Shown one piece after another: positions 1 to 32,109 of a stretch of DNA of 32,109 bases (its first letter is position 1; each line of letters begins with the position of its first letter). The position numbers and the translations under genes were made by a program. The notes beneath the pieces were generated by a model that worked only from the letters and a program-made list of their open reading frames with translations, was not told the origin of the DNA and did not search any database. Origin of the DNA: a virus. The stretch is taken from IMG/VR virus record IMGVR_UViG_3300043470_000479, positions 1 to 32,109 of that record. The stretch is one strand, 5' to 3'.

Positions 1-248
1 CATGCTTCTTCCATCTCTGCTGCCGCTGCCATCTTCTGCAGTGAGTGAACAATGGTGCTGTGATCGCGGTTCATAATCCGGCCTATTTCTGTGGTGGAAT
101 ATCCCTTCTCACGCAGCATGACAACGCACTTGCGCCTTACCTTGACTAATGGCCCAAACCTACTTTTGCCTAAAATATCTTCCAAAGTGAAGCGATGCTC
201 TTTGGCGATAACTTCAATGTCAGCTAAATTCTGTTCTCTGGGCGTCAT
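1..248 (-). CDS. DnaA domain IV-like DNA-binding protein (partial, C-terminus off left edge)
   Basis: The first 82 residues are visible; the gene continues past the window start. Residues 35-75 look like the C-terminal DNA-binding domain of the replication initiator DnaA: a basic helix (VKVRRKCVVMLREKGYS), then IGRIM and the signature NRDHSTIVHS at 60-69, matching the DnaA GRDHST box that contacts the DnaA-box. There is no AAA+ ATPase part; the protein begins directly before the domain. The start is an ATG overlapping the upstream stop by ATGA, with GAGG a few bases before. It is the last visible gene of a leftward early operon. By family knowledge it should bind DnaA-box-like DNA; whether it acts on phage or host origins is inference. 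Confidence 0.8.
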   Translation of the reverse strand, partial: MTPREQNLADIEVIAKEHRFTLEDILGKSRFGPLVKVRRKCVVMLREKGYSTTEIGRIMNRDHSTIVHSLQKMAAAAEMEEA

Positions 249-466
249 GATTCCTCGTAATCCTGCTCGGAAAAATAATTATGCGTCTTGTCGCCTATAA
301 AGCAGTCCGAAAATGAAGTGTTATTGATGCTTAGTGTAGTCTTCATGGCTTCTAACGCCTTTACCTTCACATAATCGTCAGTCGGCGCGTTTATGATGGC
401 GCGTATGAGGTCGCCGATATTGTCAACGGTGTCTCTGTCGTGACCTATTTTAATTCCTAATTCCAT
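245..466 (-). CDS. hypothetical protein, 73 aa
   Basis: A small soluble protein beginning MELGIKIGHDRD; I do not recognise its family. The ATG at 466 is chosen over an in-frame start 10 codons upstream because AAGGAG lies 7 bases before it. The stop overlaps the start of the DnaA-like gene (ATGA), so the two are probably translationally coupled. There is no signal peptide, membrane segment or clear motif. It sits between MazG and the DnaA-like gene in the leftward early operon. Confidence 0.7.
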   Translation of the reverse strand: MELGIKIGHDRDTVDNIGDLIRAIINAPTDDYVKVKALEAMKTTLSINNTSFSDCFIGDKTHNYFSEQDYEES

Positions 467-467
467 T

Positions 468-761
468 TTATATCTCCTTAATAAAAATTCCGTCAATCAT
501 CTTACCCTTGCGGTCTTTGATTTCGTGCCATGCGTGAACAACGCATTCTTCAATCTCTAAATCCTTTTGCGCTGCCAGGATGGTAAGCACAACGAAGGCA
601 TCACCGATGCTATCCATGAATTGCTCATCTTTGCCCTTGGCGATTGCTTCAGCCAGTTCGCCTATTTCTTCAATCAGCTTAACGAACTGCGATTGCACGG
701 TGCTACCTTCAATCAGGTTGCGGTCTTGCGCCCATTGGCGGATTAGGTTTGCGTGCAACAT
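468..761 (-). CDS. MazG-like nucleotide pyrophosphohydrolase
   Basis: A 97-residue all-helical protein of the MazG-like/dUTPase superfamily, which hydrolyses (d)NTPs to monophosphates and pyrophosphate. The first metal-binding motif is KLIEEIGELAEAI at 28-40 (E31, E32, E35, E38) and the second is DSIGDAFVVL at 50-59 (D50, D54). The second motif has Ser where cellular MazG has Glu, a variation I know from short phage MazG-like proteins. Length fits a single-domain phage enzyme. Family-based roles are nucleotide-pool cleaning or lowering of (p)ppGpp signalling; which applies here is unknown. Its start overlaps the upstream stop by one base (TAATG). Confidence 0.88.
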   Translation of the reverse strand: MLHANLIRQWAQDRNLIEGSTVQSQFVKLIEEIGELAEAIAKGKDEQFMDSIGDAFVVLTILAAQKDLEIEECVVHAWHEIKDRKGKMIDGIFIKEI

Positions 762-982
762 TAGATTTTGCCATTCTTGATGAATCGACCAGTTTTAGGA
801 TCGCGCAAAACCGCGTTCTCCCTCCAAGCCATTAGCTCGGCACGGTCAACCAGATTGTCAGACCAATCTCTCGTCCACCTGTTGTGCCAGAAGTTAGCGC
901 GCTTGATGGCGAGCCGTAGCACGAACAGGTTAAACAGTTGCGCTGCTACCATTAGTGCAATTATGATTTCTTGATGTGTCAT
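761..982 (-). CDS. small membrane protein, 73 aa
   Basis: An N-terminal hydrophobic helix (about residues 5-26, IIIALMVAAQLFNLFVLRLA) is followed by a basic, Trp-rich cytoplasmic-type tail, RANFWHNRWTRDW. This predicts a single-pass inner-membrane protein with the tail inside. GGAGG lies 5 bases before the ATG. The tail ends LRDPKTGRFIKNGKI. Family not recognised. As an early-operon membrane protein it could affect the host envelope or superinfection, but nothing in the sequence proves this. Confidence 0.75.
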   Translation of the reverse strand: MTHQEIIIALMVAAQLFNLFVLRLAIKRANFWHNRWTRDWSDNLVDRAELMAWRENAVLRDPKTGRFIKNGKI

Positions 983-1285
983 TTAACCCTCCAATAATTC
1001 ACGAGAACGCATTTCTTCGTAACGATAGTCCGCCTCGTTCTCTCTATGGTCGGACTCCGTTTGCCAAAGTATCTCCTGCAATGTGCCAGCAGGGTCTTCA
1101 TCGTAATCAACAATAGCGGTCAGCAGTTCAATCTCCTGAGCGTCGCTAATGCCGAAAGTATTGCTGTTAAGGATTGCTGCGTAACCCGATTGCTGCCATT
1201 TTGCTTTCTGGCGCTTATGTTCTTCGGTGTAAGCGTTTAGTGCGTCGATAGCGTCTTGCGCTAGTTGTGTGAGGCTCTTGCTCAT
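983..1285 (-). CDS. hypothetical protein, 100 aa
   Basis: An acidic, mostly helical protein beginning MSKSLTQLAQDAIDALN and ending in a Glu/Arg-rich stretch. No catalytic motif or membrane segment is seen. The ATG overlaps the preceding stop (ATGA at 1282-1285) and has GGAG 8 bases upstream. The stop is directly followed by the next ATG, so this is a tightly packed operon member. Family not recognised. Confidence 0.75.
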   Translation of the reverse strand: MSKSLTQLAQDAIDALNAYTEEHKRQKAKWQQSGYAAILNSNTFGISDAQEIELLTAIVDYDEDPAGTLQEILWQTESDHRENEADYRYEEMRSRELLEG

Positions 1286-1527
1286 GCGTCTTGCTCCACA
1301 AAATCAGGGCATAGCAATGCCTGTGTGACGATGGCGGCAGCGCAATCTTCTGCGCTTGCATAGCGTTCTGTAAATTCACGGCCCAGCGCATCAGCGCAAG
1401 CATCTAGAAGTATGTTGCTTGTGATGATGTATTGGCGGGGATCAGCGCACGTTTCAAACTGGCCAGCGCGAATCTGCTTTGTTAAAAGCCCGTCGATGCG
1501 TTCAAATTGAGACAGGGTGATGCTCAT
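1282..1527 (-). CDS. hypothetical protein, 81 aa
   Basis: A soluble protein starting MSITLSQFERIDGLL. The start at 1527 is preferred to a more upstream in-frame ATG because it overlaps the stop of the 46-aa gene upstream (ATGA) and has GGAG 8 bases before it. Two cysteines and an Ala-rich helical C-terminal half are visible. It overlaps the next gene by 4 bases. Family not recognised. Confidence 0.7.
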   Translation of the reverse strand: MSITLSQFERIDGLLTKQIRAGQFETCADPRQYIITSNILLDACADALGREFTERYASAEDCAAAIVTQALLCPDFVEQDA

Positions 1528-1664
1528 GCTGCATACTCCATAGCCATGCCTAGTGATGGGCAAGTGCGAACGTGCTTGCCGTTGACGTAGACGTAGAAGT
1601 CAGATCCATAGTCTTCGATGACTTCCCAAATTTCGGTGCGTGATGTTTTATGAACCAATTTCAT
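1524..1664 (-). CDS. hypothetical small protein, 46 aa
   Basis: A short gene read directly from the minus strand. It starts MKLVHKTSRTEIW, contains the strand-like segment SDFYVYVNGKHVRTC, and ends MAMEYAA. AGGAG lies 7 bases before the ATG, and the stop overlaps the next start (ATGA), which together make it convincing. It is the first gene after promoter P1 (1709-1737). The pattern of short strands with a basic surface suggests a small beta-rich protein. Function unknown. Confidence 0.7.
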   Translation of the reverse strand: MKLVHKTSRTEIWEVIEDYGSDFYVYVNGKHVRTCPSLGMAMEYAA

Positions 1665-1682
1665 TGTCAGTCTCCTACTGGC

Positions 1683-1695
1683 GGGGAATATCCCC
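1683..1695. promoter_or_regulatory. candidate operator palindrome
   Basis: The palindrome GGGGA-ATA-TCCCC lies about 14 bases downstream of the -10 box of the leftward promoter P1, in the early transcribed region. A 5-bp perfect inverted repeat here fits an operator or a short RNA hairpin. The Cro-like protein encoded at 3733-3939 is one possible ligand. No second copy was noticed, so this stays tentative. Confidence 0.3.
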
Positions 1696-1708
1696 TTGCT
1701 GATGCACC

Positions 1709-1737
1709 CTTATAAAAATAGCCTTTAATTCTGTAAA
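1709..1737 (-). promoter_or_regulatory. promoter P1 for leftward accessory operon
   Basis: The minus strand has TTTACA (1737-1732), a 17-bp spacer and TATAAG (1714-1709), each one or two mismatches from the sigma-70 consensus at ideal spacing. An A-tract (AAAAAACGC) lies directly upstream. The first gene starts 45 bases after the -10 box. The same box pair with the same spacing recurs at 7625-7653. It would drive genes 1664 to below 1. Confidence 0.65.
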
Positions 1738-1754
1738 GCGTTTTTTTCATTTAA

Positions 1755-1922
1755 TTACGCTTTTTGTCGTTTTGCGTGTTCAATGGCTTCTATCGCCCAG
1801 GCTTCGGGTGCGCCTTTGTATCGCCCCTTATCCCAGTTCTTGCGTATATCATCCAGTGATATCTTTCCTGATTGATAGCGGATCAGGTCGCACATTAAGT
1901 CAGTGGCTGCGCTCTTGGTCAC
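1755..1922 (-). CDS. hypothetical protein, 55 aa
   Basis: The probable start is GTG at 1922, overlapping the upstream stop (GTGA), giving a protein starting TKSAATDLMCDLIRYQSG after the initiator. A longer in-frame reading from 1985 would overlap the upstream gene by 67 bases and has an unlikely Arg/Cys-rich N-terminus. The protein is helical, with DDIRKNWDKGRYKGAPEAW near the middle. It is the last gene of the replication transcript, just before promoter P1. Function unknown. Confidence 0.6.
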   Translation of the reverse strand: MTKSAATDLMCDLIRYQSGKISLDDIRKNWDKGRYKGAPEAWAIEAIEHAKRQKA

Positions 1923-2500
1923 CTTACTATAAATTCGCCATCGACAATCCGAAGGTATCCGCGATCTTCGGCAATGCGTAACCAACGCTCTGGCTTGTCT
2001 GATAGCTCGACAGGCTCACCGCAGTGTAGTGACATAATAAATTCTTCGAACCTTGCTTGCGTGTGATTAGAACAGATTCGCAGCGCCTTATCTTTCTTCG
2101 TGGTTCGCGGAGTGTATCCCTCTAGAATGGCGAGGCACTGGCGAGGCGTTGGGAACCAATCAAGCTCCTTGCAGACGCGCTCAGTCATGTAGCTAAGGGC
2201 TTCTTTCGTGTAGCCACCAAGAATCCGTGCATAGACTGCCGTCCGCATCTGTCCGCTTTGCTCGTCGGTGTTCTTGCTTGGCAGGGTTGCCTCAATAAAC
2301 TGAAGCTGCTTGGCAAGCTCTTTGGTTTCAACTGGGATGTTCTCAACAGGCATCGCTAACGCAATCGACCGTAGCTCATCGCATTCAGCTACCGTGAGAT
2401 CAGAACGGGTCATCAGATCGTCCATCCGCGACGTATCGAAGTGCTGCGGCAAAGCCGTTTTGGTTTCTAGGCTGACCAGTTGTCCGATTTGTTGTGCCAT
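1919..2500 (-). CDS. putative replication accessory protein (helicase-loader position)
   Basis: A 193-residue protein directly downstream of the initiator-like gene, in the slot where lambdoid phages carry the helicase loader (lambda P or DnaC type). Residues about 85-130 contain an Ala/Leu-rich helix followed by DWFPTPRQCLAILEGY, a pattern of helix plus 'FPTP' that I associate with phage loader-like proteins. No Walker A is seen, so it is not a DnaC ATPase. The start at 2500 has GAGGGAAAGAAG upstream but overlaps the initiator gene by 101 bases. Starts at 2425 or 2413 would shorten the overlap. The gene is certain; the role is inferred from position. Confidence 0.6.
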   Translation of the reverse strand: MAQQIGQLVSLETKTALPQHFDTSRMDDLMTRSDLTVAECDELRSIALAMPVENIPVETKELAKQLQFIEATLPSKNTDEQSGQMRTAVYARILGGYTKEALSYMTERVCKELDWFPTPRQCLAILEGYTPRTTKKDKALRICSNHTQARFEEFIMSLHCGEPVELSDKPERWLRIAEDRGYLRIVDGEFIVR

Positions 2501-3140
2501 TCTTCTTTCCCTCTACCCAATCTGATTTGAATCCCTGCCATCCTCGTTCAATGGCTTCCGTGATTGCAGCCTCCAGCGTCCATCCCGCCAGCGCAGCTTC
2601 ACGCTCAATGCCTTTCAATGCTGTTTCAGTGAAAGCAGCTTTGCGATGGTTCTTCCAATCCTTCCAAAGCTGATCACAAAATCCATCAGGCTTAGCAGCG
2701 GAAACGCCCCTGCGCTTTGCTGTTAATACGTTAGTATTAACTTCTGTATCTGTATCTGTATCTGTCTCTTGGCCCGTTACTGAAACGTTTCGCTCCCGTT
2801 TCATAGCGTTATGCTGCTGTTTTTCCCTGTATTTTTTTACACGGTTTGTGCTGTTATCGCTTTTGTATTGCAACTCATCCCAAGCAACTGGAGAAAGGTT
2901 TTCATCCACCAGATTTACCTCTTGCAAGCGCCTTCCAATCTCATCTAGTTCACGCAACTGCACGCCTAACTTGACGGCAATTTTTCGTGATCGAAGATTG
3001 TCATTTGGCGTATCCAGAAGGCCATCAGCCTTTAGGCAGCATAGAGCAACAAAGTGCCAGCGATCCTCAAAAGCTAACAGGCGCAGCTTTTCGTCATCAA
3101 CTATTCGGTGATATAGTCGGAACCATTGAAGGCCACTCAT
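2400..3140 (-). CDS. O-like replication initiator / replisome organizer
   Basis: A protein of 246 residues with two regions. Residues 1-95 look like a winged-helix DNA-binding domain of phage replication initiators (MSGLQWFRLYHRIVDDEKL at the start, then helices and RSRKIAVKLGV). A low-complexity linker follows with ETDTDTDTE at 125-133. Residues 155-210 (LWKDWKNHRKA, then AITEAIERGWQGFKSDW) resemble the C-terminal helicase-recruiting part of O/DnaT-like proteins, which often carry the GWQG element. The start overlaps a 16-codon reading frame by ATGA. It would bind the phage origin and recruit helicase; a candidate origin lies inside the gene, as in lambda. Confidence 0.68.
   Translation of the reverse strand: MSGLQWFRLYHRIVDDEKLRLLAFEDRWHFVALCCLKADGLLDTPNDNLRSRKIAVKLGVQLRELDEIGRRLQEVNLVDENLSPVAWDELQYKSDNSTNRVKKYREKQQHNAMKRERNVSVTGQETDTDTDTEVNTNVLTAKRRGVSAAKPDGFCDQLWKDWKNHRKAAFTETALKGIEREAALAGWTLEAAITEAIERGWQGFKSDWVEGKKNGTTNRTTGQPRNQNGFAAALRYVADGRSDDPF
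2722..2766. repeat. hexamer repeats plus perfect palindrome (candidate replication origin)
   Basis: Positions 2722-2741 are a perfect 8-4-8 inverted repeat (GTTAATAC-GTTA-GTATTAAC). It is directly followed by TCTGTA three times (2743-2760) and one variant TCTGTC (2761-2766). The tract is AT-rich and lies in the linker-coding part of the initiator gene, where it encodes the TDTDTD and VNTNV residues. Iterons inside the initiator gene are the known arrangement of lambda ori. Simple-sequence drift in a disordered linker is the alternative. Confidence 0.4.
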
Positions 3141-3187
3141 GACGCAAACTCTTGCGCGATGGTTCTGTGGCGTGTATTACTAAACAT
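3137..3187 (-). CDS. possible 16-codon leader peptide
   Basis: A reading frame MFSNTRHRTIAQEFAS begins at an ATG with AAGGAAGG 7 bases upstream and ends in an ATGA overlap with the initiator gene. That spacing would make it a translational-coupling leader. It is too short for homology or codon bias to help, so it could be chance. Confidence 0.35.
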   Translation of the reverse strand: MFSNTRHRTIAQEFAS

Positions 3188-3217
3188 AGCGATGCCTTCC
3201 TTGACTAGGCGTTGTTA

Positions 3218-3292
3218 GAGCGGGTCGAGTGCTTTATGTGCTTTCAGCATTCCCCGCTCGCTCTCCTATAACCGAAAACACGCATTTATAAA
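3218..3292 (-). promoter_or_regulatory. candidate promoter P4 and 5' hairpin of replication transcript
   Basis: On the minus strand TTTATA (3292-3287) and TATAGG (3270-3265) are 16 bp apart and lie before the replication genes. The predicted transcript start (near 3258) coincides with a 7-bp perfect stem, GAGCGGG (3259-3253) pairing with CCCGCTC (3224-3218) across a 28-base loop. A 5'-terminal hairpin would stabilise or regulate the message. The -35 box is weak. Confidence 0.4.
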
Positions 3293-3368
3293 AGAGAATT
3301 TTGGCAGCATTGACCGACGCGCTTTTCCAACGTATTTGCGCGGCTTGGTACTCCTTACCGAACAAACT

Positions 3369-3393
3369 GGGTGGCTTAGGTCACCCTTTTTTT
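3369..3393 (+). terminator. rho-independent terminator (plus strand)
   Basis: GGGTGG-CTTAGG-TCACCC forms a 6-bp stem (one G-U pair) with a 6-base loop, followed by seven T. It reads on the plus strand, although the flanking genes are leftward. It would stop rightward transcription entering the DUF1064 and Cro-like genes, or end an unrecognised rightward RNA from 3190-3368. That stretch holds no plus-strand gene I can support. Confidence 0.6.
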
Positions 3394-3736
3394 ATTTGGT
3401 TTCACGAAGCTGGTGGTGAGGGAATAGCGCGATAAAGATAGCGCGGCGCAAAGGCCAATCCCTGACAACGACGCCCTTCACATCTTCAGTCACATTGATT
3501 CCCTTTTCGACATATTCAAAATCTGATTTGTAACCAACGCGACGACCATTGCCGTGTTTTACTTGGCGACCATTGATGACGAACCAGTATTGAGGGTGGA
3601 TGATTAGGTCACTGATAGCCCCAGCCGCTTGCAGATCGTGTAGCTCATTGCAGCGCACAGCCTCCCGTTTACTGTCATGAGTATGGCCAGCCCTGCATTG
3701 CGATTTGACAGCGCGATACTTTCCGAATCGCCTCAT
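3392..3736 (-). CDS. DUF1064 family phage nuclease-like protein
   Basis: A protein of 114 residues matching the DUF1064 pattern: KYRAVKSQ near the N-terminus, then HDSKREAVRCNELHDLQAAG, IIHPQYW, GYKSDFEYVEKG and a conserved VTEDVKG, ending in a helix with IALFPHH. The Glu of SKREA, the Asp of SDFEY and the E/D/K of EDVKG are placed like the acidic and Lys residues of a PD-(D/E)XK nuclease core. Family members occur in phage replication/recombination regions and may resolve branched DNA, though this is little tested. ATGA overlap with the Cro-like gene upstream shows co-transcription. Confidence 0.8.
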   Translation of the reverse strand: MRRFGKYRAVKSQCRAGHTHDSKREAVRCNELHDLQAAGAISDLIIHPQYWFVINGRQVKHGNGRRVGYKSDFEYVEKGINVTEDVKGVVVRDWPLRRAIFIALFPHHQLRETK

Positions 3737-3939
3737 GCGTTAAGCTTCTGTTCTATTAGGCGATCCAGTGCGTCATTTGCTGCAAGCCATGCGCCTAGCT
3801 GTGGTTCGGTGCGTCCACTTTTCCAATTCGATAGCGTGACACGGGTGATCCCAGCCTCAATCGCTATCTTGCAAGCCCTGATTTTATGCGTCTTTGCGTA
3901 GCCAAAAAAGTTCGCAACTTCATTCTGTACCTGGGTCAT
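3733..3939 (-). CDS. Cro/CI-like helix-turn-helix regulator
   Basis: A protein of 68 residues. CKIAIEAGITRVTLSNWKSG (about 23-42) is a helix-turn-helix in which AIEAGITRVTLSNW is the classic Cro/C1-type recognition unit, followed by RTEPQL. There is no dimerisation or peptidase domain, so it is Cro-sized rather than a full CI repressor. Start ATG 3939 is chosen; a TTG two codons upstream is possible. It is divergent from the ERF operon, so the 3940-4030 interval should hold both promoters and its operators. It probably regulates early transcription. Confidence 0.8.
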   Translation of the reverse strand: MTQVQNEVANFFGYAKTHKIRACKIAIEAGITRVTLSNWKSGRTEPQLGAWLAANDALDRLIEQKLNA

Positions 3940-3973
3940 ATTCAACTTTCTTTTGGTTGTTTGTAAAAAACGC

Positions 3974-4001
3974 TTTTAATCTTCTGCAAATTAGTTACAA
4001 G
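3974..4001 (+). promoter_or_regulatory. promoter P2 for recombination operon
   Basis: TTTTAA (3974-3979), 16 bp, then TACAAG (3996-4001), with GGGG following. It sits 29 bases before the ERF start, which has a strong AGGAG. Directly upstream is AAAAAACGC, the same A-tract as in P1; the 12-base string AAAAAACGCTTT is identical in both (3965-3976 here; minus strand 1746-1735). A weak divergent promoter (TTGCAG, 17 bp, TTACAA) can be drawn on the minus strand for the Cro-like gene. Confidence 0.5.
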
Positions 4002-4030
4002 GGGTTTGGCAAATAAAAGGAGATACCACA

Positions 4031-4594
4031 ATGCCAGTGCATAAAAAAATTAACGAAGCGCGGATTGCTTTCCACGCATTGCCGCTGAAAAAGTCCGGCC
4101 ATAACACGTTTGCTGGATATAAATATTTCGAGCTTTCCGACTTTGTGATTCCAGCCCTTCGCATTTTCAATGATGTCGGATTGTGCGCGGTTATCAGTTT
4201 TTCGGAAACTACAGCGTCGATGCACATTGTCGATGTTGAGGATGGAACGCAGGTTATCATTCATAGCCCAATGGGTTCAGCTAATCTTAAAGGCTGTCAC
4301 GAGATACAAAACATCGGCGCTTGCGAGACATACAGCACCCGCTACCTTTGGACAGCAGCCCTTTGCATCGTCGAGCATGACGCTTTAGATGCTACCACGG
4401 GCAAAAGCGAACCAGCGCCACGGGTTAAGTTTATCAATTCCCTCCAATTTGATGAATTGCAAAAGCTTGTGGATTACACCCGCACCGATTTGGCTTTGCT
4501 TTGCAAGCACTACAAAATCGAAGCACTTGATGAATTGCCGGAAAGCCGCTTCGATGCTGTTAAGGCCGCTCTGGAAAAGAAAATCGAATCATGA
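4031..4594 (+). CDS. erf: ERF family single-strand annealing recombinase
   Basis: A protein of 187 residues in the ERF superfamily (P22 Erf type), which anneals complementary ssDNA for recombination-dependent replication and circularisation. The core signature is GACETYSTRYLWTAALCIVE at 97-116, the equivalent of the family's G-A-x-x-Y-x-x-R-Y motif, followed by an acidic HDALDA. The N-terminal part (FAGYKYFELSDFVIPALRI) matches the usual Y-x-Y segment. AAAGGAG is 7 bases upstream of the ATG. It is the first gene of the rightward operon, followed at once by a coiled-coil partner, as is common beside phage annealing proteins. Confidence 0.9.
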   Translation: MPVHKKINEARIAFHALPLKKSGHNTFAGYKYFELSDFVIPALRIFNDVGLCAVISFSETTASMHIVDVEDGTQVIIHSPMGSANLKGCHEIQNIGACETYSTRYLWTAALCIVEHDALDATTGKSEPAPRVKFINSLQFDELQKLVDYTRTDLALLCKHYKIEALDELPESRFDAVKAALEKKIES

Positions 4595-5271
4595 CCGATA
4601 TTGGACACAACCAGCCGCCGCCAGTTGACGCGATGGGCTTGCACGTGGATGACTTGTTCCAATTGGCATCAGACACCTTAGCTGGCGTTGATGCAGTTAA
4701 AAACGATGAACAGGATGCCGCGCTTGATGGTTTGCTTGATGATTTTCGCAAGGCGAGGAAAGACGCCGACGAATATCGTGCAGCGGAAAAACGACCACAT
4801 GATGAAGCGGCTAAAGCTGTGCAAGCAAAATGGAAGCCGCTACTAGACCGCTGCGATATGGCAACAGCCGAGATTAAGGCAAAGCTGACACCATATCGCA
4901 ATGCCAAAATTGCTGCGCGTGAAGAAGCTATACGCATTGCGCGTGAAACTGCCGAGCAAAAGCAGAAAGCCGCACAGGATGCGCTTAGGCAATCAGATGA
5001 CTTGGAAGCCCGTTTTGCCGCCGAGGAACAGCTTAAGCAGGCCACAATTCTAACGGCGGCGGCAAATCGCGCTGACCGCTCCGCAACTGGTCTTAGGACT
5101 ATATGGGTTGCCCAAATCACTGACCGTCGCGCTGCCCTAAATCATTATTTACGCGAACAGCCAGAAATGTTTGAACGCCTTATTCAAGACCTTGCAGATA
5201 AGGATGCGCGTAACGAGGCAACCCGCCGCAACATTGCAGGCGTATCATTTATTCAGGAAAGGAAAGTTTAA
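4591..5271 (+). CDS. coiled-coil recombination-associated protein
   Basis: A 226-residue protein overlapping erf by ATGA. It opens MTDIGHNQPPPVD, an N-terminus I know from phages of Rhizobiales and relatives. Residues about 50-160 are a long charged Ala-rich helix (RKARKDADEYRAAEKRPHDEAAKA onward in heptad-like spacing), predicted as coiled coil. The C-terminal domain (about 170-226: LRTIWVAQITD, ALNHYL, NIAGVSFIQERKV) resembles DUF1351-like proteins next to phage recombinases. A likely role is as partner of ERF, by analogy only. The interior has no enzymatic motif. Confidence 0.6.
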   Translation: MTDIGHNQPPPVDAMGLHVDDLFQLASDTLAGVDAVKNDEQDAALDGLLDDFRKARKDADEYRAAEKRPHDEAAKAVQAKWKPLLDRCDMATAEIKAKLTPYRNAKIAAREEAIRIARETAEQKQKAAQDALRQSDDLEARFAAEEQLKQATILTAAANRADRSATGLRTIWVAQITDRRAALNHYLREQPEMFERLIQDLADKDARNEATRRNIAGVSFIQERKV

Positions 5272-5492
5272 TGTCACAGAACGACAGAATTTTAGATCAC
5301 TTGAACACCGTTGGGCCTATTCGCCCAATGACAGCATGGAATGATTTGGGCATCTATCGCCTAGCATCGCGGATTAATGATCTGCGAAAGGCTGGGCATA
5401 AGATTAAAACCAAGAAGGTTGAGGTGGTCAATCGCTGGGGCGAATCATCTTACATTGCTGAGTATAGCTTGGAACTTGAAGATGCTGCCTAA
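5271..5492 (+). CDS. helix-turn-helix protein, 73 aa
   Basis: A small winged-HTH protein: NDRILDHLNTVGPIRPMTAW, then LGIYRLASRINDLRKAGHKI, then a beta hairpin ending YSLELEDAA. This matches the HTH_39-type domain seen in many phages, where the G-I-x-R-L-A-x-R-I-x-D-L motif is the recognition helix region. The start overlaps the previous stop by one base (TAATG) with AGGAAAG upstream. It is presumably a DNA-binding accessory or regulator in the recombination operon. Confidence 0.78.
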   Translation: MSQNDRILDHLNTVGPIRPMTAWNDLGIYRLASRINDLRKAGHKIKTKKVEVVNRWGESSYIAEYSLELEDAA

Positions 5493-5814
5493 TCGCATTG
5501 CCAAGAAGCCTAAGCGGACAGCGCGGTGGCGATCCCAGGGGCATCTAAACTTCATTCGATCGTTCCATTGTTCTATCAAGGGGTGTGAACAGATGCCGAT
5601 TGAATGCGCTCATGTTCGCTATGGCAGCGGTGCAGGGATGGGACAAAAGCCAGATGATTGGCGAGTAGTTCCATTATGCCGTGAACATCACAGCCAGCAG
5701 CACACAGTTGGCGAGCAGACGTTCTGGAAGGGCATCGACATAGAGGCTTTGATTGAAGCCTTCTGCAAAGCCAGCCCGAAGGCGCGTGAGATTAAAGAGG
5801 CTCAAAGCCAATGA
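5482..5814 (+). CDS. HNH-type / DUF968-like recombination nuclease
   Basis: A protein of 110 residues with a zinc-type HNH arrangement: C30-x4-C35, then IECAHVRYGSGAGMGQKPDD (H44 and D58/D59), then VPLCREHHSQQH with C66, H69, H70 and H74, then FWKG. This pattern matches DUF968/NinG-related phage proteins that cut branched DNA and sit beside NinB. The ATG at 5482 overlaps the HTH gene by 11 bases; a longer upstream reading frame lies over that gene and is not used. The N-terminus is very basic (NRIAKKPKRTARWR), fitting DNA binding. Confidence 0.78.
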   Translation: MLPNRIAKKPKRTARWRSQGHLNFIRSFHCSIKGCEQMPIECAHVRYGSGAGMGQKPDDWRVVPLCREHHSQQHTVGEQTFWKGIDIEALIEAFCKASPKAREIKEAQSQ

Positions 5815-6197
5815 CGCAAACAGTTTGGCTTCGCGGTGAATATCAAAGGCGATTGGCTCACCAGTTAATCGACAAGGCGCCAATCAATGCGGTGATTAAA
5901 ATATCTCCCGAAGAACGATCCGTGAGCCAGAATGACAAAATGTGGGCAATGATCTCAGACATTAGCAGGCATAAGCCAGAAGGTCGTACTCATGTGCCTG
6001 AAGTCTGGAAAGCAATCTTTATGGCAGCTTGTGGACATGAAGTGCAGTTTGAGCATGGTTTGGATGGTCGCCCATTTCCGATAGGCTTTAGAAGTTCTCA
6101 CTTGACAAAATCACAGATGTCAGACCTTATAGAATGTATAATTTCATATGGTCAACAACATGGAGTGATTTGGAGTGATGGAATTGAGAAATATTGA
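5811..6197 (+). CDS. ninB: NinB recombination protein (C-terminus altered by endonuclease insertion)
   Basis: A NinB family protein (lambda Orf type), 128 residues. Family features are EERSVSQNDKMWAMISDIS at 34-52, VWKAIFMAACG at 65-75, and LTKSQMSDLIECIISYGQQHGV at 98-119. Lambda Orf binds ssDNA and SSB and helps recombinase loading. The last eleven residues after QQH ([11 protein letters not shown]) differ from a better family-like ending, [10 protein letters not shown], found in frame after the inserted HNH gene. It begins by ATGA overlap with the HNH/DUF968-like gene. The SSB gene downstream fits a joint role. Confidence 0.85.
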   Translation: MTQTVWLRGEYQRRLAHQLIDKAPINAVIKISPEERSVSQNDKMWAMISDISRHKPEGRTHVPEVWKAIFMAACGHEVQFEHGLDGRPFPIGFRSSHLTKSQMSDLIECIISYGQQHGVIWSDGIEKY

Positions 6198-6704
6198 CGG
6201 AACCTTTGCAAGGGGTTCGCAGCACTTAATCAGGCATGGAAAGGCCAAAACAAAAATATACAACATATGGAATGCAATGAGGGATAGATGCCAAAATCCC
6301 AACAATGTAGCATATAAAAACTACGGTGGAAGGGGAATTAAAGTTTGCGAAAGTTGGAGTGATTTTTCTAATTTTTATGCAGACATGGGGGAGCCAAGTG
6401 ATGGCCTAACCTTAGATCGAATTGATAATGACGGAAATTATTGCAAAGATAATTGCCGTTGGATTGGCCGATCTGAGCAAAGCTTAAATAGGCGAAATGC
6501 TGTAAAATTAACAATTAATGGCGAAACATTGTCTGTTTCTCAATGGGCGGAAAAAAGCCCAGTTTCCGCAGGCACAATTTACGCACGACTTAAAAATGGC
6601 TGGGCGCACGATTTGGCTGTTTTTTCAAACAAAGTATCTCGCTTGGGAATACCCAGAGGCAAGATGCTTAGAGATTTTCAACAACACAACGTAAAATGGA
6701 GTGA
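6153..6704. repeat. matching end repeats flanking the inserted endonuclease gene
   Basis: Two 26-base imperfect direct repeats share CAACAACA, ten non-conserved bases and TGGAGTGA: 6153-6178 and 6679-6704. They are offset by 526 bases, nearly the length of the homing endonuclease gene. Joining the two at CAACAACA restores one continuous ninB ending in [13 protein letters not shown] and the stop. The first repeat also has TGGAGTGA twice in tandem (6161 and 6171). Confidence 0.65.
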
Positions 6705-6720
6705 AGAATATGAGTGGTAA
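6178..6720 (+). CDS. HNH/AP2-type homing endonuclease
   Basis: A 180-residue protein of the free-standing HNH family common in phages. It has [17 protein letters not shown] at 28-44, [20 protein letters not shown] at 47-66 and [17 protein letters not shown] at 79-95; the last contains the HNH-like metal-binding and catalytic D/N/H-type positions. A NUMOD-like helix-turn-helix for site recognition follows ([20 protein letters not shown], 119-138). The final 13 residues ([13 protein letters not shown]) look like the displaced NinB C-terminus. The gene is visibly richer in A+T than its neighbours, a sign of transfer. GTG 6175 is an alternative start. No room for a group I intron core is left. 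Confidence 0.82.
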
Positions 6721-6943
6721 TACAGACGATATGCTGCGCCTTTTGATCGAGCGCATTGAGCGCATGGAAGAAGAAAAGAAGGGTGTGGCTGATGACATTA
6801 AGGATGTTTACAGCGAGGCAAAGTCTCACGGATACGATGTTAAAATCCTTCGCGCTGTAATCCGCCTTCGCAAAATGGAAAAACACGAACGGGCAGAATA
6901 TGAAGTCCTGCTTGAAACATACATGAATGCCCTGGGAGGTTAA
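6710..6943 (+). CDS. GapR (DUF2312) family DNA-binding protein
   Basis: A protein of 77 residues covering the whole DUF2312/GapR domain: [48 protein letters not shown] and [14 protein letters not shown], read as consecutive segments. Caulobacter GapR is a nucleoid protein that encircles overtwisted DNA ahead of polymerases and assists topoisomerases. The family is essentially alphaproteobacterial, so this gene supports that host class. Start ATG 6710 has GGAG 8 bases upstream, inside the tail of the endonuclease gene (11-base overlap), so it was already overlapping ninB before insertion. A role in phage replication topology is likely but inferred. Confidence 0.9.
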
Positions 6944-6946
6944 GCC

Positions 6947-7318
6947 ATGACACAGCAAATTATAATATCAGGAAACGTAGGCAAAGATGCGGAGCTACGG
7001 GACACTCGCGACAGCAAGGTTCTAAGCTTTAACGTAGGCGTCAAGAACGGATTCGGCAAAGATGCTGGCAGCGTTTGGTATCGGTGCAGCTTGTGGGGAA
7101 AAGCGGCTGAATCATTCTCTGGAAGTCTAAAGAAGGGAACCAAGGTGTTTATCACTGGCGATCTTGTTCATGACGAATACGAAGGCAAGCCACAGTTCAA
7201 TGTGCGCGTTGGCAGCATTGATACAGCGCCGAAATCGGAAGCTGGAGCATCAGCGCCAGTAAGTCAGAATCAACATACTACGTTTGATGATGATCTTGAT
7301 GATAGTGTCCCGTTCTGA
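6947..7318 (+). CDS. ssb: single-stranded DNA-binding protein
   Basis: A 123-residue SSB with one OB fold (residues 1-97): IIISGNVGKDAELRDT, VLSFNVGVKNGFGKDAGSVW, YRCSLWGKAAE, LKKGTKVFITGDL. A flexible tail ends in the acidic tip DDDLDDSVPF, the standard partner-recruiting end (like DDDIPF of E. coli SSB). The complete tip suggests it can recruit replication/repair proteins, including NinB/Orf-like factors. GGAGG is 7 bases before the ATG. It is shorter than bacterial SSB because the linker is short. Confidence 0.93.
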   Translation: MTQQIIISGNVGKDAELRDTRDSKVLSFNVGVKNGFGKDAGSVWYRCSLWGKAAESFSGSLKKGTKVFITGDLVHDEYEGKPQFNVRVGSIDTAPKSEAGASAPVSQNQHTTFDDDLDDSVPF

Positions 7319-7563
7319 TGGAAAAGGGACGCAGCATAGATCGAAATCCAAAATTCAATTTTGAGCACAGGAGAAGTCACCAGGCATACGTTCAAATGGA
7401 ATGGATCAGTAAGAGATATTCTGACAGCACAGTGGAAGCCAGCAGAGCATTGCTAAAGGCACAGCTTCTTGCAGGGCAGCATACACTGGATAAGAAGCGT
7501 TTTGTGGATGTTGCCAAGCATCATGGCTGGCTTTTGCAGATACCACAGAGATTGCTTTTGTGA
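7318..7563 (+). CDS. hypothetical protein, 81 aa
   Basis: A basic protein that overlaps the ssb stop by one base (TGATG) and so is probably translationally coupled. It has a helical middle (VEASRALLKAQLLAGQ) and ends HHGWLLQIPQRLLL. There is no membrane segment or known motif. It is the last gene before a strong terminator. Family not recognised; a DNA-binding accessory role would fit its charge and place but is not shown. Confidence 0.65.
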   Translation: MEKGRSIDRNPKFNFEHRRSHQAYVQMEWISKRYSDSTVEASRALLKAQLLAGQHTLDKKRFVDVAKHHGWLLQIPQRLLL

Positions 7564-7571
7564 CGGAAAAG

Positions 7572-7604
7572 GGCGGGTTTGCATTGTGCAGCCCGTCTTT
7601 TTTT
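7572..7604 (+). terminator. rho-independent terminator of recombination operon
   Basis: GGCGGG (7572-7577) pairs with CCCGTC (7592-7597), an inner TGCA/TGCA stem closes a 3-base loop, and seven T follow. It lies 9 bases after the last gene and 20 bases before promoter P3, so it separates two rightward transcripts. Confidence 0.8.
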
Positions 7605-7624
7605 ATGCATAATGAAAAAAGGGC

Positions 7625-7653
7625 TTTACATATAATTAGGGCGTTTCTATAAG
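7625..7653 (+). promoter_or_regulatory. promoter P3 for small-gene operon
   Basis: TTTACA (7625-7630), 17 bp and TATAAG (7648-7653), the same two boxes and spacing as P1 on the other strand. An A-tract (AAAAAAGGGC) lies directly upstream. The leader carries a small GGGC/GCCC stem (7677-7690), followed by a perfect AAGGAGG before the ATG at 7709. Confidence 0.7.
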
Positions 7654-7708
7654 AGGTCATCAGCAAAACAGCGCACGGGCAATTTCGCCCATCCAGAAGG
7701 AGGTCGCT

Positions 7709-7987
7709 ATGTTTTCTTTTTCGCTTTCTCAGGCTTTTGAAGCCGCAACTCCAGCAGCTTGCAAGGCTTTGGTCGCGCAAGGCATTAACTTCACTGTTGC
7801 GGTCGAGAATGACCGTGGCGAGTGGTTTCTGCTTCATGCAGACGATGTATCCCATGCCATGAACTTGGCACGAAATTGGGTTGATGTAATGGGTGCGCGA
7901 GGCGCTTCAATCTGGCGCATTTTTAAAGATGGGATTGCTCCCAAAAAATGCAGCTTGGTTCAGCCAGAAATTGAGTGGGAGGCATAA
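7709..7987 (+). CDS. hypothetical protein, 92 aa
   Basis: The first gene after promoter P3, with the strongest ribosome site of the window (AAGGAGG, 6 bases before ATG), so probably highly expressed. It is a soluble protein with FTVAVENDRGEWFLLHADDV (beta hairpin) then a helix HAMNLARNWVDVMGARGASIW; this strand-strand-helix pattern could be a small ferredoxin-like fold. The next gene's ribosome site lies in its last codons. I do not recognise the family. Confidence 0.75.
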   Translation: MFSFSLSQAFEAATPAACKALVAQGINFTVAVENDRGEWFLLHADDVSHAMNLARNWVDVMGARGASIWRIFKDGIAPKKCSLVQPEIEWEA

Positions 7988-7988
7988 A

Positions 7989-8084
7989 ATGACTAAAATA
8001 ACAAAAATTCAATTATGCTTCGCCCTGATGTGGCTAGGGCTTGTTGCTTATGCTTTCCTTACAGAAATGCCAGAGTGGTCATGA
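7989..8084 (+). CDS. small membrane protein, 31 aa
   Basis: A 31-residue protein: basic start MTKITKIQ, one hydrophobic helix LCFALMWLGLVAYAFL, and a short tail TEMPEWS. GGGAGG lies 6 bases before the ATG and the stop overlaps the next start (ATGA). These two signs make so short a gene credible. A single-pass inner-membrane peptide of unknown role; candidates include host-envelope or exclusion effectors, without direct evidence. Confidence 0.6.
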   Translation: MTKITKIQLCFALMWLGLVAYAFLTEMPEWS

Positions 8085-8212
8085 TTAAGCCAGCACAAGC
8101 AGCCCCACTGGGTAAGAAGCACCGTGTGTCATCTGATAGCGCATGGCCATTGCGAGGCGTGGACGGAAAGACGTTTGCAGAGCGCCGCAAGGAACAGGAG
8201 CAAAGCAAATGA
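8081..8212 (+). CDS. hypothetical protein, 43 aa
   Basis: A basic 43-residue protein, MIKPAQAAPLGKKHRVSS to FAERRKEQEQSK, linked to both neighbours by ATGA overlaps. The central SSDSAWPLRGVDGKTFAERR has a short conserved-looking core, but I cannot name a family. The C-terminal EQSK and the junction sequence recur at the end of the gene at 8496-8753. Confidence 0.6.
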   Translation: MIKPAQAAPLGKKHRVSSDSAWPLRGVDGKTFAERRKEQEQSK

Positions 8213-8499
8213 TTAAGACCCAACACTGCCCCAACTGCGAAGCCCAAGCGGCAGAGATCGAACGGCTGCGGGTCGAAGCAAAGGCGCAGTTCGATCGGGG
8301 CTATTACGACGGCTGCGCGAACCCGATTGTGCGGCACGATGCGCTGCCACCTATCGGCAGTGAGGGTAGATACAGCCATGAAGGCTTGAGTTCACGCTGC
8401 GCTGTAATTGCCCACGTAGAGGGATGGCTAGAGGTGAGTTTTTTTGGCGACGGCTCAACAGCAGTAATCCGCCCCTCACGTTTTAAGGAAACAACATGA
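8209..8499 (+). CDS. hypothetical protein with Cys pair and helix, 96 aa
   Basis: Starts MIKTQHCPNCEAQAAEIERLR; the CPNC pair with a following helix looks like a partial zinc knuckle leading into a coiled coil. A C-terminal beta segment (RCAVIAHVEGWLEVSFF) follows. AGGAG lies 8 bases before the ATG, which overlaps the upstream stop. A longer upstream frame in the same phase covers the previous gene and is rejected. Function unknown. Confidence 0.65.
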   Translation: MIKTQHCPNCEAQAAEIERLRVEAKAQFDRGYYDGCANPIVRHDALPPIGSEGRYSHEGLSSRCAVIAHVEGWLEVSFFGDGSTAVIRPSRFKETT

Positions 8500-8753
8500 C
8501 AGACGATTTAGTGCAGCGGCTGCGGGAAGCGCAGTGCCCTGACAATATGGGCTGCAATCCGTTGGCAAAATACTGCCAGTGTGTCCAGATGGATGAAGCT
8601 GCCGAACGCATCGAGGCACTAGAGGCAAGGTTGGCGGAAGCGGACGCCTTAATAGAAAAGGCGCGTGCTGCGATGGTGTTTGACAAATCGTGGAACGTCG
8701 ATGCCTATATTTTAGTCCCGCAATTCGACGCATATATGGAACAAAGCAAATGA
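8496..8753 (+). CDS. hypothetical coiled-coil protein, 85 aa
   Basis: MTDDLVQRLREAQCP opens a protein with four cysteines in residues 14-29 (CPDNMGC, YCQC) and a clear heptad helix AAERIEALEARLAEADALIE. This 'M-T-D-x-L-V-x-R-L-R' start with a Glu/Leu coiled coil is frequent among short phage proteins of unknown function. It is chained to both neighbours by ATGA overlaps. The C-terminus ends EQSK like the 43-aa protein upstream. Confidence 0.7.
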   Translation: MTDDLVQRLREAQCPDNMGCNPLAKYCQCVQMDEAAERIEALEARLAEADALIEKARAAMVFDKSWNVDAYILVPQFDAYMEQSK

Positions 8754-8977
8754 CCGATAAACCCCTATCCAGATGGCAGAAGGGATTTAACAGCGGGGTT
8801 GAAGAAGCGGCTAAGGCGCTAGAAGCCGACGCCAAGCTATGCGACTGCGCTGCACTAGAAGAACGCGAGTGCGCTTGTGGCGCATGGTGCGAGTGGAAAA
8901 GCATTACATCCGCAAGGGCGATAGAGATCGTCCGCGAACTAAAGGATATCCCGCCACCCGAAGGTGACGGGTATTAG
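8750..8977 (+). CDS. hypothetical Cys-rich protein, 75 aa
   Basis: Starts MTDKPLSRWQKGFNSG and carries five cysteines in CDCAALEERECACGAWC (about 27-43), a spacing that could hold zinc. A helix SARAIEIVRELKD ends the protein. It is the last gene of the rightward small-gene operon. Its final codons form a hairpin with the leftward late operon just beyond. No family is recognised. Confidence 0.65.
   Translation: MTDKPLSRWQKGFNSGVEEAAKALEADAKLCDCAALEERECACGAWCEWKSITSARAIEIVRELKDIPPPEGDGY
8950..8971. terminator. hairpin at convergent transcription junction
   Basis: CCCG-C-CACC, loop CGAA, GGTG-A-CGGG: an 8-bp stem with one internal mismatch. It lies in the last codons of the rightward gene, 13 bases from the end of the leftward operon. 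No T-run follows on either strand, so it would be a weak or factor-assisted terminator. Confidence 0.4.
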
Positions 8978-8983
8978 ATTAAG

Positions 8984-9166
8984 TTAGCCAGCCAGATATT
9001 GCGCCAGCGCCGTTGCTACTGCGCCGATAATAGTAAGCGCACCAGCAAGCTTGGCTTTCCAGCCGAGTACAGGCTTTGGCTCAGATTCCATAGGCAGGAT
9101 TTTACCTGCAGCTTGTTTCAGAATCGCTTTTTCAGCTTCTTTCTTCAATACGCTTTTCAAGTCCAT
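8984..9166 (-). CDS. small membrane protein of lysis region, 60 aa
   Basis: The last gene of the leftward late operon. The N-terminal half is a charged helix (MDLKSVLKKEAEKAILKQAAG) and the C-terminal half one hydrophobic helix (LAGALTIIGAVATALAQYLAG). The start at 9166 is chosen because GGAG is 7 bases away; the ATG at 9172 is only one base from it. A tail-anchored small protein beside the endolysin fits a holin, pinholin or antiholin, but topology alone cannot decide. Confidence 0.65.
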   Translation of the reverse strand: MDLKSVLKKEAEKAILKQAAGKILPMESEPKPVLGWKAKLAGALTIIGAVATALAQYLAG

Positions 9167-9177
9167 CTTCATTCTCC

Positions 9178-9795
9178 TTAAAGCCAAGAAGCATATTTCT
9201 TGGTTTTCAGTTTGCGGTCAGCCAACCCATGCGGATTTTTGCTGCCGTTAATTCTGGAACTCAGCGCGAGGATTGCAGCATCGCCTGTGCCTTGGTCGCA
9301 GATGCCCCACAGCTTGTTCTTGTCGAAGAACCATAGGGCCGATTCAAAGCATAGCTCACCAGCCACCAGATCAGGGTTAGTCATTACATCAGGGCGTCCG
9401 ATATAGTCGGAGAACGCCTGATAGTTAGCTTTGCCTGTAAGTTGCAGCGCACCACGACCACGATACTTCCAGCCATCACCTGAAGCCTCGTCACCATTAG
9501 CCATACGGTTAGCATAGGCACGATTGGCTATTTTTTGCGGTTGACGTTCATAGGCGCGAGCCAGCGCGTCAGTCTGGAAATACTTACCAAAGATGCCGCG
9601 AAGCCCTTTGGCTCCGTAGTTGAGGTTTTCGCTGAACGCTTTGAAGTTGCCCGATTCATGCGCCGTTTGAGCAAAGAAATGTGCAGCCCGATTAGGTGAT
9701 AGTTTATAAAAAGCCGCAGCCGCCTTAAGTGTACCAGGGCCGAACGCACCATCTGCGGTTACTCCGATTTTCTGTTGAAGGTTAATCAAGCTCAT
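9178..9795 (-). CDS. endolysin, glycoside hydrolase family 19
   Basis: A 205-residue muralytic enzyme. Residues 34-205 match the GH19 chitinase/lysozyme fold: HFFAQTAHESGNF (catalytic Glu 47), a second acidic residue at FSEN (Glu 56), YRGRGALQLTGKANY at 111-125 and ALWFFDKN. The short N-terminal LQQKIGVTADGAFGPGTL resembles one repeat of a peptidoglycan-binding domain. There is no signal peptide, so it needs a holin for release. Its start overlaps the EF-hand membrane-protein gene by ATGA, placing it firmly in the lysis cassette. Confidence 0.92.
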   Translation of the reverse strand: MSLINLQQKIGVTADGAFGPGTLKAAAAFYKLSPNRAAHFFAQTAHESGNFKAFSENLNYGAKGLRGIFGKYFQTDALARAYERQPQKIANRAYANRMANGDEASGDGWKYRGRGALQLTGKANYQAFSDYIGRPDVMTNPDLVAGELCFESALWFFDKNKLWGICDQGTGDAAILALSSRINGSKNPHGLADRKLKTKKYASWL

Positions 9796-10283
9796 TTGCC
9801 AGCCTCTCTCCAGTTAGGAAAATCTTCTTCCGTAACTTGCCCATCGCCGTTGATGTCATAGCGCAAATCTGCTCTATATTTCTCCCAAGGCTCTAGCTCA
9901 TCATCGTCATCATCTTCAGGCTCGTCGATAAAGACTGTGCCTTGTGGATCGTCATAAGCCTTTGGTGCTACCACAGGAGTCAGTTCAAGCGGCGCTTCTG
10001 GTTCTGGCGCTGGCTCTGGCTCTTTGTCACGCGCATTGGCGTTTAGGCTCAAGCCACCAAGTAAGCCAACAAGCGCACCGATGATGGTCTGGAACGCAGG
10101 GTTAATCATCTCCAAGACAGCAGTGCTATCCACAACGTCATTAGGAACGAACATCCCAACAACAAGCGCCAGCACAACGACAAGGATAACTGCCGACAGC
10201 GTGACGATCGCCACGCGCACAACAAACTCAACGGTGTCATTGATTCCGTCCTGCTTGCTTTCAAAACTATTCAGGAAGCTCAT
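9792..10283 (-). CDS. holin-like membrane protein with C-terminal EF-hand
   Basis: A 163-residue protein with two membrane segments (about 19-46 and 61-80; the second INPAFQTIIGALVGLLGGLS), an acidic Pro/Glu linker, and a C-terminal calcium-type loop DINGDGQVTEED at 143-154, with D143, N145, D147 and D154 in EF-hand/dockerin positions. Start ATG 10283 has AAGGAG upstream; a longer frame overlaps the neighbour. Membrane part and location immediately before the endolysin suggest a holin or its regulator. It is a paralogue of the 100-aa protein upstream. The EF-hand tail is unusual for a holin and its function is not known to me. Confidence 0.65.
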   Translation of the reverse strand: MSFLNSFESKQDGINDTVEFVVRVAIVTLSAVILVVVLALVVGMFVPNDVVDSTAVLEMINPAFQTIIGALVGLLGGLSLNANARDKEPEPAPEPEAPLELTPVVAPKAYDDPQGTVFIDEPEDDDDDELEPWEKYRADLRYDINGDGQVTEEDFPNWREAGK

Positions 10284-10569
10284 CTTTCTCTCCTTCATCT
10301 GGCTTCTTGGGCTTAATCGATCCGCTGCCCTGCCCTGCCATAAGTCCTGCCAATGCCCCGACAATGAACGTCGCTATCGGGTTAATCAGCTTAAAAAACT
10401 CCGCATCGTTTGGGGACTGGCCCTCCATTGGCTGTGAAACAAATATCAGCGAGTATAGCACAGTCGCCACGATAAACATCAACGTGAACGACAGGACAAC
10501 GCCGACAATGAAACGTAGCAGTTCCTCTGGCGACCAATACTTAACCTTCTTCGACAACTTCTTCTTCAC
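10267..10569 (-). CDS. holin-like membrane protein, 100 aa
   Basis: Two membrane segments: about 20-44 (FIVGVVLSFTLMFIVATVLY) and 61-79 (LINPIATFIVGALAGLMAG), with a Lys-rich cytoplasmic start and a charged tail. The second helix matches that of the next protein (INPxxxxIxGALxGLxxG), so the two arose by duplication. The start is GTG 10569, overlapping the lipoprotein gene by 29 bases; there is no strong ribosome site, so coupling is likely. The size and topology fit a class II holin. A holin/antiholin pair with its neighbour is plausible. Confidence 0.65.
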   Translation of the reverse strand: MKKKLSKKVKYWSPEELLRFIVGVVLSFTLMFIVATVLYSLIFVSQPMEGQSPNDAEFFKLINPIATFIVGALAGLMAGQGSGSIKPKKPDEGEKDELPE

Positions 10570-10735
10570 CTGTATCTATCAGCCACTCAGTGCAATAGCC
10601 CATAGCGATGCAGCGAGGCTTCTTACATAGCTCATCCTGCCAGTTCGCAGGGTCTTGGCAGTCATAGCGGTAGCGATCTTCACAAGCAGCAAGCACTAGC
10701 AAAGACGCAATGGTTGCAGCACGCAAATATCGCAT
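10541..10735 (-). CDS. small lipoprotein of the lysis region, 64 aa
   Basis: A signal peptide MRYLRAATIASLLVLAAC has a lipobox LAAC with Cys 18 as the lipidated residue. The mature part is DRYRYDCQDPANWQDELCKK with four more cysteines (26, 37, 42, 48), then an acidic tail. The motif D-R-Y-R-Y-x-C-Q-D-P-x-N-W is one I know from phages of several marine and freshwater bacteria, beside lysis genes. It is not Pro-rich like Rz1, so an o-spanin role is only possible. AAGGAGG lies 5 bases before the ATG. Confidence 0.8.
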   Translation of the reverse strand: MRYLRAATIASLLVLAACEDRYRYDCQDPANWQDELCKKPRCIAMGYCTEWLIDTGEEEVVEEG

Positions 10736-10744
10736 ACGACCTCC

Positions 10745-10924
10745 TTAGACGCCCTTTTGCAGCACGCTTACTAGTATGCCGATCAGCAATACAATAATTG
10801 TGCCGCAAGCAGATATGCCAAGGCTTTCGATTCGCTTCATACGCGCACAGATACTCTCGTATCGAAATGCACAGACTTGTTCGTGCGTGTTAAGCTGCGC
10901 CTGTGTTTCGTCAATGCTAGCCAT
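10745..10924 (-). CDS. small tail-anchored membrane protein, 59 aa
   Basis: A short gene read directly from the minus strand: MASIDETQAQLNTHEQVCAF starts a charged amphipathic helix containing RYESICARMKRIESL, then a hydrophobic helix ACGTIIVLLIGILVSVLQ at the C-terminus. This 'HEKVCxxRYxxIxxRxxRxE + one TM' pattern is a recurring phage type placed near the lipoprotein and lysis genes. XhlA-like holin partner or inner-membrane spanin are candidates. GGTGAG precedes the ATG, and the stop lies just before the ribosome site of the lipoprotein gene. Confidence 0.72.
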   Translation of the reverse strand: MASIDETQAQLNTHEQVCAFRYESICARMKRIESLGISACGTIIVLLIGILVSVLQKGV

Positions 10925-10951
10925 TTGATCTCACCAATTTGGTTGCAGTGA

Positions 10952-11224
10952 TTAAGCTTCTGCTTCTGGCAGTGCTACTGGTGCGTTCTTAGCTTGTTCT
11001 GCGGCATAGGCAGCTACTACATCAGCAGTATGCGTTGCAGCGCAGATTGCCTGCACGCGAGCATCTTCTGCGCTGTAGTCATCGCCTGGGGCGACAACGT
11101 GACGATGGAATGTGCCGCTGATCTGTTCGCCATCTTCAAGGATGGCAGTCTTAGTGCGGACTTGCACAACGCCACTCTCAAGGACTTCAATCTTATCGAC
11201 TACTACATTTTTCTCTAAAGACAT
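10952..11224 (-). CDS. conserved phage hypothetical protein, 90 aa
   Basis: A beta-rich protein: VVVDKIEVLESGVVQVRTKT, ILEDGEQISGTFHRHVVAPG, then a helix beginning DDYSAEDARVQAICAATHT. The G-x-V-Q-V-R-T and T-F-H-R-H-V-V-x-P-G-D-D pattern occurs in phages just after tail-fibre genes. Role unknown; often near or part of tail tip/fibre modules. AGGAG lies 8 bases before the ATG. It follows the beta-helix tail gene after a 45-base gap with no other feature. Confidence 0.75.
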   Translation of the reverse strand: MSLEKNVVVDKIEVLESGVVQVRTKTAILEDGEQISGTFHRHVVAPGDDYSAEDARVQAICAATHTADVVAAYAAEQAKNAPVALPEAEA

Positions 11225-11269
11225 TTTCTTTCTCCTGTTTCCAGCCCAGCTATCCCGCCAGACATTAGG

Positions 11270-13114
11270 TTATTGAATAGTGTGTATTCTAAAAATCTCA
11301 GTGCCTGCAAAGTTTGTTCCGTTTCCAGAACGCACAATGACGTTAGGGACTGACAGCGTGGTGTATATGCCGTTGGCAGCAAGAAACGTCGCTGCGGCTT
11401 GGTTGGCAGCGGTGACAACAACATACGCGTTAGACGCTACGTTTAGCGTGGTGCTAGGGACAGTGTAGGCTGCGGTAGCCGCGCCCATCGTTGCGTCTGC
11501 TACAATGTCTGTGCCGTTATAGCTGTTGCCTTCGCCAAATGATGTGGCGCTAATTGAACCAATGCCAACAGTTGCCGATCCTTCAATGCGGTTATAGCGG
11601 TATTTGTTGCCGGTTGCGTTAGTCTCAACAATGCCTTGCGCCGTTACAAACAACTGGTTGTTGTTAACCGCTGAATTTTGCATATACGCTGATGTAATTC
11701 CAATCCGCGTATTAGTTATGATATTATCGCTAATGGAAGCTTCTTGAGCCAATATGCCTCCGCCATCAGCATCTAATCGAATGGACGCAGTTGCCGTGGA
11801 CACTTGTTGGGCAGTCCATGTTACGGAATTATCAGTTACAGTTGCACCTGATGAAGTAGGCCATGTAGGTTCGCTTCCACCCGAAGTACCAGGAACAGAT
11901 GCGATATAATAATATCCGTTTGGTGTTGTCGGTTTTACCGCCGCAATTCCATATGCCGTCCCTGAAGCCCAAGTAGGTAGATTAGCAATCGGATCAGTCG
12001 GCGCAAAGCCATCAAGCACGTTTCCGGTTATCTGGATTTGTTTTGATACGCCAAACGAAGCGTTAAGGTAAATGCCGTCAGTAACATAAACGCCAGCCAA
12101 ATTACCGCAAAACGCAGTGTTGTTGCGAATCGTTGTTTGGTCAAATTCGCTAGTAGCACCAAAAACAGCGATGGCTCCCTGACCACAATTCAAGAATGTG
12201 TTGCCAGAAATGTCGTTGTAGCCACCAAAGCGACAAGCAGCGCCGCCGCCGTAGTTTGAGAAGTTGTTGGTGATCTTGTTGTTTGCGCCATCGCAACGGT
12301 AAACAACGCCAACAGTCCCTGTTTGATTTGTGCCTGGGATTGTAGACGTATTACCGATGACGCTATTGCCGTTTACTATGTTGTTGTTGCCATTCAAATA
12401 GGCCAACTTTTCGTATGGCTTCTCAGCGATGTTTCCTTCGACAATGGAATCATTTCCGTCACTGAAGAAAATGCACTGAACGTACATACCGCCGCCAACA
12501 TCAGGCACAAAATGATTGTTGCTGATGATATGACGATCACCGTCACTAACGCGCACACCGAAATAGGCAGTGTCCGTATATGTCGTAGGGCCACCAGTAA
12601 AAGTGTTGTTGATGATTTTGCCGTTGTTCGAACCGACCAAATGCACCCCTACTTTGAAAGGAGTATCTACATTCAGGCCATCAAATACAAAATAGTCGCC
12701 TGTGACGCGCATGAGGCTGGGCAGCGTAGCGTCGGTTCCCGTGTTTACCGAATTGGTTGTGCCTTCGCCCTTTAACCCACCATTGCCAGTAAACTTTACG
12801 CTATCCGCAGTAACGTAAAAGATTGTCGGTGGGTTAGCTTGGATTGCCCCAAAAGTGGCCTTTACAAACCCGTCAAGGACAACAGTCATGCTTTTGTCAA
12901 TTTCAATAGCTGCTGTAAGCCCACCGCTAGTGTCTATGTCATAGTCTAACGCGCTGGTTGGCAAATACAGCGTACCGCCTTCAGGCGTAGCTGCAACGGC
13001 TGTTTTAAACGCTGCAAGGTTGGCTGCTGCGCTGGCGCTCGACGAAACACCATAGTCGCCTGCGTTCACCGCTGCGTCTTGGATCATCGAGTAGGTTACT
13101 TTGGTCAGCGACAT
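11270..13114 (-). CDS. right-handed beta-helix tail protein (second tailspike-like adhesin)
   Basis: A 614-residue protein. The N-terminus MSLTKVTYSMIQDAAVNAGDYG is the common short connector found in branching phage tailspikes. From about residue 30 a pectate-lyase-like parallel beta-helix runs with many NN/N-x-I repeats (NNGKIINNTFTGG, ISNNHFVPDV, ITNNFSNYGGG, ISDNIITNTRIG). No P22-type head-binding domain is present, so it may attach to another tail protein. Such proteins bind or degrade surface polysaccharide; enzymatic residues cannot be assigned by eye. It is the third of three tandem tail genes. Confidence 0.75.
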   Translation of the reverse strand: MSLTKVTYSMIQDAAVNAGDYGVSSSASAAANLAAFKTAVAATPEGGTLYLPTSALDYDIDTSGGLTAAIEIDKSMTVVLDGFVKATFGAIQANPPTIFYVTADSVKFTGNGGLKGEGTTNSVNTGTDATLPSLMRVTGDYFVFDGLNVDTPFKVGVHLVGSNNGKIINNTFTGGPTTYTDTAYFGVRVSDGDRHIISNNHFVPDVGGGMYVQCIFFSDGNDSIVEGNIAEKPYEKLAYLNGNNNIVNGNSVIGNTSTIPGTNQTGTVGVVYRCDGANNKITNNFSNYGGGAACRFGGYNDISGNTFLNCGQGAIAVFGATSEFDQTTIRNNTAFCGNLAGVYVTDGIYLNASFGVSKQIQITGNVLDGFAPTDPIANLPTWASGTAYGIAAVKPTTPNGYYYIASVPGTSGGSEPTWPTSSGATVTDNSVTWTAQQVSTATASIRLDADGGGILAQEASISDNIITNTRIGITSAYMQNSAVNNNQLFVTAQGIVETNATGNKYRYNRIEGSATVGIGSISATSFGEGNSYNGTDIVADATMGAATAAYTVPSTTLNVASNAYVVVTAANQAAATFLAANGIYTTLSVPNVIVRSGNGTNFAGTEIFRIHTIQ

Positions 13115-13123
13115 GGCGGTTCC

Positions 13124-13876
13124 TTAGACGAGGTAAGTCATGGCAAAATATATGGTCGAAACGGCAGGGCTTGTATTACCAAATACTGTTGTACCAGAAA
13201 CTATGGTAAGTGTTCCAGACGATGTTAGGCTGCTGGAGTTCATGCATCCAGACGCAGGGCCAGCAACAGCATAAGGGATGTTCGTAAATATAACTCCTGG
13301 GCCAGCTAGTGCAATTGAACCTGAACCTGACAAAGAACCCGTAATCGTAACTTGATTGCCTACGCGGGTGTATCTTCCGGTGGAACTGAAAGTGCCGGAT
13401 ACGGTAAGGCCACCGCCTTGGTTTGGCGTCCAAGTGCCTTCCTCATAGTCATTCAGCAATTCGCTGGTCATGCCAGCAGCGTGCGTGTTTGCGCTGAAGT
13501 CGATGCCTTTGCCAGCAGTCTGAACCACAAGATTTTGATTTGTGTCGATATAAAAAGCGCGGATTGAGCCAGTATAAAAGTTCAAGTTGGCTGCGCCGGA
13601 TGCGCCGATACCCAAAGGGCGTGTGCCAGTGGTAAAAAGTTCTGCCTGACCAGTCGCAAAAGCAGCGCCTCGTCCTATAGTTGCGCCCGATCCTGTATAC
13701 GATACAGCGCCTTCTGTGTTTGGCATCGTTATGGATAGCGCGGATACGGCACGCCCTGCTGTAAGGTTAGCTACAGATACCTGATCGGTATCTCCACCCT
13801 GCACAATCGGCAATACTTCCGTACCAGCCAACGGCGTTGTTGCAGCGGGTAATGCAGATATTTTTTTGTCAGCCAT
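13124..13876 (-). CDS. tail fibre/appendage protein, 250 aa
   Basis: The N-terminus MADKKISALPAATTPLAGTE, continuing into LPIVQGG and QVSVANLTAGR, is a widespread phage structural motif at the start of fibre proteins. The middle is Gly/Ala/Thr-rich with YTGSIRAFYIDTNQNL; the C-terminal part holds NDYEEGTWTPNQGG, typical of fibre-tip domains that start before a beta sandwich. It lies between the two beta-helix spikes. It likely forms a trimeric appendage; receptor unknown. Confidence 0.7.
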   Translation of the reverse strand: MADKKISALPAATTPLAGTEVLPIVQGGDTDQVSVANLTAGRAVSALSITMPNTEGAVSYTGSGATIGRGAAFATGQAELFTTGTRPLGIGASGAANLNFYTGSIRAFYIDTNQNLVVQTAGKGIDFSANTHAAGMTSELLNDYEEGTWTPNQGGGLTVSGTFSSTGRYTRVGNQVTITGSLSGSGSIALAGPGVIFTNIPYAVAGPASGCMNSSSLTSSGTLTIVSGTTVFGNTSPAVSTIYFAMTYLV

Positions 13877-13893
13877 GAGTTATATCCTTAATG

Positions 13894-15888
13894 TTACGGC
13901 GCAACAGCTACACCAAACGGTGCAAGCGTGAATTTAATTGCGGCGGAACCGCCAAAGTTGTTGGTTACAGTAATTTGATTTGCTGCCGTTCCAGCGACGG
14001 CTACTCCTGCGCTTGCGACTATATTGGTGACGCTAATGTTTGCACTGCCGTCACCGCATATTAAATACACACCTGGCGCGGTTAGGTTGAACCCAGAATA
14101 CAAAAACAGCAGTTGCGGACGCCGAGGTGTTGGGACGGTAATTACAAATGTTGCCCCATTTGCAATGCTTGCAGATGTCCCGCTTGTTTCTTCAAAGGAA
14201 ACAGTATTTACAAATTGACCGCCCAGATCAACGCGTGCTGTTCCAGTGTTTGTAGGGAATGTCAGGCCGTTGGCAAAACCAGATAATTGGCCGTTTGTTT
14301 GGTACACAGAGCCAAGCGCAACTTGAGGCGTTTGCGATGCATCCTCACCACCTAAGCATACCAAGCCAACATTAGCGCCGCCCGCCGTGTTAATTTTTGC
14401 TGCCGTAAAATTGCAGTCAAAGAATTGCGACCGAGTATTTAAGTTGTCTAAATCTCTGGTGTTAGACTCAAATGCACAGCCAAAAAACGTGTTGGAGTTA
14501 TTGTCAGCGCCCGACACAGCGTCGGTAGCAGCAATTTTAATAGCTGTTGGCGTTGCGTTCGGTGATGTCCCCGTATTGACGGCTTCAAAACTTAACGCAT
14601 AAAATTTGCAAGTGTCAGCAGCGTCTATCTGAACGCCAGTATTGGTGGATTGACCAATACGAATATTCATGAAGCTGTTTCTGTTTGCTGGGGACGAACT
14701 TGCATTTGTCCCGCTACGCAGCCAGATTCCGCGTGTACAATAAAGGAATTGCGTGTCTTTTAAGATGTTATACCAGCAACCGCTATCAGCGCCGCCGACA
14801 TCAGGCCCAGCTTTAAGGACAAAGCCCTCTGCACAGTTGAGAACATAGAGACCAGAAAAAATGTTGTATAGCTGAAACGTCAATGATGTGGTTTGCGTAA
14901 TGCTTTCAGGTACGCAACCCAAACCTATAACGCCAGTGTTTCCGTCTGCATCAAGCGACATATCCCTGACGCTGCCGTGGCTATCGCAGAAGCGAACGAT
15001 ATACATACCATTGCTGCCAGCCTTGAGAACCGTAGAGCGGCCTTGTCCTTGCAATACAATGCGATCAGTAGTCCCGTTCGGGGCTGTATAGGGGACAAGC
15101 AGACCGTTTAATTCTGTGTCGCTTCCTGCTACACCATTCAGTAGATACGTGCCTTCTGGAAACAAAACTGTTCCGCCACCAGCAGCCAACACTGCGTCAA
15201 TAGCACTTTGACAGGCGGCTCTATCATCTGTCACGCCATCGCCAGTAGCGCCAAAATCCATGACCGAAACGGTTTGCTCTAGCTTTGTCTGAACAGTCTG
15301 TGCGGTGGCCCCAGGGAAGCTTGCAGTGTAGCTAATGGCAGTGGCGTTACCAGTGTTGATTACGCCAGTTTCGTTCGTCATTACCTCAATGCTGGAACTC
15401 AGCGGTGGTGCGATTGAGAACGTAATGGTGTTACCAGACAGCGTGTAACTATCCTTTTCCTGATAGACACCATTGATGAATACGTTAGTGGCAAGGATAG
15501 TGCTAGGCGATGCCGACAGAACGAAGTCAACCTCAACGCCATCACCAACAAAGTCGTTCTTGACAACGGACGCAGATACAGCGGCAGGATCGAAGCCATA
15601 GCCCACAGGACTGTAGAGAACGAACTCCTCGCGCTTGTTGCGGATGGTGATCGAGAACTCGCCAGCAGTGTAAAGCAGGGCTGGCGTGCCGTTACGATAC
15701 GCATAGCCATTGCTTGTGCGGATCGGCTGAGTGGCTTCGATTGTAAGGTTGGCGTCCCAGTAGACCTGAATCGGATTCTGTTCAGGGTCTTGGTTGATTG
15801 CACCGATATACAGGTATCCGTCATCCAGAGGCGTACCGTCTAGATCAGTGAATATTGGGTAAGGGCCAGTAACTTGAGTAAGTGCCAT
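13894..15888 (-). CDS. tailspike with P22-type head-binding domain and beta-helix
   Basis: A 664-residue receptor-binding protein. Residues 1-100 match the P22 tailspike head-binding domain (FTDLDGTPLDDGYLYIG, NPIQVYWDANLT, QPIRTSNGYAYRNGTPALLY, FVLYSPVGYGFDP). A second beta domain (105-175) follows. From 206 a pectate-lyase-like beta-helix begins (VSVMDFGATGDGVTDDRAAC, GGGTVLFPEGTYLL). This is the gene 9 equivalent: it fixes to the connector and binds or cleaves host surface glycan. The C-terminal part is replaced relative to P22, as is usual. It has a possible private promoter (15916-15944). Confidence 0.88.
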   Translation of the reverse strand: MALTQVTGPYPIFTDLDGTPLDDGYLYIGAINQDPEQNPIQVYWDANLTIEATQPIRTSNGYAYRNGTPALLYTAGEFSITIRNKREEFVLYSPVGYGFDPAAVSASVVKNDFVGDGVEVDFVLSASPSTILATNVFINGVYQEKDSYTLSGNTITFSIAPPLSSSIEVMTNETGVINTGNATAISYTASFPGATAQTVQTKLEQTVSVMDFGATGDGVTDDRAACQSAIDAVLAAGGGTVLFPEGTYLLNGVAGSDTELNGLLVPYTAPNGTTDRIVLQGQGRSTVLKAGSNGMYIVRFCDSHGSVRDMSLDADGNTGVIGLGCVPESITQTTSLTFQLYNIFSGLYVLNCAEGFVLKAGPDVGGADSGCWYNILKDTQFLYCTRGIWLRSGTNASSSPANRNSFMNIRIGQSTNTGVQIDAADTCKFYALSFEAVNTGTSPNATPTAIKIAATDAVSGADNNSNTFFGCAFESNTRDLDNLNTRSQFFDCNFTAAKINTAGGANVGLVCLGGEDASQTPQVALGSVYQTNGQLSGFANGLTFPTNTGTARVDLGGQFVNTVSFEETSGTSASIANGATFVITVPTPRRPQLLFLYSGFNLTAPGVYLICGDGSANISVTNIVASAGVAVAGTAANQITVTNNFGGSAAIKFTLAPFGVAVAP

Positions 15889-15915
15889 TAGAACTTAATC
15901 CCTTGCGTCTTTGGG

Positions 15916-15944
15916 CTTATAGCCGAAATTATGTTGTAGCGAAA
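15916..15944 (-). promoter_or_regulatory. candidate internal promoter P5 for tail/lysis genes
   Basis: Minus strand TTTCGC (15944-15939), 17 bp and TATAAG (15921-15916), 28 bases before the tailspike ATG in a 58-base gap. The -10 box and spacing equal P1 and P3; the -35 box is poor. It could give extra transcription of the tailspike and distal genes. Confidence 0.35.
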
Positions 15945-15946
15945 GG

Positions 15947-18900
15947 TCATTGTGGCATTTCTACTGTCGGCGGTGCTAAAGTCGCTTCTGGCCCAACTGC
16001 TTCAGTTGCAAGAACTGGAGCGGTAACCGCTGGAGCAGACTTTACCACGTTCATCAGATAGTCTTTAGCCTTGTCGCCCTTTATACCGATGGTTGAAATG
16101 AAATCGCGGAATGGCTTGCTCATTGACACCTTATTGATTGCTCGATCAGGCGCATCGCCTTTTGTAGCTACATCGTTAAGCAGTCCTTGGAACTCAGGGC
16201 TAGAAAACATTTTGCCAGCAGCGCGAATAGCATCTGGACTACCCTTTGACATTGCGTCCATAACCTCTGGCGTAAGTAAACCAGCACCAGGAACCAAGCC
16301 CATAGCGCCACCTACCGCACGTTTTGCCAATGTGCTGTCCATTATACGAGCAATGATGCCTTCAGCGTTTAGAGATTCCACCAGTGCTTGATTAGCTTTG
16401 CCCGTGGTCAGGACGTTAGCACGAGCCTCAGTGATGCGCTTTGATACCTGATACAAGTCACGGAGCGTATCAGATGCTTTAGGGCCAAGGGCTTGCACGA
16501 TTTCCTTGTATACTTGCGGATTGGCACGAAGCTTTGGATAGATGTCCGCAAACTCTGAGAAACCAAAGCCGCCTTTTTCAGCACCACGGGTTGAGCGTGT
16601 GACAGATGCAAGCGCAGTAGCCACAACTTCTTTGCGAAGATCGTCAGGAACAGTTTTCATGAGCCGCGCAAAGTCGCCAGCCTCACCCTTTGCGCCACTA
16701 GTGATAGCTGAACGCATCTTGTTGGCGATACCACCTTCAAGGTCTGTACCGAAAGCATTGACAATGCGGTCACCCAATGCACGCTCTTTTGCGTAGATAA
16801 GGTTAGCGCCACGCAGTTCCCGACGAACTTCTTCGCCAGCGACACGGCTTACGTTGTCTAACTGGTCAGATGCCAAGGCAGCATACAGCCTTTTCAGCGT
16901 TGCTTCGTCCATTGAACCATAGGGTGATTCTTGGCGCTTCAATGCCTTGCCAATCAGATTCTTTTCACGAATCAATCGACCATAGGTAATGTCGCCGCCG
17001 CCAGCTTCGCCCGTCTGGAACAATGCCAGCAGTTTCTTTTCTGGCGCAGTCATGCCTTCTTGACCAACTTCGCCAGCAATGTCTGTCAGGGTGGTGAACA
17101 AGTTATCTAGCTGCACAGGCGTTTGCTTTGGAACAGCAGCATCAACGCGCTTGTAAATCTCACCAGCTTGGTCATTTAATTCCTTGCGGGTGGTTGTTAA
17201 GCTATCCTTCACGCGCTGAGACACAACGCCTGGAGCAATCGCGCCTTCAACGAACTGTGCGTCAAACTCACGCATGATGTTATCGGCTTGATCGACAGCG
17301 TTAGAAACAGACGTTCTGAATCCAGCCTCTGCCTCACTGCCAGCAAGAGAGCGCGTCAATCCAATGGCTGCACGCACTTGTGGGTTGTCAGAGAAAACGT
17401 CAGCAGGAACATCAATGCCAAGACGCTCTGCCGCTGCTTTTGCTTCAGGATTGATTTGCGCTTGTTCAGCTATCTTGATTTGAGCGTTCTTTGCCGCTGC
17501 ATTCGTGCCAGACGCTTTGTTAATCAAAGTGCCAAGTTCAGCCGCAGCTTCTTCTGGCGCAACAGCAGCAACTGGTGGAGCAACAGCTTCAACAGGAGCG
17601 GCCATGCCAGCAGCGGGAACCTCTGGGGTTATACCAGCTACAGGCACTTCACCAGCCGCAGTTCCACCACCGCCTAAGAAACGCTGCGCTAATGCACCCG
17701 TTCCTGCGCCAGCAGTAAGGCCCACAACGGCTGGCAATGCGCGTTCCAAGATGCCTGCATCTGGAGCAGCTTCACCAGCGCCATATAGACCACCGTAGAT
17801 ACCGCCACGCAATGCTTCACCAGCTATAGTTCCACCAGGGCCTACACGCGAAAGCGGCGACAGTGCGCCACCAATAACTTCACCAGCCATTGTGGTGATT
17901 GGGAATTCTTGTTGGGCAAATTCACCAGCCGCTTGAAGCCGCGCAGCCGCAGCAGGATCGACCAATGCTAATGCTTCTTCAGCAAGATTGCCAGTCAGTC
18001 CACGAATTGAACCAGCCGCCAATGCTGAACCCATACCTGGGCCAGCGCCTTCACGAACGCCTGAACGATTTGGAGTCCACCTAATTTGACGGTTAGGATC
18101 GCTTCGCAGAGCTTCAATGGTTTCAGGCGGCAAAGGCTCAGTGCCTAACTGAATGGCTAAGGCATTAACTTCCTCAATAGACTTACCGCTTTGCCATGCG
18201 CCTTGAAGAAGGCTGGCAATCTCAATATCACGGTCTGTAGCTATGCGATTGCCTTGAGCCACTTCTAATGCTGGAACGCCTCTTGGCCCAGCTTCAGGTG
18301 CAGCAGCAGCCGCTTGTTGAAACAGTGGTTTAATAACGTTGTCAAATTCTGTAGCCAAAGGCCCAGCTTGAAGACGCGCTGCCTCAATCGCTCGATTTAA
18401 GCGTTGATTTTTGACTTCGATTTCCTGAGGTGTATCGCCATACTGCGGGAAATACGAAAGAGTCTGACCAATAAGCTGCTCACGATTGTAAGCCGCGCCA
18501 GTGCCAAGCGTTAAGAGGCCATCAAGAATATCAACTTGTGCGTCGGTAATTGTGCGTCGTTCTGGGCCTGCAAGACTGCGGGTAACAACGCCTTCACCAA
18601 GAACATTGCGTGATAGTGTCTCTAGGAGTCCTGCTTGCTGCGCTTCTGGCTCTGTGGAGATGACGTTTTGAATGTCGTTTGCGCCACCAGCAATTCGGCT
18701 TAGCAAAGTTAGAACCTTGCTTTGCGCCTCTGTAGGCTTTGCATCTTGCTTAACGTCTGGATCAGCGGGGCCACCTGGAATGAACTCTAATGTTCCTTCC
18801 TCGGTAAACTTAAAACCACTTGGTGCTTTTTCGGGCTTTTCTGGCTTCTCTGGGGCGGGAGGCACATAGATGCCACCTGGCACTTGCTGCACCTGATTAG

Positions 18901-18949
18901 GCTTCGCTACAACAGGAGAGCTATCCCACCAATTTTCTTGAGCAGCCAT
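15947..18949 (-). CDS. large ejection / internal virion protein (gp16-like)
   Basis: A 1000-residue protein, the last and largest of the ejection genes, in the slot of P22 gene 16. It opens MAAQENWWDSSPVV followed by a Pro/Lys/Glu-rich linker (EKPEKPEKAPSGFKF). The middle has a Gly/Ala-rich segment (about 350-460) with membrane-active character, GGALSPLSRVGPGGTIAGEA, and Ala/Val/Pro repeats. The C-terminal half is long helices. No lysozyme domain is seen. It is thought to cross the envelope with the DNA and form the translocation channel. Start 18949 has GGAG 8 bases upstream; a TTG one codon before is less likely. Confidence 0.75.
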   Translation of the reverse strand: MAAQENWWDSSPVVAKPNQVQQVPGGIYVPPAPEKPEKPEKAPSGFKFTEEGTLEFIPGGPADPDVKQDAKPTEAQSKVLTLLSRIAGGANDIQNVISTEPEAQQAGLLETLSRNVLGEGVVTRSLAGPERRTITDAQVDILDGLLTLGTGAAYNREQLIGQTLSYFPQYGDTPQEIEVKNQRLNRAIEAARLQAGPLATEFDNVIKPLFQQAAAAAPEAGPRGVPALEVAQGNRIATDRDIEIASLLQGAWQSGKSIEEVNALAIQLGTEPLPPETIEALRSDPNRQIRWTPNRSGVREGAGPGMGSALAAGSIRGLTGNLAEEALALVDPAAAARLQAAGEFAQQEFPITTMAGEVIGGALSPLSRVGPGGTIAGEALRGGIYGGLYGAGEAAPDAGILERALPAVVGLTAGAGTGALAQRFLGGGGTAAGEVPVAGITPEVPAAGMAAPVEAVAPPVAAVAPEEAAAELGTLINKASGTNAAAKNAQIKIAEQAQINPEAKAAAERLGIDVPADVFSDNPQVRAAIGLTRSLAGSEAEAGFRTSVSNAVDQADNIMREFDAQFVEGAIAPGVVSQRVKDSLTTTRKELNDQAGEIYKRVDAAVPKQTPVQLDNLFTTLTDIAGEVGQEGMTAPEKKLLALFQTGEAGGGDITYGRLIREKNLIGKALKRQESPYGSMDEATLKRLYAALASDQLDNVSRVAGEEVRRELRGANLIYAKERALGDRIVNAFGTDLEGGIANKMRSAITSGAKGEAGDFARLMKTVPDDLRKEVVATALASVTRSTRGAEKGGFGFSEFADIYPKLRANPQVYKEIVQALGPKASDTLRDLYQVSKRITEARANVLTTGKANQALVESLNAEGIIARIMDSTLAKRAVGGAMGLVPGAGLLTPEVMDAMSKGSPDAIRAAGKMFSSPEFQGLLNDVATKGDAPDRAINKVSMSKPFRDFISTIGIKGDKAKDYLMNVVKSAPAVTAPVLATEAVGPEATLAPPTVEMPQ

Positions 18950-18952
18950 CAA

Positions 18953-19291
18953 TCAATCTCCAAAACGTCGCCGTGATCCACTAATGTCTGGAGCATTGCC
19001 CCAGCCTGGATAAGTTACATGAATTGCGCCTTTGTTGCTAGGTGCAACGCGAGCGCCTGGATACTTTTGCTTTATCAAACTAATCGCCTGAGCCGTTGTC
19101 ATATTACCAGGCGGTATAAAATCTATCGAGTCACCAGCAGGATGAGAGCCAACAGTTGTCTTTGTTAGACCTTGCGCTTTTAACGACGCCTGATGACTTT
19201 TCGTCCTAAAGCCGCTTGTTGGAGTAAAACCTAAAGCGCCCAAATCCTTTACGGGGTTAATATCACTTCCCTTGAAAGTTACTGGTGGCAT
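18953..19291 (-). CDS. M15-type peptidoglycan endopeptidase in ejection module
   Basis: A 112-residue small peptidase of the M15 (VanY/Ply) zinc type. Motifs: SGFRTKSHQ at 26-34 (Arg 29), GSHPAGDSIDF at 48-58, where H50 and D57 form the H-x6-D metal pair, and GAIHVTYPG with H91 as third ligand. It would cut stem-peptide bonds of peptidoglycan. Placed between ejection genes, it is probably virion-packaged and opens the wall for DNA entry, separate from the GH19 endolysin for lysis. ATG 19291 has AGGAGG upstream and overlaps the previous gene by 29 bases. A longer frame in the same phase shadows the upstream gene. Confidence 0.78.
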   Translation of the reverse strand: MPPVTFKGSDINPVKDLGALGFTPTSGFRTKSHQASLKAQGLTKTTVGSHPAGDSIDFIPPGNMTTAQAISLIKQKYPGARVAPSNKGAIHVTYPGWGNAPDISGSRRRFGD

Positions 19292-20096
19292 TGCTGCCAC
19301 CACCTCCTGGCTTGGTTCTGATTGAACCATCTGGGGCTTCGTATGTCGCACCAGAAGGAAGTCTGTCGAAGTCCGCTTTTGTAGTTGGCTTAGGCAGTGG
19401 GCCTTTTTGCACATTGGTGGGCATAGGCCGTCCGCCCAAGATTGCCTGAAGCTCATCTGGTGTTCCGCTAAAGAAACCTCCATTAGGAAGACTTACGGAA
19501 ATCTTTGTGCGATCACGTTTCAAAGCTTCTCTGAACTCAGCGCTTCCAGGCTCTAAACCTTCTGCGATTAAGTTTTTAACAATCGTTGTGTCGAGCTTAA
19601 CGTCTGTACCGAAAATCTTTTCATGCGCCTCACCACCACCATAATTATAAATGATGGTCGATAGCACAGCTTCCCGCGCTTTCGGGTCGGTGGTCGTATT
19701 GTATGTTGCCTTAGCCCGTTCAAATGTCTGAGCTAGGTCTGGGCGCTTTGAGTTCTTCAATGCCTCAATGCGCTCATCAAATAGCTTATTCACATCTTCC
19801 GGCCTGTTTTCTCGATTGAGAATAAAGGCGGTTTGCGACGCTTCAAGAATCGCTTTTTGGTCACCTTCGCCCATCGTCTTGCGATAGCCTTCGACTTGCT
19901 CTTTCGCCTCTGGGTACTTCAGATAGAAGCTAGCAAAAGATTGCGTGTCTGGCTTTTCCATAAGCGCAGCCAAATCCGTTTGAAGGCTTTTCTGCCTTTC
20001 AATTTTTGTTCGACGATCTTGCTCGGCACGCTGTAGCGCAACAGACTCCAAGAACATCTGCCTTGGATCAGAGGCAATGGAATAATCTCTAGCCAC
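19263..20096 (-). CDS. putative ejection protein (gp20-like position)
   Basis: A helical protein of 277 residues starting at GTG 20096 (TAGTG overlap with the gene before). Residues 1-120 are charged helices (ESVALQRAEQDRRTKIERQK, LALMEKPDTQSFASF-like segment) and 120-200 contain RAKATYNTTTDPKAREAVLS. The C-terminal tail (from about 215) has PNGGFFSGTPDELQ and a Gly-rich end. Order matches P22 genes 7-20-16, so it is most likely an internal virion protein released with DNA. Sequence identity to P22 gp20 is not visible by eye. Confidence 0.6.
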   Translation of the reverse strand: MARDYSIASDPRQMFLESVALQRAEQDRRTKIERQKSLQTDLAALMEKPDTQSFASFYLKYPEAKEQVEGYRKTMGEGDQKAILEASQTAFILNRENRPEDVNKLFDERIEALKNSKRPDLAQTFERAKATYNTTTDPKAREAVLSTIIYNYGGGEAHEKIFGTDVKLDTTIVKNLIAEGLEPGSAEFREALKRDRTKISVSLPNGGFFSGTPDELQAILGGRPMPTNVQKGPLPKPTTKADFDRLPSGATYEAPDGSIRTKPGGGGSNATSNFQGK

Positions 20097-20707
20097 TAAA
20101 ATAATCCCTTAGCTATGCCACTAGCGCCACCCAATATGTCGCTAAACATCTTGCCACGCGCCAAAGCTCCACCAGCCTGTGCTTCGCCACGTTTGCCAAG
20201 AAGCTCTGCAATGCTACCAGCAGCCTCCATGCCAGACGCACCAACTCCAGCAGCAGAACGCTGTCCTAATTGCGTCATGCCGCCCAATCGCCCGTATTGC
20301 TGTTCAAGGAACTGATTCAGCAATTGTGGACGGAACTGAGCCAATGCTCCTTGAACGTTGCCGCCACGAAGTCCGCCAGTTGCAGATGCTTGCTGCAATA
20401 TGGCTTCTTCACCCTGCTGTGTGAGTGCTTGAAAGAGTGGGCTTTGCTCTTGTCCTGATACATAAGCTTGTTGCGCTTCTGGGCCAGCAAGACCTAAAGC
20501 CGCCATCTGCGCTTGCAGGGCAGGGCCACCAGCCTCAGTGTATGGTTGCAGCAACGTCCGCAGTTCTTCGCGTGCGGCACGGGTCTCATCGACGCCAGCT
20601 TGGAGCGATGCAGCCTCAATGTTAGAAGCTTTCTTCGCCGCGCTTCCCTTTATTAAAGAGCCGCCGATGCTGGTCGCGGCAGCAATACCAGTTACTGGAT
20701 CAGGCAT
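20096..20707 (-). CDS. DNA ejection protein (gp7-like)
   Basis: A 203-residue Ala/Gly/Gln-rich protein: MPDPVTGIAAATSIGGSLIK start with a glycine-rich helix, heptads in TLLQPYTEAGGPALQAQMAA, then ATGGLRGGNVQGALAQFRP, FLEQQYGRLGGMTQLGQR and a Gly-rich end ILGGASGIAKGLF. This pattern is characteristic of phage internal proteins of the gp7/DNA-transfer type. It overlaps the upstream gene by 8 bases. Predicted to be packaged in the capsid and injected early into the periplasm. Confidence 0.75.
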   Translation of the reverse strand: MPDPVTGIAAATSIGGSLIKGSAAKKASNIEAASLQAGVDETRAAREELRTLLQPYTEAGGPALQAQMAALGLAGPEAQQAYVSGQEQSPLFQALTQQGEEAILQQASATGGLRGGNVQGALAQFRPQLLNQFLEQQYGRLGGMTQLGQRSAAGVGASGMEAAGSIAELLGKRGEAQAGGALARGKMFSDILGGASGIAKGLF

Positions 20708-21161
20708 TAGACATTTCCCTCATATACTCATCAAGGCTTTCGCCATAAAGCTTTAACACAACATGACCTATTTCCATAGCAGCCTGCGTACCGTGAACCA
20801 GTTGCACTGTTGCCAGAACAATATCATAATATCCAGCACGCCAAACAAAGCTAGTAGCGCAGGCTTTTCCTGCCAACTCAACCGTATCGGATGCCTTCCA
20901 CTTTAGAATCGCAGTGCTGACCAGTGGTAGCAACACGACCATATTAGTCTGATAGAACGTATTAGATGGCAAGCCTACCAATGCGTTCCAGATTGCCATG
21001 TCAGCTTCGTCACGGTCTATCTTGTCGCCGTCAACAATGTCATCGAAAAGCTGAACGACTTGCCACAAAGCGATAAGCCATTCCACAGCGTCTTCGGGCA
21101 AGTCTAAAACTTCCACAAAGTTCCGACGCAACCAGTATTCAGGCGTTCCGCTTTTAAGCAT
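20700..21161 (-). CDS. phage protein with DDxxDxD motif, 153 aa (gp14 position)
   Basis: An all-helical protein with an unusual acidic motif: LFDDIVDGDKIDRDEADMAI at 39-58 (D40, D41, D44, D46), then WNALVGLPSNTFY and a helix VWRAGYYDIVLATVQ. I know this type from marine and freshwater podovirus head regions, without a function. The DDxxD resembles the metal-binding motif of isoprenoid synthases, which are also all-helical, but this protein is half their size. It lies where P22 has gene 14, an assembly factor for ejection. ATG 21161 follows GAGAG. Confidence 0.68.
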   Translation of the reverse strand: MLKSGTPEYWLRRNFVEVLDLPEDAVEWLIALWQVVQLFDDIVDGDKIDRDEADMAIWNALVGLPSNTFYQTNMVVLLPLVSTAILKWKASDTVELAGKACATSFVWRAGYYDIVLATVQLVHGTQAAMEIGHVVLKLYGESLDEYMREMSNA

Positions 21162-21181
21162 ATTAAGCTCTCATGCTATTG

Positions 21182-21212
21182 AGCCACCGGATGCTCTTAA
21201 CGCTCGGTGGCT
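21182..21212. promoter_or_regulatory. intergenic hairpin in late operon
   Basis: A perfect 8-bp stem, AGCCACCG (21182-21189) with CGGTGGCT (21205-21212), around a 15-base loop in the 65-base gap between two late genes. On the leftward transcript no T-run follows, so it is not a standard terminator. It may be a processing or stability element setting different protein levels. Confidence 0.45.
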
Positions 21213-21226
21213 GCACCATATCACAA

Positions 21227-21628
21227 TCAATCTTCAAATTCAAACTCACGTTCTTCATGCGCTTGGCAGGAGCGAAGATCATGACAGATGAACTCAAACT
21301 TATGACAGTAGCCACGGAATCCAGCGTCAACATCCCACTCGTTCCAAGGTATCTTGTCCATCTTGGCTTGTGTCAATGTGCTGTTGTCGTAATACTCGCA
21401 GTTGGAGCAGCGGCGGCGACGGGCTTCAGCCTCATCGACTTGCATAGCTACACCCAAGGCAACCCAGTATTCAGGGTTAGCGCCCTTCTCGTTGCTGGGG
21501 TTTTCAGGGCCAAGCATCCAGTCCTTGATGACCATCGCTGTGTTCTTCTTGTTCTCAGCGGTAGTGATGAATGGTTCGCTTTCGCGCATACCCGCGAAGC
21601 CTTCAATCATAATCATTGGCTTTTTCAT
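21227..21628 (-). CDS. Cys-rich metal- or Fe-S-binding phage protein, 133 aa
   Basis: C74 and C77 in RRRRCSNCEYYDN, C108 in GYCHKFEF, C115 in FICH, C121 in SCQAH. A C-x2-C-x(30)-G-Y-C-x6-C-x5-C arrangement binds a metal; the same C-x-x-C-x-Y-F to G-Y-C pattern recurs in phage structural regions and resembles high-potential iron-sulfur proteins. The N-terminus MKKPMIMIEGFAGMRESEPF has no signal. It sits in the connector/ejection part of the late operon and overlaps the upstream gene by ATGA. The exact metal and role are unknown. Confidence 0.7.
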   Translation of the reverse strand: MKKPMIMIEGFAGMRESEPFITTAENKKNTAMVIKDWMLGPENPSNEKGANPEYWVALGVAMQVDEAEARRRRCSNCEYYDNSTLTQAKMDKIPWNEWDVDAGFRGYCHKFEFICHDLRSCQAHEEREFEFED

Positions 21629-21963
21629 TGTGTTACGAGCCTCCCTGAAGCGCGGATGTTGATTGCTGATGCAGTGCCAGCAATCGTTGAAATGAACCCA
21701 GATGCTGGGAGAACGTGTCCGACTAATTCAGGAAACGTATAGGTTTCGGCTGGCTGAAGCGTTTTGGTCTTGACGATAAGGTTGTCGTTTCCAGTGCTTC
21801 CAGAAGGGGCAACAAGGTTTACGCTAATCGTTGCCGCGCTTGCGCTGTAATTAGTAGCCGTAAACTTATCGATGATCGTCTGCACGCCAGGGGACGTATA
21901 TTGCGTTGTCTGGCTGTTCTCTGCTGTCTTAGCAGGAATGATGTTACTAATGGATACGGCCAT
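21625..21963 (-). CDS. structural protein, 112 aa
   Basis: A beta-sandwich-type protein: IDKFTATNYSASAATISVNL, then LQPAETYTFPELVGHVLPA and a C-terminal strand INIRASGRLVTQ. Length, Thr/Ser/Ala-rich strands and location between the needle-like protein and the Cys-rich protein suggest a virion component. Such domains occur widely in phage tails and capsid surfaces. It has no enzymatic motif. Confidence 0.65.
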   Translation of the reverse strand: MAVSISNIIPAKTAENSQTTQYTSPGVQTIIDKFTATNYSASAATISVNLVAPSGSTGNDNLIVKTKTLQPAETYTFPELVGHVLPASGFISTIAGTASAINIRASGRLVTQ

Positions 21964-21973
21964 ATCTTATTCC

Positions 21974-23299
21974 TTAATACAGCAAGTTGTTAAACGAAGC
22001 GGCTTGCATTATAACCCAATTTGTGCCGTTTGACACTAGTGTTGCCCAATTACCAGAAACATTAGTCAAAATCGCTGTTCCAGCCGATCCACCGCCTTGT
22101 GGAATTACGTTGCTGGAAGCCGAAACAAGGTTCTGATCTTGGTTGTTCTGGAACGTAAGATAACGCCCAGGAAATGTCGCAGCGGACGGAAGTGTCACAG
22201 TGCAAGTCGATCCAGACTTGTTATTGATAATCCATGTCTCGCCAATGCCAACCGTGAAGTCGGCTGTCTTGGTGACAGGGATTCCGCCACCGCCAGCAAT
22301 AACAGAAGACGCAGGAACGTTTTCCCAACGCAACTGAGTGCTGTCATACTGAAGCAAGTCGCCATTCGCCAACCCAGTAATCTCAACGTTGCTGTCAGTA
22401 GCGCCAAGAGCGGAGCCAAATGTCGGACGCACAAACAAGATGCCGTTGGTTGCCGCATTAACAACAGACGCAACAATCACTTTAGGATTTGGCGCGGTAG
22501 GCACATTCTTGGTCAACCCGCCAGCAACGGCTGGGTTGTAATATAGTATCTGCCCGTCAACCCAAGCTTCAACGCCGCCTGTTGTGTTGACGCCTTTTAC
22601 TTCACCGAACCAAGTTACATAGCCCCAGCCGTTGTTGGCTATGTTTTGTGTAGCTACACCCATGATGTATTCGCTTTGGGTGGACGTTAAGCCAGTAGCG
22701 GGAGCGGCACGCAGTCCGCCGGATGCCCCGACAGTGCCAGTAAACATTACGACTTGGCCTTCAGTGATAGCGGCTGAAGCCTTGACGCGGTAATATGTTT
22801 CTTCGCCAACGTGCTGGATGACTGCGCCACTGTCTTCCATGACAATGTTTAGCGTCTTGATAGAGTCGGCATCATCCCAATAGACTGTGCCATTCGCAGC
22901 AGGGCCAGTTGGGAATCCGCTAGGCTGCGTGTTAAACTGAAGCCAAGGAATATTGTCCTGCTGAAGCGGGGCCATCGTGCCAAGCTCATTGCGCGGAGTC
23001 ACCTCAAGACTTTGCTCCAATGCGTTCAGTCGGCTTTCCAAAGACGCCACGCCAGAGTTAGCATCAGATGCCGTATTAATCAGCGCAACAAGTTCAGCAA
23101 GCGCAACGATTTGAGCAAGAGCGTCATTAGCCGCTTGGCCTGAATTGCCAGCAGCAATCTCAACGCCTGGGATAATGTCGTTCGTATTTGCATCAACGGT
23201 AGCAAATAGATTTTCGAATTGCTTAATCTGCTCGAAGTCCTGAAGGAACGAGGCAAACTGATCCCGTGTCAGACCTAATCTTCTGGGAGCTACAGCCAT
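21974..23299 (-). CDS. tail needle/fibre-like protein (gp26 position)
   Basis: A 441-residue protein directly after the gp10-like gene, where P22 has the needle gene 26. The N-terminus MAVAPRRLGLTRDQFASFLQ leads into a helix DFEQIKQFENLFATVD, then a coiled coil (about 50-95, LAQIVALAELVALINTASDA and SLESRLNALEQSLE). Fibre-type beta domains follow (TVYWDDADSIKTLNIVMED, GVKGVNTTGGVE-like region) and a C-terminal knob with ITGLANGDLLQYDSTQLRW. This coil-plus-beta plan fits a trimeric plug or fibre. A direct P22 gp26 match is not visible. Confidence 0.65.
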   Translation of the reverse strand: MAVAPRRLGLTRDQFASFLQDFEQIKQFENLFATVDANTNDIIPGVEIAAGNSGQAANDALAQIVALAELVALINTASDANSGVASLESRLNALEQSLEVTPRNELGTMAPLQQDNIPWLQFNTQPSGFPTGPAANGTVYWDDADSIKTLNIVMEDSGAVIQHVGEETYYRVKASAAITEGQVVMFTGTVGASGGLRAAPATGLTSTQSEYIMGVATQNIANNGWGYVTWFGEVKGVNTTGGVEAWVDGQILYYNPAVAGGLTKNVPTAPNPKVIVASVVNAATNGILFVRPTFGSALGATDSNVEITGLANGDLLQYDSTQLRWENVPASSVIAGGGGIPVTKTADFTVGIGETWIINNKSGSTCTVTLPSAATFPGRYLTFQNNQDQNLVSASSNVIPQGGGSAGTAILTNVSGNWATLVSNGTNWVIMQAASFNNLLY

Positions 23300-24711
23300 C
23301 AGTAAGCCAATGGCTCTATCTGCGCTTCTAGCCTAGCAAAAGACATATGGGCGTCTGATGTGCCTTGGAAGCGTTGAACGCGCCAGTTACGCATCCAGCC
23401 TTGGTGGAACCATACAAGACGCTTTGCTCGCTGCCCTGTCTTACCAGCCTTGATAAACTTCTGTTGGCTCCATGTCTGCCCGTCAATCGAGTAGCTGGTG
23501 TTAATCGTTGGGTCTAAGCCGTAAACGACTGCACCTGTTAGAGCGACAAGCTCAAGGTTCTGCAATATTGCGCCGCGACCTTCGTTGTATAGAATGGTCG
23601 TGCCGAACTCCCAGCGCACCTTCTGCCCCCAGTGCGTCGATATATCCTTTACCAGATACCCAATGGCGTTGCTGGTAGGGTCGCCTAGCAACCACTTGTC
23701 ATAGCACCACACGAAGTTCTGAGCGCGATATGGAGCAAAGTCCACAAGGCTGCTTGTCAACGTGAACCAAACAGGCTGGCCCAAGTCCTGCGTTGCAGCA
23801 GCGTCAAATACAATCGTGCGATCTGGAAGGTGGATATATAGATGCTGGTGCGCTCTATCGTTCCGTGCTTCAAGCTTTACCCCAGCCAACTGCGCTTCAG
23901 TGAATGTGGCCAACAGTTCGTCAATCTCTTGCGTGCTGACCTTATTTGCCGTTGCGTTTGCGCCAAGATAAATCCCTGGGGCTTCGTTGAAACCACTGCC
24001 AAGGAACGCAACGTTCTCAAGGAATACGCAGCAAGCGTGTGTGCCGACAACGCCCTTTTCAATCTGTGCGCCTTCGATACGTTGAAACGGGAATAGGTCT
24101 CCGCCTCTGTTGTCGAACACTTCGATGGTGTGACGGTTGAGCGCATAGACTTCATTGCGTAGCTTTAGCAGGGCAACCACTGGGTCAGGGTCAACTTCTG
24201 ACGAACCATATTTCAGCGGGTTCACTGCGAACGGATTGCTTAGGTCTGTGACAACAAGAAACTCGCCATCAGTGGTCATCCAGTAGCCATCAACCCACAC
24301 TGTATCGAGAACAACGCCAAGGTCAGGGTCGGTGTTCTGGGCCAGCACTTGCGTGTTTATATCCCACAGGAATAGATTGTTGTTCGACGCAATGCCGATA
24401 TATTCAAAGCTGTAGTCTAGCGTAACGTAATCGCCATCGTTGCCGACATCGCCCAAGATCGTCACAGCGCCGTTGCTGGCAACTGATACGAACTTGGAAC
24501 CCATGACGCGGTAGCAAACACCGTTGTAGTTTATGCCGCCGCGATCAATGCCAGGGCCAGTGCCGTTGCCGACAATGCCTTCAGCGGGTCGCAAATATCC
24601 ATTACTGATTCCATTAGCCTTTGGCACAGGCACAAAGTTCACCGGATAGGACGTTCTAAAGTCCGGCCCGTTGTCTGTAAATATGCCGCTCAGGATTGGA
24701 ATCTGTGTCAT
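23299..24711 (-). CDS. P22 gp10-like packaged DNA stabilization protein
   Basis: A 470-residue protein that closes the portal channel after packaging. Recognised features: MTQIPILSGIFTDNGPDFR start, SYPVNFVPVP, LRPAEGIVGNGTGPGIDRGG, WVDGYWMTTDGEFLVVTDL, and ALNRHTIEVFDNRGGDLFPF with RIEGAQIEKG. This series matches the P22 gp10 family (beta-propeller tail hub). Length matches the family (P22 gp10 is 472 aa). It overlaps the needle-like gene by one base. Confidence 0.88.
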   Translation of the reverse strand: MTQIPILSGIFTDNGPDFRTSYPVNFVPVPKANGISNGYLRPAEGIVGNGTGPGIDRGGINYNGVCYRVMGSKFVSVASNGAVTILGDVGNDGDYVTLDYSFEYIGIASNNNLFLWDINTQVLAQNTDPDLGVVLDTVWVDGYWMTTDGEFLVVTDLSNPFAVNPLKYGSSEVDPDPVVALLKLRNEVYALNRHTIEVFDNRGGDLFPFQRIEGAQIEKGVVGTHACCVFLENVAFLGSGFNEAPGIYLGANATANKVSTQEIDELLATFTEAQLAGVKLEARNDRAHQHLYIHLPDRTIVFDAAATQDLGQPVWFTLTSSLVDFAPYRAQNFVWCYDKWLLGDPTSNAIGYLVKDISTHWGQKVRWEFGTTILYNEGRGAILQNLELVALTGAVVYGLDPTINTSYSIDGQTWSQQKFIKAGKTGQRAKRLVWFHQGWMRNWRVQRFQGTSDAHMSFARLEAQIEPLAY

Positions 24712-24719
24712 GTATATGC

Positions 24720-24854
24720 TTATTCCAGTAAGATGAATCCGCCATCTTCAAGAGTCAGGAAGTCACCATTCTCTAGAAGAAGCGCACCGAGAACGGGGCC
24801 ACCGTCTGCGTTGAAATAACGCAAGCGATTCCGAAGGCGCGTTAGCAGAAACAT
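24720..24854 (-). CDS. small conserved phage protein, 44 aa
   Basis: A short gene read directly from the minus strand: MFLLTRLRNRLRYFNADGGP then LLLENGDFLTLEDGGFILLE. The 'LLLExGDFLxLEDG' repeat-like tail is familiar from phage connector regions. It begins in a TAATG overlap with the previous gene and has AAGG 6 bases before the ATG. It fills most of the 142-base gap before the gp10-like gene. Function unknown; possibly a small structural or assembly factor. Confidence 0.65.
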   Translation of the reverse strand: MFLLTRLRNRLRYFNADGGPVLGALLLENGDFLTLEDGGFILLE

Positions 24855-25156
24855 TAGAAGCCTTCACCTGGCATGATGTGGAGCGAACCACCGCCAGCAG
24901 GGGCGATGTATGCGATCCGGTCATAATCCAAGAACTTGCTGATGCTTACCTGACCGTTTGGTGGAACCAGATAGTCAGCAGTCGTTGCAGCTAGGCCAAC
25001 GCCCTTACCAACGCGCACAAAGCACTCAACCGAATTGCGGCTGGTGATGCACAGCGATGTCACGTTCTTACCCAGAGCAGAGTTAGCACTGGTGTTGCCA
25101 GGGGTTACGACAATAGCTTGTCCGTAAGCTGGTGCAAATGTTCTAATATCATCCAT
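24854..25156 (-). CDS. structural protein, 100 aa
   Basis: A beta-rich protein, MDDIRTFAPAYGQAIVVTPG start, VTSLCITSRNSVECFVRVGK, YLVPPNGQVSISKF, IAYIAPAGGGSLHIMPGEGF. The pattern of short strands with a C-terminal G-x-L-x-I-M-P-G-E-G-F end recurs in phage head-tail regions. It is likely a virion or decoration protein and lies between the basic proteins and the gp10-like gene. No known enzymatic site. Confidence 0.65.
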   Translation of the reverse strand: MDDIRTFAPAYGQAIVVTPGNTSANSALGKNVTSLCITSRNSVECFVRVGKGVGLAATTADYLVPPNGQVSISKFLDYDRIAYIAPAGGGSLHIMPGEGF

Positions 25157-25159
25157 AGT

Positions 25160-25450
25160 TTAATTCCTTGTCCACTTAACCTTGTCCGACCAAAAGGCCG
25201 CGCTCATTTTACCCTTAGCTATATTCTTCGCGTGCCTAGCTTTAAACGATGCGCGGCGCTTCTTGTTGGATTCGCTTTCACCTTTAGTGGCGGGTGAACC
25301 CATTACGCCCTGCTGTCCGAAGCGGATCGTCTTGATCTTATCACCTTCTTTGGCGACAACAACGTGCGACTTCTTCGGATGTGATGGCGTGCGCTTTGGC
25401 TTGTTATAGCCTGCGACGCCAGCACGAGTAAGGCGCGAATCCTTTTTCAT
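25160..25450 (-). CDS. basic DUF5872-like protein, 96 aa
   Basis: A Lys/Arg-rich protein: GYNKPKRTPSHPKKSHVVVA, EGDKIKTIRFGQQGV, SFKARHAKNIAKGKMSAAFW, DKVKWTRN. This series is conserved in phages and large DNA viruses (DUF5872-like). The basic charge and small size suggest interaction with DNA or a zinc-free RNA/DNA-binding role, which has not been shown to my knowledge. It is one of four basic small proteins in the head region. Confidence 0.72.
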   Translation of the reverse strand: MKKDSRLTRAGVAGYNKPKRTPSHPKKSHVVVAKEGDKIKTIRFGQQGVMGSPATKGESESNKKRRASFKARHAKNIAKGKMSAAFWSDKVKWTRN

Positions 25451-25458
25451 CCGAAAGC

Positions 25459-25578
25459 TTACTTCTTTTTCTTCTTGGCTTTGGTCATCATCATTGGCTT
25501 GGCAGCTTTACCAGCGGCCTTCTTTGCCATCGCCATACCCTTTGAGCCATAGCTCATTTTTCCGCCACCCATTTTCAT
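25459..25578 (-). CDS. tiny Lys/Met-rich basic protein, 39 aa
   Basis: A short gene read directly from the minus strand: MKMGGGKMSYGSKGMAMAKK then Ala/Lys-rich AAGKAAKPMMMTKAKKKKK. GGAG lies 7 bases before the ATG. Its extreme positive charge (over a third Lys) suits a DNA-condensing or packaged peptide. Similar 'KMSYGSKGM' peptides occur in phages near head genes. Function unproven. Confidence 0.6.
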   Translation of the reverse strand: MKMGGGKMSYGSKGMAMAKKAAGKAAKPMMMTKAKKKKK

Positions 25579-25605
25579 TTCAATTCTCCATTAACTAAGT
25601 TTAAC

Positions 25606-25932
25606 TTATCCAACACGCCAGATAATGCCGTCGCTGAATACTGGAATTTGGTTTGAACCACCACCAGCAGCGGCAGCGTTGAACGTTGTCGTGTTGCAGT
25701 TTGTGATGAATGCACGCGCACCAGTATTACCAACAGCATTCGGCAACTGGTCAAAGCGCACAGGCGTTGTCTGAACCGAAGTACAAACAACAGCGCCAAA
25801 GTTTTGCTCAATGAACTGAGTGAATGTTGTGATCGAAGCGCGGCGGGAGTCACCTTGGTTTGGAACATAAAGGACGAGATTGTCGCCCATTGAAAGCTGC
25901 GTGATAAGCGGAAGCTGATTGATAGTAGGCAT
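25606..25932 (-). CDS. virion-associated protein, 108 aa
   Basis: MPTINQLPLITQLSMGDNLV, then YVPNQGDSRRASITTFTQFI and an end with GGGSNQIPVFSDGIIWRVG. This N-terminal 'INQLPxxxxxxxGDxxxxYxxNxGDxRxxS' pattern followed by a beta tip occurs in phage fibre and connector accessory proteins. Location directly after the gp4-like gene suggests a tail or connector component. Confidence 0.65.
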   Translation of the reverse strand: MPTINQLPLITQLSMGDNLVLYVPNQGDSRRASITTFTQFIEQNFGAVVCTSVQTTPVRFDQLPNAVGNTGARAFITNCNTTTFNAAAAGGGSNQIPVFSDGIIWRVG

Positions 25933-25935
25933 TGA

Positions 25936-26415
25936 TTAACTCCATTCAAGAGGGCCATCAGGCCCAGCATTTACAGGGTCATAAGGGCGATTGACGTAAG
26001 GGTTATCCCAACGCCAAGGCTTGTTGCCCTGACCGATTGGCATTGTTGAAGGCAACTGCTGTTCTAGCGGATAGGTTGCGCGTTGCAGCAAGACATTGAA
26101 AGCGCCCTTAGCTGATACCTTTGTGTCAGCAGCGACTACCTTACCGTAGCCAGGAGCAATCCGAATGGCGAGGTTGGTGATGATAGCTTCCCATGCACTG
26201 TCAGGCACATTGGTTTGTTCGTCTAGGTCGCTGTCTTGTGGGCTGCTTGGCATTGCGTAGCCCAGACGAATGCCCATAGCGTTCCATTCAGCCATCATGG
26301 AATCTAAGCGACGCAAAGCAGCTTCTAGCTGTTCAGGCTGAAGGTCAAAGACATAATCTGCCAAGCCTATTTCTTCAAAGGCTGACGTTACGAACTGTCT
26401 TTTCGTGTACCCCAT
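25936..26415 (-). CDS. P22 gp4-like tail accessory / head completion protein
   Basis: A 159-residue adaptor that joins portal to gp10. Family features: MGYTKRQFVTSAFEEIGLAD start, DLQPEQLEAALRRLDSMMAE, WNAMGIRLGYAMP, AWEAIITNLAIRIAPGYGK. These match the P22 tail accessory factor gp4 family in order and length (P22 gp4 is 166 aa). In P22 gp4 binds the portal dodecamer and has weak muramidase activity. It follows the HeH-domain gene and precedes the fibre-like 108-aa protein. Confidence 0.85.
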   Translation of the reverse strand: MGYTKRQFVTSAFEEIGLADYVFDLQPEQLEAALRRLDSMMAEWNAMGIRLGYAMPSSPQDSDLDEQTNVPDSAWEAIITNLAIRIAPGYGKVVAADTKVSAKGAFNVLLQRATYPLEQQLPSTMPIGQGNKPWRWDNPYVNRPYDPVNAGPDGPLEWS

Positions 26416-26736
26416 TTAGACCTCCAAGGCCGCTGTGATGCGATCTGACAGCGTTATATCAGAAGTTCGTGAATTAAACGATACCCCTAATTCTTTGGCT
26501 TTCGATTCTAGTTCCTCACGGGTTGGGCCGGAGACTTCATCAATCTCAACAGCCTTAACCTCTGGCTTTAAGGGGTGAGCTGCAATCAACGCCTCCTCGT
26601 ATGACGCAGACCAGCCTTTAGCGATCAATGCGTCGAATGCTTCCTGATCCGCAACGCCTCTGTAGGCAAAGCTCTTGCCACGGGGCTTCTTATGTGGGCC
26701 AGGGGTGCGATAAACTATCGTGGGAAAGTCTGTCAT
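26416..26736 (-). CDS. HeH/LEM-like domain protein, 106 aa
   Basis: The N-terminus TIVYRTPGPHKKPRGKSFAY with GVADQEAFDALIAKGW is a common phage head-tail motif. A C-terminal two-helix element PTREELESKAKELGVSFNSR then TSDITLSDRI matches the HeH/LEM-like (Rho-N type) domain, usually nucleic-acid binding. It is coupled to neighbours by an ATGA start and close stop. Likely a head or connector accessory. Confidence 0.7.
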   Translation of the reverse strand: MTDFPTIVYRTPGPHKKPRGKSFAYRGVADQEAFDALIAKGWSASYEEALIAAHPLKPEVKAVEIDEVSGPTREELESKAKELGVSFNSRTSDITLSDRITAALEV

Positions 26737-26909
26737 TTCTTTTTGCCTTTCATTGGCTTGGCAGTCTTTGCAGCGGCGACAAATGCAGCAGCAGTCGGTG
26801 CGCCTTTGCTACCAACCTTACGCATACGTTCTGGAGTCTTGCCAGCAGCTTTCTGGGCTTCGATGCGTTTGCGCTTCTTGGCGATATTGGCGTAAAGACC
26901 AGCCTTCAT
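26733..26909 (-). CDS. basic small phage protein, 58 aa
   Basis: A short gene read directly from the minus strand: MKAGLYANIAKKRKRIEAQK, then GKTPERMRKVGSKGAPTAAAF and a Lys-rich end. The 'GLYANIxxKRKRIExG...MRKxGxKGAPT' series is a recurring phage small-protein type. It starts by ATGA overlap with the 57-aa gene and ends in another ATGA overlap. Strongly basic; role unknown. Confidence 0.68.
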   Translation of the reverse strand: MKAGLYANIAKKRKRIEAQKAAGKTPERMRKVGSKGAPTAAAFVAAAKTAKPMKGKKK

Positions 26910-27079
26910 TTCTTTGCCTTCCGCTTAGGAGCCTTCGATGGCTTCCCTGCTTTCATGGCAGCATCGCGTGCAACGTTCAGCGCAATAGCGATGGCTTGCT
27001 TTTTAGGGCGACCAGACTTTTCTTCCATCTTGATGTTCTTGCCGATGGTTGCGCGGCTGTAACCTTTTTTCAATGGCAT
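26906..27079 (-). CDS. basic small phage protein with DUF6496-like motif, 57 aa
   Basis: A short gene read directly from the minus strand: MPLKKGYSRATIGKNIKMEE, then SGRPKKQAIAIALNVARDAA and a Lys/Pro-rich tail. The 'GxPxKQAxAIALxxAR' core is typical of DUF6496-like proteins in phages. GGGAG lies 7 bases before the ATG. It is the first gene after the coat-gene hairpin and is linked to the next by ATGA. Confidence 0.7.
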   Translation of the reverse strand: MPLKKGYSRATIGKNIKMEEKSGRPKKQAIAIALNVARDAAMKAGKPSKAPKRKAKK

Positions 27080-27102
27080 TGGTTCACTCCCTAAAGAAGG
27101 TC

Positions 27103-27129
27103 GGGGGGGATGACTTCCAAATCCCCCCC
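27103..27129. terminator. strong GC hairpin after coat gene (attenuator or processing site)
   Basis: Seven G plus AT (27103-27111) pair perfectly with AT plus seven C (27121-27129) around a 9-base loop, between the coat-gene stop and the next start. The leftward RNA has no long T-run after the stem, so full termination is unlikely. Lowering expression after the coat gene, or RNA processing, would fit the high demand for coat protein. Confidence 0.5.
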
Positions 27130-27141
27130 TTCCTATTAGAC

Positions 27142-28416
27142 TTACGTCTGGTTGAAAAGCAGGATGCCTGCCATTTCAGGGTTCGTCATGACCACACCAT
27201 ACAGTGTGTCCAGCGTGTAAAGCGTCTGGAAGGTCAGTGGATCGAACTTCTTGGTCATGACCAATTCGATGCCCTGATCCGTCGATGCACGAAGAACGTC
27301 AACGCCTGCGCCATCTGGAACAGCATAGCGACCTGGGAGGAGTTCAATCGAATCCTTGCGCCAGAATGGGTTGATGTTCGAAGCTGCAACGTTCAAGAAG
27401 TTGAGCGGAGCAGCCGAAGCAGCTGCAACCAGTTCAACGTTCTTGTACTGCAATTCAGCATCAGTTGCTGGAGCAGTTGCCGCAATGATCGGTGGCGAGA
27501 TGACCATCGAAGTGCCGTTAACGACTTCAATGACGCGGAACGTCTTGAGTTCGCCAGTCGAACGCTTCGTGATGTGGTGAACAGCTTCAATGCCATCGAT
27601 TGTGAACGCATCGCCAGCAACAACGCCAGTTGTCGAGGAGACAGTGACGGTCTGATAGCGGTTGTCTACGTTCAGGATGCCCGAAACGCTGTTCGTTGTC
27701 GCCTGTGGAACATACTGAGCCTGAGCGCCAGTAGTGTTGATGGTGACAGTTGCAGAGTTAGCAGCACAACGGTTTGCATAGTCAAGCTTGTAGGTCTGGA
27801 AGCTTGCGACTTCACCGACGAACGAACGCTCGTATGCGTTAGCCGACTTCGTGCCAGTGAACGAGCGAGTTGCAATCGCCAAGTTGCCAGCCATGCCGTT
27901 GTAATCGCGGCTCGACAAAGCGAGGTAACGATCACCAGCCATAACACCCTGTTCGTTCATGATGCTGTCGCAAAGTGCAACATCGTCATAATCGCCAGCA
28001 GCGGTAGCTACGTCAACAACAAGCGTACCCTGAGCAGCAGCCAAATCCATAACGGAAAGGTTGATGTCCGAAGCAAGCTTCTGCTTTGCGGAATCGCCCA
28101 AACGACCTTCTTGCAACGCATCACGCAGTTCCAGTGCGTTCATCTGCCAAGCAGAGCACTTGTTGAAACCGAGAGTCGATGGAACCGAAAGCTGAGTCAT
28201 CGTCGAAACGTCGCCAGCAATCGATGTGCCTACAACGCGGTCAAACGACTGAGCGATGAAGGGTTGTGGACGCCAGATGGTGTCGCGTGCGCGCTCCATC
28301 GTTACGCCATTGGTGTTGTATACGTTGATGTTCTTTGACAGGATCAAAGCATCGTTGAAGCCTTCAAGGATGTCCTCAAAAGCAACAATTTCTTCTTTCG
28401 AAAAAGCGTTAGCCAT
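27142..28416 (-). CDS. major capsid protein, P22 coat family
   Basis: A 424-residue HK97-fold coat protein. Family features: MANAFSKEEIVAFEDILEGF start, ARDTIWRPQPF at about 44-54 (P22 has NTIWMPVEQ), GDVSTMTQLSVPSTL, LASDINLSVMDLAAAQG matching the P22 RKLANNVELK segment, and a C-terminal TLYTLDTLYGVVMTNPEMAG. P22 coat is 430 residues, so the length agrees. It needs the scaffolding protein encoded just upstream. GGGAAT precedes the ATG. Confidence 0.92.
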   Translation of the reverse strand: MANAFSKEEIVAFEDILEGFNDALILSKNINVYNTNGVTMERARDTIWRPQPFIAQSFDRVVGTSIAGDVSTMTQLSVPSTLGFNKCSAWQMNALELRDALQEGRLGDSAKQKLASDINLSVMDLAAAQGTLVVDVATAAGDYDDVALCDSIMNEQGVMAGDRYLALSSRDYNGMAGNLAIATRSFTGTKSANAYERSFVGEVASFQTYKLDYANRCAANSATVTINTTGAQAQYVPQATTNSVSGILNVDNRYQTVTVSSTTGVVAGDAFTIDGIEAVHHITKRSTGELKTFRVIEVVNGTSMVISPPIIAATAPATDAELQYKNVELVAAASAAPLNFLNVAASNINPFWRKDSIELLPGRYAVPDGAGVDVLRASTDQGIELVMTKKFDPLTFQTLYTLDTLYGVVMTNPEMAGILLFNQT

Positions 28417-28440
28417 ATTTAATTCCCTATTCTTTCTAAA

Positions 28441-29295
28441 TTAGGTTTTCTTGTTACGACGCTTGTATTCCATGACCTTTGATAAGTCTCCGGTCTTCAA
28501 GGCTTCAGCGCGTAACCGCTCAAGTTGTGAATCAATGGAGCCAGACACACGACCACCGCTGGTGATTGTACGTTCTGGCGTGGTTGATGCCCTACGGTTC
28601 GTTACTTTCAACTGAGTCTCCAGTTTAGCTACCGCAAAGGCAAACTTCACGGGGTCGGTGATTGCTGCAAGTTCCTTAGCTCGCTTGGTGCTTTTGCCAA
28701 TTGCGTAGATAAGCAAAGCGGGGTTGTCAGAGCCTTGTAGAACGATCCCTTGTTGCGTTACGTCAAACGTATCTAAAGCCGTAGCTTCAGCTTCGTCATA
28801 GTCCCGCACCTTCAGCGATGCTTTCGCCTTCGCATAGGAATCAAGCTTGTCCTGCCATGCTTTCGACTCAGCATCTCGCTGGGCTGCTACATTGGCTTCG
28901 GCTGCATCGTATTCGCGTTTATGCTCATACCAAGCAGCAAGCTTTTGTTCGTACTCGTCGGAATCGTAATCGCAACTTTCAAGCGTTGGCTTTGCCACTA
29001 GTGCAACTGGTTTGGTCTCAGTTGCTGTCGTATTTAGCTTTGCTTCTAGTTCGCGTATCTTCCGCTCTTTTTCCCGATTTGATTTACGCAATTCACGCAC
29101 CCAAGCAGGCGCACGAACTTCTTCATCTTGAGGTGGCGATTCCTCTCCGATAGATATTACGACTTCATCTTCGTCATCTTCTTCATCTTGAGTATCGTCG
29201 ATGGCATTGGTCTCATCATCCGATTGCTCATTAAAATCCGTGTCGATGTCTATTGTGTCGATGTTGTCGTTATCATCCAATTCTGCCGTTTTCAT
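28441..29295 (-). CDS. scaffolding protein (gp8-like)
   Basis: A 284-residue protein between portal and coat genes. The first 60 residues are extremely acidic (runs of D and E). A coiled-coil centre (about 65-85 RKSNREKERKIRELEAKL and 120-160) follows, and a basic C-terminal helix ends it (LERLRAEALKTGDLSKVM, then EYKRRNKKT). An acidic front with a basic coat-binding helix at the end is the P22 gp8 plan (303 aa). It guides procapsid assembly and is then released. Confidence 0.83.
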   Translation of the reverse strand: MKTAELDDNDNIDTIDIDTDFNEQSDDETNAIDDTQDEEDDEDEVVISIGEESPPQDEEVRAPAWVRELRKSNREKERKIRELEAKLNTTATETKPVALVAKPTLESCDYDSDEYEQKLAAWYEHKREYDAAEANVAAQRDAESKAWQDKLDSYAKAKASLKVRDYDEAEATALDTFDVTQQGIVLQGSDNPALLIYAIGKSTKRAKELAAITDPVKFAFAVAKLETQLKVTNRRASTTPERTITSGGRVSGSIDSQLERLRAEALKTGDLSKVMEYKRRNKKT

Positions 29296-29312
29296 GTTTT
29301 AACCCCATTAAC

Positions 29313-31385
29313 TCACCCTAATTGCGTGGAGGGTGGAACCACATTCATACTGGGTCGCAATGCTTCCCCAATCTTTTCAGCAGTCTCAATTGCCGACTTG
29401 CGCTGGTCAATGTCGATGTTTGAGATAGTCTCTGCTGTCTTGGCTTTCGTTTCTTCAGAACGTGCCAAGGTGTATTCAGTGTTAGCCTGTGCTTGGATAG
29501 CTTGAGCCTGTGACTTAGCGGCTTCAGCAAGCAAGTAAGTGGTCTGTGCGTCTTGCTGCACGTTCGCTTGCGCTTCCATCATCTGCTGCTGTTCTTCTTC
29601 CGTTGGCTGCACAACGCCCATCTGGACTAGTTGCTTGCGGAAGTATTCCTTGATGTCCCCAATGCCTTCGCCTTCCATGTTCATGATGGCCATAGCTTGC
29701 AGGACTTGCTGGGTTGTCGGGTCAGTGGTGACTTGCATCATGCCTGTAAGCGCACGCACAGTAGCGTCACGGCGGCTGGATGAAGATGGGCCAACGTCAA
29801 CAGCGACATCAAACAAGGCATCGCCCAGGTTGTTCTCGTAAATCAGTTCGCCTGTTTCTTCGTCGATCTGTGGCTTCATCAGTTCGATTGAACCAACTTC
29901 TTCCATAGCGCCGACAGTCTTCATCTTGCGCTTTTCTTCGACGTAAATGTCTTTGGCCATCGATAGCCATATCTCACCGCAGCGACGCACAGACTTGGCC
30001 ATATTGCTCATGTAGATGAACGTCTGCATATCCAAGCGGGTCTGGATTAGCTCAACAGCCTTGCCGCTGATGCCGCTGACCATCTTGTCGGCTTGCTGGT
30101 TGTTACCCAGTATCTCAGCCATGTCTTGCTCAGTGATCTGAAGCAGTGCTGCCATCGCTGGTGGAATCGCTGCTGACTTGGTGTAAGCAACTGGGCCAGC
30201 AGCTTGAGTCTCGCCGTTTGGCCCTGTGATTGGGTTGACCAACAGATATGGATAGTTGCGGAGGTTGTCCTCTGCCCACATTATCTGATGGCCTGAGACT
30301 TGTTCAGGTAGCAAGATTGGCTTTTCAATGGACGAAAGCGCACTGATTTCACCCAGCTTCGATAGCTGCATATTCTTCAGGCGCTGCGGGTCTTTGGCTA
30401 GGCGCACATGGCCCATGCAACGCTCGACGTTATCAACGAACCAACGCTTGCCGTAAACAGGAACGATAGGAATGTTCTTGCCAGCGATGTAGCCCTGATC
30501 GTCAAGGATGCCGCCGCCGCTCATGATATACTTGTGAACGCGCTTACGCTTCACGCGCTTCTGGCGCACTTCAACAGTTCCAACAGCAGCCAGTGTTTCT
30601 TCCAGCGTTTCGTCTGCATCAAAGTCTGCTTGCGTGTAGCGTTCTTCTTCACCTTGGATGGTTAGAAAGATGCGGACAGTCTCGCGGGTTTCTTCAACGC
30701 GGTAGTATTCAGCGACAAACACAACGTCAGGCGTATCCCAGTCGAACTCATACTGGTGAACTTCTTTAGGCCATGTCGTTGGGTCATCATTCCATTCAGC
30801 TTTGTAAGCGTCATAGGTCATGGAATACAGAACGAAGCAATACTTTGCGTCGGCTTTGTCCTGGCGCTTTGCATCCAGATCGAAGAACACAGAGCTATCA
30901 GCGTCATAGATTGGTTCTATGCGGATGCGCTGGCGTTCATCTTCGTCGTTCTCATCATCTTCGTATGCAGTGCGTAAACGCCAAGCGCCATAGCCACCGC
31001 CTACAGCTTCTTCAAAAGCGTTGTCGTATGCTTCTTCTGCGCCGCTGTCCCGTTCATCTGCACGATAGAGACCATTGCAGACTTCGGTCAGCTTGTCGTT
31101 TGCTTCGCCATCTTTGCTTACAAAGTCTACAGCGATGCGGTTGTTGCGGTATTCGTTGATGATACGAATGACGCTAAGGTGAATCTTGTTTACCTCGAAG
31201 CGTGGTTTGTTTTCGTATTGCTCACCTAATGGGCCTTCCCACTGTGCGCCAGCGATTGAATAGAAGCGTCTGTCCTGAAGGCACTGCAGGCGCTCATCAC
31301 GGACTGAGGATTGAACACGATCGAACTCTGTCAACGCCTGTTGATGGATGTTCTGGAACCTTTGTTCTTTATTCAGTCGAGCCAT
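29313..31385 (-). CDS. portal protein, P22 family
   Basis: A 690-residue protein, near the length of P22 gp1 (725 aa). Recognised: VQSSVRDERLQCLQDRRFY, AQWEGPLGEQYENKPRFEVN, IINEYRNNRIAVDF, YDNAFEEAVGGGYGAWRLRT, and a long C-terminal Gln/Ala-rich helical barrel (about 600-680, QQQMMEAQANVQQDAQTTYL). The dodecamer forms the DNA channel and binds terminase and gp4. The ATG is adjacent to the terminase stop (TAA then ATG), so the two are coupled. Confidence 0.9.
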   Translation of the reverse strand: MARLNKEQRFQNIHQQALTEFDRVQSSVRDERLQCLQDRRFYSIAGAQWEGPLGEQYENKPRFEVNKIHLSVIRIINEYRNNRIAVDFVSKDGEANDKLTEVCNGLYRADERDSGAEEAYDNAFEEAVGGGYGAWRLRTAYEDDENDEDERQRIRIEPIYDADSSVFFDLDAKRQDKADAKYCFVLYSMTYDAYKAEWNDDPTTWPKEVHQYEFDWDTPDVVFVAEYYRVEETRETVRIFLTIQGEEERYTQADFDADETLEETLAAVGTVEVRQKRVKRKRVHKYIMSGGGILDDQGYIAGKNIPIVPVYGKRWFVDNVERCMGHVRLAKDPQRLKNMQLSKLGEISALSSIEKPILLPEQVSGHQIMWAEDNLRNYPYLLVNPITGPNGETQAAGPVAYTKSAAIPPAMAALLQITEQDMAEILGNNQQADKMVSGISGKAVELIQTRLDMQTFIYMSNMAKSVRRCGEIWLSMAKDIYVEEKRKMKTVGAMEEVGSIELMKPQIDEETGELIYENNLGDALFDVAVDVGPSSSSRRDATVRALTGMMQVTTDPTTQQVLQAMAIMNMEGEGIGDIKEYFRKQLVQMGVVQPTEEEQQQMMEAQANVQQDAQTTYLLAEAAKSQAQAIQAQANTEYTLARSEETKAKTAETISNIDIDQRKSAIETAEKIGEALRPSMNVVPPSTQLG

Positions 31386-32109
31386 TTACCATTTACTCAC
31401 AGTTGCCAAAGGTTGAACATCGAAAGCCTTTGGTGGGACTGCTCGACGTATGGCCTCGCACGCATAACGTAGCGCGTCTATAAGGTGATTATCACGATCA
31501 GCAAGGATTGGCAAGATAGTGCCTGTCAAGGGGTCAGTTTTGTAACTGTAGCACGTTAATTCGTCAATCGTGTGCTGGCAGCGCGGATGGACAACGATGT
31601 CGTATGACTTCAACCATTCAACGCCTTCCTCTACAGACTTAGGCCCTTTTACTGCAGCCATAATCTTTGGAAAGCCATGTTTTCTCATGTGGCTGATTGT
31701 TTCAGGTCTGGCGCTATCAGCAACGATGGGCCACTTCTCCGACTCCGGCACGGTGAAGAACAGGTCAGGCGTGTCCATGATCTCACAGCCTACACGATAC
31801 GCTTCGTGATCGACATAGATTGTGCGGCCAACAACATGGCAGCGGATTAGAACAGTCGGGTCAGATGCAAATCCCCAGTCAGCGCCAAAGCGATGTGTTG
31901 TGTCCTCTGGCGTTTCAAAGTCCTCTATCTTCCAGTTGCGGAATACACGCGCTTCGCTGTTCGATGCGTAGCTTCCCAACCAAACGTGCTTGTATTTGTC
32001 AGGGTCACGCTCTCGATCGTATTCCATCTCCGCTTTAAGCACATCAGGGAACCAAGGATTGTCTCGATAGTTTACCTGTGCAACCACAGCATCAGGTGGT
32101 GGCGTTTCA
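31386..32109 (-). CDS. terL: terminase large subunit, C-terminal nuclease part (partial)
   Basis: Only the last 240 or so residues are present; the ATPase domain lies beyond the right edge. The reading frame stays open to 32109 (ETPPPDAVVAQVNYRDNPWF), so an in-window GTG at 32087 is not the true start. The RNase H-like nuclease is seen: first Asp in FGADWGFASDP, second in IVADSARPETI, third in LADRDNHLIDALRYA. It cuts concatemers and drives packaging by the headful or site-specific route; the window does not tell which. Confidence 0.9.
   Translation of the reverse strand, partial: ETPPPDAVVAQVNYRDNPWFPDVLKAEMEYDRERDPDKYKHVWLGSYASNSEARVFRNWKIEDFETPEDTTHRFGADWGFASDPTVLIRCHVVGRTIYVDHEAYRVGCEIMDTPDLFFTVPESEKWPIVADSARPETISHMRKHGFPKIMAAVKGPKSVEEGVEWLKSYDIVVHPRCQHTIDELTCYSYKTDPLTGTILPILADRDNHLIDALRYACEAIRRAVPPKAFDVQPLATVSKW

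Follow-up and report, generated by a model that had tools for sequence, protein, structure and literature searches.

The lysis region of this virus raises the question of why a small membrane protein encoded directly before an endolysin should end in a calcium-type loop, and how that protein is related to the two-helix protein encoded before it. Phage lysis has its central clock in the timing of the holin, and a conserved loop of this kind beside a cell-wall-cutting enzyme suggests that calcium may help to decide when the cell bursts. The window, by which is meant the whole stretch of DNA analyzed, is a virus contig of 32,109 bases; its portal protein is P22-like, which makes it the contig of a P22-like podovirus. 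The cassette lies on the minus strand, where the gene order is X59, LP, P2, P1, EN, and H67, with the following features.

10745..10924, minus strand: X59, a 59-residue single-helix protein, a cassette member in some loci only
10541..10735, minus strand: LP, a small Cys-containing lipoprotein-like ORF (LVLAAC), partner of P2
10267..10569, minus strand: P2, the second two-helix protein, 100 residues from GTG, phrog_25359 (function unknown)
9792..10283, minus strand: P1, 163 residues, a membrane hairpin of two helices followed by an acidic linker and, at the C terminus, an EF-hand
10149..10244, minus strand: P1 helix 1, residues 14-45 (AlphaFold2 model)
10029..10127, minus strand: P1 helix 2, residues 53-85 (AlphaFold2 model), containing INPAFQTIIGALVGLLGG
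9891..10028, minus strand: P1 linker, residues 86-131, acidic and hypervariable
9807..9890, minus strand: P1 EF-hand module PWEKYRADLRYDINGDGQVTEEDFPNWR, residues 132-159
9822..9857, minus strand: predicted calcium loop DINGDGQVTEED, residues 143-154 (PROSITE pattern and ligand pN/pS)
9178..9795, minus strand: EN, endolysin, GH19 chitinase/lysozyme (PF00182, E = 4e-9; phrog_181 endolysin, E = 7e-57)
8984..9187, minus strand: H67, a small lysine-rich protein with one C-terminal helix, downstream of EN

Both ORFs singled out in the initial annotation, P1 and P2, are thus present on the minus strand where it had placed them. The 3' end of P2 runs into P1 over 17 shared bases, and the stop codon of P1 overlaps the start of EN as ATGA. 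P1 begins at an ATG with a good ribosome-binding site, GAAGGAGAGAAAG, ahead of it, and no dual start was seen in it. In P2 the GTG lies in AGGTGA at Shine-Dalgarno distance from a second start, and the true start is probably the TTG at 10557, four codons on, with the GTG forming part of the Shine-Dalgarno sequence; a dual start resembling that of lambda S (M-K-K-M, GTG-AAG-AAG-ATG) was considered for P2 and rejected, GCG replacing GTG in about one-quarter of the homologues and the GTG falling within AGGTGA. Neither a signal peptide nor a SAR was seen in EN on inspection of the sequence by eye, and an endolysin that has no visible export signal should need a holin. The N-terminal part of X59 resembles NCBIfam NF048001 (GTA head formation protein, RCAP_rcc01685 family) at an E of 3e-4, which is below the cut-off.

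P1 has the build of a small holin-like membrane protein, with two long helices in the AlphaFold2 model. The motif INPxxxxIxGALxGLxxG, said in the initial annotation to be common to the second membrane helix of both proteins, occurs as INPAFQTIIGALVGLLGG in P1 and as INPIATFIVGALAGLMAG in P2, and the modeled helices at residues 14-45 and 53-85 place it in the second one; the INP portion is not strict, since VNP and VGP occur among P1 homologues, and the helix region around INPAFQTIIGALVGLLGG is kept both in these homologues and in the bare hairpins described below. An acidic linker follows helix 2, as had been noted, but it comprises about 46 residues (86-131) rather than 60; across the P1 family it ranges from 20 to 67 residues with a net charge of -5 to -22. 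The calcium-type loop is located at residues 143-154, with Asp143 and Asp147 in the positions claimed for them and EN directly after the gene. The stretch between the helices contains on average 0.09 Lys plus Arg and 2.9 Asp/Glu, and each outer flank has about 2 Lys plus Arg. Because basic residues are so few between the helices, the N and C termini are predicted to be inside, with the EF-hand facing the cytoplasm, a prediction of moderate strength because the flanks are also acidic.

The loop in P1, DINGDGQVTEEDF, has the 12-residue DxDxDG-type form of PROSITE PS00018, with ligands at positions 1, 3, 5, and 12 and a hydrophobic residue at position 8, and is the single match to the full PROSITE EF-hand pattern among all ORFs of at least 50 codons in the window. 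When the P1 tail was shuffled, the full pattern arose in 0.09% of cases and the strict form in none of 200,000. Among 322 complete P1 ORFs (169 distinct), 321 contain the intact module PWEKYRNDLRYDANGDGVVDENDFPDWR or a close variant, and the sole exception has diverged flanks but retains the loop. In the 169 distinct sequences, Asp at position 1 and Asp at position 5 are invariant (169/169 each), Asp at position 12 is present in 168/169, and Asn at position 3 in 162/169, the rest having Thr. The pN/pS ratio is 0.009 for the ligands, 0.276 for the other loop positions, 0.084 for the module, and 0.228 for the hairpin, so that no part of P1 is under tighter constraint than the EF-hand. Some of the scans relied on EF-derived patterns, and P1 ORFs fetched through P2 alone were therefore used as a control; the loop is present in all 65 distinct ORFs of this unbiased set. 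The EF-hand reported in the initial annotation is therefore genuine and under strong selection.

In the structural model of the tail, which consists of short helices and a single loop, pLDDT is 91-93 around the loop. Foldseek gave 41 matches of this model, every one to an EF-hand protein or a construct based on calmodulin, but all are below the significance threshold, and the VIA-align search gave no significant match. Matches of the tail to sequences in the PDB are mostly to Ca2+-binding proteins, through the loop, and 22 of 24 members examined give weak Pfam EF-hand matches (best E 0.003, below the curated cut-off) that cover the loop alone. Some members also touch Dockerin_1, below the cut-off; a type I dockerin consists of a pair of F-hand repeats, each of about 22 residues, and has a cohesin as its partner, whereas P1 has a single loop. 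The putative ligand is Ca2+, a prediction that on sequence is not separated from Mg2+.

P1 is present in hundreds of environmental phages, many of freshwater type, with 169-578 confirmed cassette matches in IMG/VR per scan, of which two scans gave 538-578. In 124 distinct P1 loci with enough flanking sequence, EN starts no more than 250 nt downstream of P1 in every case (124/124). LP and P2 are found in 80 of these 124 loci, and in the other 44 P1 occurs without P2. Between P1 and EN, about half of the loci have S55, a one-helix protein of 55 residues (for example L041, 5464-5631, and L067, 5421-5588), and the remainder have nothing; S55 may be a second holin or an antiholin. Downstream of EN lies either H67 or Rz/Rz1, seldom the two together, and H67 could take over outer-membrane disruption in the spanin-less cassettes. 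P2/LP, X59, S55, H67, and Rz/Rz1 are all variable among the P1 loci, and since EN is constant and everything else varies, P1 is the only membrane protein that the cassette always contains. A recognizable 3TM holin was found in none of 327 P1 loci (redundant loci counted).

No named family to which P1 could be assigned was found. With the window protein as query, tblastn gave no match at E ≤ 1 in 50,697 phage records, and the L067-type and type B proteins (see below) were likewise without matches among isolated phages. No holin family in Pfam, NCBIfam, or PHROGs matched P1 above threshold, so that it is not filed in any named holin family despite its holin-like site and build. Its weak Pfam and NCBIfam matches, to DUF4010, TIGR00271, and arsenic efflux proteins, were far below the cut-offs and on hydrophobic stretches and were set aside. 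P1 also occurs on three MAG contigs, each from a different phylum, which are likely to be stray viral contigs.

The relatives of the P1 hairpin were reached through a divergent member, L146, which gave two weak matches, to MW202520 and MW202753 (Manatee Spring). In each of these records an unannotated ORF for a bare hairpin runs into the start of an endolysin gene (L379, MW202520, 2480-2701; L378, MW202753, 2492-2707), the products being of 71-73 residues. Scans seeded with these two yielded 160 further loci and, in all, 123 distinct bare hairpins of 70-75 residues with the C terminus 7-16 residues past helix 2; P1, by comparison, extends for 78 further residues after helix 2 and is not itself a bare hairpin. 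An EF-hand was present in none of the 123. The bare-hairpin profile matches the P1 hairpin with a probability of 99 and a score of 90, whereas 200 column shuffles reach at most 31, and by this profile comparison the P1 hairpin is a member of the bare lysis-cassette hairpin family. The gene downstream of the bare hairpin encodes an endolysin, spanin, or holin in 115 of 122 cases (47 GH108, 33 GH19, 25 M15, 8 Rz, and 2 holin-like); in 105 of them it is an endolysin, from one of three unrelated folds. The holin-like position and architecture previously ascribed to P1 are supported by both its proximity to EN in 124/124 loci and the location of its relatives before endolysins of three unrelated folds. 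Hairpins that precede at least three kinds of endolysin are thereby united in a single lysis-associated family that annotation pipelines have missed, as the two unannotated ORFs in MW202520 and MW202753 exemplify.

Among the 98 bare-hairpin loci with enough upstream sequence, 52 have a holin of the GTA_holin_3TM type upstream, and because half of the loci thus lie beside a recognized 3TM holin, the family could be one of antiholins or accessory proteins. When 24 bare hairpins were compared with holin families, three gave weak matches to PF16083 (best E 0.019) and one to PF07332 (E 0.0021), all below the cut-offs.

A scan with the EF-tail alone uncovered a second type of hairpin, designated type B, represented by 30 distinct sequences that have a diverged hairpin (MEDKLMDARIKALLMAARTMAFVICTITIAMIAGLFVSNEIIDNKDVFGLLSYVMTSVVGAVAGSYATLMGMK...) and the same tail; these too are encoded before EN, in loci that have no P2. 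The tails of P1 and type B are 88% identical, whereas the hairpins are 29% identical. The type B hairpin profile scores 57 against P1 and 39 against the bare hairpins, with controls reaching at most 24, so that by profile score type B remains distantly related to the hairpin family. Retention of the tail through the change or replacement of the membrane part is an argument for a separate function of the tail in the cassette. Two divergent EF-tail proteins, L554 and L608 (GLFAHDVDNAEIFSIIGPAFNTIVGAFVGLLGG), are seemingly intermediate between the bare hairpins and P1.

P1 and P2 had been regarded as tandem copies of a duplicated holin, one of which had been turned into a sensor. P2 is a member of phrog_25359 (E 1.6e-13); its match to TauE, far below the cut-off and on a hydrophobic stretch, was discarded. 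The profiles of P1 and P2 are similar with a score of 28.0, which none of 200 column shuffles reached (mean 13.8, maximum 25.6), and the bare hairpin L379 serves as an intermediate, matching P2 with an E of 6e-9 and P1 with an E of 2e-5. The bare-hairpin profile matches P2 with a probability of 88 and a score of 33.2 (controls, maximum 29.3), which makes P2, as judged from profiles, the remotest member of the hairpin superfamily. P1 is closer in profile score to the bare hairpins than to P2, and in a tree the P1 sequences form one group and the P2 sequences another, each bipartition having a support of 1.0. The two are also distributed independently, P1 being without P2 in 44/124 loci and about 50 distant P2 loci being without P1; in the latter, P2 adjoins GH19, M15, or GH108 endolysins, 3TM holins, or Rz. 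A recent tandem duplication is rejected on these grounds, and the distant kinship and separate occurrence indicate that P1 and P2 are old relatives. The idea that one copy became the sensor lacks support in that form, because the EF-hand joined the bare-hairpin lineage and not a copy of P2, and is found also on a second hairpin type in loci without P2.

Taken most simply, P1 would be the holin itself or an indispensable component of the lesion. The best joint explanation of the observations is that P1 is a membrane protein in the holin slot, with a cytoplasmic Ca2+-responsive tail, that acts positively in forming the lesion; this reading is tentative and is assigned a probability of roughly 0.4. 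Free cytoplasmic Ca2+ is normally low, and while the membrane is intact the empty and strongly negative tails would block packing of the hairpins. A first leak would allow Ca2+ to enter and fill the loops, which would neutralize part of the charge of the tails and pair the tails of neighboring subunits; EF-hands normally act in pairs, and here there is one per P1 chain. Such pairing would drive or lock the lesion, from which EN would be released all at once. The more specific proposition that the hole-forming protein is itself calcium-gated, by a sensor tail grafted onto at least two holin-like hairpins, is doubtful.

Several other roles for P1 have to be weighed against this reading. Many bacterial EF-hand-like loops are structural, and the loop in P1 is short and single, as it might be if it were a constitutive metal site, for Ca2+ or Mg2+, that serves to fold the tail and does no sensing; however, its ligands show almost no drift in 169 sequences in which the linker varies freely, and its predicted location is the cytoplasm, where free Ca2+ is low, so that a purely structural site seems rather improbable. 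Somewhat less so, but still unlikely, is that the EF-tail is a docking arm that would hold the endolysin, or some other partner, close to the membrane in the manner of a dockerin, for delivery of the enzyme at the lesion. The same GH19 endolysin family follows EF-tail proteins in 124/124 and 79/80 loci, conservation is far higher in the tail than in the hairpin, some members touch Dockerin_1 in Pfam, and the long, flexible, hypervariable linker resembles a tether; against this, the same endolysin family occurs also without the tail, in loci that have P2 only, a single F-hand amounts to half a dockerin, and no cohesin-like domain was seen in EN with Pfam.

P1 might instead be a Ca2+-dependent antiholin or lysis timer that restrains the true hole-former, whether P2, S55, X59, or H67, until the Ca2+ level changes. 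The bare relatives often adjoin a recognized 3TM holin (52/98), as an antiholin might, the cassettes contain several other small membrane proteins, and the tail is strongly acidic, the tails of lambda holins being regulators according to the account in PMC12817945. Such a role is nevertheless somewhat unlikely, as P1 cassettes are without a 3TM holin and have no membrane protein other than P1 in common, so that the partner of the antiholin would need to vary. In the window no cognate holin for such an antiholin was recognized. Very improbable is a function outside lysis, for example as a virion, superinfection-exclusion, or membrane-remodeling protein located there by chance; the neighboring P2-LP pair of unknown function (phrog_25359) would be compatible with this, but the constant position beside endolysins of unrelated folds in different phages would not be expected.

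The proposed positive role in the lesion has partial parallels in known systems. Holins with two TM helices (class II type), such as S21, are likewise small hydrophobic hairpins adjoining the endolysin gene, and the tail of lambda S105 is likewise charged, cytoplasmic, and C-terminal and could regulate timing; the C-terminal tail of the lambda holin is described as a regulatory domain located in the cytoplasm (Blasi et al. 1999, as quoted in PMC12817945). P1 differs from both in having no holin-family match above threshold and in having a long, very acidic tail that ends in an EF-hand. PF16083 (Phage_holin_3_3, LydA, holin superfamily III) and PF07332 show weak likeness to the bare hairpins but none to P1. 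PF11351 (GTA_holin_3TM; phrog_3427 holin) occupies a neighboring slot in related cassettes, being encoded ahead of many bare hairpins and after some P2 genes, but has three helices and an unrelated sequence and is absent from all P1 loci examined. Calcium control has been described for endolysins: LysGH15 has a Ca2+ switch with an EF-hand-like loop (PMC4022735), and EndoT5 is Ca2+-activated (PMC10487532). In these the calcium site is in the enzyme, whereas in P1 the predicted site is on a membrane protein. No EF-hand on a holin or holin regulator, and no ion-sensing holin or ion-sensing regulator of one, was found in the open literature searched. The constraint on the EF-hand of P1, the link to the bare-hairpin family, the occurrence of the tail on a second hairpin, and the independence of P1 and P2 are new, and with a conserved predicted Ca2+ loop on a protein in the holin slot, calcium control of lysis would be testable by point mutants.

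P2, for its part, differs from P1 in lacking an EF-hand and in being accompanied by a lipoprotein, LP being encoded upstream of P2 in practically all P2 loci. A role of LP and P2 as a replacement for the Rz/Rz1 spanin was considered and rejected, both being present together in 31 of 94 loci. LP and P2 form a two-gene module that is found in the lysis regions of many unrelated phages, together with varied holins, endolysins, and spanins.
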